Shown piece by piece: positions 1 through 64,000 of a stretch of DNA of 64,000 nucleotides. Within the stretch, counting starts at the first letter, position 1. Each line of letters starts with the position of its first letter. This DNA comes from Cloacibacterium normanense (GTDB lineage: Bacteria; Bacteroidota; Bacteroidia; Flavobacteriales; Weeksellaceae): assembly GCF_002943105.1 (NCBI RefSeq), contig NZ_PTPZ01000005.1, positions 62,001-126,000 on the forward strand, read 5' to 3'. A model generated the notes under the pieces. The model ran no database searches, was not told the origin of the DNA, and saw only the letters and a program-made list of their open reading frames with translations. The position numbers were made by a program, and so were the translations under genes.

Positions 1-1
1 A

Positions 2-454
2 CCTGAAGTAGGAAATGCAATGAAATTGAAAAACATACCATTAGGTACTGTGATTTCTTGCATCGAACTAAGACCAGGACAAGGAGCAATCCTTGCTAGA
101 AGTGCAGGTTCTTCTGCGCAATTAACTTCTAGAGATGGTAAATATGCAATCATTAAATTGCCTTCAGGAGAATCTAGAATGATTTTAGTAGAATGTATGG
201 CTATGATTGGCTCAGTATCTAACTCAGATCACCAACTTACCGTTTCTGGTAAAGCAGGTAGAAGCAGATGGTTAGGTAAGAGACCAAGAACAAGAGCTGT
301 AGCTATGAACCCTGTAGATCACCCAATGGGAGGTGGTGAAGGTAGATCTTCTGGTGGTCACCCAAGATCTAGAAACGGTAAACCAGCTAAAGGTTACAAG
401 ACTAGAAAGAAAAACAAAGTGTCTAACCGTTACATCGTATCTAAAAGAAAATAA
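2..454 (+). CDS. rplB: 50S ribosomal protein L2, C-terminal part (cut by the window edge)
   Basis: Protein L2 binds 23S rRNA near the peptidyl-transferase centre and helps join the ribosomal subunits. Reading frame 2 is open from the first complete codon and encodes about 150 residues, roughly the last half of the usual 273-275. The internal Met at position 20 is not the start, because the frame runs upstream through PEVGNAM, a conserved L2 stretch. The region around residues 95-110 carries the signature [15 protein letters not shown], with the His that is conserved near the catalytic centre. The basic tail is rich in Lys and Arg. It is followed after 2 bases by rpsS, as usual in the S10 cluster. 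Confidence 0.97.
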
Positions 455-456
455 TT

Positions 457-735
457 ATGGCAAGATCACTTAAGAAAGGACCTTTCATCGCACATCATTT
501 AGAAAAGAAGGTTCAGGCAAACATAGAACAAAATAAGAAGACAGTTATCAAAACATGGTCTAGAGCATCAATGATTTCTCCAGACATGGTAGGTCAAACT
601 ATCGCAGTACACAACGGGAAATCTTTTATCCCGGTTTATGTAACTGAAAACATGGTAGGACATAAGTTAGGCGAATTTTCTCCAACGAGATCTTTCAGAG
701 GACACTCTGGTAACAAAAATAAAGGTAGCAGATAA
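457..735 (+). CDS. rpsS: 30S ribosomal protein S19
   Basis: S19 sits in the head of the small subunit next to S13 and contacts the A-site finger. The 92-residue product has the family length, starts with [11 protein letters not shown] and ends with the conserved stretch [12 protein letters not shown]. It starts 2 bases after rplB and ends 2 bases before rplV, so it is translated from the same ribosomal transcript. No Shine-Dalgarno sequence is seen, as in most genes here. Confidence 0.98.
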
Positions 736-737
736 TC

Positions 738-1142
738 ATGGGATCAAGAAAACAAGATAGCGCAATCGCAAGAAAAGAAGCTAACAAAGACGTTGTAAAA
801 GCTTCATTAAACAATTGTCCGTCTTCTCCAAGAAAAATGAGACTCGTTGCTGATATCATCCGTGGAGAAAACGTAGATAAAGCCCTATATATCCTTAAAT
901 ATTCTAAAAAAGATGCTTCTAACAAGTTAGAAAAACTTTTACTTTCGGCTATTGCTAACTGGCAAACTAAAAACGAAGGTGCTGACATAGAAGCTGCTAA
1001 TCTTTTTGTAAAAGAAATTTATGTGGATAGTGCAAGACAACTTAAGAGATTAAGACCTGCACCACAAGGTAGAGGTTACAGAATTAGAAAAAGATCTAAT
1101 CACGTAACATTAGTATTAGGTAACAAACAAGATAATCAATAA
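738..1142 (+). CDS. rplV: 50S ribosomal protein L22
   Basis: L22 lines the peptide exit tunnel with an extended beta-hairpin. The 134-residue product carries [14 protein letters not shown] near residue 30 and the hairpin region [18 protein letters not shown] near the end, both typical of the family. It is longer than the roughly 110 residues of the E. coli protein, owing to an N-terminal extension of about 20 residues, which is common in Bacteroidetes. It lies 2 bases after rpsS and 8 bases before rpsC. Confidence 0.98.
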
Positions 1143-1150
1143 TCAAAGGT

Positions 1151-1846
1151 ATGGGACAGAAGACAAATCCAATTGGTAATAGATTAGGAATCATCAGAGG
1201 ATGGGATTCTAACTGGTTTGGTGGAAACGATTATGGAGACAGAATCGCAGAAGACTACAAAATCAGAAGATACCTTGAAGCTAGATTATCTAAAGGTGGT
1301 ATCTCTAGAATCTACATCGAGAGAACCCTAAAATTAGTAACAGTAACAATCACTACTGCAAGACCAGGTCTTATCATCGGTAAAGGTGGTCAAGAAGTTG
1401 ATAAACTAAAAGAAGAATTGAAAAAGATTACTGATAAAGACATCCAAATCAATATCTTCGAAATCAAAAGACCAGAACTAGACGCAATTCTAGTAGCAGA
1501 AAGTATTGCTAAGCAAATAGAAAACAGAATCTCTTACAGAAGAGCTGTTAAAATGGCTATGACCAGCACTATGAGAATGGGTGCAGAAGGTATCAAAGTT
1601 CAAATCTCTGGTAGATTAAACGGAGCTGAAATGGCAAGAAGTGAGTCTTTCAAAGAAGGAAGAATCCCATTGTCTACTTTCAGAGCAGATATCGATTATC
1701 ACATTGGTGAAGCACTTACTCAGTACGGTAAGCTAGGAGTGAAAGTTTGGATCATGAAAGGTGAAGTGTACGGCAAGAGAGAATTATCTCCACTTGTTGG
1801 TCAACAGAAAAAAGCACCAGCTGGTAAAAAAAGAGACAGAAAATAA
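1151..1846 (+). CDS. rpsC: 30S ribosomal protein S3
   Basis: S3 is on the solvent side of the 30S head and forms part of the mRNA entry channel. The 231-residue product begins [13 protein letters not shown] and has a KH RNA-binding domain whose GxxG loop appears as IIGKGGQEV near residues 76-84. The C-terminal domain ends in a Lys-rich tail. Unusually for this operon, it is followed by a gap of 96 bases containing inverted arrays of 7-bp repeats before rplP starts. Confidence 0.98.
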
Positions 1847-1852
1847 TTAAAA

Positions 1853-1937
1853 TTTTAGATTGAAATTTTAAGTTTTAAATTACCGTTACTTTTTTAAAAT
1901 CTAAAATCTAAAATCTGAAATCTAAAATCTAAATTAG
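1853..1937. repeat. Inverted pair of 7-bp repeat arrays between rpsC and rplP
   Basis: From 1896 to 1930 the heptamer AAAATCT occurs five times in a row, one copy starting with G, and a degenerate sixth copy runs to 1937. From 1853 to 1880 there are four degenerate heptamers of the opposite orientation (TTTTAGA, TTGAAAT, TTTAAGT, TTTAAAT). The two arrays are separated by 15 bases, so the transcript could fold into a long imperfect AU hairpin. No promoter motif is seen in the gap. The function is unknown. Confidence 0.75.
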
Positions 1938-1942
1938 AAAAC

Positions 1943-2368
1943 ATGTTACAACCAAAAAGAACGAAATTCCGTCGTGTTCATAAAATGAAAATGAAGGGAA
2001 ATGCGCAAAGAGGATCTCAACTTGCGTATGGAACTTTCGGAATTAAAGCTATAGACGGTGCTTGGATCACTGCAAGACAAATTGAAGCTGCGCGTATCGC
2101 TGCTACAAGATATATGAAAAGAGAAGGTCAACTATGGATCAAAATATTCCCAGATAAGCCTATTACTAAAAAACCAGCCGAAGTAAGGATGGGTAAAGGT
2201 AAAGGTGCTGTAGAATATTGGGTAGCTGTAGTAAAACCTGGTAAAATTATGTTTGAAGTAGGTGGAGTTCCTTATGAAATAGCTAAAGAGGCGTTAAGAC
2301 TTGCAGCTCAGAAACTTCCAATAGTTACCAAATTTGTAGTAGCTAACGATTTTGTTCAACCTCAATAA
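1943..2368 (+). CDS. rplP: 50S ribosomal protein L16
   Basis: L16 lies near the A site and the elbow of the A-site tRNA. The 141-residue product starts [19 protein letters not shown] and has [16 protein letters not shown] near residue 83, both conserved. The length is normal (E. coli 136). It is separated from rpsC by the repeat-bearing gap but followed closely (10 bases) by rpmC, so translation is probably coupled downstream only. Confidence 0.98.
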
Positions 2369-2378
2369 TCTTTGAAAA

Positions 2379-2564
2379 ATGAAAAAAGCTGACATCAAAA
2401 ATCTAAGCGCAGGAGATATTAAAAATCAATTAGCTGCTCTTAAAGCTGATTACACTAAAATGAAATTAGCACACAGAATTAGCCCGATTGAAAATCCTAT
2501 TCAAATCAGAGATTTAAGAAGAACAATCGCAAGACTTGAAACTGAGTTAACTAACAAACAATAA
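2379..2564 (+). CDS. rpmC: 50S ribosomal protein L29
   Basis: L29 is a small helical protein at the tunnel exit, part of the docking site for trigger factor and SRP. The 61 residues form the expected two-helix pattern, with the family signature IRDLRRTIARLETEL near the C-terminus. It sits between rplP and rpsQ, the standard order. Confidence 0.97.
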   Translation: MKKADIKNLSAGDIKNQLAALKADYTKMKLAHRISPIENPIQIRDLRRTIARLETELTNKQ

Positions 2565-2576
2565 TTTCATTTTATC

Positions 2577-2831
2577 ATGGAAAGAAATTTAAGAAAAGAA
2601 AGAATCGGAATCGTTTCTAGCAATAAAATGGAAAAAACCATTGTAGTTAGTGAAACGATGAGAATGAAACATCCAATGTACGGTAAATTCGTATTAAAAA
2701 CGAAAAAATATACCGCTCACGATGAAAACAATGAGTGCAACGAAGGGGATAAAGTTTTAATCCAAGAAACTAGACCTTTGAGTAAAAATAAAAGATGGAG
2801 ATTAGTAAGTATAATTGAAAGAGCTAAGTAA
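2577..2831 (+). CDS. rpsQ: 30S ribosomal protein S17
   Basis: S17 is an OB-fold primary binder of 16S rRNA. The 84-residue product has the motifs [14 protein letters not shown] near residue 12 and [18 protein letters not shown] near residue 60, as in other S17 proteins. Its TAA stop overlaps the ATG of rplN by one base (TAATG at 2829-2833), which suggests translational coupling. Confidence 0.98.
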
Positions 2832-3199
2832 TGTTACAAACCGAATCAAGATTAAAAGTTGCTGATAACACTGGTGCAAAAGAAGTACTAGTAATCAGAG
2901 TTCTAGGTGGAACTAGAAGAAGATATGCTTCTGTAGGTGATAAAATCGTAGTTACTATCAAAGATTCTACTCCATCAGGAAATGCAAAAAAAGGACAAGT
3001 ATCTAAAGCAGTTATCGTAAGAACTAAAAAAGCAGTTAGAAGAAAAGATGGTTCATACATCAAATTTGATGACAACGCTTGCGTTCTTCTAAACGCTGCT
3101 GGAGAAATGAGAGGAACTCGTGTTTTCGGACCAGTTGCTCGTGAATTGAGAGACAAAGAATATATGAAAATCATTTCATTAGCTCCTGAAGTATTATAA
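2831..3199 (+). CDS. rplN: 50S ribosomal protein L14
   Basis: L14 contacts the 30S subunit in an intersubunit bridge and is also the docking site for the silencing factor RsfS. The 122 residues match the highly conserved family length and begin [19 protein letters not shown]. The start codon overlaps the rpsQ stop. A 20-base gap separates it from rplX. Confidence 0.98.
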
Positions 3200-3219
3200 T
3201 TTTAAAAATTTTAAAAAAA

Positions 3220-3540
3220 ATGGCAAAAGTTAAAATAAAAAGAGGAGATAACGTAATCGTTACTACTGGTAAAAACAAAGGTAGTAAAGGTGAAGTTCTA
3301 GAAGTGATTAAGAAAGAAAACGCTGATGCTAGAGTTATCGTAGCTGGTGTAAACGTTGTTAAAAAACACGTAAAACCATCTGCATCTAATCCTCAAGGCG
3401 GAATCGTAGAAAAAGAAGCATCTATCAATATTTCTAACGTATCTCTAGTAGATGCAAACGGAAAAGCTACAAAAGTAGCGTATAAAGTAGAAGGTGATAA
3501 AAAAGTAAGAATTGCTAAAACAACAGGTAAAGAAATCTAA
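3220..3540 (+). CDS. rplX: 50S ribosomal protein L24
   Basis: L24 is one of the two proteins that start 50S assembly and lies close to the tunnel exit. The 106-residue product has a KOW motif at residues 7-27 ([19 protein letters not shown]) and the conserved stretch [13 protein letters not shown] near residue 58. It lies between rplN and rplE, 2 bases from rplE. Confidence 0.98.
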
Positions 3541-3542
3541 TT

Positions 3543-4094
3543 ATGGAATACGTAGCAAGACCCAAAAAATTATATACAGAAAAAATTGTTCCAGCAATGA
3601 TGGAAGAATTTGGGTACAAATCTATCATGCAAGTACCTAAATTAGAAAAAATTGTTGTGTCTCAAGGTTTAGGTGCTGCAACTGCAGACAAAAAAATCGT
3701 AGACTATGCAGTAGAAGAACTTACAGCTATCACTGGTCAAAAAGCAGTAGGAACTTTATCTAAAAAAGACGAGGCAGCTTTCAAATTAAGAAAAGGTATG
3801 CCAGTTGGTGCAAGAGTAACGCTTAGAGCAGAAAAAATGTACGAATTTTTAGATAGACTTACGTCATCTGCTTTACCAAGAATTAGAGATTTTAACGGTA
3901 TCAAAGCCGATGGTTTCGATGGTAGAGGTAATTACAACTTAGGGATTACTGAGCAAATTATCTTCCCAGAAATCGTGATCGACAAAGTGAAAAAAATCCA
4001 AGGGATGGACATCACTTTCGTTACTACTGCTAAAACTGACAAAGAAGCAAAAGCATTATTAACTCATTTCGGTTTACCGTTTAAAAAGAACTAA
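3543..4094 (+). CDS. rplE: 50S ribosomal protein L5
   Basis: L5 binds 5S rRNA and contacts P-site tRNA in the central protuberance. The product is 183 residues, close to the family's 179. Conserved parts include the stretch [20 protein letters not shown] near residue 74 and the C-terminal [19 protein letters not shown]. It is followed after 3 bases by rpsN. Confidence 0.98.
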
Positions 4095-4097
4095 GAA

Positions 4098-4367
4098 ATG
4101 GCAAAAGAATCAATGAAAGCGCGTGAGCGCAAAAGAGAAGCACTAGTTGCTAAATATGCTGCTAAAAGAGCTGCCCTAAAAGAAGCAGGTGATTATGAAG
4201 CACTTCAGAAATTACCTAAAAACGCTTCACCTGTAAGATTACACAACAGATGTAAATTAACAGGAAGACCAAGAGGTTACATGAGAACTTTCGGTATTTC
4301 GAGAGTTACTTTCAGAGAAATGGCTAACAATGGTCTTATCCCGGGAGTTAAAAAAGCAAGTTGGTAA
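4098..4367 (+). CDS. rpsN: 30S ribosomal protein S14, zinc-free long form
   Basis: S14 helps assemble the 30S head near S3 and S10. At 89 residues this is the long form. It has one Cys ([15 protein letters not shown]) and lacks the pair of CxxC motifs of the zinc-binding short form, so it is the C-minus type. The C-terminus [18 protein letters not shown] is canonical. It is followed by an unusually long 110-base gap with a strong hairpin before rpsH. Confidence 0.97.
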
Positions 4368-4395
4368 CAATTAGTTTTTAATCAAGATATTTAAG

Positions 4396-4437
4396 TTGCT
4401 TATGGCTTTTAGCCTCAAAATTAAAAGCCATCTGCAA
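4396..4437 (+). promoter_or_regulatory. Hairpin in the rpsN-rpsH gap, possible S8 leader or processing site
   Basis: A perfect 10-bp inverted repeat (ATGGCTTTTA at 4402-4411, TAAAAGCCAT at 4422-4431) is extended by TTGC/GCAA (4396-4399 and 4434-4437) across a 2x2 internal loop. The loop is 10 bases. There is no U-run, so it is not an intrinsic terminator. It lies about 40 bases upstream of the rpsH start. S8 is known to autoregulate the spc operon in E. coli, so a regulatory or RNA-processing role is possible but is inference. Confidence 0.5.
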
Positions 4438-4477
4438 TACTGAATATCATTCACCAATAATAATTTAAAATAAAAAA

Positions 4478-4876
4478 ATGGTAACAGATCCAATTTCAGA
4501 TTTCCTAACTAGAGTAAGGAACGCACAAAGCGCAGGCCACAAAGTGGTGGAAATTCCTGCATCAAAAATCAAAAAGGAGATTACGAAAATCTTATTTGAT
4601 CAAGGTTACATCTTAAACTACAAGTTTGAAGATAACGCTGTTCAAGGGACTATCAAAATCGCTTTGAAATATGATAAGCAAACTAACAAACCGGCTATTA
4701 AGTCTATCCAAAGAGCTTCTAGACCAGGTTTGAGAAAATACGCTGGTACAGAAGAATTACCAAGAGTATTAAACGGTTTAGGTGTAGCTATCATCTCTAC
4801 TTCTAAGGGAGTAATGACTGATAAGAAAGCCAGAGAAGAAAAAGTAGGTGGCGAAGTAATCTGCTATGTTTATTAA
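4478..4876 (+). CDS. rpsH: 30S ribosomal protein S8
   Basis: S8 is a primary binder of the central domain of 16S rRNA and in E. coli is the translational repressor of the spc operon. The 132-residue product starts with MVTDPISDFLTRVRNAQ and has the C-terminal signature ISTSKGVMTDKKAREEKVGG, normal in length and content. It is preceded by the longest gap in the spc part of the operon, which holds a strong hairpin, and followed 19 bases later by rplF. Confidence 0.98.
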   Translation: MVTDPISDFLTRVRNAQSAGHKVVEIPASKIKKEITKILFDQGYILNYKFEDNAVQGTIKIALKYDKQTNKPAIKSIQRASRPGLRKYAGTEELPRVLNGLGVAIISTSKGVMTDKKAREEKVGGEVICYVY

Positions 4877-4895
4877 TTGTAAAAATTAGGAAGAA

Positions 4896-5441
4896 ATGTC
4901 AAGAATTGGTAAATCAATTATAGAAATTCCTGCAGGTGTTACAGTTACTGTAAATGATAATGTAGTAACTGTGAAAGGTCCTAAAGGAGAACTTTCTCAA
5001 GAAATTACAGGCGGAATTACTCTTGAGCAAGAAGATGGTAAAATTACTGTAAGTAGACCATCTGAAGCTAAAAATCATAAAGCATTACACGGTCTTTATA
5101 GAGCGTTAATCAATAATATGGTGGTGGGAACCTCTGAAGGTTTCACCAAAAAATTAGAATTAGTAGGGGTAGGTTATAGAGCATCTCACTCTGGTCAAAA
5201 ACTAGAATTAGCTCTAGGTTTCTCTCACGGTATCGTATTAGAACTTCCAAGTGAAATTACAATCGATACTTTAACAGAAAAAGGTAAAAACCCAATCATC
5301 ACTTTGTCATCTTATGACAAACAATTATTGGGAATGGTGGCTGCTAAAATTCGCTCATTCAGAAAACCAGAACCATACAAAGGTAAAGGTGTGAAATTCG
5401 TTGGTGAAATAATTAGACGTAAAGCTGGTAAATCTGCTTAA
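4896..5441 (+). CDS. rplF: 50S ribosomal protein L6
   Basis: L6 lies at the base of the L7/L12 stalk near the factor-binding site. The 181-residue product has the two related domains of the family, beginning [15 protein letters not shown], and ends with the signature [21 protein letters not shown]. The length is standard (about 177-184). It is 11 bases upstream of rplR. Confidence 0.98.
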
Positions 5442-5452
5442 AAATTAAGACA

Positions 5453-5806
5453 ATGGCATTAACAAAAGTACAAAAAAGAGATAGAATTAAAAGAAGAGTA
5501 AGAGGCAAAATCTCTGGAACTTCTTCAGCGCCAAGACTTTCTGTTTACAAGAGTAACAAAGAAATCTACGCTCAATTAATTGACGATAAAGAAGGTAAAA
5601 CTTTAGTAGCTGCTTCTTCTAGAGAGAAAGGAGTAGATGCTAATGGAACTAAAACTGAAGTTGCAACTGCAGTAGGGAAGAAAATTGCTGAAAAAGCTTT
5701 AGCTGCTGGATTTGAAAAAGTAGTTTTTGATAGAAACGGTTTCGTATATCACGGTAGAGTAAAAGCTCTTGCAGACGGTGCTAGAGAAGGTGGTTTGAAA
5801 TTTTAA
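5453..5806 (+). CDS. rplR: 50S ribosomal protein L18
   Basis: L18 binds 5S rRNA with L5 in the central protuberance. The 117-residue product starts with a basic tail ([16 protein letters not shown]) and ends with the conserved [20 protein letters not shown], matching the family length. It lies 13 bases before rpsE, in the standard order. Confidence 0.98.
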
Positions 5807-5819
5807 AAATTAAAAAATT

Positions 5820-6341
5820 ATGTTAGGATTAGATAATATAGAAAGAGTAAAACCAGGTGGTCTAGAACTTAAAGACCGTCTAGTTGCCGTAAACAGAGTA
5901 ACTAAAGTAACCAAAGGAGGTAGAGCTTTCGGATTTTCTGCAATCGTAGTAGTAGGTAATGAAGACGGTGTAATCGGTTTCGGTTTAGGTAAATCTAAAG
6001 AAGTTGCTTCTGCTATTGCTAAAGCAGTAGAAGATGCTAAGAAAAATTTAGTGAAAGTTCCTGTAATGAATCATACAATCCCTCACCAAACTTCTGCTAG
6101 ATACGGTGGTGCTGATATCTTCTTAAGACCAGCTTCTCACGGTACAGGATTAATCGCAGGAGGTGCGGTAAGAGCGGTACTAGAATCTGCAGGAGTACAT
6201 GATGTACTTTCAAAATCTAAAGGTTCTTCTAACCCTCACAATGTGGTAAAGGCAACTTTCAAAGCATTGTTAGATATCAGAAGACCAGAAGAAATTGCAA
6301 GAATGAGAGGAATTTCTTTAACTAAAGTGTTTAACGGTTAA
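5820..6341 (+). CDS. rpsE: 30S ribosomal protein S5
   Basis: S5 lines the mRNA entry tunnel and affects decoding accuracy. The 173-residue product has the double-stranded RNA-binding N-terminal domain with [17 protein letters not shown] near residue 30 and the C-terminal domain with [18 protein letters not shown] near residue 100. It is followed after 11 bases by rpmD. Confidence 0.98.
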
Positions 6342-6352
6342 TTTTTTATATC

Positions 6353-6532
6353 ATGGCAACAATTAAAATCAAACAAGTAAGAAGTGCTATCAAAAGACCT
6401 AAAGTACAAAAAGATACTTTAGTAGCTCTTGGTCTTAAAAAATTAAACCAAGTTGTAGAACACGAAGCTACTCCATCTATCTTAGGTATGGTAGCTGCAG
6501 TGAGACATTTAGTAGAAGTACAGGAAAACTAA
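6353..6532 (+). CDS. rpmD: 50S ribosomal protein L30
   Basis: This short gene encodes 59 residues beginning MATIKIKQVRSAIKRP and containing TLVALGLKKLNQVVEH, the L30 signature. L30 binds 23S rRNA on the back of the large subunit. The length matches the bacterial family (58-60). It lies between rpsE and rplO, exactly where L30 is expected, with gaps of 11 and 15 bases. Confidence 0.97.
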   Translation: MATIKIKQVRSAIKRPKVQKDTLVALGLKKLNQVVEHEATPSILGMVAAVRHLVEVQEN

Positions 6533-6547
6533 TTAAATTTTAACAAA

Positions 6548-6994
6548 ATGAATTTAAATAATATTCAACCAGCATCTGGAGCTACTCATAATTCAAAAAG
6601 AGTAGGTAGAGGACAAGGTAGTGGCAAAGGTGGTACATCTACAAAAGGTCACAAAGGTCAAAAATCAAGAGCTGGTTACTCACAGAAAATAGGTTTTGAA
6701 GGTGGTCAGATGCCTTTACAAAGAAGATTACCAAAATTCGGATTTAATAACATTAACAGAAAAGAATACAGAGCTATTAATCTAGATACTATTCAAGCAT
6801 TAGTAGACGTTAAAAATCTTTCTGAAGTTACTAAAGAAGTATTGATAGAAAATGGTTTATCTTCTAAAAATGAATTAGTGAAAATTATGGGTAGAGGAGA
6901 ACTTAAATCTTCTGTTTCTATTTCTGCTAACAAATTCACTAAATCTGCTGAAGAGGCAATCTCTAAAGCAGGAGGTAAAGCGATCACTCTTTAA
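6548..6994 (+). CDS. rplO: 50S ribosomal protein L15
   Basis: L15 is a late-assembly protein of the large subunit with a long glycine- and lysine-rich N-terminal arm. The 148-residue product shows that arm (SKRVGRGQGSGKGGTSTKGH) at residues 17-36 and the GFEGGQMPLQRRLPKFGF motif near residue 55. It lies 9 bases before secY, the usual pairing. Confidence 0.98.
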   Translation: MNLNNIQPASGATHNSKRVGRGQGSGKGGTSTKGHKGQKSRAGYSQKIGFEGGQMPLQRRLPKFGFNNINRKEYRAINLDTIQALVDVKNLSEVTKEVLIENGLSSKNELVKIMGRGELKSSVSISANKFTKSAEEAISKAGGKAITL

Positions 6995-7003
6995 TAAAAA
7001 CAA

Positions 7004-8383
7004 ATGAAAGGTTTTATTCAAACACTTAAAAACATCTGGAGTTTACAAGAATTGAGGGACAAGATTATTGTCACTCTTTCTTTGATTCTAGTATATAGAT
7101 TTGCTTCTTATATTTCTCTACCAGCTATTAACATGGCAGAAGTAGGAAATTTATTAGATCATTTTCAAAAACAAGGTGGCGGTAAACAAGCTGCAGGTCT
7201 ATTAGGTCTATTATCATCATTTACTGGAGGAGCTTTCAGTCATGCTTCAATCATGGCTTTAGGAATCATGCCGTACATTTCTGCATCTATTATTGTGCAG
7301 CTTATGGGAATGGCAATTCCTTACTTACAGAAACTTCAGAAAGATGGTGAAAGTGGTAGAAAAACCTTAAATCAAATTACAAGATGGTTAACAATAGGTG
7401 TTTGTCTCGTACAAGCACCATTTTACCTAGGTACTATTACACAGGTTTTTTTACCTTACGAACAATTTAGATCTGCGTATTATATTGATCCGCAATCTAT
7501 TGCATTTTATGTTCCAAGTGTAGTGATATTAGTTGCAGGTTCTATCTTTGCAATGTGGTTAGGAGAAAAAATTACAGATAAAGGCATTGGTAACGGGATT
7601 TCTATTTTAATCATGGTAGGGATTCTAGCTGGTTTACCAACTGCATTTTTACAAGAATTTACTACTCAAACAGGAAACGGAGGTTTAGGAAGCATCATGA
7701 TTCTCATCGAAGTTTTATTCTGGTTGGTAGTTATCTTATTAGCAATTGTACTTTCAGTAGCAGTAAGAAAAATTCCTATTCAATATGTAAGTAGAGCTCA
7801 CGCAACAGGTGGTGCAAACAGAAATTTATTACAAGGAGCAAGACAATGGATTCCTCTAAAAGTAAATGCATCTGGAGTAATGCCACTAATTTTCGCACAA
7901 GCATTAATGTTTGTTCCAGGTTTGTTAACTAAATTCGATGATACCAATACTTTCTTAGCAGGATTCAAAAATCCATTCAGCTGGCAGTATAATGTATTAT
8001 TAGTAATTTTAATTATCATCTTCTCTTACTTCTATACAGCCATTACTATTCCAGTGAATCAAATGGCAGATGACTTAAAGAGAAATGGAGGTTTAATACC
8101 GAAAGTAAGACCAGGACAAGAGACTGCAAATTACTTAGATGATATTTTATCTAAAATAACCTTGCCGGGTGCGTTTTTTTTATCTATCTTTGCAATCCTT
8201 CCAGCTTTAGTGCATGGAGGCTTTGTTCAGACTGAAGGATTCTCCCATTTTTTCGGAGGAACTTCATTATTGATCATGGTAGGAGTAATTTTAGATACAG
8301 TTCAGCAAATCAATACGTATTTGTTGAACCATCACTATGATGGATTGATGCAATCTAAATTATCTAGAACATCAAACTTATAA
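7004..8383 (+). CDS. secY: Preprotein translocase subunit SecY
   Basis: SecY forms the protein-conducting channel of the inner membrane with SecE and SecG. The 459-residue product shows about ten hydrophobic segments. Conserved parts are the GIMPYISASIIVQL stretch (about residues 87-100), GEKITDKGIGNGISILIMVG (about 190-210) and the cytosolic loop PIQYVSRAH before TM7. Its position after rplO and before infA is standard. No adk or map gene sits between secY and infA here. It probably shares the ribosomal transcript. Confidence 0.98.
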   Translation: MKGFIQTLKNIWSLQELRDKIIVTLSLILVYRFASYISLPAINMAEVGNLLDHFQKQGGGKQAAGLLGLLSSFTGGAFSHASIMALGIMPYISASIIVQLMGMAIPYLQKLQKDGESGRKTLNQITRWLTIGVCLVQAPFYLGTITQVFLPYEQFRSAYYIDPQSIAFYVPSVVILVAGSIFAMWLGEKITDKGIGNGISILIMVGILAGLPTAFLQEFTTQTGNGGLGSIMILIEVLFWLVVILLAIVLSVAVRKIPIQYVSRAHATGGANRNLLQGARQWIPLKVNASGVMPLIFAQALMFVPGLLTKFDDTNTFLAGFKNPFSWQYNVLLVILIIIFSYFYTAITIPVNQMADDLKRNGGLIPKVRPGQETANYLDDILSKITLPGAFFLSIFAILPALVHGGFVQTEGFSHFFGGTSLLIMVGVILDTVQQINTYLLNHHYDGLMQSKLSRTSNL

Positions 8384-8392
8384 AAAACATCT

Positions 8393-8608
8393 ATGGCAAA
8401 ACAAAAACATATAGAACAAGATGGCGTTATAGTGGAGGCACTATCTAACGCCATGTTCCGTGTGGAACTGGAAAATGGGCATGTTCTCATCGCTCATATT
8501 TCAGGGAAAATGAGAATGCATTACATAAAACTTTTACCAGGAGACAAGGTAAAATTAGAACTCTCTCCTTATGATTTATCAAAAGGAAGAATAACATTTA
8601 GATATTAA
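8393..8608 (+). CDS. infA: Translation initiation factor IF-1
   Basis: IF-1 binds the A site of the 30S subunit during initiation. The 71-residue product is a single S1/OB-fold domain with the conserved [17 protein letters not shown] and [17 protein letters not shown] stretches. Length and order (secY-infA-rpmJ) are typical. It is 9 bases after secY and 11 bases before rpmJ. Confidence 0.98.
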
Positions 8609-8619
8609 ATTAAATACTA

Positions 8620-8736
8620 ATGAAAGTTAGAGCATCAATTAAAAAAAGAAGTGCAGATTGCAAAATCGTAAGAAGAAAAGGCAGATTGTACATTATTAAC
8701 AAGAAGAACCCAAAATTTAAACAAAGACAAGGCTAA
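8620..8736 (+). CDS. rpmJ: 50S ribosomal protein L36, zinc-free form
   Basis: This very short gene encodes 38 residues, [17 protein letters not shown] followed by a basic half ending FKQRQG, which is L36. Of the four zinc ligands of the C-plus form (three Cys and one His) only one Cys remains, so this is the zinc-independent C-minus version. It lies between infA and rpsM, the expected place. Confidence 0.97.
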
Positions 8737-8745
8737 AATTAAATT

Positions 8746-9123
8746 ATGGCGAGAATTTCAGGTATTGATTTACCAAAAAACAAAAGAGGCGTTATCGGTT
8801 TAACTTACATTTACGGAATTGGTAGAAGCACAGCTTCTGAAATCCTTAAAAATGCCGGTATCAGCGAAGACAAGAAAGTCAACGAATGGAATGACGATGA
8901 ATTGGCTGCAATCAGAAATTACATCACTGAAAACATTAAAGTAGAAGGTGAATTACGTTCTGAAGTGCAATTGAACATCAAGAGATTGATGGACATAGGT
9001 TGCCAACGAGGAATACGTCACAGACTGGGATTACCTTTAAGAGGCCAAAGAACGAAAAACAATTCTAGAACCCGTAAAGGAAAGAGAAAAACAGTTGCTA
9101 ACAAGAAAAAAGCAAGTAAATAA
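8746..9123 (+). CDS. rpsM: 30S ribosomal protein S13
   Basis: S13 is in the head of the small subunit, bridges to the large subunit and touches P-site tRNA through its C-terminal tail. The 125-residue product has the helix-two-turns-helix region [20 protein letters not shown] near residue 15 and the signature [20 protein letters not shown] near residue 90. It is followed 16 bases later by rpsK. Confidence 0.98.
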
Positions 9124-9139
9124 TCTTTAGATTAGAATT

Positions 9140-9529
9140 ATGGCAAAACAAACTAAAGTAGTTAAAAAAAGAAAAGTAAAAGTAGAAGCTATTGGTGAAG
9201 CACATATCCAAGCTTCTTTCAATAATATTATTATTTCTTTGACAAACAAAAACGGAGAAGTAATTTCTTGGTCTTCTGCCGGTAAAATGGGATTCAGAGG
9301 TTCTAAAAAGAATACTCCATTCGCAGCTCAAATGGCTGCAGAAAATTGCTCTTCAGTAGCTTATGAAGCTGGTTTAAGAAGAGTAAAGGTGTTTGTGAAA
9401 GGTCCAGGTGCAGGTAGAGAATCTGCTATCAGATCTATTCACAATTCAGGAATTGAAGTTTCAGAAATCATTGACGTGACTCCTATGCCACACAATGGAT
9501 GTAGACCACCTAAAAGAAGAAGAGTTTAA
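9140..9529 (+). CDS. rpsK: 30S ribosomal protein S11
   Basis: S11 is on the platform of the 30S subunit near the E-site mRNA. The 129-residue product contains [19 protein letters not shown] near residue 88 and ends with [18 protein letters not shown], the family's most conserved tail. The N-terminal 12 residues are very basic. The gene is third in the alpha cluster. Confidence 0.98.
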
Positions 9530-9547
9530 TTTTTAGAAATTTAACCT

Positions 9548-10156
9548 ATGGCAAGATATATTGGACCAAAAACTAAAATTGCACGTAAATTTGGTGCTGC
9601 AATTTACGGAGACGATAAAAGTTTCGAAAAAAGAAAAAATCAACCACCAGGACAACACGGACCTAACAAAAGAAGAGGTGCTAAAAAATCTGAATATGCT
9701 GTACAGTTAGCTGAAAAACAAAAAGCTAAATATACTTACGGTATCTTAGAAAGACAATTTGCTAACCTTTTCGATAAAGCGCACAGAAGCAAAGGCGTTA
9801 CAGGTGAGGTTCTTTTACAATTATGTGAATCTAGATTAGATAACGTAGTATACAGATTAGGTTTTTCTAAAACCAGAGCTGCTGCTAGACAGTTAGTTTC
9901 TCACAGACACGTAACAGTAAACGGAGAAATTGTAAACATTCCTTCATATTTATTAAAAGCAGGTGACGTAGTTGCTATTAGAGAAAAATCTAAGTCTCTA
10001 GAAGTAATTGCTGATTCATTAGCTTCTAAATCATCTTATGAATGGTTACAATTTAACGACGAAAAGAAAGAAGGTACTTTTATCTCAGCTCCTGAAAGAA
10101 TTCAGATCCCTGAAGATATTAAAGAACAGCTAATCGTCGAATTATACTCTAAATAA
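9548..10156 (+). CDS. rpsD: 30S ribosomal protein S4, zinc-free form
   Basis: S4 nucleates 30S assembly and in E. coli represses the alpha operon. The 202-residue product begins [16 protein letters not shown] and has an S4 RNA-binding domain around residues 93-155 ([20 protein letters not shown]). The N-terminal region lacks the zinc-binding Cys cluster. The end [16 protein letters not shown] is canonical. It is followed by rpoA after 31 bases. Confidence 0.98.
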
Positions 10157-10187
10157 TTTTAATCAAATTTTTGCTCAACCCAATATT

Positions 10188-11183
10188 ATGGCAATTTTAC
10201 AATTCATAAAACCCGACAAAGTAATTCTACTTAATTCTACGGATTTCAAAGGTCAATTCGAATTTAGACCATTAGAGCCAGGATTCGGACTTACTATCGG
10301 TAATGCTTTGAGAAGAGTTTTACTTTCTTCTCTAGAAGGATATGCTATCACATCTATCAAAATAGAAGGAGTAGAGCACGAATTTTCAACAATTCCAGGT
10401 GTAATAGAAGATGTTACTGAAATCATCCTTAACCTTAAGCAATTAAGACTTAAAGCAAAAGTAGAAAACGCATCAGCAGAACAAGTAAGTGTGAAAGTTT
10501 CTGGTAAAGAAGTAATCACTGCGGGTGATTTTGCTAGCTCGATGAATAACTTCGAGGTACTTAATCCAGAGTTAGTAATCTGCAACTTGACAAAAGAGGT
10601 GTCTTTCGAAATGAATTTCAACATCGACAAAGGAAGAGGTTATGTTCCTTCAGAACAAAACAAATCTAACAATGCACCTATAGGAACGATTGCAATTGAC
10701 TCTATCTTTACTCCTATTAAGAAAGTTCAATATAGCATTGAAAACTATCGTGTAGAGCAAAAAACAGACTACGAAAAACTAGTATTAGACATTGAGACTG
10801 ATGGTTCTATCACCCCTCAAAATGCTTTAACTGAAGCTTCTAAGATATTAATTTATCATTTCATGTTATTCTCTGATGAGAGAATTACTCTAGAAACTGA
10901 AGCTGTAAAAGCATCAATCCAATACGATGAAGAAACCCTTCACACAAGACAATTACTTAAGTCTAAATTAGCAGATATGGATCTTTCTGTGAGAGCTCTT
11001 AACTGTCTAAAAGCAGCTGAAGTAGAAACTCTAGGTGAACTAGTTTCTTATAGTAAGTCTGATTTGATGAAATTCAGAAATTTCGGTAAGAAATCATTGA
11101 CAGAACTTGAAGAACTTGTTCACTCAAAAGGACTAAACTTCGGGTTTGATGTTGCAAAATATAAGTTAGACGCTGATAAATAA
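10188..11183 (+). CDS. rpoA: DNA-directed RNA polymerase subunit alpha
   Basis: The alpha subunit dimerises to start polymerase assembly and contacts upstream promoter DNA and regulators. The 331-residue product has the N-terminal dimerisation domain ([20 protein letters not shown] near residue 32) and the C-terminal alpha-CTD ([19 protein letters not shown] near residue 270, then [13 protein letters not shown]). The length is typical. Its place between rpsD and rplQ is conserved in bacteria. Confidence 0.98.
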
Positions 11184-11192
11184 TCCTTAACA

Positions 11193-11708
11193 ATGAGACA
11201 CGGAAAAAAATTCAATCACTTAGGTAGAACAGCCTCTCACAGAAGCGCTTTGCTTTCTAACATGGCATGCTCACTAATTGAACATAAAAGAATAAATACT
11301 ACTGTTGCTAAAGCTAAAGCTTTAAGAGTATACGTAGAACCTATCTTAACTAAAGCTAAAGAAGATACTACGCACAACAGAAGAATTGCTTTCTCTTACT
11401 TACAAAGTAAAGAAGCAGTTGCAGAACTTTTCAGAACTGTAGCTCCTAAAATCGCTACCAGAAATGGTGGTTATACTAGAATCATCAAGACTGGTTTCAG
11501 ACCTGGTGATGCTGCAGATACTGCATTAATCGAGCTTGTAGATTTCAATGAACTTTACAATCCTAATGCTGAAGAGAAAAAAGCAACTAGAAGAAGCAGA
11601 AGATCTACTAAGAAAGAAGCTGCTGTAGTAGCTGCTCCAGTTGTAGAAGAAGCTGCTGTAGTAGAAGAGCCAAAAGCTGAAGCTACAGAAGAAAAAACTG
11701 AAGAATAA
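11193..11708 (+). CDS. rplQ: 50S ribosomal protein L17 with an Ala/Glu-rich C-terminal extension
   Basis: L17 lies near the peptide exit tunnel. The first 120 residues are a normal L17 ([20 protein letters not shown], later [19 protein letters not shown]). The protein then continues for about 50 residues as a low-complexity tail, first basic ([10 protein letters not shown]) and then rich in Ala, Val and Glu. Such tails occur in Bacteroidetes L17 proteins. It is the last gene of the ribosomal run and is followed by a strong terminator. Confidence 0.97.
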
Positions 11709-11730
11709 TTCTCAGAATTTCTATAAATAA

Positions 11731-11763
11731 AAAACCATTCAGATTTCTGAATGGTTTTTTTAT
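11731..11763. terminator. Bidirectional terminator after rplQ
   Basis: The sequence AAAAACCATTCAG, a four-base loop ATTT, then CTGAATGGTTTTTT forms a stem flanked by A-runs and T-runs on both sides. It closes the ribosomal transcript on the plus strand and the lipoprotein gene on the minus strand, whose stop codon is 3 bases away. Confidence 0.9.
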
Positions 11764-11765
11764 GC

Positions 11766-12197
11766 TTATTTTTTACGACTTAACTCGAAAATTTGTCCGT
11801 TTTGGGTAATGGTAAGTAAATCTCCTTTACTTACAGCCTTTATACCATCTTTTTCATAAATATCACTTTCTATCTGCGGCAATTCTATCTTGAGTTTATT
11901 TCTTTCGATAAGGATGAAGTTACCTTCCTTAGTTCCCGTAGTAAAAGTTACACTCGCTTCTGTACCGTCAAAAGCACGATAAACGTACTCCTTTTTTTCA
12001 ATTTTATTTTCGGTTTTGGTAATCTTGCCCTCCAAATTGGGTTTTTCTAAAATTATAGAATCTGTTTTGCTTACTCCATTAGCATCTATTGTTTTGACTA
12101 CTTTTACTTCCTTTTCTATGGTGGTTTTGTTTTCCTTATCACAGCTGATAATACCTATGAAGGCTAATATTAAGATATAGTTAAAAGATTTTTTCAT
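11766..12197 (-). CDS. Lipoprotein of unknown function, possibly MliC-like
   Basis: The 143-residue product has a lipoprotein signal peptide with a lipobox GIISC at about residues 15-19, so it should be anchored in a membrane of the cell envelope. Residues 20-75 are rich in Lys, Glu and Thr and may be a spacer. The C-terminal half (YRAFDGTEASVTFTTG, then an ESDIYEKDG stretch and ITQNGQIFELSR) resembles the layout of MliC-type lysozyme-inhibitor domains, which is a suggestion only. It converges on rplQ and shares its terminator. Confidence 0.6.
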   Translation of the reverse strand: MKKSFNYILILAFIGIISCDKENKTTIEKEVKVVKTIDANGVSKTDSIILEKPNLEGKITKTENKIEKKEYVYRAFDGTEASVTFTTGTKEGNFILIERNKLKIELPQIESDIYEKDGIKAVSKGDLLTITQNGQIFELSRKK

Positions 12198-12311
12198 TGC
12201 AATTTTTTAAAAATTAATAAGTATCTTTAAATAAAATTTGAAGGATTTTATGTTTTAAAAATACAAAAAATACCCTACAAAAATCATAAACTTACATTGC
12301 TAAATTATGCG

Positions 12312-12319
12312 TAAATTTG
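12312..12319 (+). promoter_or_regulatory. Predicted -7 element of the eno promoter
   Basis: TAAATTTG matches the Bacteroidetes -7 consensus TAnnTTTG, about 80 bases upstream of the eno start codon. No clear -33 TTG is found at the usual distance. The leader between them contains a 25-codon open frame (12322-12399) that ends one base before the eno ATG. Confidence 0.45.
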
Positions 12320-12394
12320 CAATGCAAAAAATAAGAAAAGAGCTGGTCTTCATTTTTTTGAAAGATAAGCCCTACAATAGAAACTTTAAAATAG

Positions 12395-13693
<1,299 letters not shown>

Positions 13694-13711
13694 TTTATTT
13701 ACATAAATCTG

Positions 13712-13740
13712 AAAAACCTCCTACTTTAGGAGGTTTTTTT
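13712..13740 (+). terminator. Terminator after eno
   Basis: The stem CCTCCTA / TAGGAGG (13717-13723 and 13727-13733) has a three-base loop, an upstream A-run and seven T residues directly after, a textbook intrinsic terminator. Confidence 0.92.
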
Positions 13741-13778
13741 GTGGATTCTTCATAGTAATTTTATTTTTAAAAACAGCA

Positions 13779-13882
13779 ACTATATCAATTTAGCAAGTTT
13801 ATTACAGATATAGTAAAAATAAATAGGTTTGCATAATAGAAAGTTTTCGGTAAAATTCTTTTTTTTGTATTTTTACTGAAAA
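13779..13882 (+). promoter_or_regulatory. gltA promoter region with inverted repeat and leader hairpin
   Basis: TAGGTTTG at 13824-13831 matches the -7 element TAnnTTTG. Just upstream is a perfect 8-bp inverted repeat, ACTATATC at 13779-13786 and GATATAGT at 13807-13814, placed where a regulator could bind over the -33 region. In the leader, TTTTCGGTAAAA (13844-13855) can pair with TTTTACTGAAAA (13871-13882) with one G-U pair, ending 13 bases before the start codon. The regulatory role is inferred. Confidence 0.45.
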
Positions 13883-13895
13883 TATATTCTAAAAC

Positions 13896-15182
13896 ATGTC
13901 AGATAATAAAGTTATACTCAATTACGACGGAAATTCTTATGAGTATCCTATCGTAGAAAGCACAATTGGTGATAGAGGTATTGATATTTCTAAATTGAGA
14001 GATCAAACCGGACTTATTACTTTAGACCTAGGCTATAAAAATACGGGAGCCACTTTAAGTAATATTACTTACTTAGATGGTGATTTGGGAGAACTTTTCT
14101 ACAGAGGTTATCCTATTGAGCAAATTGCTGAGAAATCTAATTTTTCTGAAGTAATGTACTTATTGCTTCACGGTGAATTACCAAACGCTTCTCAGTTTAC
14201 TCAATTTGAGAACAATATTAAGAATTACAACTTCGTAGCCGAAGAAATGAAAAAAATTCTTGATGCTTTCCCTCGTTCTGCGCATCCAATGGGTGTACTT
14301 TCTGCTCTTACTTCTGCGCTTACAGCATTTAACCCAAAAGCTGTAGACGTAAAATCTAAAGAAGAAATGGACCATGCTGCAGAATTATTATTGGCTAAAT
14401 TCGCTCATCTTTGTGCTTGGACTTACAGAAAAACCAATGGTTTCCCGCTTAACCACGGAGATAACAGTCTAAATTATGTAGAGAATTTCTACAAAATGAC
14501 TTTCAGAAAACCATACGAAGAGTTCGAAATTGATCCAGTAGTGGTAGCTGCGCTAGATAAATTATTAATTCTACACGCAGACCACGAACAAAACTGTTCT
14601 ACTTCTACAGTAAGAATGGTAGGTTCTGCTCACACAGGTTTATTTGCATCTATTTCTGCGGGAGTTTCTGCATTATGGGGACCACTTCATGGTGGTGCAA
14701 ACCAAGCAGTAATCGAAATGTTAGAAATGATTGAAAAAGACGGTGGAGATGTTGCTAAATATGTACAAAAAGCAAAAGATAAAGAAGACAGCTTCAGATT
14801 AATGGGATTCGGGCATAGAGTTTATAAAAACTTTGACCCAAGAGCTAAAATCATCAAAAAAGCTGCAGACGATATCTTAAACAAACTAGGAGTTCACGAC
14901 AAAGCTCTAGACATTGCGATGCAATTAGAAAGAGTAGCACTAGAAGATGATTACTTCGTAGAAAGAAAACTATATCCAAACGTAGATTTCTACTCTGGTA
15001 TTATCTACAGAGCATTAGGAATTCCTACAGAAATGTTTACAGTAATGTTCGCATTAGGACGTTTACCAGGATGGATTTCTCAGTGGAAAGAAATGCGTCT
15101 TCACGGTGACCCAATTGGTAGACCAAGACAAGTGTATCAAGGTGCTCCAAAACGTGACTACGTTCCTATGGAAAACAGATAA
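13896..15182 (+). CDS. gltA: Citrate synthase
   Basis: Citrate synthase condenses oxaloacetate and acetyl-CoA, the entry step of the TCA cycle. The 428-residue product matches the hexameric (type II) bacterial form. The active-site regions are seen: HADHEQNCSTSTVR near residue 228, PLHGGANQAV near 265 and MGFGHRVYKNFDPRA near 305, with the Asp of the C-terminal domain further on. A hairpin in its leader and an inverted repeat near its promoter hint at regulation. It has its own terminator. Confidence 0.98.
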   Translation: MSDNKVILNYDGNSYEYPIVESTIGDRGIDISKLRDQTGLITLDLGYKNTGATLSNITYLDGDLGELFYRGYPIEQIAEKSNFSEVMYLLLHGELPNASQFTQFENNIKNYNFVAEEMKKILDAFPRSAHPMGVLSALTSALTAFNPKAVDVKSKEEMDHAAELLLAKFAHLCAWTYRKTNGFPLNHGDNSLNYVENFYKMTFRKPYEEFEIDPVVVAALDKLLILHADHEQNCSTSTVRMVGSAHTGLFASISAGVSALWGPLHGGANQAVIEMLEMIEKDGGDVAKYVQKAKDKEDSFRLMGFGHRVYKNFDPRAKIIKKAADDILNKLGVHDKALDIAMQLERVALEDDYFVERKLYPNVDFYSGIIYRALGIPTEMFTVMFALGRLPGWISQWKEMRLHGDPIGRPRQVYQGAPKRDYVPMENR

Positions 15183-15204
15183 TTTTAACAAATTTATAAA
15201 AAGG

Positions 15205-15234
15205 AAACCTCTCAAATTTTGAGAGGTTTTTTAT
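15205..15234 (+). terminator. Terminator after gltA
   Basis: CCTCTC (15208-15213) and GAGAGG (15221-15226) form a stem extended by AAA/TTT, followed by a T-run. It lies about 25 bases after the gltA stop. Confidence 0.9.
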
Positions 15235-15271
15235 TTTTATTGAGAAGAAAGATGATTGAATTAAGCTACAA

Positions 15272-15371
15272 AAAATCCGCTTTGCGGATAAATTAAAAAA
15301 AAATAGCGGAGCGGATTTTGCCATAACAGGAGTTTCATTGTTCGTGCTCCGCACGCAACGAAACTCTAGTT
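15272..15371. repeat. Cluster of nested palindromes, probable interspersed repeat
   Basis: Three nested structures lie side by side. ATCCGC-TTT-GCGGAT (15275-15289) is a hairpin. AAAATCCGCT (15272-15281) pairs with AGCGGATTTT (15310-15319). AACAGGAGTTTC (15325-15336) pairs with GAAACTCTAGTT (15360-15371) with two mismatches and encloses a perfect hairpin CGTGC-TCC-GCACG (15343-15355). The region is richer in G and C than its surroundings. It resembles repetitive extragenic palindromic elements. No coding frame fits. Confidence 0.6.
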
Positions 15372-15388
15372 ATTGGCTGTAGTGGTTT

Positions 15389-15931
15389 TTATTGCCTCAT
15401 TAATATTATATTTTGTGGATATATTATTATTGGATTAAAGGGTTTTAGTTTAAGACCTGGAGTATTTCTAATTCTCGTTATTTTTATATGATTAAAGTCT
15501 ATAAATTCTATTTTTACACTTACGTTTTTTTTAGTTGAGTTACTGGAAAGGCCTATATTGAATTCAGTAATCTCGTTATCATCTCCAAACGTAAATAGGG
15601 AAAATTTTTTGTCGGAAAAATTCGTATTATAGTCAATGGTTGTATCCTCAATCACGTTTCCGCTTTTAATGAATTTGTGAAAACCAATCATAGCATCAGC
15701 TCTAACATCATTTACAACAGGTAATCTTATATTTTCTTTTTTTAAAATAATAGTAAATGATTGATTAGCATCACTATATTTCCAAGTGCCAATAAATTTA
15801 TCTAGATTATTATTAAGGTAATTGTCTCCATTAGCAAAATCTTTTGATTGATATTGAGCGTTACAATTAAAAGATGTTAAATACATCGTTATAATGATAA
15901 ATATTTTTACTGTTTTATTTAATGATTTCAT
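15389..15931 (-). CDS. Secreted DUF6705-like protein
   Basis: The 180-residue product has an N-terminal hydrophobic signal (residues 8-25, ending near NCNAQ). Next comes the pattern NYLNNNLDKFIGTWKYSD near residue 37 and FTIILKKENIRLP near residue 58, which I recognise as typical of DUF6705 proteins found mainly in Chryseobacterium and relatives. The function is unknown. The GTW pattern and predicted beta strands recall lipocalin-like folds, but that is inference. It lies alone, next to the palindrome cluster, and has a possible degraded relative just upstream. Confidence 0.65.
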   Translation of the reverse strand: MKSLNKTVKIFIIITMYLTSFNCNAQYQSKDFANGDNYLNNNLDKFIGTWKYSDANQSFTIILKKENIRLPVVNDVRADAMIGFHKFIKSGNVIEDTTIDYNTNFSDKKFSLFTFGDDNEITEFNIGLSSNSTKKNVSVKIEFIDFNHIKITRIRNTPGLKLKPFNPIIIYPQNIILMRQ

Positions 15932-16244
15932 ATTTTTAATTTTATATACAATCTTCGGTTAATATTTCGTTTTTCCTCCAGTAGAAATTTGTTGCCAATT
16001 ATTCATTTCACTATCACCTTTCATCTATATTATAATTTTCAATTTTTGAAGTACTATTCACTTTCTGTTGTGTTAGGTTTTTGAATTCTCGTATTCTGGG
16101 GTAAAATTACTGCTAACACCCAAATATACGCATTACCTTTAATTTTTCAAAGAATTTGCTTAATATCAAATCACTACCGTTTTCTAATAAAAATTTCCTC
16201 ACTTCAAAACCTTTATTTATATTTGCTTTAAGCAGAAATTATTT
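15932..16244. other. 313-base gap with a possible gene remnant and the promoter of the next gene
   Basis: On the minus strand, two short open frames follow one another in different phases: one ends at a stop near 16022 and the next (15959-16024, 21 codons, MKGDSEMNNWQQISTGG and four more) ends just before the DUF6705-like gene. This could be a frameshifted remnant of a small protein gene, but the evidence is weak. On the plus strand, TATATTTG at 16218-16225 matches a -7 element for the hydrolase gene at 16245. Confidence 0.3.
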
Positions 16245-17159
16245 ATGAAGCTCAATATAAAAAACGAAACAGGCAGATTAAAATCGGTAGTTCTAGGTCA
16301 GCCAAAGTCTATTGGCCAAGTTCCTACTTTAGAAGAAAGTTATGATGCTAAGTCATATTACTCCATAGAAAATGGCATTTATCCTAAAGAAGAAGACATC
16401 ATCGCAGAAATGACCGCCTTCGAAAAAGTGCTCAAAAAATATGATGTAGAAGTTTTCAGACCGAATATTATCAAAGATTACAATCAGGTTTTCGCAAGAG
16501 ATGTAGCCTTCGTCATCGAAGATAAAATGATTATCTCAAACGTCATCAAAGATAGAGCAGATGAACAGGAAGCTTATCGCAAAATTTTTGAAAAAGTAGA
16601 ATGGCGCAAAATCATCAATTTACCAGAAACCGCACATATAGAAGGCGGAGATGTAATTGTTTGGGATGATTTTCTGTTTGTAGGAACATGTTTCTCCGAA
16701 GATTACAGAAATTATAAAACAGCCAGAACCAATGAATATGCTATCGAAATTCTGAAAGAATATTTCCCTAAAAAACGTATTATAGACCTTGACCTTAAGA
16801 AAAATGACAAGGTTCCATATCAAGGAGTTTTGCACTTAGATTGTACGTTTAATCCTATCGGAAAAGACAAATGTATTATTTACAAAGACGGTTTTGTAGA
16901 CGAAAGTGATTACCAACTCATCATAGATATTTTCGGGGAAGAAAACTGCTTCCACATAACACCAGAAGAAATGTTCGAGATGAATCCTAATATTTTCTCT
17001 ATTTCGCCAGAAGTGGTGGTTTCAGACGAAACTTTTACCAGAATGAATGACTTTCTGAGAAATGAGTGGGGTTTTACGGTAGAAGAAATTCCGTATCGTG
17101 AAATTTCTAAAATGGGAGGTTTGCTCAGATGTTCTACCATGCCTTTGGTTAGAGAATAA
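16245..17159 (+). CDS. Amidinotransferase-fold hydrolase, DDAH / arginine deiminase type
   Basis: The 304-residue product belongs to the guanidino-group-modifying superfamily, whose members hydrolyse arginine, methylarginines or related compounds in the cytoplasm. Key parts are visible: the acidic substrate-binding motif HIEGGDVIVW near residue 131, the catalytic His in LHLDCTFNP near residue 196 and the nucleophilic Cys in GLLRCSTMPL near the C-terminus. These match dimethylarginine dimethylaminohydrolases more than long arginine deiminases (about 400 residues). A relative, ctlX, lies 7 kb downstream. The exact substrate cannot be told from sequence. Confidence 0.8.
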   Translation: MKLNIKNETGRLKSVVLGQPKSIGQVPTLEESYDAKSYYSIENGIYPKEEDIIAEMTAFEKVLKKYDVEVFRPNIIKDYNQVFARDVAFVIEDKMIISNVIKDRADEQEAYRKIFEKVEWRKIINLPETAHIEGGDVIVWDDFLFVGTCFSEDYRNYKTARTNEYAIEILKEYFPKKRIIDLDLKKNDKVPYQGVLHLDCTFNPIGKDKCIIYKDGFVDESDYQLIIDIFGEENCFHITPEEMFEMNPNIFSISPEVVVSDETFTRMNDFLRNEWGFTVEEIPYREISKMGGLLRCSTMPLVRE

Positions 17160-17183
17160 TTAGATTGTTTTTATCAAAATAAA

Positions 17184-17216
17184 AAAGGACAACTTCATAA
17201 AGAGGTTGTCCTTTCG
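17184..17216. terminator. Terminator between the hydrolase gene and bglX
   Basis: AAAGGACAACTTC (17184-17196) pairs with GAGGTTGTCCTTT (17202-17214) with one G-U pair and a five-base loop. The A-run before it and T residues after it fit a bidirectional role between two convergent genes. Confidence 0.8.
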
Positions 17217-17241
17217 ATTTAAAGAAATAAGAAATAAAAAA

Positions 17242-19503
17242 TTATTGTAATGAAAACTTGATTTTCGTTTTAATGGCGTCTGAAGAATTCCCAATCAGCG
17301 CTTCGAAATCACCAGGTTCTGCTACCCAATCGTGTTTTACTGGGTCAAAGAAACTTAATGCAGATTTGTCAATCGTGATGGTTACTTCTTTTTGTTCACC
17401 CGGATTTAAGTAGATTTTTTCAAAACCTTTCAGTTCTTTTAATGGTCTTGGCAAAGAAGATTTTAGGTCTCTTATGTATAATTGAACCACTTCTGCACCT
17501 GCTTTTTTGCCTGTATTTTTTACTGGAATTGTAAACGTAATAGTCTCATCTTCGGTAATAACGGCTTTGTCTGCTTTAGCTTGACCAATTTCGAAAGTGG
17601 TGTAACTTAAACCATGTCCGAAACTGAAAAGTGGTTTGATATTTTTAGTGTCATGCCAACGATAACCTACGAAAATACCTTCGTTGTATTTTATGTTGAT
17701 AGGGTTTTGTTGGTCTTTTCCTTTTCCTTGTGCTAATTCTTCTTTGTTACCAGGATATTCTCCTAATTGATGCGCTGAATTGTCTTCTAATTTCACAGGG
17801 AAAGTGAAAGGCAATTTTCCAGAAGGATTAGCGTCACCTGCTAAAACTGAAGCGATAGCATGACCGCTTTCTGAACCTAAATACCACGCTTGAACAATGC
17901 TAGGAACTTCTTTTACCCAAGGCATTTCTACTGCATTTCCTGAAACTAAAACTACAGAGAAATTTTTGTTTGCTTTAGCCAAAGCTGAAATTAATTCATC
18001 TTGATGATAAGGCAAACCCATATCTTTTCTGTCATTTCCTTCACTGTCTTGGAAGTCACTCTTATTAAGTCCGCCCACGAAGATTACAAAATCAGAATTT
18101 TTAGCGAGTTCTACCGCTTCTTTGGTTAATTCTGCTTGTGAACGATTATCAGTAAGGTCTTTTCCTGTTTTTACTCCATTGTATTCTCCGCCTACATCTC
18201 CTACATAACCTCTAGCGTAAGTAACTTCTGCATCTTTCCCGAATCTTGCTTTAATTCCGTCTAAAGGTAAAGTTTCATATTTTACTTTTAAGGAAGAAGA
18301 ACCACCACCTACAGTCATCATTTTGATGGCGTTTTCACCAATTACTGCAATCTTTTTAGTTTTAGCAATGTTAATTGGCAATACATTTTTTTGATTTTTC
18401 AGCAATACAATTCCTTCTTCACCAATTTCTTTGGCAATCGCTCTGTGTTCTTCAGAAGCAATGTTTCCAAAAGGTTTGTTTTTATTCATTGTGGTCAAGA
18501 AAGCTAATCTTAAGATTCTTCTTACTTTATCATCTAATTCTTTAGTTCCTACTTCACCAGATTTGATGAGTTTTAAATAAGGATGTGCCAAATAGTAATT
18601 GTCATAAGCATTGCTAGTTCCTTCAGAAAGTCCATTTGTCCAGCTTCCGAATTCCATGTCAAGTCCATTCATAATGGCTTGTTTAGTATCATTTACAGCA
18701 CCCCAATCAGAAATCACTACTCCTTTAAAACCCCATTCTTTTTTCAGAATATCGTTTAATAAATATTGATTTTGACTAGAATATTGATTTTTGTACATGT
18801 CATAAGCTCCCATGATGGTCCAAGAATCTCCTTCTTGTACAGCAGCTTTAAAAGCAGGTAAATAAATTTCATATAGTGCTCTATCGTCTACAATTACATT
18901 GCTAGTATGTCTGAATTGTTCTTGATTATTAAGTGCAAAATGTTTTACAGAAGTTGCAACACCATTAGATTGAACGCCTTTAATGTAAGGAACCACCATT
19001 TTAGAAGTTAAAAATGGGTCTTCTCCCATATATTCGAAGTTTCTACCGTTTAATGGAGTTCTATAAATATTGACACCAGGTCCTAGTAAAATGTCTTTTT
19101 TTCTGTAGCGAGCTTCTTCTCCAAGAGCTTTTCCGTAGTTCCAAGACATTTTTTTGTTCCAAGTTGCAGAGAGTGCAGTAAGCGCAGGATAAGCAATGAT
19201 GGAGTCATTGGTCCAGCCAGCTTGATCCCATTCATCCCATTTTACTTCAGGACGAATTCCGTGTGGTCCATCAGTCGTCCAAAATTCTGGAATTCCTAAT
19301 CTTGGAACACCTGGTGAACTGAATTTTGACTGAGCATGAAGCATGGCTACTTTTTCTTCTAAAGTCATTTTAGAAAGCGCGTCTTCTACTCTAAGTTCTA
19401 TAGGTTGAGAATCATCTAAATAAATTTGTGTCTTTTTTTCTTGTGCTTTTGCTTGAAAACTCATTAACGAGACTAAGCAAACAAGTGCAATTTTCTTGAA
19501 CAT
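17242..19503 (-). CDS. bglX: Secreted glycoside hydrolase family 3 beta-glucosidase
   Basis: GH3 enzymes remove glucose or xylose units from the ends of plant or microbial glycans. The 753-residue product has a signal peptide ending near AKAQ (residue 20), so it is exported, probably to the periplasm. The N-terminal TIM-barrel domain contains TTDGPHGIR, SVKHFALNNQE and the nucleophile region VVISDWGAVND (Asp near residue 265). The second alpha/beta domain follows (GEEGIVLLKNQ), then a fibronectin-III-like domain at the C-terminus (AGAEVVQLYIRD). There is no PA14 insert. It stands alone. A 25-bp palindrome upstream may be an operator. Confidence 0.93.
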   Translation of the reverse strand: MFKKIALVCLVSLMSFQAKAQEKKTQIYLDDSQPIELRVEDALSKMTLEEKVAMLHAQSKFSSPGVPRLGIPEFWTTDGPHGIRPEVKWDEWDQAGWTNDSIIAYPALTALSATWNKKMSWNYGKALGEEARYRKKDILLGPGVNIYRTPLNGRNFEYMGEDPFLTSKMVVPYIKGVQSNGVATSVKHFALNNQEQFRHTSNVIVDDRALYEIYLPAFKAAVQEGDSWTIMGAYDMYKNQYSSQNQYLLNDILKKEWGFKGVVISDWGAVNDTKQAIMNGLDMEFGSWTNGLSEGTSNAYDNYYLAHPYLKLIKSGEVGTKELDDKVRRILRLAFLTTMNKNKPFGNIASEEHRAIAKEIGEEGIVLLKNQKNVLPINIAKTKKIAVIGENAIKMMTVGGGSSSLKVKYETLPLDGIKARFGKDAEVTYARGYVGDVGGEYNGVKTGKDLTDNRSQAELTKEAVELAKNSDFVIFVGGLNKSDFQDSEGNDRKDMGLPYHQDELISALAKANKNFSVVLVSGNAVEMPWVKEVPSIVQAWYLGSESGHAIASVLAGDANPSGKLPFTFPVKLEDNSAHQLGEYPGNKEELAQGKGKDQQNPINIKYNEGIFVGYRWHDTKNIKPLFSFGHGLSYTTFEIGQAKADKAVITEDETITFTIPVKNTGKKAGAEVVQLYIRDLKSSLPRPLKELKGFEKIYLNPGEQKEVTITIDKSALSFFDPVKHDWVAEPGDFEALIGNSSDAIKTKIKFSLQ

Positions 19504-19542
19504 AAGAATTATTTTTTGGTGCAGTAAAACTACAACTTTTTA

Positions 19543-19567
19543 TTATTATCTCAAAATGAGATAATAA
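19543..19567. promoter_or_regulatory. Perfect 11-bp palindrome upstream of bglX, operator candidate
   Basis: TTATTATCTCA and TGAGATAATAA are exact reverse complements separated by AAA. The site is 40-64 bases upstream of the bglX start codon, which is where a repressor or a leader hairpin would act. No U-run follows on the bglX side. Confidence 0.5.
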
Positions 19568-19684
19568 AATTTTCAAAAAACTTATCTTGATATTGAATAG
19601 TTAAAAATAGAAATCAATAAATTACCTGTTAATCAGTTGGTTAAGATTTGTTTAAAATGGAAAAATATTTTTTTCTTCTAAAAA

Positions 19685-19717
19685 TTTGGTTTTCTGTAAA
19701 ACTTGTTTTTATCTTTG
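19685..19717 (+). promoter_or_regulatory. Promoter of the SAM-riboswitch / metY-metX-hom operon
   Basis: TTTG at 19685-19688, a 21-base spacer and TATCTTTG at 19710-19717 match the Bacteroidetes -33/-7 promoter. The predicted start lies about 25 bases before the riboswitch. Confidence 0.7.
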
Positions 19718-19747
19718 CACCACGAAAAACGTTCTTTTATACACGCA

Positions 19748-19855
19748 ACTTATTAAGAAAGGTGGAGGGAATTGACCCTGCGAAACCTTGGCAACCTGCT
19801 AACAGAAATGTGAGTAAGGTGCCAAATTCAACCCCGAAATTCGGGAAAGATAAGT
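19748..19855 (+). ncRNA. SAM-I (S-box) riboswitch
   Basis: The element has the S-box hallmarks: closing helix P1 (ACTTAT at 19748-19753, ATAAGT at 19850-19855), the strongly conserved GGTGGAGGGA followed by GACCCTGCGAAACC, the TTGGCAACCTGC core and, after a variable arm, AAGGTGCCAAATTC and GGGAAAGATAAG. It binds S-adenosylmethionine and would stop the downstream methionine genes when SAM is plentiful. A rho-independent terminator follows at 19891, as expected for attenuation. Confidence 0.93.
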
Positions 19856-19890
19856 CTGAAATCAGTTTAAAATAGTCATACACTATATCA

Positions 19891-19923
19891 AAAACTCTTT
19901 CGACTTGTCGGAAGAGTTTTTTT
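19891..19923 (+). terminator. Attenuator terminator of the SAM riboswitch
   Basis: AAAACTCTTTCGAC (19891-19904) pairs with GTCGGAAGAGTTTT (19907-19920), then a run of T. It lies between the riboswitch and metY, about 70 bases before the start codon. Read-through would depend on the SAM-free fold of the riboswitch. Confidence 0.88.
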
Positions 19924-19979
19924 ATGCTCTTTCGTCAAGAATTTTCTGCAAATAAGTTGCTCTAATATTTAACAATTAA

Positions 19980-21290
<1,311 letters not shown>

Positions 21291-21293
21291 AAA

Positions 21294-21383
21294 TTGGAAG
21301 GCTGAAGTCGGAAGTAGGAAATTATCAATAGAATCGGGCTTTAGCCCGATTTCAAAAAATAAAAATTCAACTGGCTTTAGCCA
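21294..21383. repeat. Heptamer array and two small palindromes in the metY-metX gap
   Basis: Four 7-bp units of the type TNGGAAG run from 21294 to 21321. A perfect palindrome AATCGGGC-TTTA-GCCCGATT follows at 21332-21351 and a smaller one, TGGC-TTTA-GCCA, at 21372-21383. The shared TTTAGCC core suggests two copies of one short element. There is no U-run, so they are probably not terminators within this operon. Confidence 0.6.
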
Positions 21384-21429
21384 AAATTTAAGATTAAAAC
21401 AATCTTTTTTTAATATAAATTTAAAAATT

Positions 21430-22368
21430 TTGGAAAATTTTACGGCAGGAAGTTTTGCCCTAGAAAGTGGAACTGAAATAAAAAATGTAAACATTGCTTA
21501 TCATATTTTTGGTGAAATAGCCCCAGAAAAAAAAGTGATTTGGGTTTGTCATGCCTTAACTGCAAATTCAGATGCGCAAGATTGGTGGCCTAATTTCATT
21601 GGCGAAAATTTAACCTTAGACACCGAAAAATATACCATAGTTTGTGCCAATATTTTAGGTTCTTGTTACGGAACGAGTTTCCAAAAACAAGATAAAACTC
21701 CATTAATCACCATTCGTGATATGGTGAAACTTCATCAAGAGTTAGCAAAATTTTTACAAATTTCTGAAATAGAATTGCTTCTAGGAGGTTCTCTCGGTGG
21801 AATGCAATGTTTAGAATGGGCGATTGCAGAACCAGATTTTATCAAAAAATTATTTGTAATTGCTACCAATGCAAAGCATTCTGCATGGGGAATTGCTTTT
21901 AACGAAGCACAAAGAATGGCGCTGGAATTAGGCGAAAACGGAATAGATGCAGCAAGAGCGATCGCCATGCTTTCGTACAGAAATTATGCTACTTTTGAAG
22001 CGACTCAAACTGATGAAGAAGAAAAATTAGAAAATTATAAAGCGGCTTCTTATCAAAGACATCAAGGAGAAAAACTCAGAAAAAGATTTTCTAAAGAAAG
22101 TTATTTCATGCTTTCTAAAGCTATGGATTCTCACCACTTGGGAAGAGGAAGGAATTCAGTGGAAAATGCTTTGAGCCAAATTACTGCAAAAACGTTGGTG
22201 ATTGGAATAGATAGCGATATTCTTTTCCCTGTTTCAGAGCAAAAATTTATAGCTGAACATATAAAAAACGCAAAACTAGAAGTGATTTCTTCACTGTATG
22301 GTCATGATGGATTTTTAATCGAAACCGAGAAAATTTCAACATTGCTTAAAAAGCATTTCAACTTATAA
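21430..22368 (+). CDS. metX: Homoserine O-acetyltransferase
   Basis: MetX acetylates homoserine with acetyl-CoA, giving the substrate of MetY. The 312-residue product is an alpha/beta hydrolase. The nucleophile elbow is GGSLGGMQCLEWA near residue 120, the catalytic Asp is in GIDSDILFPVSEQ near residue 260 and the His in YGHDGFLIE near residue 290. The start is a TTG: no ATG or GTG lies upstream in frame, and the N-terminus ENFTAGSFALESG aligns with the family's start. It is a little shorter than the usual 330-380 residues. It is second in the SAM-controlled operon. Confidence 0.92.
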   Translation: MENFTAGSFALESGTEIKNVNIAYHIFGEIAPEKKVIWVCHALTANSDAQDWWPNFIGENLTLDTEKYTIVCANILGSCYGTSFQKQDKTPLITIRDMVKLHQELAKFLQISEIELLLGGSLGGMQCLEWAIAEPDFIKKLFVIATNAKHSAWGIAFNEAQRMALELGENGIDAARAIAMLSYRNYATFEATQTDEEEKLENYKAASYQRHQGEKLRKRFSKESYFMLSKAMDSHHLGRGRNSVENALSQITAKTLVIGIDSDILFPVSEQKFIAEHIKNAKLEVISSLYGHDGFLIETEKISTLLKKHFNL

Positions 22369-22410
22369 GAAAACACAAATGATGATTTTCAAAAAATTAA
22401 AATTAAAAAA

Positions 22411-23601
22411 ATGAGCAAAAAATTAACGATAGGATTGTTTGGTTATGGAGTGGTAGGAACTGGTCTTTATGACGTTTTGCACAAAAGTAAAACGGTAGAT
22501 GCCACTATCAAAAAAATTGTGGTAAAGCATAAAGATAAGCCTAGAAATATTTCGCCAGAGCATTTTCATTATGATAAAAACGAAATTCTGCAAGACGAAG
22601 AAATCAATCTGGTGGTAGAATTAATAGATGATGCAGATGCAGCTTTTGAAATCGTAAAAACTGCGTTAGAAAACGGAAAAGCAGTGGTTTCGGCGAACAA
22701 AAAAATGATTGCAGAACATTTCGAAGAACTGTATGATCTGCAAAAAAAGCATCAGGTTCCTTTCCTGTATGAAGCGGCAGTTTGTGGCAGTATCCCGATT
22801 ATCAGAAATTTAGAAGAATATTACAATAATGACTTTCTGCAATCTATTCAAGGAATTGTAAATGGTTCTACCAATTATATTTTGACCAAAACTTTCCAAG
22901 ATGATTTAAGCTACGAAGAAGCACTGAAAGAAGCCCAAGAAAAAGGCTATGCAGAGAGCAATCCTATTTTGGATACAGGTGGTTTTGATGCACGTTCTAA
23001 ACTTCAAATTCTATTGACGCATTCTTTCGGAATTACCACGAAACCAGAAGAAGTTTTCAATGTAGGAATTCAGAATTTGGGAGATTTAGAAATCAAATAT
23101 GCCAAAGAAAAAAATCTACAGATTAAATTATTGGCTTACGCTCAAAAAAGAAATGAAGAAGAAGTCATCGCACTCGTGATTCCTAAATTTGTAAAATCTA
23201 CCGATACTTTTTCTACAGTGAGTGATGTTTTTAACGGAGTAAAAGTACAAACCGCTTTTGCCGATAAGCAATTTTTCTACGGAAGAGGAGCGGGTTCATT
23301 GCCTACTGCAAGTGCAGTTTTGTCTGATATTTCTGCCATTGCTTATGATTACAGATATGAATACAAGAAAATAGCCAACTCAGAAAATCTGAAATTGTCT
23401 CAAGATTTTCCTTTGAAAGTTTTATTTAGACATGAAGCCAAAGACAGCCAAAATTTTGAAAATTATTTTGAAGAAATCGAAGAGTCTTATGGCAATAGAG
23501 AAGATGCTTATTTCGTAGGAAGCATTCGTTTTCAGCAACTAAAAGACGTTTTCACAAAGCATCAAGATGAGGTGTCATTTGTGTTGATTGATATTTTATA
23601 A
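22411..23601 (+). CDS. hom: Homoserine dehydrogenase
   Basis: Homoserine dehydrogenase reduces aspartate semialdehyde to homoserine with NAD(P)H. The 396-residue product begins with the nucleotide-binding motif IGLFGYGVVGTGL. It has the catalytic region NGSTNYILTKTFQDDLSYEEALKEAQ (about residues 150-175), with the substrate motif DTGGFDARSKLQIL near residue 190. The roughly 80-residue tail may be a small regulatory ACT-like domain, which is not certain. Monofunctional and third in the operon after metX, it makes a homoserine-to-homocysteine route under one SAM riboswitch. Confidence 0.93.
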   Translation: MSKKLTIGLFGYGVVGTGLYDVLHKSKTVDATIKKIVVKHKDKPRNISPEHFHYDKNEILQDEEINLVVELIDDADAAFEIVKTALENGKAVVSANKKMIAEHFEELYDLQKKHQVPFLYEAAVCGSIPIIRNLEEYYNNDFLQSIQGIVNGSTNYILTKTFQDDLSYEEALKEAQEKGYAESNPILDTGGFDARSKLQILLTHSFGITTKPEEVFNVGIQNLGDLEIKYAKEKNLQIKLLAYAQKRNEEEVIALVIPKFVKSTDTFSTVSDVFNGVKVQTAFADKQFFYGRGAGSLPTASAVLSDISAIAYDYRYEYKKIANSENLKLSQDFPLKVLFRHEAKDSQNFENYFEEIEESYGNREDAYFVGSIRFQQLKDVFTKHQDEVSFVLIDIL

Positions 23602-23625
23602 TTATTAACTTGTTTTTTCCTTAAG

Positions 23626-23660
23626 CGTTGTCTTGCATTTTTGTAAGACGACGTTTTTTT
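23626..23660 (+). terminator. Terminator of the metY-metX-hom operon
   Basis: CGTTGTCTTGC (23626-23636) pairs with GTAAGACGACG (23643-23653) through two G-U pairs, with a six-base loop and seven T residues after. It lies 25 bases after the hom stop. Confidence 0.85.
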
Positions 23661-23668
23661 GTATAAAG

Positions 23669-23901
23669 GATATTATTACGTCTCAATAACATCATTTATG
23701 GTCATTAAATCATCATTAGTGGTTCTGAACTGATAATTTGAGGTTCTCAACTCATCTATTAAGGTTCTTAAGTATAAAATATACGTTGTTATACTCATCA
23801 TTTGGAGTTACTAAGCATAAATTTGGGGTTCGAGACTCCAAAATATAGGTTCTATAACCCCGCCAGAATACTCTAGAACGTCAAAGAAATACTTCTGAAC
23901 G
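23669..23901. repeat. Array of about eleven degenerate 21-bp repeats
   Basis: Unit boundaries can be placed at 23669, 23690, 23711, 23732, 23753, 23774, 23796, 23817, 23838, 23859 and 23881. All units are 21 bp except two of 22 bp (23774 and 23859). The consensus is CATCATTTnn followed by GGTTCTnAACT, whose second half is nearly palindromic. Individual units share only part of the consensus, so the array is old or under loose selection. It is not CRISPR, as no unit is exactly repeated. On the minus strand the unit would read as seven codons with the pattern Leu-Arg-Thr-x-x-Asp-Glu; one 41-codon frame (23676-23801) is open. Confidence 0.8.
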
Positions 23902-24018
23902 TATCTGAAATAGTAATTTCAAGGTTGAGATGAGTTAAAAATATATCCGAAGGGATAAAAAATTGAGGCTATTTTGCTTTTGATACTACCTCTTTTATAT
24001 TTTCTAATTGTTTATTTG

Positions 24019-24026
24019 TATTTTTG
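24019..24026 (+). promoter_or_regulatory. Predicted -7 element of the ctlX promoter
   Basis: TATTTTTG matches TAnnTTTG and lies 18 bases before the ATG at 24045. It overlaps a TTG that would otherwise extend the gene by seven codons, which argues that the ATG is the true start. Confidence 0.55.
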
Positions 24027-24044
24027 GCAGACAACATACAGATT

Positions 24045-24965
24045 ATGCAAACAACAAGCACCGTTTTAATGATAGAGCCCGTTGCATTTGGTTTTAATGC
24101 AGAAACGGCACAGAATAATTATTTCCAAGTAAATTCAGAAAATGCTGAAACACAAGGAAAAGCACTGCAAGAGTTTCAAAATTTTGCAGAAAAATTAAGA
24201 AGTCATGGCATCAATGTGATGACGATTAAAGACACGTTAGAACCTCATACTCCAGATTCTATTTTCCCCAATAATTGGATTTCTATGCACCAAGATGGAA
24301 CAGTGGTTTTGTATCCAATGTGTGCCGTGAACAGAAGATGGGAACGTAGAAATGATATTTTAGAAACGCTTCAAGAGAAATTTGAGGTAAAAGAAATTAT
24401 CGATTTTTCGGCGCCAGAAAAAGAAGGGAAATTTTTAGAAGGAACAGGAAGCATGATTTTCGATCATGACCAAAAATTAGCGTATGGTTCTGTTTCGCTG
24501 AGGTTAGACGAAGCTTTGTTCAGAGAATTTTGTGAGAAATTTGGTTATACCCCTGTCGTTTTTCATTCTTTTCAAACAGCTAATGGAGAAAGATTGCCGA
24601 TTTATCATACCAATGTGATGATGTGTGTAGCAGACCAATTTGTGGTGATTTGCCTAGATTGTATTGATGATGAAACCGAAAGAGTGAACGTAGTGAATAC
24701 GATTTTAGAATCAGGAAAGGAAATTATAGAAATTTCTGAAGATCAAATGCAACAATTCGCGGGAAATATGCTTCAAGTACAAAACGAAGATGGCAAAAAG
24801 TTTTTGGTAATGAGTGAAACGGCTTACAATTCTTTAACGCCAGAGCAAATTTCAGCTATCAAAAAGTACAATGAAATTATTTATTCTAATCTAGAAACCA
24901 TAGAAATAAACGGTGGCGGTAGCGCAAGATGTATGCTTGCTGAGGTTTTCTTACCGAAGAAATAA
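24045..24965 (+). CDS. ctlX: Citrulline utilisation hydrolase CtlX-type amidinotransferase
   Basis: The 306-residue product is a second guanidino-group-modifying enzyme of the arginine deiminase/DDAH superfamily. It has the motifs SIFPNNWISMH near residue 70, the acidic EGTGSMIFDH near residue 140, the catalytic His in IYHTNVMMCV near residue 195 and the nucleophilic Cys in NGGGSARCMLAEVF near the C-terminus. The pattern fits the CtlX family, linked to citrulline or arginine breakdown in Bacteroidetes; the exact reaction is inferred from family naming. It is a single gene with its own promoter and terminator. Confidence 0.82.
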   Translation: MQTTSTVLMIEPVAFGFNAETAQNNYFQVNSENAETQGKALQEFQNFAEKLRSHGINVMTIKDTLEPHTPDSIFPNNWISMHQDGTVVLYPMCAVNRRWERRNDILETLQEKFEVKEIIDFSAPEKEGKFLEGTGSMIFDHDQKLAYGSVSLRLDEALFREFCEKFGYTPVVFHSFQTANGERLPIYHTNVMMCVADQFVVICLDCIDDETERVNVVNTILESGKEIIEISEDQMQQFAGNMLQVQNEDGKKFLVMSETAYNSLTPEQISAIKKYNEIIYSNLETIEINGGGSARCMLAEVFLPKK

Positions 24966-24976
24966 AATATAAACTG

Positions 24977-25006
24977 AAGCACCGAAGTTTTCGGTGCTTT
25001 TATTTT
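24977..25006. terminator. Bidirectional terminator after ctlX
   Basis: AAGCACCGAA (24977-24986) and TTCGGTGCTT (24990-24999) form a ten-bp stem with a three-base loop and T-rich flank. It overlaps the stop codon of the minus-strand acetyltransferase gene, so it could serve both. Confidence 0.82.
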
Positions 25007-25431
25007 TTCCAATCTTTAAAACTCATTTCAAATTTTATTTCCTCTCCGTGGAATCCTGCGTTTTTCCAGCCTTGTTTTTGGTAAAATAGTTCTGCTCTAG
25101 AATTTGTTTCTGTTGAAAGCCAAATGGTTTTTTCGGTTTTGCTAAAATATTCGTCAAGCATTAATTGATGAAGTTTTTTGCCAATACCTTTTCCTTCGTG
25201 TTCGGGTAGAAGAAATAGCGCCCAAACATTATTTTCTATAAAATCTACAATAGAAAAGCCTACAATATTATCATCAATTTCGCACACGAAACCAGTTCCT
25301 CTTTTGGTAATAAACTCTTCTACCAATTCATTAGGAATTAAGCTAGGATTAGAAAGTTGATTTTCTTTTACAGAATTTCTCACTACTTGTATCAGAGGAA
25401 TATCTTTAATGGTTGCTTTTCTGTATATCAT
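25000..25431 (-). CDS. GNAT family N-acetyltransferase
   Basis: The 143-residue product has the single GNAT fold. Motif A, which binds acetyl-CoA, appears as LPEHEGKGIGKKLHQLM near residue 80 (the pattern R/QxxGxG/A). The C-terminal part WLSTETNSRAELFYQKQGW near residue 104 is the usual beta6-alpha4 region, with the Tyr that acts as general acid in many members. The substrate is unknown. The gene stands alone between ctlX and the TonB-receptor gene. Confidence 0.88.
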   Translation of the reverse strand: MIYRKATIKDIPLIQVVRNSVKENQLSNPSLIPNELVEEFITKRGTGFVCEIDDNIVGFSIVDFIENNVWALFLLPEHEGKGIGKKLHQLMLDEYFSKTEKTIWLSTETNSRAELFYQKQGWKNAGFHGEEIKFEMSFKDWKK

Positions 25432-25444
25432 GTTGTAAAAATAT

Positions 25445-25473
25445 AAAAAACCACGAACAAAATTTTGCTCGTG
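25445..25473 (-). terminator. Terminator of the TonB-receptor gene
   Basis: On the minus strand, CACGA (with CAAAA) pairs with TTTTG and TCGTG around a single mismatch, followed by GGTTTTTTAT. It lies about 50 bases after the receptor's stop codon. Confidence 0.7.
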
Positions 25474-25519
25474 ATTTCTTTAATTAAAATTTAGTTTAAT
25501 ATGATGGATTTTTGTGAGA

Positions 25520-27697
25520 TTAGTTTCCTGTTCTGTTTTTAATGTCTTTATTAGCACCTTCTATATTTCTGGCTTTTTGAGTTTTTTGGTTTCCAAAAGT
25601 ATAGGTTGCGGTAAGCGCAAGCATTCTTCTGTATTCATTTTTTCTTACGTTATTGTAATATCCATTGCTTTGTACATCTGTGATATTATATTTTGAACCC
25701 GTATTAAGGACATCATTCGCTTCGAATAAGAACGTCCAATTGTTCCAAATTTTTCTTACAGAAATATCCAGCGATTGAAGAGCGGAAAGTTTACCAATCG
25801 AGATTTGCTGAGGTGCTAGATAAAAATAATTTACACCCAAGAATAAGTCTTTTTTGCTCGAAAGTCTGATATTGTTATTCGCTTGAATGTGGAATAAATT
25901 CGTAGACTTGTTCAGATTAAACGCTGGGAAAGTTTCACCCGTAATTGGATCTGTATCTACACTTCCTTTGAACACATTATGACCAAAAGTTGTGGTGTAA
26001 TTGGCACTCCAAATTCCATTGTAGAAATTCTTTTGGAATCCTAAAGTTGCACTGAATTCTTGTTTTTCGCCAAAGTTAGTTCTTATGTATCTCAAAACGG
26101 TATTTCCATTTTCTACTTTTTGTAAAGGAATTTGGTCTGATGCATCTTTCACAAGACTAGTATTTAAAACCAAGAAATAAGTGTTTTTATACATATAGTT
26201 TAGTTCTTGATTGTAATACTGAGAAGCTTTCATAAAAGGATTATTCTGTACATAATTGGTCTGAGTAAGATAAATTCTAGAAGGATTAAGTTCCCAGAAA
26301 GAAGGTCTTCTTACACGACTAGAGAATGAATACGTTACATTATGATTCTTATTGATGGCGTAATTTACAGAGGCATAGGGCAAAAAGCTGTTGTAATCTC
26401 TAGTAAAATGTTCGTCTTTGTCTATTACGCTTCCTTCACTTTTCGTCAGTTCCAAACGAGTTCCCAATTTGGTAGAAATTTTATCATTGAAGCTTTTTTC
26501 TAGGGTAGCATATACTCCTACAATATTTTCATCGTAGATAAAATGGTTAGATTGGTTATCATCAATTCCTGTTGGTGGCAAAATATTTACAAATTGAGTG
26601 TCATTGTCAGTTTTGGTTTTGTTGTAACTTCCTCCCACAGAAAGCGTTAAATTCTTATTGAATTTCTGAATGTAATCTGCCATAAAACCAAGATTATCAA
26701 TTTGCTGAGGAATAGATTGGTTGAAATTAGCCAAAGTTACTCCATTAACATCACTGGTTTTGTTTACGTTCTCAGTCTTTTGATTGAAGTTAAGATACGC
26801 AGCATTCAAGGATAGTTTGCTTCCTAATGTATCTGTTTTTATTTCATAATTCAGGTTAAGAGAATGGTTTGCAGAATGGTCATTTTGGTTATTTGTGGTG
26901 ATGTTTTCTCTTGTAGAATTATTTGATAAATCGGTGATGATATTTCTAAAATAAGAAGAACCATCTTTGGTTTTATTCAGATTCAAGCTGTAAGAAATTC
27001 CTAAAATTTGTTTATCCGAAATTTCATAATCAGCATTAATATTTCCGCCAGCATAAGCATTAGGATTTATGGTGTTTCCAACGGATAAATTACTAGAAGT
27101 ATCTGTTCCGTTGCTCAAAATATAGGTGTTATATTCAGACCATTTTCCTACATAAGTATTGGTGCTTACAGTAAGTTTGTCTTTTTTATAATTGAGTGAA
27201 ACCGATGTGTTTGGATTGTTATAATAGCCTTGTTTGTTTTCCAACTTCCAAGTTCCGCTCATCCCATCGTATTTCTTCTTTTTCATCACGATATTGATGA
27301 TTCCTTGATTGCTTTCTACCTGAAATTCAGACGATGGAACGGTAATGACTTCTATTTTCTGAATGTTTTCAGATGGTGTATTTTTCAGCATTTCTAAAAC
27401 CGCTTCCGCGCTCATATTGCTTTTTCTACCATTAATGTAGATGATGGCGTCATTTTTTCCTAGAATTTTTAGATTGGCATTGTCACTTGTAGAAATAAGT
27501 GGAGTTTCTTTTAAAAGTTCAAAAGCATTGCTTCCTTTTGCAACTGGCGAATTGGCTACATCATAAACCATTCTATCAGATTTCTTGTGAAAAACCTTTT
27601 TGGTCATTTTCACTTCTTCTATGTCTTTTGTTTTTTCTTCTTGCGAATAAGAAAAAAGAGAAGTAAGAATTGCTGCTGTAAATAATAATTTTTTCAT
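25520..27697 (-). CDS. TonB-dependent outer-membrane receptor-like beta-barrel protein
   Basis: The 725-residue product has a signal peptide ending near SYSQ (residue 19). A short plug-like domain follows (residues 35-130, with SDRMVYDVANSPVAKGSNA, IIYINGRKSNMSAEAVLEML and IQKIEVITVPSSEF), then a large beta-barrel made of alternating aromatic strands to the end. It lacks the N-terminal carboxypeptidase-like domain found in many of its relatives. The layout fits the outer-membrane beta-barrel family 3 group of TonB-linked receptors. The ligand is unknown. A long leader with an attenuator-like structure precedes it. Confidence 0.85.
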   Translation of the reverse strand: MKKLLFTAAILTSLFSYSQEEKTKDIEEVKMTKKVFHKKSDRMVYDVANSPVAKGSNAFELLKETPLISTSDNANLKILGKNDAIIYINGRKSNMSAEAVLEMLKNTPSENIQKIEVITVPSSEFQVESNQGIINIVMKKKKYDGMSGTWKLENKQGYYNNPNTSVSLNYKKDKLTVSTNTYVGKWSEYNTYILSNGTDTSSNLSVGNTINPNAYAGGNINADYEISDKQILGISYSLNLNKTKDGSSYFRNIITDLSNNSTRENITTNNQNDHSANHSLNLNYEIKTDTLGSKLSLNAAYLNFNQKTENVNKTSDVNGVTLANFNQSIPQQIDNLGFMADYIQKFNKNLTLSVGGSYNKTKTDNDTQFVNILPPTGIDDNQSNHFIYDENIVGVYATLEKSFNDKISTKLGTRLELTKSEGSVIDKDEHFTRDYNSFLPYASVNYAINKNHNVTYSFSSRVRRPSFWELNPSRIYLTQTNYVQNNPFMKASQYYNQELNYMYKNTYFLVLNTSLVKDASDQIPLQKVENGNTVLRYIRTNFGEKQEFSATLGFQKNFYNGIWSANYTTTFGHNVFKGSVDTDPITGETFPAFNLNKSTNLFHIQANNNIRLSSKKDLFLGVNYFYLAPQQISIGKLSALQSLDISVRKIWNNWTFLFEANDVLNTGSKYNITDVQSNGYYNNVRKNEYRRMLALTATYTFGNQKTQKARNIEGANKDIKNRTGN

Positions 27698-27723
27698 GGT
27701 GTAATTTTTAAGTTTAAATTCTG

Positions 27724-27818
27724 TAAAAAAGAAAAGTCGCAGTGGGTTATTAGTTCAGTGATTTGGTGTGGTGATTAGTTTTTGTGGTTATTAATTTTTT
27801 CACTGCGACTTTTTTCAA
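27724..27818 (-). promoter_or_regulatory. Attenuator-like leader structure of the TonB-receptor gene
   Basis: On the minus strand, AAAAGTCGCAGTG (27813-27801) and CACTGCGACTTTT (27744-27732) are a perfect 13-bp inverted repeat 56 bases apart, followed by CTTTTTT, so the pair can form a terminator. A short reading frame fills the interval. An internal TCACTG (27763-27758) can pair with CAGTGA in the first arm as an alternative. This is the layout of a ribosome-mediated attenuator; function is inferred. Confidence 0.5.
27750..27803 (-). CDS. Possible leader peptide MKKLITTKTNHHTKSLN
   Basis: A GTG-started frame of 17 codons (or 22 codons from a TTG at 27816-27818) lies between the arms of the terminator-like structure and stops 5 bases before the second arm. 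It encodes four Thr and a tandem His-His, the type of content seen in amino-acid attenuators. It could also be chance, as there is no ATG and no Shine-Dalgarno sequence. Confidence 0.35.
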   Translation of the reverse strand: MKKLITTKTNHHTKSLN

Positions 27819-27921
27819 GTTTGGTTATTTGTTTTAGTTATTCGTTTTTAAATGGTTAAAAGTTTTTCTAAAAATTTGCTTCAAATCAGATGAAGTATGT
27901 TTTGTTCAATAATTTACATTG

Positions 27922-27953
27922 CAAAGATATATAATTAATTTAGTATTATGCAA
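27922..27953 (-). promoter_or_regulatory. Promoter of the TonB-receptor gene
   Basis: On the minus strand, TTG (27953-27951), a 21-base spacer and TATCTTTG (27929-27922) match the -33/-7 promoter with the same spacing as the met operon promoter. The predicted leader is about 215 bases long. Confidence 0.65.
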
Positions 27954-28077
27954 TACAAAGTAGTAAATAAAATTTATTACTTGATTTAACTTGTTGATTT
28001 TCAGTGATAAAAATTTAGCTAATGAATTGCTTTCAGAAGTAAGACAATCGAAATGGAAAGAGTATTACATCAAAAAA

Positions 28078-28110
28078 ACAAAAAAAAGTGAAAATTTCTT
28101 TCCACTTTTT
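28078..28110 (-). terminator. Terminator after the DUF3817 gene
   Basis: On the minus strand AAAAAGTGGAAA and TTTTCACTTTTT pair around GAAA, followed by a T-rich stretch. It lies about 25 bases after the stop codon. Confidence 0.65.
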
Positions 28111-28133
28111 ATAATATTTTGAAGGTCAAATCT

Positions 28134-28475
28134 TTATTCTCTCTCAAATTTTGCCAGTTTTTTGTCAATCCAAATCGTTGCCAACGGAAAAAACGCAGCC
28201 AGAAGTGCGAATACAGAATCTTCGTCATCCCATTGATAAATTTTTCTACAAGGAATAGCTAGAATCAGGTACAAAGTGAAAAATAAACCATGAATACTCC
28301 CCATAACACTAATGTAAATAATGGGTAAAATTCCTTCTTTGTCCTCACGAATCCAAATCATAGCCGAGAAAAGCAAAAGCCAAGAAATAGCTTCGGCGAT
28401 ACAAATTTGTCTAAACCATTTGATGAGTTTTTCTTGAGAATATTTGGATAAAAAGAAATTTTCGATGACTTCCAT
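28134..28475 (-). CDS. DUF3817 family membrane protein
   Basis: The 113-residue product has about three hydrophobic segments (near residues 25-42, 50-72 and 85-103). The first carries the GxAEAISWLLL-like pattern IAEAISWLLLFSAM, and IHGLFFTLYLILA follows in the second, matching the DUF3817 layout. It probably sits in the inner membrane. No biochemical function is established for the family. It precedes nadD in the opposite order of transcription, 54 bases away, and may share its transcript. Confidence 0.82.
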   Translation of the reverse strand: MEVIENFFLSKYSQEKLIKWFRQICIAEAISWLLLFSAMIWIREDKEGILPIIYISVMGSIHGLFFTLYLILAIPCRKIYQWDDEDSVFALLAAFFPLATIWIDKKLAKFERE

Positions 28476-28529
28476 TATATAGAGTGTTACTTGATTTGAA
28501 GTACAAAAATAAAGATTTAATAATGAATT

Positions 28530-29114
28530 TTACTTATAAAAACTACTTCCGTCTAAATATTCAAAAACTTCTGGTGGAAGCATAGGTCTTACATTTTTGC
28601 CTTCTTTAATCATATTTCTAATTTCTGTGGCAGAAAGTTCTATTATCGGTGCATTTACCATGCTGATGTTTTCGTGCTGTAGATATTCACTGTCTTTTTT
28701 CTCACCTTCAAAAGTTCTGGGATAGACAATGATTTGATAATCAGACATCAGTTTTTCTGCGTTTTTCCATTTAGGAAGCGAGTCTAGATTATCTTCGCCC
28801 ATAATCAGCGCAAAAGAATAATTGGGATATTTTTCTTTGAGATAAGTAAGCGTATCAATCGTGTAACTTGGCTTTGGTAAAGAAAACTCTACGTTTGAAG
28901 CGCGCATTTTAGGATAGTTTTTCACTGCAAGTTGCACCATATCAAGACGATTGTGGTCTGTAAGCAATGATTTTTTATCTTTAAATGGATTTTGCGGAGA
29001 AACCACAAACCAAAGTTCATCCATATCCGAATTTTCTAAAATATAGTTCGCCAAAATCAAATGCCCAATATGAATGGGATTAAATGAGCCGAAAAATAGT
29101 CCGATTTTTTTCAT
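28530..29114 (-). CDS. nadD: Nicotinate-nucleotide adenylyltransferase
   Basis: NadD transfers AMP from ATP to nicotinate mononucleotide in NAD biosynthesis. The 194-residue product begins with the nucleotidyltransferase motif GLFFGSFNPIHIGHLILAN, which contains the HxGH signature, and has the C-terminal motif ISMVNAPIIELSATEIRNMI (the ISSTxIR equivalent) near residue 150. The length is normal. It is separated from recJ by the inserted IVP gene and its repeats. Confidence 0.95.
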   Translation of the reverse strand: MKKIGLFFGSFNPIHIGHLILANYILENSDMDELWFVVSPQNPFKDKKSLLTDHNRLDMVQLAVKNYPKMRASNVEFSLPKPSYTIDTLTYLKEKYPNYSFALIMGEDNLDSLPKWKNAEKLMSDYQIIVYPRTFEGEKKDSEYLQHENISMVNAPIIELSATEIRNMIKEGKNVRPMLPPEVFEYLDGSSFYK

Positions 29115-29120
29115 TAAAGG

Positions 29121-29148
29121 GTTTAGGAGTTAGGGATTAGATTTTTGG
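29121..29148. repeat. Left heptamer array flanking the IVP gene
   Basis: Four 7-bp units (GTTTAGG, AGTTAGG, GATTAGA, TTTTTGG) lie just downstream of the IVP stop. They include TTAGGGATTAG (29130-29140), an exact reverse complement of CTAATCCCTAA in the right array. Confidence 0.65.
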
Positions 29149-29174
29149 ATTGATGTGATAAGAGAGTTTAGCAT

Positions 29175-29492
29175 TTAAGCAATTTCTATAAATTTTGTAT
29201 CAAAATCTTGATATTGTTCTTCGGAAATAAAATTTAAGTTTTTAGAAATTAGAAATTGTGTTTCTAATTCTGCTAAACTTCCTCTTGCAATTTTTAAAAA
29301 TTGAATATAATCATTAGAACTTCTTCTAGGATGGCCTTCTGAAATATTAGATGGGATAGAAACGGATGCTCTTCTGATTTGGGAAGTTAAGCCGAAGATT
29401 TCATGTTTAGGATATTTTTCTGTTAAATGATAAATTTCTGTAACCAAAGAAACAGACTTTTGCCAAACAATCAAACTTTTGAAATCTCCCAT
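29175..29492 (-). CDS. Four-helix-bundle protein (S23 / IVP family)
   Basis: The 105-residue product shows the family signature in full: FKSLIVWQKSVSLVTEIY near the start, FGLTSQIRRASVSIPSNISEG at the centre and FLKIARGSLAELETQ further on. Such proteins are encoded by intervening sequences in 23S rRNA and by scattered genes, and are related to the Avd accessory protein of diversity-generating retroelements. It is somewhat shorter than the usual 115-125 residues. Inverted arrays of 7-bp repeats flank it between nadD and recJ. The function is unknown. Confidence 0.9.
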   Translation of the reverse strand: MGDFKSLIVWQKSVSLVTEIYHLTEKYPKHEIFGLTSQIRRASVSIPSNISEGHPRRSSNDYIQFLKIARGSLAELETQFLISKNLNFISEEQYQDFDTKFIEIA

Positions 29493-29493
29493 A

Positions 29494-29528
29494 ACTAATC
29501 CCTAAATCTTAATTCCTAATTCCTAAAT
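29494..29528. repeat. Right heptamer array flanking the IVP gene
   Basis: Five 7-bp units (ACTAATC, CCTAAAT, CTTAATT, CCTAATT, CCTAAAT) run from the IVP start codon into the end of recJ. They are in the opposite orientation to the left array. The last codons of recJ (Phe-Arg-Asn-stop) are encoded by the array. Confidence 0.7.
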
Positions 29529-31228
29529 TTCACATCACGAATATTCAAATAATAGGTTACATTTCCTTTCCAGTGATTTTCTTCTACGGTAAAAGCAATG
29601 TCGAAATTTTTAGTTTTGAAATCATCCATATATTGACCTAATTTAAAGCCAATACATTCTATATTTCTGCCAGAAACCGGTTGATGAATGTAGAATTTTA
29701 GGTGATTTCCGTCTTTACCCATTTGTTTTACGTAACCAGAAACTTTTTGGTTTCTCAGTTCTAAAACAGGCTTCATATTGTGTGGACCAAAAGGTGATAA
29801 TTTTCTGTGAAAATTAAAGAAATCACGGTTTAAATCTTCTATTTCAATAACAGAATCTATCGTAATGGAAGGGAATTTTTGGTGTTCCTGAATTTTTTCG
29901 GCCACTACTTTTTCAAATTTTTCTTTGAAAGCTTCAAATTTATCTTTCTCCATCGAAAGTCCAGCCGCAGCTTGATGTCCCCCGAATTTTAGGAAATATT
30001 CACTACAAGCTTCTAAGGCTTCGTGCACATCAAAATCTGAAACGCTTCTCGCAGAAGCTACCATTTCGCCATTGTTTCCATCGGTGAAAACCAAAGTCGG
30101 TTTGTAGTACACTTCCGTCAGTCTAGAAGCTACAATCCCGATAACGCCTTTGTTCCATTCATTGTGATAAACCACAGTGGTGAAATTATTTTCTTGTTGG
30201 GTTTCGATGACTTGGTTAAAGGCAGATTGAGTAGTATTGGCATCTAATTCTCGTCTGGAATCGTTGAGGTTTAAGATGTCGTCTACAATTTGATGAGCGT
30301 GTTTTAAATTGTCTGAAATCATCAGTTCTACCGCAGCTTTTCCATGAGAAATTCTTCCTGCAGCATTGATTTTCGGAGCAATTTCGAAAACGATGTTAGA
30401 AATATCAAACGTAGCAATTTTTTCTTCAGGAATCAGAAGTCTTATTCCTAATTTTCTGGTTTTTCTTAAGGTTTTTAATCCCAGTTTTGCTAGAACTCTA
30501 TTTTCGCCAGTCATTGCTACAATATCTGCCGCAATAGAAATAGCGAGTAAATCGGTAAGTTCATAGAGTTCGTTTTCTGGAATTTTATAAATGGTATTAA
30601 GACCTTGACATAATTTAAAGCCCACTCCACAACCCGAAAGTTCTTTGTAAGGATATCTGCAATCGGTTCTTTTTGGGTCTAAAACTGCAAAAGCTTTTGG
30701 TAATTCTTCGCCTGGTAAATGGTGGTCGCAAATAATAAAATCAATGCCAAGAGAACTGGCATATTCTATTTTATCTAATGCTTTAATTCCACAATCTAAT
30801 GCTATGATAAGTGAGAATCCGTTTTCTTTAGCGAAATTAATTCCCTCATCAGAAATTCCATACCCTTCAGAATAACGGTCTGGAATATAGAAATCTAAAT
30901 ATTTTTTTTCTACAATTTTAGAAAGATAAAGATACATGAGCGAAACTGCAGTAGTTCCGTCTACATCATAATCGCCGTAAACCAAAATTTTTTCGCCGTT
31001 TTCTATTGCAGAGGCAATTCTGTCTACTGCCAATTGCATATCTTTCATCAAAAACGGACTGTGAATATCTTCTAACTTTGGTTTGAAGAATTCTCTGGCT
31101 TTTTGGTAATCATCAATGCCTCTTAGAACCAAAATTTTTGATTCTAAAGTCCCGAAACCAATTGAAGAACTGATGCTGTCTACAATTTCTTCATCAGGTG
31201 CTGGTTTGTATATCCATTTTTGGCTCAT
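29516..31228 (-). CDS. recJ: Single-stranded-DNA-specific exonuclease RecJ
   Basis: RecJ degrades single-stranded DNA 5' to 3' in recombination and repair. The 570-residue product has the DHH phosphoesterase motifs: VYGDYDVDGTTAVSLMY near residue 80, ALDCGI near 140, ICDHHLPG near 160 and NAAGRISHGKAAVEL near 290. The DHHA1 motif appears as FGGHQAAAGLS near residue 420, followed by an OB-like domain. The C-terminal end is formed by the flanking heptamer array. A -7 motif (TAACTTTG, 31241-31234) only 5 bases before the start suggests a nearly leaderless message. Confidence 0.95.
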   Translation of the reverse strand: MSQKWIYKPAPDEEIVDSISSSIGFGTLESKILVLRGIDDYQKAREFFKPKLEDIHSPFLMKDMQLAVDRIASAIENGEKILVYGDYDVDGTTAVSLMYLYLSKIVEKKYLDFYIPDRYSEGYGISDEGINFAKENGFSLIIALDCGIKALDKIEYASSLGIDFIICDHHLPGEELPKAFAVLDPKRTDCRYPYKELSGCGVGFKLCQGLNTIYKIPENELYELTDLLAISIAADIVAMTGENRVLAKLGLKTLRKTRKLGIRLLIPEEKIATFDISNIVFEIAPKINAAGRISHGKAAVELMISDNLKHAHQIVDDILNLNDSRRELDANTTQSAFNQVIETQQENNFTTVVYHNEWNKGVIGIVASRLTEVYYKPTLVFTDGNNGEMVASARSVSDFDVHEALEACSEYFLKFGGHQAAAGLSMEKDKFEAFKEKFEKVVAEKIQEHQKFPSITIDSVIEIEDLNRDFFNFHRKLSPFGPHNMKPVLELRNQKVSGYVKQMGKDGNHLKFYIHQPVSGRNIECIGFKLGQYMDDFKTKNFDIAFTVEENHWKGNVTYYLNIRDVKFRN

Positions 31229-31233
31229 AAATG

Positions 31234-31241
31234 CAAAGTTA
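31234..31241 (-). promoter_or_regulatory. Predicted -7 element of the recJ promoter
   Basis: TAACTTTG on the minus strand fits TAnnTTTG. The start codon is 5 bases after it, so transcription probably begins at or next to the ATG. Confidence 0.5.
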
Positions 31242-31286
31242 GAAATTTAAATTCATTTAAATTAGAATAGTTATAAATTATGTCTA

Positions 31287-31320
31287 TTGACTATTATATA
31301 CATGATAATTTCTATTTTTG
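31287..31320 (+). promoter_or_regulatory. Promoter of the lipoprotein gene at 31336
   Basis: TTG at 31287-31289, a 23-base spacer and TATTTTTG at 31313-31320 match the Bacteroidetes promoter. The overlap with an in-frame TTG codon at 31318 argues for the ATG at 31336 as start. Confidence 0.6.
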
Positions 31321-31335
31321 TTTAAACTAAAAATC

Positions 31336-31710
31336 ATGAAATTTATTTCAGTTGTTCTTCTCGGCTTTTTTACATTTTTTATTTCTTGTAGAGAGCTTTC
31401 AGAGCAAATTAATTCACCTTTTCAAGGAAATTGGAGTGGAGATTATCAAGGTGCAGAAAATGGAACACTCACTTTTAAGATTACTTCTGAAGGAAACATT
31501 GTAGGCTCCAAAATATCTACTTCTAAAAATTATTCTGAAGAATTTTTAGGCTATATTTTTGCTGATGGAGAATTTTCTTGCAATACCAGAAATGGATTTT
31601 TGTTCAAAGGGAAAATTACAGATGTAAATGCTAAAACTTACTCAGGAAATTGGACGCAGAATTTCAATAATACGACTTTTCAAGGAACTTTCACTTTTAA
31701 GAAGAATTAA
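31336..31710 (+). CDS. Small lipoprotein of unknown function
   Basis: The 124-residue product has a lipoprotein signal (MKFISVVLLGFFTFFISC, modified Cys near residue 18). The rest is a small beta-rich domain with repeated G-x-W/F patterns: FQGNWSGDYQGAENGTLTF near residue 31, then ADGEFSC, GFLFKGKITD and FQGTFTFKKN at the end. This recalls a small beta-barrel or lipocalin-like domain, but I recognise no named family. It is monocistronic with its own promoter and terminator, and divergent from recJ. Confidence 0.7.
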   Translation: MKFISVVLLGFFTFFISCRELSEQINSPFQGNWSGDYQGAENGTLTFKITSEGNIVGSKISTSKNYSEEFLGYIFADGEFSCNTRNGFLFKGKITDVNAKTYSGNWTQNFNNTTFQGTFTFKKN

Positions 31711-31727
31711 ATCAACGTTAAAAAAAT

Positions 31728-31764
31728 AAAAACCGCCCAAAATTTTTGAGCGGTTTATTTTTTA
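31728..31764. terminator. Bidirectional terminator between the lipoprotein and ABC-F genes
   Basis: AAACCGC (31730-31736) and GCGGTTT (31750-31756) form a stem extended, after one C-A mismatch, by CAAAA/TTTTG, with A-runs and T-runs on both sides. Confidence 0.78.
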
Positions 31765-31779
31765 CATTAGCCTTTCAGC

Positions 31780-33778
<1,999 letters not shown>

Positions 33779-34237
33779 ATGAAGATAGAAAAAACCATAA
33801 ATATTTTAAATAAACGAGCAAAATTCGAATATGAAATTTTAGAACAGATAGAAGCAGGAATTGTTCTTACGGGAACCGAAATTAAAGCGCTACGTTCTTC
33901 TAAAGCATCTATTACAGAGAGTTTTTGTCAATTTATAGAAAATGAGCTATTCGTTGTGAATATGAGTATTGATGAGTATAAATTGGGAACTTTTTATAAT
34001 CATAAAATCAAAAGAGAGCGTAAACTCTTATTACACAAAAAAGAATTGCAAAAGTTTCAAAGGAAGTTGAAGGATGTAGGGATGACTATAGTGCCATTAA
34101 AGCTATACATTAATGACAGAGGAAAGGCAAAAATGCTTATAGCACTAGGAAAAGGGAAGAAACTTTTTGATAAAAGAGAAACAATAAAAAACAGAGAAAA
34201 TAAAAGAAATTTAGACAGAATATTAAAGAAAACCTAA
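33779..34237 (+). CDS. smpB: SsrA-binding protein SmpB
   Basis: SmpB binds tmRNA and is needed for rescue of stalled ribosomes (trans-translation). The 152-residue product begins MKIEKTINILNKRAKFEY and has EAGIVLTGTEIKALRSSKASITESF near residues 26-50. The tail is basic and helical (GKGKKLFDKRETIKNRENKR). The ATG at 33779 is chosen over an upstream TTG (33767) because it gives the family length and N-terminus. It is monocistronic or co-transcribed with ompA, 67 bases downstream. Confidence 0.95.
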   Translation: MKIEKTINILNKRAKFEYEILEQIEAGIVLTGTEIKALRSSKASITESFCQFIENELFVVNMSIDEYKLGTFYNHKIKRERKLLLHKKELQKFQRKLKDVGMTIVPLKLYINDRGKAKMLIALGKGKKLFDKRETIKNRENKRNLDRILKKT

Positions 34238-34304
34238 AAAAACTTTGTTTTTAACGATATTTTGTGTTTATTTTGCATTATCAATTATTTAATCATTTAA
34301 TTCT

Positions 34305-35738
34305 ATGAAAAATCTAAAATTAGGAATTTCAGCATTGGCACTTACACTTGCCTCTACTGCTTTCGCTCAGACTACTTCTAACCCTTGGGTTATCGGAGTT
34401 GGTGCACATGGAGTGAATCATATGGGAGTTGCTAACGGTGGTGTTGGCAAAGTATTTGATAACTTTGATCAAGTTTTCACACTTAACAACTATACTATTA
34501 CACCTCCTTTGTCAAAATTAACTGTTGCAAGAAACCTTAACAAGTATTTCGTTCTTGATTGGCAAACTTCAGTTGGAAATGTAGACAACAAGAGATTTGC
34601 AATGGGTAAAGAATTCTTCTTGCAAACAGGTCTTGGTTTGCAATTTAAATTTGCTAGCCTTTGGAATGAAGAATCATGGTTTGATCCGTATGCAAGAGTT
34701 GGAGCCAACTATTTAAGACATGATTATTCAGGTCTTACTTTCCCAAGTTATGATTATGCTAATGATGTATTAAGAGGGACTTATAATAGTGATGATGTAA
34801 CTGGAAAAGCAAACCATTTTACAGCTGCTGCGGGGTTAGGTGCAAATTTATGGTTGACAAAAAACTTTGGATTTAATTTACAAGGAGATTATGTTTCTAC
34901 CCCTGGAAATAATTCAAACGTTGCTGATTTTTGGCAAGCTTCTGCTTCATTAATGTTCAGATTCGGTAACACAGATAAAGACAAAGATGGTATTAAAGAT
35001 AAAGACGATGCTTGTCCAGACGTACCTGGTTTAGCTCAATTCCAAGGTTGTCCTGATACAGACGGTGATGGAGTTGCTGATAAAGATGATAACTGTCCAG
35101 AAGTTGCTGGTCCAGTAGAAAATAACGGTTGTCCTTGGCCAGATACAGATGGTGATGGTGTTCTTGACAAAGATGACGCTTGTCCATCAGTAGCAGGTCC
35201 TGCTGCAAACAATGGTTGCCCTTGGCCAGATACAGATGGTGACGGTATCCTTGATAAAGATGATGCTTGTCCTACAGTTGCTGGTTTAGCTCAGTATAAC
35301 GGTTGCCCAAGAACTGATGTTAACGTAGCTGATGATGTAACTAAAGCATTAAACGATATCTTATTTGATTTCAACAAAGCTACAATCAGACCAGAATCTA
35401 AAGAAAAATTAGACCAAGCTGCTGCTTACATTAAAGATTTCCCTGCTGGTAAATTCTTAATCGAAGGTAGAACAGATAAAAAAGGTTCTGATGCTTACAA
35501 TTTAAAACTTTCTAGACAAAGAGCCGCTTCTGTTGTTGCTGCTTTAGAAGCTAGAGGTGTAGCTCCTGAACAACTTAAATCAAGAGGTGTTGGTGAAGCT
35601 AAAGCTACTGTAGCTGAAACTGCATCTGACGCTGAAAGATTATCAGACAGAAGAGTAGTTGTAGAAGCTATTTCTGCTGCTGATTGGGATGCTATCCAAA
35701 AATCAGATGTTCCAGCTCCAAAAAAATCTAAAAAATAA
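34305..35738 (+). CDS. OmpA family outer-membrane protein with thrombospondin-3 repeats
   Basis: The 477-residue product has a signal peptide ending near AFAQ (residue 22) and an N-terminal beta-barrel (residues 25-225). Four calcium-binding TSP3-type repeats follow, of the form DxDxDGxxDKDDxCP...NGCP, around residues 225-345. The C-terminal OmpA domain binds peptidoglycan (ILFDFNKATIRPESKEKL near 350, GRTDKKGSDAYNLKLSRQRA near 385 and LSDRRVVVEA near 448). It tethers the outer membrane to the cell wall. A strong terminator follows. Confidence 0.95.
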   Translation: MKNLKLGISALALTLASTAFAQTTSNPWVIGVGAHGVNHMGVANGGVGKVFDNFDQVFTLNNYTITPPLSKLTVARNLNKYFVLDWQTSVGNVDNKRFAMGKEFFLQTGLGLQFKFASLWNEESWFDPYARVGANYLRHDYSGLTFPSYDYANDVLRGTYNSDDVTGKANHFTAAAGLGANLWLTKNFGFNLQGDYVSTPGNNSNVADFWQASASLMFRFGNTDKDKDGIKDKDDACPDVPGLAQFQGCPDTDGDGVADKDDNCPEVAGPVENNGCPWPDTDGDGVLDKDDACPSVAGPAANNGCPWPDTDGDGILDKDDACPTVAGLAQYNGCPRTDVNVADDVTKALNDILFDFNKATIRPESKEKLDQAAAYIKDFPAGKFLIEGRTDKKGSDAYNLKLSRQRAASVVAALEARGVAPEQLKSRGVGEAKATVAETASDAERLSDRRVVVEAISAADWDAIQKSDVPAPKKSKK

Positions 35739-35760
35739 TCAATTATTTTAAGATAAATTT

Positions 35761-35790
35761 AAACACCCTTATTTTTAAGGGTGTTTTTTT
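35761..35790 (+). terminator. Terminator after ompA
   Basis: AAACACCCTTA (35761-35771) pairs with TAAGGGTGTTT (35776-35786), with a four-base loop and a T-run. Confidence 0.92.
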
Positions 35791-35803
35791 GTGCTAATTT
35801 TCT

Positions 35804-35811
35804 TATTTTTG
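35804..35811 (+). promoter_or_regulatory. Predicted -7 element of the yebC promoter
   Basis: TATTTTTG matches TAnnTTTG, 20 bases before the ATG at 35832, between the ompA terminator and the gene. Confidence 0.55.
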
Positions 35812-35831
35812 CAAACGTAAAATATCAAATT

Positions 35832-36572
35832 ATGGGACGCGCATTCGAATATAGAAAGGCTTCAAAAATGGCTCGATGGGATAAAATGGCCAAAACATTT
35901 TCTAAAATTGGGAAAGATATTGCTATTGCAGTAAAAGCTGGTGGTCCAGATCCAGATTCTAATCCTGCTCTTAGAAGATGTATTCAAAATGCAAAAGGGG
36001 CAAATATGCCTAAAGATAATGTAGAAAGAGCGATTAAGAAAGCTTCTGGAGCAGATGCAGAACATTATGATGAGGTTACTTATGAAGGATATGGACAAGG
36101 TGGTGTAGCTTTCTTCGTAGAGTGTACAACGAATAACTCTACCAGAACGGTTGCAAACGTAAGAGCAATTTTCAATAAGTTTGATGGTAATTTAGGTAAG
36201 AACGGGGAGTTAGCTTTCATCTTTGATAGAAAAGGAATTTTCACCATAGATAAATCTTTAATCAAAATGGATTGGGATGACTTCGAGATGGAAATGATTG
36301 ATGGTGGTGCAGAAGATATTGATAGCGACGAAGAAGAAGTGATGATTACCACTGCATTTGAAGATTTTGGTTCTATGTCTCATAAATTAGATGATTTAGG
36401 CATAGAAGCTAAAAGTGCGGAACTACAAAGAATTGCAAATAATACCAAAGAAGTAAACGAAGAACAGTTCAAAGCCAATATGAAAATGCTAGAACGTTTC
36501 GAAGATGATGATGATGTGCAAAACGTTTACCACAATATGGAAATTACAGACGAATTAATGAATTCTCTATAA
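35832..36572 (+). CDS. YebC/PmpR-family regulatory protein
   Basis: YebC-family proteins are cytoplasmic; some bind DNA as regulators, and recent work links members to translation of proline-rich stretches. The 246-residue product starts MGRAFEYRKASKMARWDK, the canonical start, and has NMPKDNVERAIKKASG near residue 60, EGYGQGGVAFFVECTTNN near 86 and GELAFIFDRKG near 125. A longer frame begins with a GTG inside the ompA terminator, but the ATG at 35832 follows a promoter and fits the family start. It has its own terminator. Confidence 0.95.
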   Translation: MGRAFEYRKASKMARWDKMAKTFSKIGKDIAIAVKAGGPDPDSNPALRRCIQNAKGANMPKDNVERAIKKASGADAEHYDEVTYEGYGQGGVAFFVECTTNNSTRTVANVRAIFNKFDGNLGKNGELAFIFDRKGIFTIDKSLIKMDWDDFEMEMIDGGAEDIDSDEEEVMITTAFEDFGSMSHKLDDLGIEAKSAELQRIANNTKEVNEEQFKANMKMLERFEDDDDVQNVYHNMEITDELMNSL

Positions 36573-36575
36573 AAA

Positions 36576-36605
36576 TAAAAAGCCACAAATTTTGCGGCTT
36601 TTTTT
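36576..36605. terminator. Bidirectional terminator after yebC
   Basis: AAAAGCC (36578-36584) and GGCTTTT (36596-36602) form a stem extended by CAAA/TTTG after one mismatch. It overlaps the stop codon of the minus-strand gene at 36604 and ends in a T-run. Confidence 0.8.
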
Positions 36606-36897
36606 ATTGAGGAAATACATCTTCTATATCTTTCATTCTTAGCATTACAGAACGAGCATAAGAACAATGCGGAATAATAATCCATTTGTTTTCTCTCGAA
36701 AATTCTATGCCTTTTTCTACGAGTTTTTTTCCCATTCCTTGTCCCTCGAATTTAGGAAAAACCATTACATAAGAAATAATCAGTGTGTTTTTCTCTGGCT
36801 GAATCGTGTAAGTCAGTCTTCCGATTTCTTCGCTTTCATTTTTAAGAGAAATAAAGCCTCCGTTTCCGTTTTTATGATTTTCAAAAGTTAAATTCAT
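36604..36897 (-). CDS. Small GNAT-like acetyltransferase (YjdJ / Acetyltransf_CG type)
   Basis: The 97-residue product is a short version of the GNAT fold. It shows EEIGRLTYTI, the strand ISYVMVFPKFEGQGMGKKLVE near residue 40 with the acetyl-CoA loop GQGMGKKL, and the ending IIIPHCSYARSVM near residue 75. That ending, with a Cys and PxCxYA pattern, is typical of the YjdJ-type family. The substrate is unknown. It is a single gene, convergent with yebC. Confidence 0.85.
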   Translation of the reverse strand: MNLTFENHKNGNGGFISLKNESEEIGRLTYTIQPEKNTLIISYVMVFPKFEGQGMGKKLVEKGIEFSRENKWIIIPHCSYARSVMLRMKDIEDVFPQ

Positions 36898-36993
36898 AAT
36901 CTAAATTTTTATAAAAGTAAGAAATTTTAAAATTCGAACATCATATAATTGCATTTGATTAAATTTCCTTATAATTTAGCATTTCTGTAAATT

Positions 36994-38250
36994 ATGAAAA
37001 TTTCAAAATCACATCTTTTAGACGGAAAAACTATTTCCATTACAGGTTCGAAAAGCATCTCGAATCGATTGCTTATTTTGGGCAAATTATTTGGAGATTT
37101 AAAAATAGAAAACCTTTCAAATAGTCAAGATACTCAACTTTTACAAAAAGCACTCAACGAAGATTCTGAAATAGTAGATATCCATCACGCTGGAACTGCA
37201 ATGCGTTTTTTGACCTCATTTTATGCCATTCAAGAAGGAAGAAAAACCATTCTTACTGGTTCGGAAAGGATGAAACAGAGACCTATAAAACCTTTGGTTG
37301 ATGCATTGCGTGAATTAGGTGCAGAAATTAATTATTTAGAAAGCGAAGGTTTTCCGCCTTTAGAAATTCACGGAAAGAAAATTGAAAAGAATTTTGTGAA
37401 AATCCCTGCCAATATTTCTTCACAGTTTATTACGTCATTATTATTGATAGGTGCAAGTTTAGAAAACGGTTTAGAAATAGATTTGCAAGGCGAAATTACC
37501 TCTCGTTCTTATATTAAAATGACACTTAAAATCTTAAAAGATATCGGAGTTGAAACACATTTTGAAGGAAATACTATAAAAATATTAAGTGCAGCGTCAT
37601 CTTTATCGAATCAAAAATTAGATAGGCATTATCACTCTTCTAAGATTAAGCATTACATCGTGGAAAGCGATTGGAGTTCTGCTTCTTATTTTTATTCTTT
37701 GGTGGCAATTGGTAAGAAAAAAATGCATCTCAAGAGTTTTTATGCTCATTCATTACAAGGAGATTCTGCTTTGAAGGAAATTTATTTGAAATTTTTTGGA
37801 GTAAATACCATTTCTGATGCAGGAGAGAATAAAATTACATTACTTCCAGATACTCATTTTCAATATCCAGAAAAATTTGTTTTGGATATGAATGATTGTC
37901 CAGATATTGCACAAACGGTTTGTGTAACGTGTGTTGCGCTAAAATTACCTTTTGAAATTTCAGGTTTAGGAACTTTGAAAGTAAAGGAAACCGACAGATT
38001 GGTTGCACTCCAAAATGAATTAGAAAAAATAGGTTGTAGAACAGAAATTACCGAAAATTCCATCAAATCTTTAGAATTTTTTGAGTCAAATAGTGAGATT
38101 TCTATTGCAACGTACAACGATCACAGAATGGCGATGAGTTTTGCGCCGTTTGCTTTGGTAAAAGAATTAGACATACAAAACGAAGACGTGGTAGAAAAAT
38201 CTTATCCAGATTTTTGGACGGATTTTTTTGAGATTACGGAGAAATCGTAA
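36994..38250 (+). CDS. aroA: 3-phosphoshikimate 1-carboxyvinyltransferase (EPSP synthase)
   Basis: EPSP synthase joins shikimate-3-phosphate and phosphoenolpyruvate in the chorismate pathway. The 418-residue product has ITGSKSISNRLLIL near residue 15, HAGTAMRFLTSF near 65, MKQRPIKPLVDALRELG near 90, DMNDCPDIAQT near 297, VKETDR near 330 and the late motif YNDHRMAMSFAPFA near 372, all typical. The length is slightly below the 427 of E. coli. An SDR gene follows after 27 bases and may be co-transcribed. Confidence 0.95.
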   Translation: MKISKSHLLDGKTISITGSKSISNRLLILGKLFGDLKIENLSNSQDTQLLQKALNEDSEIVDIHHAGTAMRFLTSFYAIQEGRKTILTGSERMKQRPIKPLVDALRELGAEINYLESEGFPPLEIHGKKIEKNFVKIPANISSQFITSLLLIGASLENGLEIDLQGEITSRSYIKMTLKILKDIGVETHFEGNTIKILSAASSLSNQKLDRHYHSSKIKHYIVESDWSSASYFYSLVAIGKKKMHLKSFYAHSLQGDSALKEIYLKFFGVNTISDAGENKITLLPDTHFQYPEKFVLDMNDCPDIAQTVCVTCVALKLPFEISGLGTLKVKETDRLVALQNELEKIGCRTEITENSIKSLEFFESNSEISIATYNDHRMAMSFAPFALVKELDIQNEDVVEKSYPDFWTDFFEITEKS

Positions 38251-38277
38251 TGATTTTTTTAATAAAAATAATAGTCG

Positions 38278-39066
38278 ATGACAATAATAATAACTGGAAC
38301 TTCCACAGGAATTGGCTTTACACTCGCTGAATATTTCGGAGAAAAAGGACATAAAGTTTTTGGTTTAAGTCGAAAAATTGTGGAAAGTCAATATTTTACT
38401 ACGATTCCAACCGATATTACAGATAACACACAAGTTCAAGCTGCGATTTCAGATATTCTAAAGACCGAAAGTAGAATAGATGTGCTCATCAATAATGCAG
38501 GAATGGGAATGGTAGGCGCTGTTGAAGATTCTACCAAAGAAGACATTTTGAAGCTATTCAACCTGAATTTAGTTGGGGCAGTGCAAATGATGAGCGCGGT
38601 AATGCCAAAAATGCGGGAACAAAAATTCGGAAAAATCATCAATGTTTCGAGTATAGGTTCAGAAATGGGACTTCCGTTTCGTGGATTTTATTCGGCTTCG
38701 AAATCTGCGCTGGATAAAGTGGTAGAAGCAATGCGTTACGAAGTTTATCAATGGAATGTAGAAGTTTGCAGTTTACATTTGGGAGATATTAAAACCAAAA
38801 TCGCAGAAAATAGAGTGAAAACTCAAGTTTCAGAACCGTATAAAAATGTTTTTGACAAAGTATATTCTTTGATGAATGCTCACGTTGACGAAGGAACAGA
38901 ACCTTTAGAAGTGGCTTTTTACATCGAAAAACTTTTAGAAAAAAAATCTTGGAAAGCACATTATTATTTCGGGAAGTTCGGGCAAAAAATAGGCGTGCCT
39001 CTCAAATGGATTCTTCCGCAGAAAACCTATGAAAATCTGATGAAGAAGTATAATAAAATGGATTAA
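38278..39066 (+). CDS. Short-chain dehydrogenase/reductase
   Basis: The 262-residue product is a classical SDR oxidoreductase. The cofactor motif TGTSTGIGF is at residues 6-14, NNAG near residue 71 and the catalytic Ser-Tyr-Lys set is in INVSSIGSEMG and YSASKSALDKVVEAM (YxxxK). The residues after the first beta strand do not settle between NAD and NADP. The C-terminal extension (WKAHYYFGKFGQKIGVPLKWIL) may bind a lipid or membrane. The substrate is unknown. It lies just after aroA but has no evident link with the shikimate pathway. Confidence 0.88.
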   Translation: MTIIITGTSTGIGFTLAEYFGEKGHKVFGLSRKIVESQYFTTIPTDITDNTQVQAAISDILKTESRIDVLINNAGMGMVGAVEDSTKEDILKLFNLNLVGAVQMMSAVMPKMREQKFGKIINVSSIGSEMGLPFRGFYSASKSALDKVVEAMRYEVYQWNVEVCSLHLGDIKTKIAENRVKTQVSEPYKNVFDKVYSLMNAHVDEGTEPLEVAFYIEKLLEKKSWKAHYYFGKFGQKIGVPLKWILPQKTYENLMKKYNKMD

Positions 39067-39070
39067 GGTT

Positions 39071-39224
39071 GCCACGAATACACGAATAAATTTATAGATT
39101 TTTTTCGCTGATTGTGCTGATTTATTAACAGTTTCAATCTGCAAAATTTGTTAAATCAGCCAGAGTTTAATTTTAAAAAGCTGCTAAAGTTTATTTTTAT
39201 AATGTTTATTTGTGCATTGGTGGC
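39071..39224. mobile_element. MITE-like element with nested inverted repeats
   Basis: The ends, GCCACGAATACACGAATAAA (39071-39090) and TTTATTTGTGCATTGGTGGC (39205-39224), are inverted repeats matching at 17 of 20 positions. Inside, GCTGATTTATTAACA (39116-39130) and TGTTAAATCAGC (39149-39160) form a second pair with one extra base. The 154-bp unit has no coding frame. Similar 'GCCACGAAT...' sequences are common between genes of flavobacteria (from general knowledge). No target-site duplication is obvious. Confidence 0.5.
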
Positions 39225-39287
39225 GATTACCAAATACTAATTCAATAAAAATTTGCGTTCTTTGCGTAATCATCTTTGCGACATTGC

Positions 39288-40892
39288 GTGAAAAAAAATC
39301 TATACATATTCCTAATTTTTCTTCCTTTTTTTCTGAAATCCCAACAGAAACAATTCATCTTAGTTGATGTTCAAACCCAAAAAGAATTTGTAAAAAAAGA
39401 CTCACTTTCTGCGGTGAAATTTCTAGATTCTTTAGTGGAAAACAATTATTATTTGACCAAGATTTTAAATGTTGAAAAAGTAGAGAAAACCACAAAAATC
39501 GTTTTTGACAAAGGCAAAAATTTCAATGAAGCCAAAGTGAAATTTTCGTCAGAAACTGCTTTGTTTTTAAAATCAAAACCTGAAATTTTTACCAAAAATT
39601 TAGATTCTCTCAAACAAAATATCAACCAAAGATACACCAATGAAGGTTTTGCATTCAACCGAGTGAAAACACAATTTTTAGGCCTTGAAAATGATGTTCC
39701 GAAAGTTGAAATCTCCGTTTTCAAAGGAGATAAAAGAGTAATCAATGGTTTTGTTTTGCAAGGATTCACCAAAGTTCCGAAACGTTTTATCAAAAACTTA
39801 GAAAAAGAATTTGTAGGAAAAACGTATGATGATGTTAATCTGCTGAAAATCAATTCTCGGTTAGAAAATCATCCGTTTTTGATGTTAGAAAAAACTCCGC
39901 AAACTCTTTTCACGAAAGATTCTACGCAAATTTATCTTACTTTTCAGAAGAAAAAAGCCAATAATTTTGATGGAATTATAGGTTTTGGGAATAATGACAA
40001 GAAGAAGTTTAGTTTCACAGGAAGCATTAATCTCAATCTGAAGAACGTTTTTAATAGTTTTGAGACTATTTCTTTGTATTGGCAAAGAAACCAACAAAGC
40101 GGACAAAACTTCGATTTACTAACCGATATTCCGTATCTTTTTGGTTCTAACATCGGCACGAATCTCAATATGAATATTTACCGTCAAGATTCTACTTTTG
40201 CCAATGTGAAATTTCGTCCAGCGTTGTATTTTCATCTTTCGTCCAAACATAAAATTGGAGCGAGAGGAAATTTTGAAATTTCTTCGGTTTTAGATGATAC
40301 TTATACTTCAGGGCAAGATTTTAGCAAAAAAGGAATTGGAGCTTTTTACGAATTTACAGAAACTTCGGAAGAACCGCTTTTTGTTTACAAAACCAAAATT
40401 ATTGGCGAGGCAGATTTACTCAGTTCTTTTTATCAAAATTTAGATAAAACTTTTCAACAAACCCGTTATTTTCTCTTTGCAGAGCGTAATTTTCACATCA
40501 AAGGAAATCATTATTTCAATGTGAAAGCAGAATCTGCAATGCTGGATTCAGATGGAGAAATTACTACTAATGAACTTTTCAGAATTGGTGGTTATAATTC
40601 ATTTCGAGGTTTTAATGAACAGTCTCTTTTTACCGATTTTTATGCTTTTGGTGGAGTAGAATATCGTTATTTGGTGAGTAATCAAGCATTTTTTGATGTT
40701 TTCGGGCAATTGGCTAATGTGAGAAATTCTTCATTGAAAACTACCTCTAAACTCTATAGTTTCGGACTGGGTTTTAATTTTTTATTACCGATTGGTTTGA
40801 TGACTTTTCAGATTTCCAACGGACAAGAATTTAATAATCCATTTAAATTCCAAGACACTAAAATTCATTGGGGAATCATCAGTAAGTTTTAA
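39288..40892 (+). CDS. Omp85-like outer-membrane protein (POTRA domains and beta-barrel)
   Basis: The 534-residue product has a signal peptide ending near KSQ (residue 18), then a periplasmic part with POTRA-like beta-alpha-beta units (residues 20-210, including RYTNEGFAFNRVKTQFLG and KRFIKNLEKEFVGKTYDD). A 16-strand-like barrel follows, with the late motif FRIGGYNSFRGFNEQ that matches the Omp85 region around the conserved G-x-x-S-x-RG signature. It could assemble or export outer-membrane proteins or lipids, like TamA or ShlB. The start is the GTG at 39288, giving a normal signal peptide. Confidence 0.78.
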   Translation: MKKNLYIFLIFLPFFLKSQQKQFILVDVQTQKEFVKKDSLSAVKFLDSLVENNYYLTKILNVEKVEKTTKIVFDKGKNFNEAKVKFSSETALFLKSKPEIFTKNLDSLKQNINQRYTNEGFAFNRVKTQFLGLENDVPKVEISVFKGDKRVINGFVLQGFTKVPKRFIKNLEKEFVGKTYDDVNLLKINSRLENHPFLMLEKTPQTLFTKDSTQIYLTFQKKKANNFDGIIGFGNNDKKKFSFTGSINLNLKNVFNSFETISLYWQRNQQSGQNFDLLTDIPYLFGSNIGTNLNMNIYRQDSTFANVKFRPALYFHLSSKHKIGARGNFEISSVLDDTYTSGQDFSKKGIGAFYEFTETSEEPLFVYKTKIIGEADLLSSFYQNLDKTFQQTRYFLFAERNFHIKGNHYFNVKAESAMLDSDGEITTNELFRIGGYNSFRGFNEQSLFTDFYAFGGVEYRYLVSNQAFFDVFGQLANVRNSSLKTTSKLYSFGLGFNFLLPIGLMTFQISNGQEFNNPFKFQDTKIHWGIISKF

Positions 40893-41069
40893 ATTTCTCC
40901 AAAAAAAATTCTCTAAAGTGCTTTAAAATAAAGCGAAATTCCCAGAATGTTAATTTTTTTTAGAATCCTTGAGTTTCTTCTAACAATTATTAACAGTTGA
41001 AAAAAAAGTTTAATAGAAGTTTAACTATAATTTTAGTTATCAACGTTTTATTTAGTCCGAAAAACAAAG

Positions 41070-41077
41070 TATTTTTG
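41070..41077 (+). promoter_or_regulatory. Predicted -7 element of the gene at 41088
   Basis: TATTTTTG matches TAnnTTTG and ends 10 bases before the ATG. No TTG is found at the usual -33 distance. Confidence 0.5.
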
Positions 41078-41087
41078 CTCCATATTT

Positions 41088-41879
41088 ATGAAGCGAATTT
41101 TATTACTAAGCTGTTTGCTGTTTTTAACTACAATAAGCGCTCAAACTTTTTCTGGAACTCTATTTATGCGAGATAAATCTTCTTTCTATCTCAATCAGAT
41201 TTATGTTACCAATCTCAATGAACAGAGAACGTATCTTACTTCTTATACTGGAGAATTTAAAATTCCTGCAAAAGTAGGAGATGTAATAAGATTTACCTCA
41301 ATTGTTTCGGAGCGAAAAGACATCAAAATTACTCCTCAATTGCTTGAAAATCCTCGAAATTTGATAGAACTCGAAGTGGCTTATAGAGAAATTCAAGAAG
41401 TGATTTTGAGTAGATTTAAACCTACGGGAAATCTTAGAAAAGATGTTCGCACTTTAGATTCTAAAAAATCTTCTCTAGAAATAGCGAAAATAATAGGTTT
41501 ACCAGCTCCAAAAGGTGATGGAACTCCACCAATAACTCCTGTTGCAAGCTTAGCGAATGGAGGTTTAAGTATCGGTTTAGAAAGTCTTTATGATGTAATT
41601 TCGGGGCAAGCTAAGAAAAAACAAAGGCTTCAAGAATATGAAAGAATGCAAATTGGCATTAAAAATATTAAAGCTTATTTGGGTGATGATTATTTTACCA
41701 GATTAAAGGTTCCCGTACATTTAGTTGATAATTTTCTGCAATTTGTATATACTTCTGATAATTTGAAAATTTATTTAGATGTGGCTAATTATGAGGCTGT
41801 AAAAGTCTCTATAGAAAAATATTTGCCTATTTATCAAAAAAGATTACGCAACTCTCACCTTCAAGAAGTTTTAAATTAA
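41088..41879 (+). CDS. Exported protein with a carboxypeptidase-like regulatory region
   Basis: The 263-residue product has a clear signal peptide (MKRILLLSCLLFLTTISAQ). The N-terminal part, residues 20-100, resembles the beta-sandwich found ahead of TonB receptors: GTLFMRDKSSFYLNQIYVTN, YTGEFKIPAKVGDVIRFTS, then ITPQLLENPRNLIEL. The remainder is helical and charged and I recognise no family. It probably acts in the periplasm. It lies 195 bases after the Omp85-like gene with its own promoter. Confidence 0.65.
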   Translation: MKRILLLSCLLFLTTISAQTFSGTLFMRDKSSFYLNQIYVTNLNEQRTYLTSYTGEFKIPAKVGDVIRFTSIVSERKDIKITPQLLENPRNLIELEVAYREIQEVILSRFKPTGNLRKDVRTLDSKKSSLEIAKIIGLPAPKGDGTPPITPVASLANGGLSIGLESLYDVISGQAKKKQRLQEYERMQIGIKNIKAYLGDDYFTRLKVPVHLVDNFLQFVYTSDNLKIYLDVANYEAVKVSIEKYLPIYQKRLRNSHLQEVLN

Positions 41880-41932
41880 ACAATGATAGGGCAATTCCAT
41901 CTTCCTAATTTTTATTAAATTTAAAATAATTA

Positions 41933-41940
41933 TATCTTTG
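41933..41940 (+). promoter_or_regulatory. Predicted -7 element of the trmB promoter
   Basis: TATCTTTG matches the consensus and lies 19 bases before the GTG start. Confidence 0.5.
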
Positions 41941-41959
41941 CTTTCTTAAAAATTGACTT

Positions 41960-42643
41960 GTGGGGAAGAATAAAATAACAAGATTTGAAGAAAATAGAAG
42001 ACTTTCAAATGTAATACAACCAACTAGAGAAGAAGCTTTAGGTAATTTTGAGCTAAAGGGAAAATGGAGAGAAAAGGTTTTTAAAAACGACAATCCTATT
42101 GTTCTAGAGCTTGGTTGTGGTAAAGGTGAGTATAGTGTAGGAATGGCAAAAGCTTTTCCTGAGAAAAATTTTATCGGAGTAGATATTAAAGGAGCAAGAT
42201 TTTGGTTTGGAGCAAAAGAAGCTGTAGAAAAAGGTTTAAATAACGCAGCTTTTTTACGTACCCAAATTGAATTGATAGATTGCTTTTTTGATGAAAATGA
42301 AGTTGATGAAATCTGGATTACCTTTCCAGACCCTCAGATTAAATACAGAAGAGGGAAGCATAGACTCACCCATCCAGATTTTTTAAATCGCTACAAAAAA
42401 ATTCTGAAACCTTCCGCAATTATTCATTTGAAAACAGATTCTGAGTTTCTGCATGGTTATACTTTGGGGATTTTACAAGGATATGGCCACGAAATTCTAA
42501 CCGCTCACCATGATATATATGGAGCGCCAGAATATGAACCAGATACTCTCTATCTAAGGGAAATAAAAACTTATTATGAGGAATTGTTTTCTGCTAAAGG
42601 CAAAACCATTACCTATATTAAATTTAGATTGAATCAAAAATAA
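41960..42643 (+). CDS. trmB: tRNA (guanine-N7-)-methyltransferase
   Basis: TrmB methylates N7 of guanosine 46 in tRNA with S-adenosylmethionine. The 227-residue product has the SAM motif VLELGCGKGEYSVGMA near residue 48, NFIGVDIKGAR near 70 and the family signature DEIWITFPDPQIKYRRGKHR near residue 115. The start is a GTG that gives the normal N-terminus (MGKNKITRFEENR). It converges on rpsB and shares the terminator between them. Confidence 0.95.
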   Translation: MGKNKITRFEENRRLSNVIQPTREEALGNFELKGKWREKVFKNDNPIVLELGCGKGEYSVGMAKAFPEKNFIGVDIKGARFWFGAKEAVEKGLNNAAFLRTQIELIDCFFDENEVDEIWITFPDPQIKYRRGKHRLTHPDFLNRYKKILKPSAIIHLKTDSEFLHGYTLGILQGYGHEILTAHHDIYGAPEYEPDTLYLREIKTYYEELFSAKGKTITYIKFRLNQK

Positions 42644-42644
42644 A

Positions 42645-42679
42645 AAAAAACTCTCAAGAAATTCTTGAGAGTTTTTTTG
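42645..42679. terminator. Bidirectional terminator between trmB and rpsB
   Basis: ACTCTCAAGAA (42651-42661) and TTCTTGAGAGT (42663-42673) are exact reverse complements, flanked by eight A residues and seven T residues. Confidence 0.92.
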
Positions 42680-42698
42680 TTGTATGATTTTCGAAAAA

Positions 42699-43457
42699 TT
42701 ATTCAGCGTCAAAGTCTTTATCTGCATCAGCAGTTACTTTTTCACCTTCTTTAGATTTTTCTTTATCAGCTTTTCTTTGAGATTGACCTTCTTTGATAGA
42801 TTCTGATACTACAGAAAGAATCATGTCAATAGATTTAGAAGCATCATCGTTTCCTGGAATTACGAAGTCTACTTTTCTAGGATCTGAGTTAGTATCTACG
42901 ATACCAAATACAGGAATACCTAGTTTTTTAGCTTCAGTTACAGCGATGTGTTCTCTCATAATATCTACTACGAATACAGCAGAAGGAAGTCTAACCATGT
43001 CAGCGATAGAACCTAAGTTCTTCTCTAAGTTAGCTCTTTGTCTGTCTACTTGTAATCTTTCTTTTTTAGATAAAGTTTCGAATGTTCCATCTTTCTTCAT
43101 TTTATCGATAGCGTTCATTTTCTTAACCGCTTTTCTGATTGTAACGAAGTTAGTTAACATTCCACCTGGCCATCTTTCAGTGATGTAAGGCATGTTAAGT
43201 TCTGATGCGTGTTTTGCTACTACTTCTTTAGCTTGTTTTTTAGTAGCCACGAAAAGAACTTTTTTTCCTGCAGAAGTAATTTTTTCTAAAGCGTTGCAAG
43301 CTTCATCTAATTTCACTGCAGTTTTATGCAAATCGATAATGTGAATACCGTTTTTCTCCATGAAAATGTATGGAGCCATATTAGGATTCCACTTTCTAGT
43401 CATGTGACCAAAGTGTACGCCTGCTTCTAATAAGTCTTTAACTTGTGCTTTTGCCAT
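42699..43457 (-). CDS. rpsB: 30S ribosomal protein S2
   Basis: S2 is a late-binding protein of the 30S subunit. The 252-residue product begins MAKAQVKDLLEAGVHFGHMTRKWNP (a canonical start) and contains FVATKKQAKEVV near residue 70 and PVFGIVDTNSDPRKVDFVIPG near 180. It ends in a charged tail of about 30 residues (KADKEKSKEGEKV, then Asp and Glu). The usual partner tsf does not follow; a terminator and trmB do. Upstream is a 129-base leader with an 8-bp inverted repeat. Confidence 0.97.
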   Translation of the reverse strand: MAKAQVKDLLEAGVHFGHMTRKWNPNMAPYIFMEKNGIHIIDLHKTAVKLDEACNALEKITSAGKKVLFVATKKQAKEVVAKHASELNMPYITERWPGGMLTNFVTIRKAVKKMNAIDKMKKDGTFETLSKKERLQVDRQRANLEKNLGSIADMVRLPSAVFVVDIMREHIAVTEAKKLGIPVFGIVDTNSDPRKVDFVIPGNDDASKSIDMILSVVSESIKEGQSQRKADKEKSKEGEKVTADADKDFDAE

Positions 43458-43499
43458 TTTTTTAATTTTTGTTAGTTTACGTTCCGCTTTTAAGCAATC

Positions 43500-43526
43500 A
43501 ACTTTACGTTGGATGGGAGTAAAGTT
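43500..43526 (-). promoter_or_regulatory. Hairpin in the rpsB leader
   Basis: On the minus strand AACTTTAC (43526-43519) and GTAAAGTT (43507-43500) pair exactly around an 11-base loop, and a small GCTT/AAGC hairpin follows. The structure lies 43-69 bases before the rpsB start. It may be an S2-binding autoregulatory leader; no U-run follows. Confidence 0.4.
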
Positions 43527-43586
43527 TGGGTGCTAAACATAACGGGCAATTTTTGTAATAATTTGTAAATAAACCGAGAAAAAAGA

Positions 43587-43973
43587 TTAACGTTTTGAGA
43601 ATTGGAATCTCTTTCTTGCTTTTTTCTGACCTGGTTTTTTTCTTTCTACCATTCTAGCGTCTCTAGTAAGAAGACCAGCTGGCTTAAGCGCTAATCTGTT
43701 TTCTTCATTAATTGCACATAGTGCTCTAGAAATCCCTAGTCTAATTGCTTCAGCTTGACCTGTAATTCCACCACCGAAAACGTTTACAGTAACATCGTAC
43801 TGACCTACAGTTTCAGTTAATAAGAACGGTTGGTTTACTTTATATACTAACATGTCAGTACAGAAGTAAGTTTTTGCATCTTTACCATTTACAGTGATGT
43901 TACCAGTACCTGGTTTCACGTAAACTCTAGCTACAGAAGTTTTTCTTCTTCCAATCTTGTGAACTATAGACAT
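43587..43973 (-). CDS. rpsI: 30S ribosomal protein S9
   Basis: S9 contacts P-site tRNA through its C-terminal tail. The 128-residue product has [19 protein letters not shown] at the start and ends in the universal [17 protein letters not shown] tail. It lies 2 bases after rplM in transcription order, and 129 bases before rpsB, making the rplM-rpsI-rpsB order common in Bacteroidetes. Confidence 0.98.
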
Positions 43974-43975
43974 AA

Positions 43976-44431
43976 TTATTTAATTTCGTTAAGGTTAATA
44001 ACTTTTGGTTGCTGTGCTTCGTGCTTATGCTCAGACCCAGCGTATACATACAAATTCTTGTAGATAACACTTCCTAATTTGTTTTTTGGTAACATTCCTT
44101 TTACAGATTTTTCTACCAATTTACAATTGTCTTTTTTGTGCACTTCTTCAGCAGTTAACGATTTTTGACCACCTGGATATCCAGTATGCCAAATGTATTC
44201 TTTGTCTGCCCACTTGTTGCCAGATAAAGCAACTTGTTCTGCATTCAAAACGATTACGTTATCACCACAGTCTACGTGTGGAGTGTAATTCGTTTTGTGC
44301 TTACCTCTCAAAATCTTTGCAACTTTAGAAGCTAATCTTCCTAACGGTTGCCCAGCTGCATCTACCACAACCCATTCTTTCTTAGCGGTAGCTTTGTTAG
44401 CTGATACGGTTTTGTAACTTAATGTATTCAC
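43976..44431 (-). CDS. rplM: 50S ribosomal protein L13
   Basis: L13 is an early 50S assembly protein. The 151-residue product has [20 protein letters not shown] near residue 20, [18 protein letters not shown] near residue 58 and [21 protein letters not shown] near residue 108. The length fits the family (142-151). It is first in the rplM-rpsI-rpsB cluster and has a -7 motif (TACCTTTG, 44485-44478) 46 bases upstream. Confidence 0.98.
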
Positions 44432-44477
44432 TTATTATCGTTTACGATTAAACATAATTTTCCCCTAAAAAGGTGTG

Positions 44478-44485
44478 CAAAGGTA
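44478..44485 (-). promoter_or_regulatory. Predicted -7 element of the rplM promoter
   Basis: TACCTTTG on the minus strand matches TAnnTTTG and lies 46 bases before the rplM start. No TTG at the usual distance was found. Confidence 0.5.
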
Positions 44486-44554
44486 TTAATTTTTTTTGGA
44501 ATTGAAAAACTTTATCAAGATTTAAACGTAAATTTAACCTTAAAAAATTAATTT

Positions 44555-44887
44555 TCAATCTCTTAAGGACTTGTTGTTTCTGAAACTTGCCAGTAAATAA
44601 TACCCCACAAATACTATAGAAAACTTAAAAACAGAAGGTAAAGCCTTTTCTAAATCAAAAATGAAAGCGCCAATCAGTACTAAAAAAATCATCGCGCCAA
44701 AAGAAATTCCTAGTTTTTTCGGCAAAGAAATAACAGGATTGTCTAAATAAAAAGCCATTCCCCAAGCTAATCCGAAAGCAAAACTGTAAAAAAGTTCTAG
44801 CCATAATCCACCACTTTCTAGTAAAAAATGATTGATTAAAAAACTGATTAAGGTTCCTGCTATTGTATACAATAAAGCTCTCTTCAT
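44555..44887 (-). CDS. Small membrane protein of unknown function
   Basis: The 110-residue product has about four hydrophobic segments (near residues 4-22, 30-47, 60-78 and 84-103), with few charged residues between them. I do not recognise a family. It probably lies in the inner membrane. The gene is divergent from icmF with only 80 bases between start codons, and upstream of rplM on the same strand without a clear terminator. Confidence 0.65.
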
Positions 44888-44938
44888 GTTTTAAAATTTT
44901 TACAAAAATACTTAATTTTTCAATTCTCGGGATTTTTC

Positions 44939-44946
44939 TATCTTTG
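44939..44946 (+). promoter_or_regulatory. Predicted -7 element of the icmF promoter
   Basis: TATCTTTG fits the consensus, 21 bases before the ATG at 44968. It lies inside a longer in-frame extension, supporting the later start. Confidence 0.55.
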
Positions 44947-44967
44947 AGACCTATCGAAAAGTTATTT

Positions 44968-47900
44968 ATGGAAACCCAAAAATATCAACCTAACAACAAG
45001 GTAAGAGTAGTTACAGCAGCCTCACTTTTTGACGGACATGACGCTGCCATTAACATAATGCGAAGAGTGATTCAAGGAACAGGATGCGAAGTTATTCACC
45101 TTGGTCATGATAAATCTGCAGAAGAAGTAGTAAACTGTGCTATTCAAGAAGATGCAAACGCTATTGCACTTACGTCTTATCAAGGCGGTCACAATGAATA
45201 TTTTAAATACATCTATGATTTACTTCGTGAGAAGAACTCTCCTCAAATCAAAACTTTTGGTGGAGGTGGTGGAGTAATTCTTCCCGAAGAAATTAAAGAT
45301 TTGATGGAGTACGGAATCGACAGAATTTATTCTCCAGATGATGGTAGAGAAATGGGATTGCAAGGAATGATTGATGATTTGGTTCAAAAATCTGATTTTG
45401 CTACAGGCGAAAATATCACCGTTTCTGACATTGAAAATATCAAATTTGAAGATGCTAAATCTATCGCTCAAGTGATTTCTGCAGTAGAAAACTTCTCAGA
45501 TGAGAAACCAGAATTGGTTGAAGCATTAAAAGAAAAAGCAAAACATTTCAATATTCCCATCATCGGGATTACAGGAACTGGAGGCGCTGGTAAATCTTCG
45601 TTAACAGATGAATTGGTGCGTAGATTTTTAAGAGCAAATGCAGATAAAAAAATAGCGATTATTTCTGTAGATCCTTCTAAAAAGAAAACAGGAGGTGCGC
45701 TTCTTGGTGATAGAATCCGTATGAATTCCATCAATGATTCTAGAGTTTACATGCGTTCTATGGCAACGCGTGAAAACAATGTTTCGGTTTCGCCTTACAT
45801 TCATTCTGCATTAGATGTTTTGAAGATTTCAAATCCAGATATTATTATTTTGGAAACTTCGGGAATTGGTCAATCTGGTTCAGAAATTACTGAAATTGCA
45901 GATGTTTCTATGTATGTAATGACACCAGAATACGGTGCTTCTACGCAGTTAGAAAAAATTGATATGCTAGATTATGCAGATTTAATTGCATTGAATAAAT
46001 CTGACAAAAGAGGAGCTTTAGATGCCATTCAAGCGGTGAGAAAACAGTTTCAGCGTAACCACCAATTGTGGGAAAAACCATTGGAGGAAATGCCAGTTTT
46101 TTCTACGAAGGCAAGTCAGTTTAACGATTGGGGAACTACCGCTTTGTACAATGCATTGATTGAAAAAGTAAATGCTAAATTCACTTCATTAGATTTAAAA
46201 TCATACGAAGAGCAAAACGTTTCGGAAGAATCTACCATTATTCCACCGAAAAGAGTTCGTTATCTTTCTGAAATCGTAGATAATAATAAAAATTACGACA
46301 AACAAGTTGAAGAGCAAGCGCTAATTGCTAAGAAAATGTACCTTATTGAAGGTGCTAAAGCACTGATTACAGATGATGAACATACTACTGATAAACTTGA
46401 AAAAGTTTTCCTAAAAACCAAAAAAGAACTTTCGGAAGAAAACAGATTGTTCCTTCAGGGTTGGCATCATTTCAAAGAAGAAATGCAACAAGACAGTTTC
46501 TCTTATTTGGTTCGAGGAAAAGAAATTAAGGTAGAAACCAAATACGAATCACTTTCGCATCTTAAAATTCCAAAAATTGCTTTGCCAAAATTCCAAGATT
46601 GGGGCGATTTAATTCGTTGGAAAGGTCAAGAAAACGTTCCAGGTGCGTTTCCTTACACTTCGGGAATTTATCCTTTCAAAAGAACAGGTGAAGATCCTAC
46701 CAGAATGTTTGCAGGTGAAGGCGGTCCAGAACGTACCAACAGAAGATTCCACTATGTTTCGGCGGAAATGCCTGCGAAAAGACTTTCTACAGCGTTTGAT
46801 TCTGTGACTTTATATGGTCAAGATCCTGCTTTTCCACCAGATATTTACGGGAAAATTGGGAATGCAGGTGTTTCTATCGCGACTTTAGATGACGCTAAAA
46901 AATTATATTCAGGTTTTGATTTAATCAATGCATTGACTTCAGTCTCGATGACGATTAATGGGCCAGCTCCAATGATTTTGGCATTTTTCATGAATGCAGC
47001 CATCGACCAAAACGTAGAAAAATACATTGAAGAAAACAATCTTTGGTCTAAAGTTGATGAAAAACTCAAAGCAAAATTTGATGATAAAGGCTTAAAAAGA
47101 CCAGTTTATAATGGTAATTTGCCAGAATCTAATAACGGATTGGGTTTAAAACTTCTAGGTTTAACTGGTGATGAAATTGTAGATGCTGAAACGTATCAAA
47201 AAATAAAAGCACAAACTATTGCTACAGTTCGTGGAACAGTTCAAGCCGATATTTTGAAGGAAGACCAAGCACAGAATACGTGTATTTTTTCTACGGAATT
47301 TGCTTTGAGATTGATGGGCGATGTTCAGGAATATTTCATTCAAAATAAAGTGAGAAATTTCTACTCGGTTTCTATTTCTGGTTATCACATTGCTGAAGCT
47401 GGCGCGAATCCTATTTCTCAGTTGGCATTTACTTTGGCAAATGGTTTCACGTATGTGGAATATTATTTGAGCCGAGGAATGAATATCAATGATTTTGCTC
47501 CGAATTTATCGTTCTTTTTCTCTAACGGAATTGATCCAGAATATGCGGTAATCGGTAGAGTAGCGAGAAGAATTTGGGCAAAAGCAATGAAACTTAAATA
47601 TGGAGCTGATGAAAGAAGTCAAATGTTGAAGTACCACATTCAAACTTCTGGTCGTTCACTTCACGCACAAGAAATTGATTTTAACGATATCAGAACTACG
47701 CTTCAAGCGTTGTACGCAATTTATGACAACTGTAACTCGTTGCATACCAATGCTTATGATGAAGCGATTACCACGCCAACTGAAGAATCTGTACGTAGAG
47801 CAATGGCGATTCAGTTGATTATCAACAAAGAATTAGGTTTAGCGAAAAATGAAAATCCGCTTCAAGGTTCTTTCATTATTGAAGAATTGACGGATTTGGT

Positions 47901-48330
47901 AGAAGAAGCAGTTTATGCAGAATTTGACAGAATTACAGAACGAGGCGGAGTTCTAGGAGCAATGGAAACCATGTATCAGCGTTCTAAAATTCAGGAGGAA
48001 TCCATGCATTACGAATGGTTAAAACATACAGGAGAATATCCAATTATCGGCGTGAATACTTTCCTCGGAAAAGATGGTTCGCCAACGGTTTTACCAGGAG
48101 AAGTAATTCGTTCTACTGAAGAAGAAAAGCAATTGCAGATTCAGAATTTAGAGAATTTCCAGAAATCCAACGAAGATAAAACTCATGAATGGTTGCAGAA
48201 ACTTCAAATGGCTGCGATCAATCAGAAAAACTTATTCGAAGTGATGATGGAAGCGGTGAAATATTGCTCTCTCGGACAAATAACCAACGCACTTTTCGAA
48301 GTGGGTGGAAAATACAGAAGAAACATGTAG
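44968..48330 (+). CDS. icmF: Fused isobutyryl-CoA mutase IcmF (B12-dependent mutase with G-protein chaperone)
   Basis: The 1120-residue product combines three parts. The N-terminal B12-binding domain has the cobalt-ligand motif [15 protein letters not shown] near residue 18. A MeaB-like GTPase domain follows, with P-loop [10 protein letters not shown] near residue 205 and [11 protein letters not shown] near 350. The acyl-CoA mutase barrel runs from about residue 545 ([19 protein letters not shown], later [16 protein letters not shown]). This order is that of IcmF, which interconverts isobutyryl-CoA and n-butyryl-CoA using adenosylcobalamin. Other short acyl-CoAs are possible. It is a single gene with its own promoter and terminator. 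Confidence 0.92.
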
Positions 48331-48354
48331 CCGAAGTTCGGCTTCCAAAAATTT

Positions 48355-48386
48355 AAAAACTCCAGAGAATTCTCTGGAGTTTTTTT
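48355..48386. terminator. Terminator after icmF
   Basis: A perfect palindrome at 48359-48380 (ACTCCAGAGAA and its reverse complement) is flanked by A and T runs. A second 7-bp hairpin (AGCCGAA/TTCGGCT, 48329-48343) overlaps the icmF stop codon. The terminator also serves the minus-strand gene ending at 48388. Confidence 0.92.
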
Positions 48387-48387
48387 G

Positions 48388-49308
48388 TTACAACTGACTA
48401 GCAATTCCTTCTACAAAGGTTTTGGTGAAATCTTTGTTCATGGCTTTTCGGTTTTCAAATTTTGGAATTACTAGATTTTCAGTAAGTTGTTCTGTGGTTT
48501 TTCCTTCGGCGAGAGATTTTTTAATAAAATCTGCGCTTGCTTCTAAGAAATTTCTCATTTCGGTAAGATTTTCTAGATTTCCTTTTGTGAGATTTTTATC
48601 GGGAGCGTGCCCGAAAATAAATAAAGTGTCTTTATCAAAAGTAGAAATAGCTTTTTCTAAAACAGAAATCCAACTTCTAAAATTAGAACCATCTTTTACT
48701 CGATAAACAGGAATCATGTTGATGAACATTAAATCTCCCATGTGAACCACATTGTCTTTTTCGAAATGATACATTGCGTCTCCAAACGTATGTCCAGCTC
48801 CGAAATGATAAGCGGTTATTCTTTCTCCACCAGATTTGATGAGATATTGGTCGTCAAATAAAATATTAGCATATACCTGCTTATCTAAATTTTTAGCAAG
48901 TTCTGCTGCATTTTTCTGTAATTCTGGAACATTTTTTTGTGCCACAATTTTTTGAGTCAAATTTTTAAAAGCGAAATTTCCTGCAGTGTGATCTCCGTGA
49001 TGATGCGTGTTGCAAAGAAACTCAATCGGTTTTCCTTTGACTTGAGAAATAGAGTCAATTAAAGGTTGGATAAAATCTGGAAATTGAGAATCAATAACTA
49101 CAAATGAATCTTTGGTTTCTAACAAACCTACGGTTCCGCCACGATTGGTGAAACTGCTTACATTTCCTCTTATTTTAGAAATGTCCCCTTTTGAAGATTT
49201 TAAAACTTCAAAAACAGTTCTCTGAGAAGTACAAGACCATAATTGAGGCAAAATAGCAACGCCTAAAGTTGCGCCAAGAGAAGTGGTAAGAAATTCTTTG
49301 CGATTCAT
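48388..49308 (-). CDS. Metallo-beta-lactamase-fold lipoprotein
   Basis: The 306-residue product has an N-terminal signal (MNRKEFLTTSLGATLGVAI, lipobox-like LWSC near residue 26), so it is probably exported and lipid-anchored; the R-K-x-F-L pattern is only weakly Tat-like. The metal-binding motif CNTHHHGDHTAGN near residue 95, GAGHTFGDAMYHF near 165 and the later FIFGHAPD near 230 are those of the MBL fold. It resembles cyclase- or glyoxalase-type hydrolases more than true beta-lactamases. The substrate is unknown. The ATG at 49308 is preferred over a GTG five codons earlier. Confidence 0.82.
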   Translation of the reverse strand: MNRKEFLTTSLGATLGVAILPQLWSCTSQRTVFEVLKSSKGDISKIRGNVSSFTNRGGTVGLLETKDSFVVIDSQFPDFIQPLIDSISQVKGKPIEFLCNTHHHGDHTAGNFAFKNLTQKIVAQKNVPELQKNAAELAKNLDKQVYANILFDDQYLIKSGGERITAYHFGAGHTFGDAMYHFEKDNVVHMGDLMFINMIPVYRVKDGSNFRSWISVLEKAISTFDKDTLFIFGHAPDKNLTKGNLENLTEMRNFLEASADFIKKSLAEGKTTEQLTENLVIPKFENRKAMNKDFTKTFVEGIASQL

Positions 49309-49382
49309 GATTTTATTTTTCACGAATTTAATTATTTATACGTTAAATAGTCTTAAAATTTATAAATTTTATTCATAGAATA

Positions 49383-49390
49383 ATATCTTT
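49383..49390 (+). promoter_or_regulatory. Predicted -7 element of the desaturase promoter
   Basis: TATCTTTG, 21 bases before the ATG at 49412. Confidence 0.5.
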
Positions 49391-49411
49391 GTCTTTTTAA
49401 CAAATAATTAA

Positions 49412-50467
49412 ATGAGAGGAGAACAAAACATTATTAACGACTTAAAAAACTGGAAGGAACTCATCAAACCTTATGCTACACCAGAAGTAAAATTAGCAAG
49501 AAAAGAGGTTTGGAAAACGGTTTTACCTTTCGGTTTGCTTTTTATAGCGGCAGCCATAGTTTATGAATTTCAATTTTGGGGCGCTTTAGGAATTTGCTTT
49601 TTGGCAGGATTATTTTTAACCAGAATTTTTATTATTCAGCATGATTGTGGGCATCAATCTTTTTTTCCAGACAGAACTAAAAATGATAGAACAGGATTTC
49701 TAATGAGTTTGATGACGTGTATTCCATACAAATATTGGGCACGATCTCATAATCATCATCATGCACACCAAGGACAATTAGATACCAGAACCATCGGAGA
49801 TGTTACATTGTTGACGGTGAGAGAATACAACGAACTTTCTAATTGGGGAAAGATTAAATACAGAATTTATCGTTCCGTTCCTGTAATGTTTGTTTTGGGA
49901 CCGATTTACTACATTTTTATTCACAACAGAATTCCTTTTATCAAATTCAAAGGTTGGGAAAAAGAACGTTTAACACTATTGAGAACTAATTTATACTTAT
50001 TAGGATTTTTTGCCATTTTAGGAGTGATTTTAAGTTTGCCAAGTTTTGACCTTATCGAAGGTTTTAAAAAATTAGCACTTTTATACATTCCTATTCTTAT
50101 CACGTTTGCGTTTACAGCGATTTGGTTTTTTTACATGCAACATCAGCACGACCCAAATTACAAAGCATGGAAAGAAGATTGGCAATATCTTTTAGCAGCA
50201 ATTAAAGGAAGTTCTTATTATAAATTGCCAAAAATTTTCAACTTTTTTACAGGAAATATTGGGTATCATCACATTCACCATTTGGCTCCGAAAGTTCCTT
50301 TCTATAAATTAGAAAAATGCAGCAAGGAGAATCCTATTTTCCAAAAATATGTGACCACTATTACGTTATTAAGCAGTATTAAATATGCTTTTTATACACT
50401 TTGGGACGAAGAAAATTACAGAATGATTACCTTCAGACAACTGAAAACCATTCCTGTAAAAGCATAA
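49412..50467 (+). CDS. Membrane fatty acid desaturase
   Basis: Membrane desaturases insert a double bond into acyl chains using a di-iron centre. The 351-residue product has the three histidine boxes: HDCGH near residue 76, HNHHH near residue 113 and HHIHH near residue 288. There are four or more hydrophobic segments (for example VLPFGLLFIAAAIVYEF near 31 and LALLYIPILITFAFTAIWF near 222). It resembles acyl-lipid omega-type desaturases, but position and substrate cannot be told. It is a single gene with a promoter and terminator, likely important for membrane fluidity. Confidence 0.92.
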   Translation: MRGEQNIINDLKNWKELIKPYATPEVKLARKEVWKTVLPFGLLFIAAAIVYEFQFWGALGICFLAGLFLTRIFIIQHDCGHQSFFPDRTKNDRTGFLMSLMTCIPYKYWARSHNHHHAHQGQLDTRTIGDVTLLTVREYNELSNWGKIKYRIYRSVPVMFVLGPIYYIFIHNRIPFIKFKGWEKERLTLLRTNLYLLGFFAILGVILSLPSFDLIEGFKKLALLYIPILITFAFTAIWFFYMQHQHDPNYKAWKEDWQYLLAAIKGSSYYKLPKIFNFFTGNIGYHHIHHLAPKVPFYKLEKCSKENPIFQKYVTTITLLSSIKYAFYTLWDEENYRMITFRQLKTIPVKA

Positions 50468-50488
50468 AATTATTTCACATGATATTTC

Positions 50489-50518
50489 AAACCTTCAAGA
50501 TTTTCTTGGAGGTTTTTT
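50489..50518 (+). terminator. Terminator after the desaturase gene
   Basis: AACCTTCAAGA (50490-50500) pairs with TCTTGGAGGTT (50504-50514) through one G-U pair, followed by a T-run. Confidence 0.78.
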
Positions 50519-50553
50519 GTAGAGGTTAAAGAAAAGCCCTACAAAAGATTTTG

Positions 50554-50561
50554 TATCTTTG
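50554..50561 (+). promoter_or_regulatory. Predicted -7 element of the gene at 50581
   Basis: TATCTTTG lies 19 bases before the ATG. Immediately before the ATG is AGGAGG, but with no spacer, so it is not a usable Shine-Dalgarno sequence for this start. Confidence 0.5.
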
Positions 50562-50580
50562 AAAAGACAAATTCAGGAGG

Positions 50581-51630
50581 ATGAAAGACGTAAAAATAGA
50601 ATTCAGAAAACCAATGTATCCCGTAAATCCAGAATTGATGGATTATTTGGAAAAAAATCATCGACTTACCAATATCAGATTTTATTATGATGATTTATTG
50701 CGTTTTTCAGATTATATGCCTGTTAATGATAAAGAAGGCAAGGACACACTTTGGCTCAATGTGTATTACCCAGAATTTGAACACGCCGAAATCGAAGCCA
50801 ATCTCAATAAAATTTATACGCTTTTACATTCTGATGGAGATGTAGATGTACTTCCTTTTTTGAAGGTAGATTCTATTCATTTTTGTACGTTTGGGAACTC
50901 TAAACCATTTAGAATTAGAGTAAGAAATATTCTGAATGATAATTATACCAATTTTTACATTAAAAAAGCAGATGCTTCTAGAATTTATGGACTGGAATTA
51001 GAAGAAATTCTTTCTCCTAATCGTATTAATTTCCTTTTGTACAAAGACACTTTAATTGAGGAACATATTTTAGGAATTCCTGGAGATGTCTTTATAGAAA
51101 AGCATTTAGACCATTGTTCACCTCAGGAAAAAGCTCAAATTGCCAAAGAATTTGTGAAATTTAACGAAAGATGTCTCATCGGTTTACTCGGAGATATGCG
51201 TTCTTACAATTACGTGGTGATTCCTGCACATGATTTTGACCAAGTGGTGTATAGAATTCGTCCAATTGATTTTGACCAACAATGCTACGAAGGAAATCTC
51301 AAAATTTATCTGCCTCAATATTTCAAAGAAAACAAGAAAATGGTAGAAATGGTTTATGATAGACTTAAACCCAATTCCATCGAACAATACCGAAAAGAAG
51401 TTCGTTCTGCCATTGCAAAACGCGCCAGTACAGACGGAAGGTTGCCTCATTTGTTAGAAATTATGAAAAGAGATGAGATTTCTAAACCAGAACATGTAGA
51501 AGAATTGAAAGCAGGATTGCACAAACTTACTTATAGCATTCAGTTCAAAAAATGTGAATCTATGGGAGAAATTCTAGAAACTGGACTCAATTTTGTGATT
51601 AGAAATTATAAAAATTCTAACGTGAGATAG
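50581..51630 (+). CDS. Conserved protein of unknown function, possible kinase-like fold
   Basis: I do not recognise the family of this 349-residue cytoplasmic protein; it has no signal peptide or membrane segment. The centre has EEHILGIPGDVFIEKHLDH near residue 160, then LIGLLGDMRSYNYVVIP near residue 200 and YRIRPIDFDQQCYEG near residue 224. A conserved-looking Asp with a downstream Asn, followed by a DFD motif, recalls the catalytic and metal-binding loops of HipA or aminoglycoside-kinase-like proteins, which is an inference from spacing only. It lies just ahead of ruvC. Confidence 0.7.
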   Translation: MKDVKIEFRKPMYPVNPELMDYLEKNHRLTNIRFYYDDLLRFSDYMPVNDKEGKDTLWLNVYYPEFEHAEIEANLNKIYTLLHSDGDVDVLPFLKVDSIHFCTFGNSKPFRIRVRNILNDNYTNFYIKKADASRIYGLELEEILSPNRINFLLYKDTLIEEHILGIPGDVFIEKHLDHCSPQEKAQIAKEFVKFNERCLIGLLGDMRSYNYVVIPAHDFDQVVYRIRPIDFDQQCYEGNLKIYLPQYFKENKKMVEMVYDRLKPNSIEQYRKEVRSAIAKRASTDGRLPHLLEIMKRDEISKPEHVEELKAGLHKLTYSIQFKKCESMGEILETGLNFVIRNYKNSNVR

Positions 51631-51655
51631 CTTTATTTCTAAAGAAAAAAAACTC

Positions 51656-51663
51656 TACATTTG
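51656..51663 (+). promoter_or_regulatory. Predicted -7 element of the ruvC promoter
   Basis: TACATTTG matches TAnnTTTG and is only 4 bases before the ATG, so the ruvC message would be leaderless or nearly so. Confidence 0.5.
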
Positions 51664-51667
51664 CCTT

Positions 51668-52222
51668 ATGCAAGCCGAAAAAATCATTTTGGGAATTGAC
51701 CCGGGAACTTCTGTAATGGGTTTCGGGATTATTTCTGTTCATAAAGGAAAAATGAAACTCATTGCCATCGAAGAATTGGTAATGAAAAAAGAACCCAATC
51801 ACGAAACGAAACTCAAGAGGATTTTTGACAAAACTTTAGCTTTAATAGACGAATTTCATCCAGATGAAGTTGCTCTAGAAGCTCCATTTTTCGGGAAAAA
51901 CGTACAATCTATGCTCAAACTAGGAAGAGCTCAAGGAGTAGCAATGGCTGCAAGTCTTCATCGTGAAATTCCCATCACCGAATATTCTCCTAAAAAAGTA
52001 AAAATGGCGATTACTGGAAACGGAAACGCCAGCAAAGAACAAGTTGCAGGAATGCTACAAAATCTTCTTGCGATGAAAGAATTTCCTACCAAATATCTAG
52101 ATGCTTCTGATGGTTTAGCAGTGGCGGTTTGTCACAGTTTCAATCTGGGAAAACCTGAAAATGATAAAAATTACACTGGTTGGGCAAGTTTTTTGAAACA
52201 AAATCCTGATCGATTGAAGTAA
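51668..52222 (+). CDS. ruvC: Holliday junction resolvase RuvC
   Basis: RuvC cuts Holliday junctions in recombination. The 184-residue product begins MQAEKIILGIDPGTSVMGFG, with the first catalytic Asp in GIDPGT. The second acidic site is in ALEAPFFGKNVQSMLKLGRA near residue 72 and the last in YLDASDGLAVAVCH near residue 140. The length is normal (about 173-185). It follows the unknown gene by 37 bases but seems to have its own promoter. Confidence 0.95.
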   Translation: MQAEKIILGIDPGTSVMGFGIISVHKGKMKLIAIEELVMKKEPNHETKLKRIFDKTLALIDEFHPDEVALEAPFFGKNVQSMLKLGRAQGVAMAASLHREIPITEYSPKKVKMAITGNGNASKEQVAGMLQNLLAMKEFPTKYLDASDGLAVAVCHSFNLGKPENDKNYTGWASFLKQNPDRLK

Positions 52223-52378
52223 ATTTAAGATTTCTAAATTTTGTAAAATTAAATTTTAGTTTGCTGTAATTCAATAATTTAAAATTGTAAATTGATTTTA
52301 CAAGTATTTTACTGTGTAAAACCTAATACTATTCGTAACATTGTTGCGTTATTATTCGACCAATCAAAAAATATTCCT

Positions 52379-53470
52379 ATGGAAAATAAAACGCAAACTC
52401 CCGATAAAAATATTCCTACCAAAAGTGGAATATATCACCAAATGAACGGATTTCAGAAATTTCTGATGATGTGTTCTGGTTCTAATCTACATATTTTACA
52501 AAAATCTCCAAGTGAATGGAATAAATATGCAGGAATTGGCGGAATTGTACTTTTTACTGCTGTTTTTGCCACACTTTCTGCAAGTTATGCCATGTTTACG
52601 GTTTTCGAAGATGTTTGGATTTCGACTGGATTTGGGATTTTATGGGGATTAATGATTTTTAATCTCGACAGATATATTGTCTCTTCCATCAATAAAACAG
52701 GAAGTTTTTGGAATCAATTTTTCATGGCAGTTCCGCGTTTGATTTTGGCAACTTTTCTTGGAATTGTGATTTCAAAACCTTTGGAATTGAAAATTTTTGA
52801 AAAAGAAGTCAATAAGCAGTTGAACACTATCATCCAAAGAAATAAAACCGAATTGCAGAAAACCATGAATGGTAGAATTTTGCAGCAATCTGGTCCTTTT
52901 GCAGAAGAAAAACAAAAAATTCAGAAACAAATTGCCACATATCAAGCTTCTTATGATTCTGCTGCGGTGGAATTAGAAAAAGAAATTCTAGGAACAAAAA
53001 CGGGTTTAACTTCAGGAAAAGTAGGCTTCGGAACAAATGCTAAAAGAAAATCTGAACTGAAAGAACAACGCAGAAAAGATTTAGAAAATTACCAAAAACA
53101 AATGGAGCCGAGATTGAAATATTTGGATTCTCAAATTTCTGGTGTGTATCAAAATCTACAAACCGAACAGAAAAATTCTGAACAAGCCGAAAATAAATTT
53201 GATGGTTTTGCTGCGAGATTACAAGCACTTTCAGAATTGGGAGATACTAATTCTATCATGGCTCTTGCGTCATTTTTCATTATGATGATGTTTATTACGC
53301 TAGAAATTTCTCCTGTTTTGGTGAAGCTAATTTCCTCAGTTGGACCTTATGATTATCTTCTCGATAAAACCGAAAACGATTATCGACTGTATTCTAAAGA
53401 AAAAATAGAAAAAGGAAACGCCGCTACAGATTTTAGAATAGAGAATTTCAAAAATAATCTGGGAAAATAA
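52379..53470 (+). CDS. DUF4407 membrane protein with central coiled coil
   Basis: The 363-residue product matches DUF4407 in layout. Two to three membrane segments come first (residues 52-75, 83-105 and 118-140), with the motif GLMIFNLDRYIVSS near 96. A long charged helical region rich in Gln, Lys and Glu (residues 155-285) is probably coiled coil, and a last membrane segment (near 300-320, ASFFIMMMFITLEISPVL) precedes a short cytosolic tail. The function is unknown. An ATG at 52379 is chosen because an upstream TTG extension lacks similarity to the family. It is unrelated to its neighbours. Confidence 0.85.
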   Translation: MENKTQTPDKNIPTKSGIYHQMNGFQKFLMMCSGSNLHILQKSPSEWNKYAGIGGIVLFTAVFATLSASYAMFTVFEDVWISTGFGILWGLMIFNLDRYIVSSINKTGSFWNQFFMAVPRLILATFLGIVISKPLELKIFEKEVNKQLNTIIQRNKTELQKTMNGRILQQSGPFAEEKQKIQKQIATYQASYDSAAVELEKEILGTKTGLTSGKVGFGTNAKRKSELKEQRRKDLENYQKQMEPRLKYLDSQISGVYQNLQTEQKNSEQAENKFDGFAARLQALSELGDTNSIMALASFFIMMMFITLEISPVLVKLISSVGPYDYLLDKTENDYRLYSKEKIEKGNAATDFRIENFKNNLGK

Positions 53471-53529
53471 AATTTCGAAAACCTGCGATAATTCAGCCGT
53501 ATAAAATTTCTGGAAGTTTTTTCAAGTGA

Positions 53530-53537
53530 TAATTTTG
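53530..53537 (+). promoter_or_regulatory. Predicted -7 element of the transporter gene
   Basis: TAATTTTG fits TAnnTTTG, 16 bases before the ATG at 53554. Confidence 0.45.
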
Positions 53538-53553
53538 CATCGTCAAATTATAT

Positions 53554-54789
53554 ATGAAAAGTGCTATGCAGAATTCGGGAAAAAGATGGTTTATTGCCGT
53601 GATGGCGACCTTAGTACATCTGTGTTTAGGAACAGTTTATGCGTGGAGTTTTTTCCAGAAAACCGTCTCCGAAACTTTTGGTTGGAGCAATTCAGAAACA
53701 GCTTGGGCATTTAGTTTAGCCATTTTTATGTTGGGTGTAACTGCAAGTTGGGGCGGACAAAATTTACAGAAATTTGGGCCGAGAAAATTAGCGTTAATAG
53801 GAGCATTTCTTTACGCCTTTGGTTATATTATTTCCTATTTCGCTTTACAAAACGAAAGTTTGTGGCTGCTGTATTTCGGTTACGGAATTGTGGGCGGAAT
53901 TGGTTTAGGTTTGGCTTATGTAACGCCAGTTGCTACAGTTTCTAAATGGTTTCCAGACAAACAAGGTTTGGTTACTGGAATGGTGGTAATGGGATTTGGA
54001 TTGGGTGCTTTACTCATGTCAAAGCTTCTCGCTCCGATTTTTTTAGAATATTTTGAAAAAGATTTAGCCAAAACTTTCCTTGCAATTGGGATTACTCTTT
54101 TGGTTCTTCTTCCGTTTTTTGCCAATTTTTTGAACTTGCCAACAGAAGAAAAATCGACAGAAATTTCAGCCGAAAAATTAAGTGCTACCAAAGAAATTCT
54201 CTCTCCCAATTTTATTTTCATTTGGTTGATTTTCATGTTTAATGTAGTTGCAGGAATGATTTTTATATCGTTTCAATCACCTTTATTACAAGACTTATTG
54301 AAAGCCGAAAACGTAAATATAGACACCGCAACGCTAGAAAAAAGTGGAGCTACTTTAATTGCAATTAGTGCATTATTCAATGGGTTAGGAAGATTTTTCT
54401 GGGGAAGTATTTCAGATAAATTAGGAAGAGTAACCACTTTCAGATTATTACTTTTAATAGAAATGGGTGTTTTTGCTTCCTTGATTTTTATTAAATCACC
54501 CATTTTATTTTCTGTAGGTGTTTGTTTGATTTTACTGAATTATGGAGGAGGTTTCGGCGTTTTACCGTCTTTAATTAAAGATTTTTTTGGAACAAAACTG
54601 ATGCCGATAGTTTACGGAGCAGCACTTACAGCTTGGGGAGTTGGTGGAATTTTAGGTCCACAAATCACCGCTTACATGAAAGATCATTTCGCCGAAAACG
54701 CAGGATTATATGCCTATAAAGTAGCTTTGGTTTTAATAGCTTTGGGAATTGGGTTATCGTTTTTTGTGAAAAATAAAAAAGCTCAATAA
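53554..54789 (+). CDS. OFA-family major facilitator (oxalate/formate antiporter type)
   Basis: The 411-residue product has about twelve membrane segments. The N-terminal segment with HLCLGTVYAWSFFQKTV near residue 22, the GLGLAYVTPVATVSKWFPDKQGL stretch near 115 and the second-half loop GLGRFFWGSISDKLGR near 275 are the signature positions of the OFA family in the MFS. Members exchange oxalate, formate or other organic acids, so the substrate cannot be told. The gene overlaps a terminator at its end and stands alone. Confidence 0.9.
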   Translation: MKSAMQNSGKRWFIAVMATLVHLCLGTVYAWSFFQKTVSETFGWSNSETAWAFSLAIFMLGVTASWGGQNLQKFGPRKLALIGAFLYAFGYIISYFALQNESLWLLYFGYGIVGGIGLGLAYVTPVATVSKWFPDKQGLVTGMVVMGFGLGALLMSKLLAPIFLEYFEKDLAKTFLAIGITLLVLLPFFANFLNLPTEEKSTEISAEKLSATKEILSPNFIFIWLIFMFNVVAGMIFISFQSPLLQDLLKAENVNIDTATLEKSGATLIAISALFNGLGRFFWGSISDKLGRVTTFRLLLLIEMGVFASLIFIKSPILFSVGVCLILLNYGGGFGVLPSLIKDFFGTKLMPIVYGAALTAWGVGGILGPQITAYMKDHFAENAGLYAYKVALVLIALGIGLSFFVKNKKAQ

Positions 54790-54803
54790 AAATTGAGCTT
54801 TAG
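54774..54803. terminator. Bidirectional terminator after the transporter gene
   Basis: AAAGCTCAAT (54778-54787) and ATTGAGCTTT (54792-54801) form a stem around AAAA that overlaps the transporter's stop codon. The minus-strand reading ends in a long T-run, serving the DoxX-like gene too. Confidence 0.82.
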
Positions 54804-54807
54804 AATA

Positions 54808-55179
54808 TCAGTTCATCAGTTGACTGTATTTTTTTCTATTTTCCCACAAAATCCAAAGTAAAATTACCGCGAAAACCAATCCTGGAACAATTCCGGAAGG
54901 ATCATGGTGAAAATGATGCGCTAAAATCCCAATAATAATTGGTAACATAACTAATGCACCAACTGCTCTTGTTTTTGGAAGTAATACTAAAAGTCCTCCT
55001 ACAATTTCTGTAATCGCAATGAGAGGCATTAACCAACCAATTTTGCCAAAAGCATTGAACATTTCTAGTTGTTCTGGAGTTAGTTTTGGCGTTGGCATAA
55101 AGTTGAAAAATTTATTTGCCCCGAAAATAATCATTCCCACTCCGAAGAGAATGCATAAAATGTTGTAAACTGTTTTCAT
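54808..55179 (-). CDS. DoxX-like membrane protein
   Basis: The 123-residue product has four hydrophobic segments (residues 4-22, 47-66, 72-90 and 95-114). The first carries GMIIFGANKFFNFMP and the second ITEIVGGLLVLLPKTRAVGALV, matching the DoxX/DoxD-like layout. The family is linked to quinone or redox membrane functions in a few cases, but this member's role is unknown. The ATG at 55179 is favoured over one 15 codons upstream, which would read through the guaB terminator. Confidence 0.82.
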   Translation of the reverse strand: MKTVYNILCILFGVGMIIFGANKFFNFMPTPKLTPEQLEMFNAFGKIGWLMPLIAITEIVGGLLVLLPKTRAVGALVMLPIIIGILAHHFHHDPSGIVPGLVFAVILLWILWENRKKYSQLMN

Positions 55180-55206
55180 ATAATTTAATTTGATGTGAAG
55201 TAAAGA

Positions 55207-55240
55207 TATAAAAAAATCTCTCAAAATTTTTGAGAGATTT
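55207..55240 (-). terminator. Terminator after guaB
   Basis: On the minus strand AAATCTCTCAAAA pairs with TTTTGAGAGATTT and is followed by a T-run, 22 bases after the guaB stop. Confidence 0.88.
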
Positions 55241-55261
55241 CTATTTTAAAGTTTCTAGGAA

Positions 55262-56722
55262 TTATAGTGAATAATTCGGAGCTTCTTGCGTAATAATTAC
55301 ATCGTGAGGATGAGATTCTTTTAATCCAGAACCTGTAATCATCACCATTTTTCCGTCTTTTTGTAAAGTTTCTATATCTTTTGTTCCGCAATAACCCATT
55401 CCAGCTCTAATTCCACCAGTCAATTGGAAGATTACGTCTTCTAATTTTCCTTTGTATGGAACTCTTCCTTCAATTCCTTCTGGAACAAATTTTTTGGCTT
55501 CACTTTGGAAATATCTTTCTTTTCCACCACGTTTCATAGCAGAAAGACTTCCCATTCCTTGATAAGATTTGAATTTTCTACCTTGGAAAATAATTTCTTC
55601 ACCTGGTGCTTCTTCCGTTCCTGCTAAAAGTGAACCTAGCATTACTGCACCAGCTCCAGAAGCGATAGCTTTTACAATATCACCAGAAAGTTTAATTCCA
55701 CCATCTGCAATTACGGCTACATTATATTCTTTAGCTTTTTCGTAAACGTTATAAATCGCCGAAAGTTGAGGAACACCAACTCCCGCTACAACTCTGGTAG
55801 TACAGATAGAACCAGGACCAACTCCTACTTTTAATACGTTAGCTCCAGCTTTGATTAAAGCTTCAGCTGCATCTGCAGTAACAATGTTTCCGCCTACAAT
55901 ATCTAAATCTGGAAAAGCATTTCTAATTTCTGTAATTTTATCGAGAACACCTTTAGAATGACCATGAGCTGAATCTACTGCGATAATATCTACACCAGCT
56001 TCTACTAATGCAGCAACTCTAGTCATTGTGTCATCTCCTACACCAACTCCAGCTCCTACGATTAATCTTCCGTTTTGGTCTTTATTGGCTTGAGGATATT
56101 CTAATTGATTGTCGATATCTTTTATGGTAATTAATCCTACCAAATGATTTTCTGAATCTACAATCGGAAGTTTTTCTATTCTGTTTTTAAGCAAAATTTC
56201 TTTGGCTTGCTCTAAGTTGGTAGATTTATCAGAAGTGATAAGATTTTCTTTGGTCATCAATTCTTCTACTTTTGCAGAAAGATTTTCTTGATATTTTACA
56301 TCACGATTGGTGATGATTCCAATTAATTTATTTTCTGTATCTACTACTGGAAGTCCAGAGATTTTATATTTCGCCATAAGTTCCTTAGCTTCAGCCAAAG
56401 TATGATCTTTAGAAAGCGTAACAGGATCAGCAATCATTCCGTTTTCTGAACGTTTTACACGGTTTACTTGTGCCGCTTGTTCTGGAATAGGCATGTTTTT
56501 ATGAATAAAACCTAAACCTCCAACTCTGGCAATAGCTATGGCCAAATCTGCTTCTGTAACGGTGTCCATCGCTGCGGAAACGATAGGAACATTAAGCGTG
56601 ATTTTGTCTGAAATTCTAGATTTAAGAGAAACTTGGTTGGGTAAAACTTCTGAGTAAGAAGGGATAAGAAGCACATCATCAAAGGTGATGGCGGTTTCTA
56701 CGATTTTGTTGTGAATAGACAT
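55262..56722 (-). CDS. guaB: Inosine-5'-monophosphate dehydrogenase
   Basis: GuaB oxidises IMP to XMP with NAD, the committed step of guanine nucleotide synthesis. The 486-residue product has the N-terminal [21 protein letters not shown], two CBS domains around residues 95-205, the NAD-binding part [11 protein letters not shown] near 247 and the catalytic loop [19 protein letters not shown] near 300, with the active-site Cys. The flap motif [18 protein letters not shown] follows near 390. A -7 motif TAATTTTG (56744-56737) lies 14 bases before the start. The gene is monocistronic. Confidence 0.97.
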
Positions 56723-56736
56723 CTTTACTTTCTTTG

Positions 56737-56744
56737 CAAAATTA
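56737..56744 (-). promoter_or_regulatory. Predicted -7 element of the guaB promoter
   Basis: TAATTTTG on the minus strand matches TAnnTTTG, 14 bases before the guaB start codon. Confidence 0.5.
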
Positions 56745-56782
56745 AACGTTTTTTTTTAATCATGAAAATTAAATTTTCTTAA

Positions 56783-56813
56783 TAAAAAAGCTTCCTAAAT
56801 TTTAGGAAGCTTT
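56783..56813 (-). terminator. Terminator after the first large T9SS gene
   Basis: AAAGCTTCCTAAA (56787-56799) and TTTAGGAAGCTTT (56801-56813) form a 13-bp stem. Read on the minus strand it is followed by TTTTTT. Confidence 0.88.
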
Positions 56814-56821
56814 GTATTGTA

Positions 56822-59800
56822 TTAATTTCGGTTTTTTACAATAATCCAGTTTTTATAAGTAATCTTAGTGTTGGTATCAGGTTCTGTCCATTCTAAAACA
56901 TACCAATATGTTCCCGTGATGATACTTCTTCCGTTTTCTGTTCCATTCCAAATGTAATTGGATTGTTTTTCGCTGGAATACACTTTTTTCCCAAATCTAT
57001 CAAAAATAGAAATTTTCACGTCTTTTTTCACCCTTAAATCTGAGTAATCTAGAACGTCATTTATTCCATCACCATTTGGAGTAATGGCATTAATAATATT
57101 AATAATGGCGAATTCATATTCAACAGGTGTACAAACATATGCATCTCTTATGTATACTTTTTGTACTCCATATCTCAGATTGTAAAACACATTAGAATTC
57201 TGCCAATTGATTTGGTCTAGAGAATATTCATAAGGTGAAGTTCCACCCGAAACATTTACGGTAATGCTGTTTCCTTGTTCTATCACGCTGTCAATTACAG
57301 GGTCTACTGCTTCTGAAATCGTAAAATATTGTTTGTAAACACATCCGTTTTCTGCTTTCAGTTCTACAAAATGGGTTCCCGCACCATAAGTAGCATTGTG
57401 GAGTGTTTCTCCTTCGGTTCCATTGCTCCATTTGTAATAGGTAAAATCAGTACCAGCGTCTACAACAGTAGTTGTATTCTTACAAATTGTTTTATTTTGA
57501 AGAGTAGTTGAAGCTTTTGGAGTTTTAATATTTACCGTAATTTTCGCCCAATTCGGACAAGAATTTGCTTTTTCGAATCTTAAAAAATAAGTTCCTGTTG
57601 AAGTAATATTTTGTATACTCGAAATAGGATTGGCATTATTTTTCGCATCATTTTCAGAGTTGAAATAAGTGATGGAAACGCTATTGTCCGTGGTAAAGAA
57701 AGACTCAAATGTTTTAAGATTCACAGATTTTACGGCGTCTAAATCATCATCACACACCTCTTGAGAAAGAGTAGAAGTCAATAAAGTTACTCTATTTCCA
57801 AATTTAAACTCTAAAGGATAAATTAGAGCAGGACAATAATCAGATTCTACTCTTACAAAAATAGTGGTGTCTGTAGAAAATGACCAAGAATTGTTTAAAA
57901 CATTTGCGTTTCCAGCATTTGCATCGGTAATATTTGCGTAATATTTAACTCGATAGATTCCTGGATTGAGAAGAATTGCAGCAGTAACATTGTTGAGATT
58001 TACTTCGATGGTTCCATCTAAATTTTGGTCACAAACTGTAGTATTGAATTTGGAAATATCTATAATGGCTTTTGGGGATTCTACTACGCTTATTTTTTGT
58101 GTATAAGTACAATTGTTTTCAGAAGTCAAAATAACATAATAATCACCTTTTCCCACATTTTTAATTTGGTGAGAGGTTTCACCATTACTCCATAAGTATG
58201 CGGAGAATTCTAGTCCAGCATCAAGATTTGTGGTTTCTCCTTCACAAACGGTAATGACTGGAGGTAAATTTGATTTTTTAGGCTGTCCAAACTTAAATGT
58301 AAGAACAGCAATGTTATCACAAATTCCAGATTTTTTGATTCTTACATAGAAAGTAGTAGTTGCGGTTAAATTCTGTGAAGGAGCAATAGGGTTTTGTTCT
58401 AAATCTGCATCATTTTTGGTGAGATAAAATTGGCGTGAGTAACCAGTTTCTGAGGTAAGTTGAGGCAAATAAGTGTCTAAATTTACGGCTTCTGTATTGT
58501 TAAAATCTCCATCACAAATTTGAGAAGTAGCGTCTGTAACCGAAAGTTTGTTTCCAATTTTAAAATCCAAAAAGCCAGTTGCATTGGTACAGCCATTTCT
58601 AGAAGCTACTAAAATGTAAATTCGGGTTGGTGTAGTATAAGTCCAATTTTTTGGTAACGCAGGGAAATTAAATCCAGGGTTGTCAAAATAATAAATGTCA
58701 AAATCTGCTGAATTATTGACAATGGTTTTAGAAATTTCATCGAAATCAGGTTCGTAAAGTCCGTCAAAATCAGTATCGCATAAAGTTGAATCAAATTTTA
58801 GCGTATCAATATTGGGAATAGGATAAAAATTCAAATTTATTTCTGCCATTTCTGTACAGCCATAGCTGTTTGTCACTTTTGCATAAATGGTTTTTGGGAT
58901 AGAGTTATAGCTGGTGAAATTGGCAATAGGATTAGAGAACGTTTTCGTTGCGGCATCATAATTTTCAAAATATTCTACCTTGGTAATGTTGGTGTCATTA
59001 GAAACTTTGGCTTGTGTAAGGTCAAAATCCCCTGTTTTATCAGGTTTAATACAAGCAAGCGCTTCACCAGTGATGGTTTTTAATCTATTGACAATAATAT
59101 TTACTGTTACAAATTCTGTATCTGGATAATTAGGTTCTGTGCCAGAAAAAGAATAGGTAAAAGTATCTGAAATTACAGTAGTATCCGTTAAAGTATAAGT
59201 TATTTCGCCTGTAGTAGCATCTATAGAAGCAGTTCCATAAGATGGAGCTTTTGTGATTTTTATAGAACGAATATCTATAGTTTGGGTAGATGTAGAAAAT
59301 TTAGGAGTGATTTTATAGGTAGGAGTACAGTCACTTACTTCTATCGCTAATGTTGTTTTAAAAGGACATCTTTGAAATTTAAAAATAGGAGAGTCTAGGC
59401 TGCCACAACTACTTTTGGAAATTTTCACATAGTAATCTCCACTTTCTGTGGGAGTGATGATGTAGGTGTTTGCTCCAGATCCTGTATAAGGATTTCCATT
59501 GTAATACCATTGATAACCATCATAAGTATTATCTACTTCTAGTGTTACATTTCCTTTTTCGCAATCACCTCCTTTGGATATAATAGGTACAGAATTAAAA
59601 CCTGCAAAATAGCCGCCATAACCTACAGCTCCGTTTCCTGAAGCAATCCCTGCTGTAACGGCTTTGTTAGATTTTATAGAAATATTAGCAGAGACGTTGG
59701 GAACAACATAAGTTTCCCAAGCAGAGTTTCCACTTAACGCAAATGGTCCATAACTAGAGCTAATAGGAACTCCGTTGATAGAAACTGTTGCGCCTTTTTC

Positions 59801-60991
59801 TGTAATGATATTAAGTTTGGTATTTTTATATTTTGCAAAAGAATTTCTATATGGCATTTCGTTTACGGAACCAATTTCATCTATGTTATTCGGAAGATAA
59901 CAACTTAGTGCAGGAATAAAATTGAAACCGCCCGTTGCAAATTCTGGAGTTCCATCTGTTCCATCTGTTCCGGCTAAAAATTGATATACATAAATAGGCT
60001 TAGTGGATTTAATGTATAAGTTAAAAATATTATTACTTGGATTATAAAAGCCTCCTCTTATGAAATGATATTGTCCTTTATTAAGGCTAATAGGAATATT
60101 ACTCTCATTTACAAAAACTTGGGTGTCGTCTTCTGTAGCAATTACCAAAGTCTTTTCAGTATAACCTTCATTTAATCCATTTGCAGTACCATTTCCTTTA
60201 AGGATTACATATTCTGTTCCTATTCTTTCTATAGGGACTGATTGGTCCATTAAAACATCATAATTACCTTTATTTTCGGCTACACTTAGAAAGTTTCCAT
60301 TGGTTACAGATATGGGCTTATCAGAAGTAATGGTAGAACCAATAAGTCCTTCCAGATTAGCGTTGGTATCAGCTACTAAAGTTTCGAATATATAAGATTC
60401 TCCTTTTTTAAGCACGATTACTTTTTCATCATCTGTACTACTGTCCGAGAAGATAACGTCTTTGTTATAACCACTCAATTTTACAGTAGTATTATCTTCT
60501 GTTGCAATCACGCTTACTACAGCGTTAATTCCTCTTATATTTCTTATGTCGTTAGGAATATATTGTTCTCCCATTCCTATAAAAAAATGATTTCCTAATG
60601 CAGATTTTCCTTTAGAAGTTAGAATTTCGGCATGGTTAAATACAGAGAATCTTAAATTGGCAAAGAATTTTTTTTCTCCTACCAAGTGTAATCCTAAGGT
60701 AGCTTTTGCATTGATTTCAATATTATTACTGGTGATAATATACTCTCTGGGAATATAAAATTTCTGAGGACTTCCTTTGCTCAGATTGTTGATGGTTCCT
60801 ATGACGATATTATTGTTGTAGATGTCTACTTTAAAAGGAGTAGATTCATTAGTGGAAATATAAATATATTGTTGAGCTTCTGAGCCATTAGAAGCATCTG
60901 CCATTGGTGCAAACCAATGTTCTGTATCAAATTGAGCGAAAATTTTGGCAAAGAAAAATAAAAATAGTAAAAAAGTTAAAAATTTCTTCAT
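56822..60991 (-). CDS. Large surface protein with IgGFc-binding N-terminal domain and T9SS type B C-terminal domain
   Basis: The 1389-residue product has a signal peptide ending near IFAQ (residue 20). The first 460 residues resemble the IgGFc-binding N-terminal domain found in secreted Bacteroidetes proteins (GMGEQYIPND, ATEDNTTVKL, TSDKPISVTNGNF, GTEYVILKG). A series of beta-sandwich modules follows, each opening with a CDxxxDG-like motif and ending in WSNGETS-type pieces. The C-terminus, AITPNGDGINDVLDYSDLRV, is the gliding-motility-associated CTD that directs export by the type IX system and attachment to the surface. It probably acts as an adhesin or matrix protein. Its last 570 residues are nearly identical to the next gene. 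Confidence 0.88.
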   Translation of the reverse strand: MKKFLTFLLFLFFFAKIFAQFDTEHWFAPMADASNGSEAQQYIYISTNESTPFKVDIYNNNIVIGTINNLSKGSPQKFYIPREYIITSNNIEINAKATLGLHLVGEKKFFANLRFSVFNHAEILTSKGKSALGNHFFIGMGEQYIPNDIRNIRGINAVVSVIATEDNTTVKLSGYNKDVIFSDSSTDDEKVIVLKKGESYIFETLVADTNANLEGLIGSTITSDKPISVTNGNFLSVAENKGNYDVLMDQSVPIERIGTEYVILKGNGTANGLNEGYTEKTLVIATEDDTQVFVNESNIPISLNKGQYHFIRGGFYNPSNNIFNLYIKSTKPIYVYQFLAGTDGTDGTPEFATGGFNFIPALSCYLPNNIDEIGSVNEMPYRNSFAKYKNTKLNIITEKGATVSINGVPISSSYGPFALSGNSAWETYVVPNVSANISIKSNKAVTAGIASGNGAVGYGGYFAGFNSVPIISKGGDCEKGNVTLEVDNTYDGYQWYYNGNPYTGSGANTYIITPTESGDYYVKISKSSCGSLDSPIFKFQRCPFKTTLAIEVSDCTPTYKITPKFSTSTQTIDIRSIKITKAPSYGTASIDATTGEITYTLTDTTVISDTFTYSFSGTEPNYPDTEFVTVNIIVNRLKTITGEALACIKPDKTGDFDLTQAKVSNDTNITKVEYFENYDAATKTFSNPIANFTSYNSIPKTIYAKVTNSYGCTEMAEINLNFYPIPNIDTLKFDSTLCDTDFDGLYEPDFDEISKTIVNNSADFDIYYFDNPGFNFPALPKNWTYTTPTRIYILVASRNGCTNATGFLDFKIGNKLSVTDATSQICDGDFNNTEAVNLDTYLPQLTSETGYSRQFYLTKNDADLEQNPIAPSQNLTATTTFYVRIKKSGICDNIAVLTFKFGQPKKSNLPPVITVCEGETTNLDAGLEFSAYLWSNGETSHQIKNVGKGDYYVILTSENNCTYTQKISVVESPKAIIDISKFNTTVCDQNLDGTIEVNLNNVTAAILLNPGIYRVKYYANITDANAGNANVLNNSWSFSTDTTIFVRVESDYCPALIYPLEFKFGNRVTLLTSTLSQEVCDDDLDAVKSVNLKTFESFFTTDNSVSITYFNSENDAKNNANPISSIQNITSTGTYFLRFEKANSCPNWAKITVNIKTPKASTTLQNKTICKNTTTVVDAGTDFTYYKWSNGTEGETLHNATYGAGTHFVELKAENGCVYKQYFTISEAVDPVIDSVIEQGNSITVNVSGGTSPYEYSLDQINWQNSNVFYNLRYGVQKVYIRDAYVCTPVEYEFAIINIINAITPNGDGINDVLDYSDLRVKKDVKISIFDRFGKKVYSSEKQSNYIWNGTENGRSIITGTYWYVLEWTEPDTNTKITYKNWIIVKNRN
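57735..57850. repeat. 116-bp exact repeat, copy A, inside the first large T9SS gene
   Basis: This stretch is base-for-base identical to 61958-62073 in the neighbouring gene. It lies within a longer similar region (about 56822-58520 versus 61045-62752). Identity also at third codon positions suggests recent duplication or gene conversion. Confidence 0.85.
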
Positions 60992-61044
60992 TTGTGTAAA
61001 AAAAACTTAACAAATGTAAGTAATGTTTTTATTATGAGAGCATT

Positions 61045-64000
61045 CTAATTTCTATTTTTTAGAAGAATCCAACCTTTATTACTTACTTTAGTATTGGTAT
61101 CAGGCTCTGTCCATTCTAAAATGTACCAATACGAGCCACTAGGAAGAGGTCTGCCGTTTTCTGTTCCATCCCAAATGTAGCTAGTAGAATTTTCATTGCT
61201 GAAAATTTTCTTTCCAAAACGGTCAAAAATGAGAATTTTCACCTCTTTTTTCACTCGTAAATCTGAGTAATCTAGGACATCATTTAATCCGTCACCATTT
61301 GGAGTAATGGCGTTAAGTAGCTTAATGATGGAGAATTCATATCCTTTAACTGTACATTTTTTACTGTCTCTTACGTATACTTTTTGCACGCCTCTATTGA
61401 GATTGTAAAAAATGTTAGAAGTCTGCCAATTGATTTGGTCTAAAGAATATTCATAAGGTGCAGTTCCACCCGAAACATTTACGGTAATGCTGTTTCCTTG
61501 TTCTATCACGCTGTCAATTACAGGGGCTGCTGCTTCTGAAATCGTAAAAGATTGCTTGTAAACACAACCATTTGTAGAAGTAAGTTCTACATAATGCGTT
61601 CCTATTCCATAAGTAGCATTGTGGAGTGTTTCTCCTTCGGTTCCATTGCTCCATTTGTAATAAATGAAATTGGTACCTGCATCTACCTCAGCGGTGGTGT
61701 TTTTACAAATAGTTTTATTTTGTAAATCAAAAGAAGCTTTTGGAGTTTTAATATTTACCGTAATTTTCGCCCAATTCGGACAAGAATTTGCTTGTTCTAA
61801 TCTTAAGAAATAAGTTCCAGTTGAAGTAATATTTTGAGTGCTTGAAATAGGATTGATATTATTTTTCGCATCATTTTCAGAGTTGAAATAAGTTATGGAA
61901 ACGCTATTATCCGTGGTAAAGAAAGATTCAAATGTTTTAAGATTTACAGATTTTATAGCGTCTAAATCATCATCACACACCTCTTGAGAAAGAGTAGAAG
62001 TCAATAAAGTTACTCTATTTCCAAATTTAAACTCTAAAGGATAAATTAGAGCAGGACAATAATCAGATTCTACCCTTACAAAAATAGTTGTGTCTGTAGA
62101 AAATGACCAAGAATTGTTTAAAGCATTCGCGTTTCCAGCATTTGCATCGGTAATATTTGCGTAATATTTAGCTCGATAGATTCCTGGATTTAGAAGAATT
62201 GCAGCAGTAACTTTGTTCAGATTTACTTTGATGGTTCCATCTAAATTTTGGTCACAAAGGGTAGTATTGAATTTAGAAATATCAACAATCGCTTTTGGAG
62301 ACTCTACAACTTTTACATTTTGAGTAAAAGTACAGCCGTTTTCAGAAGTCAAAATCACGGTATATTCACCTTTTCCTACATTATTAATTTGATGAGAAGT
62401 TTCCCCATTGCTCCATAAGTATGTGGAGAATTCTAGTCCACCTATATTTGCATCAAGATTTGTGGTTTCCCCTTCACAAATGGTAACCACGGGAGGTAAA
62501 TTTGATCTTTTAGGTTGTCCAAAATTAAGGGTAAGAGCTGCAATGTTATCACAAATTCCAGATTTTTTAATTCTTACGTAGAAAGTAGTAGGTGTGGTTA
62601 AATTCTGTGAAGAAGCAATAGGATTTTGTTCTAAATCTGCATCATTTTTGGTAAGATAAAATTGGTGAGTATATCCAGTTTCTGAGGTAAGTTGAGGTAG
62701 ATAAGTGTCTAAATTTACGGTTTCGGTATTGTTAAAATCGCTATCGCAAACATTTGTAGAATAATTAGTTACTAAAATTTTATTCCCGAAAATAAATTGA
62801 ATAGGTTGAATTTCTGGAGCACAAACACCATTTTCTACTCTTACATAAATGGTGATGTCTGTATTGTATGACCAATTATTGGGCAAAGTATTGGCATTTC
62901 CAAGAGTAGCATCGGTTAAATTTGGATAATATTTTACTACAAATTCTGGTTTGTAATTGGTAATAATGGTAGCATTTAAGTCATCTAACTTAATTGGAAT
63001 ATTTCCGTCAAAATTTGTGTCGCAATTGTTAAAAGTTTTAGTGGCTACTATTGCTTTTTCTAGATATTCTACCAAAATAGTACCTTTTAAATTACAATTT
63101 GAATTAGAAATATTTACTTCATATTTGCCAGGAGAATTAACTGTATAAGTAGCTGAAGTTTCTCCAGAGAGTATATTTCCATCTTTGTACCATTGATAGG
63201 ATGAACTAGGAGTAGAAGCATCTAAAGTCAAATTGTCTCCCTCGCAAAGTGGATTTTTTGTAGAAATCAATCTGTCTGGACCTAAATCTCTACTTCCCAC
63301 AAAACTACCTGCTTTTAAAATTACTCCCGAATCGTATTTACCATTTCCTTGGTCTGCAATAACCAATTTTATATGATATTTTGTGCCGGGTATCACATTG
63401 GTTTCAGCAGTGAGAATGGCAGTTTGACCGTTAAAATTGGTTTGTGTTCTGTCTGGATTATAATGACCAAAATATTGTGAATTGCTTTCTTGACATCTTC
63501 CTCCAGAGCCTCTTACGGTTTCTGAAGTAATAGGAACATTGGTGTTAGGAACTAAAGCAAGATTTTTATAACTGGCGTCTGTAGTTTTTTTAATTAAAAA
63601 TGCAAATCCATCAGTGTATCCACAGCCTCCAGGATCACCCTGTCTTAAATATTGTTCAGAAAGGAACATGTACTCAAAACTAATTTTATTGGTAGTCGGG
63701 ATAAAGTCAAACTCTAAAATAGTAGCATTACTTGTTCCCACAATGTTGACTGCGGTTTCTAAATCATCATCTCCCAACCAATCTGAAGGTTCAAAACTTT
63801 GTATTCCAGAAAAAACTCCAGATGATTTAGAAGCGTCACCAGTCGTAAGAAGAATCCCTTCATTGATCTCAAAACCTGAATTGTTGGAGGTGATATATCC
63901 ATAGCTTTTTATTCCGTTAGAATTGTATCCCTTTAAATTAATATTAGATACAGATAAGCAAGTAGACGAGCCTATGAGTTTGTCTACCAAATCATTAGCG
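61045..64000 (-). CDS. Large T9SS type B surface protein with choice-of-anchor L domain (5' end cut by the window edge)
   Basis: The frame is open to the window edge and gives about 985 residues; the signal peptide lies outside. The first 230 residues resemble choice-of-anchor L domains (LSVSNINLKGYNSNGIKSYG, EFDFIPTTNKISFEYMFLSE, DGFAFLIKK). An Ig-like module with SYQWYKDGNILSG follows, then repeated CDxxxDG modules and the T9SS type B C-terminal domain (AITPNGDGLNDVLDYSDLRV). The last 570 residues repeat those of the gene at 56822, with one 116-bp stretch exactly the same at DNA level. It is 53 bases upstream of that gene, so both may be one transcript. Confidence 0.85.
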   Translation of the reverse strand, partial: ANDLVDKLIGSSTCLSVSNINLKGYNSNGIKSYGYITSNNSGFEINEGILLTTGDASKSSGVFSGIQSFEPSDWLGDDDLETAVNIVGTSNATILEFDFIPTTNKISFEYMFLSEQYLRQGDPGGCGYTDGFAFLIKKTTDASYKNLALVPNTNVPITSETVRGSGGRCQESNSQYFGHYNPDRTQTNFNGQTAILTAETNVIPGTKYHIKLVIADQGNGKYDSGVILKAGSFVGSRDLGPDRLISTKNPLCEGDNLTLDASTPSSSYQWYKDGNILSGETSATYTVNSPGKYEVNISNSNCNLKGTILVEYLEKAIVATKTFNNCDTNFDGNIPIKLDDLNATIITNYKPEFVVKYYPNLTDATLGNANTLPNNWSYNTDITIYVRVENGVCAPEIQPIQFIFGNKILVTNYSTNVCDSDFNNTETVNLDTYLPQLTSETGYTHQFYLTKNDADLEQNPIASSQNLTTPTTFYVRIKKSGICDNIAALTLNFGQPKRSNLPPVVTICEGETTNLDANIGGLEFSTYLWSNGETSHQINNVGKGEYTVILTSENGCTFTQNVKVVESPKAIVDISKFNTTLCDQNLDGTIKVNLNKVTAAILLNPGIYRAKYYANITDANAGNANALNNSWSFSTDTTIFVRVESDYCPALIYPLEFKFGNRVTLLTSTLSQEVCDDDLDAIKSVNLKTFESFFTTDNSVSITYFNSENDAKNNINPISSTQNITSTGTYFLRLEQANSCPNWAKITVNIKTPKASFDLQNKTICKNTTAEVDAGTNFIYYKWSNGTEGETLHNATYGIGTHYVELTSTNGCVYKQSFTISEAAAPVIDSVIEQGNSITVNVSGGTAPYEYSLDQINWQTSNIFYNLNRGVQKVYVRDSKKCTVKGYEFSIIKLLNAITPNGDGLNDVLDYSDLRVKKEVKILIFDRFGKKIFSNENSTSYIWDGTENGRPLPSGSYWYILEWTEPDTNTKVSNKGWILLKNRN
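61958..62073. repeat. 116-bp exact repeat, copy B, inside the second large T9SS gene
   Basis: This is the counterpart of 57735-57850, in the same orientation 4.2 kb away. Recombination between direct repeats of this kind could delete or fuse the two genes. Confidence 0.85.

Follow-up and report, generated by a model that had tools for sequence, protein, structure and literature searches.

The ribosome-mediated attenuators of the his, thr and trp operons carry, in the 5′ leader ahead of the gene, a terminator-like hairpin followed by a U tract, and the leader described here is built in the same way. In the trp leader of Bacillus subtilis, which TRAP binds at 11 (G/U)AG repeats (PMC4027176), the likeness lies in the tandem short single-stranded RNA repeats beside the attenuator. 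Closer in relationship, structured 5′ leaders, some of them without an Rfam family, have been described in the related flavobacterium Flavobacterium psychrophilum, where a TonB-dependent transporter is under the control of a cobalamin riboswitch (PMC9723704). Within the phylum, the Bacteroides RRM-type RNA-binding protein RbpB prefers single-stranded regions (PMC11697453), and the mRNAs of Bacteroidetes are without Shine-Dalgarno sequences (PMC6847099).

We analyzed the leader of a receptor gene in a stretch of 64,000 nucleotides from Cloacibacterium normanense, hereafter called the window. RNA-level control is, to our knowledge, poorly charted in Bacteroidetes. Searched with Rfam 15 at gathering scores, the window contained only a SAM riboswitch (RF00162, 77 bits) at 19747-19856 on the plus strand; none was found at the leader, whose one match was at chance level (E 1.2, 20 bits versus a cut-off of 60). 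Further downstream of the SAM riboswitch, on the same strand, are genes that by eye are homoserine acetyltransferase-like (21430) and homoserine dehydrogenase-like (22411). A search of the literature for such a repeat-loop leader yielded none that we recognized from titles and abstract openings, which is not proof of absence.

Layout of the receptor leader

The leader region extends from 27698 to approximately 27920 on the minus strand, and the ATG of the receptor gene, at 27697, is located about 225 nt past the -7 box (Table 1). The encoded protein matches PF14905 (E 1.1e-66) and PF00593 (E 8.3e-15). The original prediction had described a promoter of the form TTG-N21-TATCTTTG, a perfect 13-bp inverted repeat followed by CTTTTTT, and a short frame with His-His and Thr codons. 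The letters of the promoter, which we take to be of the Bacteroidetes type, are present on the minus strand, as is the inverted repeat with its T run (27725-27813). The frame also exists as sequence: opened by GTG, it has 17 codons, VKKLITTKTNHHTKSLN, including HH and four Thr, and a longer version that starts with TTG (first base 27818) has 22 codons.

Table 1. Features of the receptor locus, with positions in the window.
Feature	Position	Strand	Remarks
PadR-type operator TTTGTATTGCATAATACTA	27941..27959	minus	overlaps the -33 TTG; PadR binding putative
Promoter TTG-N21-TATCTTTG	27922..27953	minus	TTG at 27951-27953, TATCTTTG at 27922-27929; from the sequence
Unit copy ACTTTTAACC	27854..27863	minus	2 mismatches; 5′ of the stem
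Unit copy ACGAATAACT	27836..27845	minus	2 mismatches; 5′ of the stem
Unit copy ACAAATAACC	27823..27832	minus	1 mismatch; directly ahead of the 5′ arm
Hairpin 5′ arm AAAAGTCGCAGTG	27801..27813	minus	fold and stem search; compensatory changes between genomes
Hairpin loop, 56 nt	27745..27800	minus	predicted unpaired in MFE folds
Loop unit ATTAATAACC	27786..27795	minus	1 mismatch; from the sequence
Loop unit ACTAATCACC	27770..27779	minus	1 mismatch; with the next bases forms the His-His codons
Loop unit ACTAATAACC	27745..27754	minus	exact; adjoins the 3′ arm
Hairpin 3′ arm CACTGCGACTTTT	27732..27744	minus	perfect 13-bp pairing with AAAAGTCGCAGTG
U tract CTTTTTT	27725..27731	minus	directly 3′ of the stem
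GTG frame, 17 codons, HH	27750..27803	minus	judged not to be a gene
Receptor gene, 725 aa	25520..27697	minus	outer-membrane beta-barrel / TonB-dependent receptor type

The minimum free energy (MFE) of the leader corresponds to a z value of -3.2, and none of 200 shuffles was as good. The best long-loop stem in the leader scored 32, a value that was not reached in any of 40 shuffles. At up to 2 mismatches, six copies of a 10-mer unit, ACUAAUAACC, are found in the leader. The U tract partly pairs with an A tract below the 5′ arm, and the MFE folds showed no other hairpin in which either arm is engaged. Because the loop is long and largely open and these folds contain no such rival, a switch, if there is any, should bind the single-stranded units.

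In 43 orthologous receptor leaders, T accounts for 71% of the 12 nt after the last G or C of the 3′ arm, versus 20% in the part of the leader used for comparison. A tail with ≥7 T in 10 nt is present in 31 leaders, while 12 fall short; L188 is without a U tract. With a stem and then a T-rich tail, the U tract, shortly before the start codon, the hairpin has the appearance of an intrinsic terminator. The loop is not the short one of such terminators: its median is 46 nt and its range 29-105 nt, which includes three rows (L254, L229 and L260) that the script mis-set in the 43-leader stem and tail table. Loops of this length are not usual in intrinsic terminators and could make this one weak. A terminator scan of 27600-28100 that allowed loops of 3-8 nt only reported none, in line with expectation for the 56-nt loop in the window.

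Conservation of the hairpin, the repeat units and the operator

Read across the aligned genomes, the conserved element comprises, in this order, a PadR-type operator and promoter, units, a hairpin whose two arms enclose some 45 nt of loop, a U tract and the AUG. There is usually at least one ACUAAUAACC before the 5′ arm, and the loop often holds three more copies. The receptor AUG usually follows within 40 nt, being 16-40 nt past the stem in nearly all rows and 112 nt past it in L255. In Kaistella (g26), a hairpin occupies the corresponding position, and its stem, unlike that of the window, is GAAGGAAG/CTTCCTTC; other stems are GCCGCAG/CTGCGGC in G004, GCCGCA/TGCGGC in g12 and GCAGGGAG/CTCCCTGT in G179. 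When seven unlike stems were compared, arms paired with their own partners at 7-8 of 8 positions and with swapped partners at a mean of 3.4 of 8. No shuffle matched the best stem in 23 of the 26 leaders scored; in the remaining three, it was reached by 1/40 (L176), 7/40 (L010, from G005) and 3/40 (L190) shuffles. The best single helix in the G005 leader has 8 bp, and the leader holds no unit at 2 mismatches. The leader L193 (G017, g12) is 281 nt long and has a tandem GTGAATG-type repeat and a 105-nt loop with extra sequence between the units.

Clear hairpins are present in seven genera (g1, g26, g12, g5, g7, g27 and g30). The structure is weaker in g2, where L260 was paired by eye with mismatches and L190 has no hairpin, and in g22, which has a 7-bp stem without a U tract. 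In 30 distinct rows, 9 of the 13 pairs change on both sides, giving 30 cells versus 6.1 expected, with 0 of 500 shuffles as high. The 18 cells in 6 pairs that were found in Kaistella alone (4.4 expected) and the 12 cells in 13 distinct Kaistella rows outside the training set of the model described below (versus 2.7) were likewise matched by 0 of 500 shuffles. The cross-genus pairing used arms from the best-stem search or a model-fitted alignment, both of which lean towards pairing, and the shuffles and the subset outside training serve as controls for this bias; MAFFT mis-registers the stems of the window's genus and of Kaistella by three columns. L190 was left out of the alignments and of the stem-swap comparison. 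Alignment A1 is without L176, a near copy of L161, and, by choice, without L010 and L193; alignment A2 consists of 15 Kaistella rows, and L220 was left out of the outside-training subset as a near copy. On the minus strand, there are 23 G-U pairs versus 7 A-C mismatches, an excess that points to the minus-strand RNA as the object. The conserved, covarying hairpin therefore supports the original prediction to the extent that a TonB-type receptor is preceded by an attenuator-like leader with a terminator-like fold.

The covariance model, R1, was trained on 15 hairpins, all from Kaistella, and contains no sequence from the genus of the window. On the training alignment itself covariation is weak, with one pair that changes on both sides (6 cells versus 2.5; 6/500 shuffles). 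Of 36 Kaistella genomes, 30 gave a single R1 match each, and all 30 matches lie ahead of the receptor start, the open frame having only 99 aa in L240; 16 of these matches fall on loci used for training or on a near copy. One of the six genomes without a match (G179, L184) has a divergent hairpin. In the genome of the window (G000), the best match was the window element (E 1.9e-4), and the best match was also the orthologous leader in G002 and G003 (E 0.002) and in G006 (E 0.03); the same search of same-genus genomes did not find the G004 and G005 leaders. Among 296 genomes of the family, 45 had a match at E ≤0.01. Beyond Kaistella and the window's genus, receptor-leader matches were obtained in g2, g5, g7 (two genomes), g27 and g30; these six genomes from five genera carry yet other stems, and a g12 leader also has a hairpin.

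R1 also matched seven further sites in the family that do not precede the receptor (E 4e-4 to 0.01). These matches (G012:C7, G120, G054, G192, G135, G194 and G152) were set aside by their surroundings; four of them resemble ordinary short-loop terminators by eye, and the one at G012:C7 is no weaker than some that were accepted. In 395 genomes of the order, R1 gave 16 matches with no convincing copy outside the family, where those in G404 and G515 look like chance by eye. The model gave lower-scoring matches on the opposite strand of many hairpins as well, as is usual for palindromes.

The 43 leaders contain 32 exact copies of ACTAATAACC, compared with 0.1 in shuffles, and 98 copies at ≤1 mismatch, compared with 1.3; at the latter threshold, two or more units are present in 29 leaders. 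In this set, L239 and L257 were missed by the operator pattern, and L254 is shortened because an in-frame ATG within the loop was taken as the start. In 40 leaders, leaving out L254, L260 and L229, we counted at ≤2 mismatches 90 loop copies, 43 copies 5′ of the stem and 8 copies 3′ of the stem. Units are found on both sides of the 5′ arm in 30 of these leaders, and 9 have none before it. The unit was rejected as a general genomic repeat, since ACTAATAACC occurs 12 times in G000 and its reversed control 23 times. Two copies within 32 nt were found in 5 of 36 Kaistella genomes, four times at the receptor leader and once at L205. At the latter locus (about 1500, G169 C1), two ACTAATAACC lie 13 nt apart in an intergenic region without the receptor hairpin, upstream of a gene that by eye is metalloregulator-like. 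In two g20 genomes (L264 in G135 and L265 in G194), a nearly identical intergenic stretch has two ACTAATAAC units and palindromes beside a tRNA-like sequence.

Operator-bearing receptor leaders at other loci (n=80, mostly Chryseobacterium) are short, with a median of 49 nt. They contain 5 copies at 1 mismatch (1.3 in shuffles, maximum 6) and 38 at 2 mismatches (13.5 in shuffles, maximum 23), and the latter excess suggests that the array may have been preceded in evolution by a weak unit-like stretch, present once near the start. Because these 80 leaders are short and none has two units, the element is dispensable in the wider family.

TTG and TATCTTTG are present in all six receptor leaders of the window's genus. 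The 19-mer TTTGTATTGCATAATACTA is located in relatives ahead of padR (PF03551), pspC (PF04024) and receptor genes, and exact copies occur in 94 of the 296 family genomes, with 0 for the reversed control in every genome among those listed. Because the operator is common to the padR, pspC and receptor genes, the receptor appears to be part of a PadR-type regulon, in which PadR would bind TTTGTATTGCATAATACTA. In the literature, as far as it was covered, we recognized nothing on this operator. Of 33 padR leaders, 21 carry one unit-like copy, versus 0.2 in shuffles, and thus padR and the receptor have both the operator and the RNA unit in common. The padR copy, a unit-like AATTAATAACC, lies some 8-12 nt ahead of the ATG (e.g. 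L145, L151 and L162). The G001 locus (L009) retains the operator, the promoter and about 95 nt from the 5′ end of the leader, joined to a fragment that is serine-hydrolase-like by eye, as might result from loss of the receptor through a rearrangement.

Alternative readings of the leader

The element might be passive, with a hairpin that protects the 5′ region of the mRNA or slows the polymerase and with units that are simply unstructured spacer. The variation in unit number and spacing (three loop copies in 22 of 40 leaders and 0-2 in 18) and the lack of units in G005 are consistent with this. However, a spacer would hardly account for the recurrence of a specific 10-mer, at 32 exact copies, or for its difference from what 5′ regions there generally contain: of 237 genes from two genomes, each preceded by a gap of ≥60 nt, only two carry any unit, and one of these is the receptor. 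We consider a passive element unlikely.

The units might instead be landing sites for the 30S subunit or ribosomal protein bS1, in which case the hairpin would tune translation rather than transcription. In F. johnsoniae, A-3, A-6, A-12 and A-13 are positive determinants of initiation (PMC6847099), and a unit joined to an AUG would place A at -3, -6, -12 and -13. The start region of the receptor does resemble the unit, with C at -2/-1 in 77%/81% of cases versus 17%/16% of other genes, and with a similarity of 7.86/13 versus 5.13; 10% of other genes score as high as the receptor. Yet general ribosome binding would predict units at other genes, and the same 2/237 control genes led us to reject the unit as a general ribosome-binding context. 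This reading also leaves the conserved U tract unexplained, and it seems rather improbable.

That the stretch from promoter to hairpin is mainly an sRNA acting in trans by way of the open loop units, which ends at the U tract and leaves the receptor to be transcribed by read-through, is in our estimate improbable as well. The stretch has its own promoter, a terminator-like end and an open conserved loop, and putative 5′-UTR-derived sRNAs have been reported in Bacteroides thetaiotaomicron (PMC7366714). Against it, every one of the 30 Kaistella matches lies in cis to one receptor, with the AUG 16-40 nt past the stem nearly always.

The original prediction raised ribosome-mediated attenuation through a His-His/Thr leader peptide that senses the charging of tRNA-His or tRNA-Thr, or else the relic of a moved his-operon leader. 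Strong clues to leader-peptide attenuation have been reported for amino-acid operons of F. psychrophilum (PMC9723704), and the window shares both the HH frame and the terminator-like hairpin with three near relatives. Aligning orthologous leaders, the check that had been proposed, upheld the stem and not the frame. Four of the 43 leaders, which belong to a single genus and have near-identical loops, contain the HH frame, and 29 of the 43 have no frame of at least 10 codons that closes within the leader; the peptide gene at 27750..27803 was therefore rejected. Among seven same-genus genomes, four keep the loop nearly unchanged together with the GTG frame, the G004 and G005 leaders are without it, and in G001 the operator stands ahead of another gene. 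The unit ACTAATAACC itself has TAA-TAA in one frame, and the HH codons arise because one unit copy is altered by one letter, ACTAATCACC for ACTAATAACC. The alternative pairing that was thought to block the terminator, between CAGTGA (27800-27805) and TCACTG (27756-27761), is present in the window and was discarded as a switch because it is not kept among same-genus leaders: TCACTG is intact in 2/6 and CAGTGA absent in 2/6. A mutually exclusive antiterminator was not found, and the loops are largely open in the MFE structures. By PF14905 and PF00593, the gene is that of an outer-membrane receptor rather than one for making or carrying the amino acid in question, uptake of an amino acid being formally conceivable. 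The relic fares no better, because the genome retains its own his leader, MKNLNLIHHHHHLI, with an ATG and five tandem His codons ahead of hisG. This his leader (L210 1320-1364, G000 C11) by eye has an inverted repeat and a T run. Peptide-based attenuation and a displaced his leader are thus very improbable.

A proposed attenuator and its relation to known systems

Our preferred reading is that the leader is a conserved cis-regulatory RNA of one PadR-controlled receptor in Weeksellaceae, which combines a terminator with a trans-acting binder of the units; we judge the chances of this whole reading to be even. The conserved element is observed directly, and from it we infer that the leader most likely attenuates transcription, its repeats being read by a factor that binds single-stranded RNA, and that this control is placed on top of that by PadR. 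In such a scheme, PadR would set the number of transcripts started. The stem and the U tract would act as an intrinsic terminator at which part of these transcripts stop short of the gene. The ACUAAUAACC units would be recognized by a factor, most likely a protein, that acts in trans and binds single-stranded RNA; if this factor is multivalent and spans several units, it would keep the 5′ arm from the 3′ arm so that the polymerase reads on. Such a binder would be expected to separate the arms because the units often flank the 5′ arm on both sides. The binder would thus set, in one direction or the other, the number of transcripts finished.

More tentatively, the leader may represent an undescribed class of attenuators, in which an array of ACUAAUAACC in and around an outsized terminator loop serves as a protein landing strip that decides receptor transcription, with a TRAP-like logic of independent origin in series with a PadR operator. 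This stronger version is possible, at somewhat less than even chances. If it is true, the repressor would itself answer to this binder, through the single unit found ahead of the padR start in many relatives.

The leader is compact, is present in a single copy in each Kaistella genome in which R1 matches, and is kept across seven to nine genera. Its readable repeat could be used as bait for the corresponding RNA-binding protein. The leader would tie PadR/PspC control to the output of an outer-membrane receptor, and it provides an example of a repeat that mimics a His-His leader peptide.

Compared with the his, thr and trp attenuators, there is here no conserved leader peptide, no set of regulatory codons and no conserved antiterminator pairing, and the gene is a receptor. 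The leaders that the main text on F. psychrophilum names, those of pheA, hisG, ftsY, acsA, alaS and rimP, differ from the one in the window (PMC9723704). RbpB offers a parallel as a single-strand RNA binder of the same phylum (PMC11697453), and the genome of the window encodes one RRM match (G000 C14:104600), a candidate binder. With TRAP, the leader has the tandem single-stranded repeats in common, and not the (G/U)AG repeats or an mtrB/TRAP gene: a search of the window genome (G000) with the TRAP family, PF02081, gave no match, and the B. subtilis control matched. Unlike the TRAP leader, the repeat here is a 10-mer, ACUAAUAACC, with longer and irregular spacing, and it lies mostly inside the terminator loop. 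We therefore regard the attenuator-type leader as known in kind, and its repeat-bearing loop as unusual.
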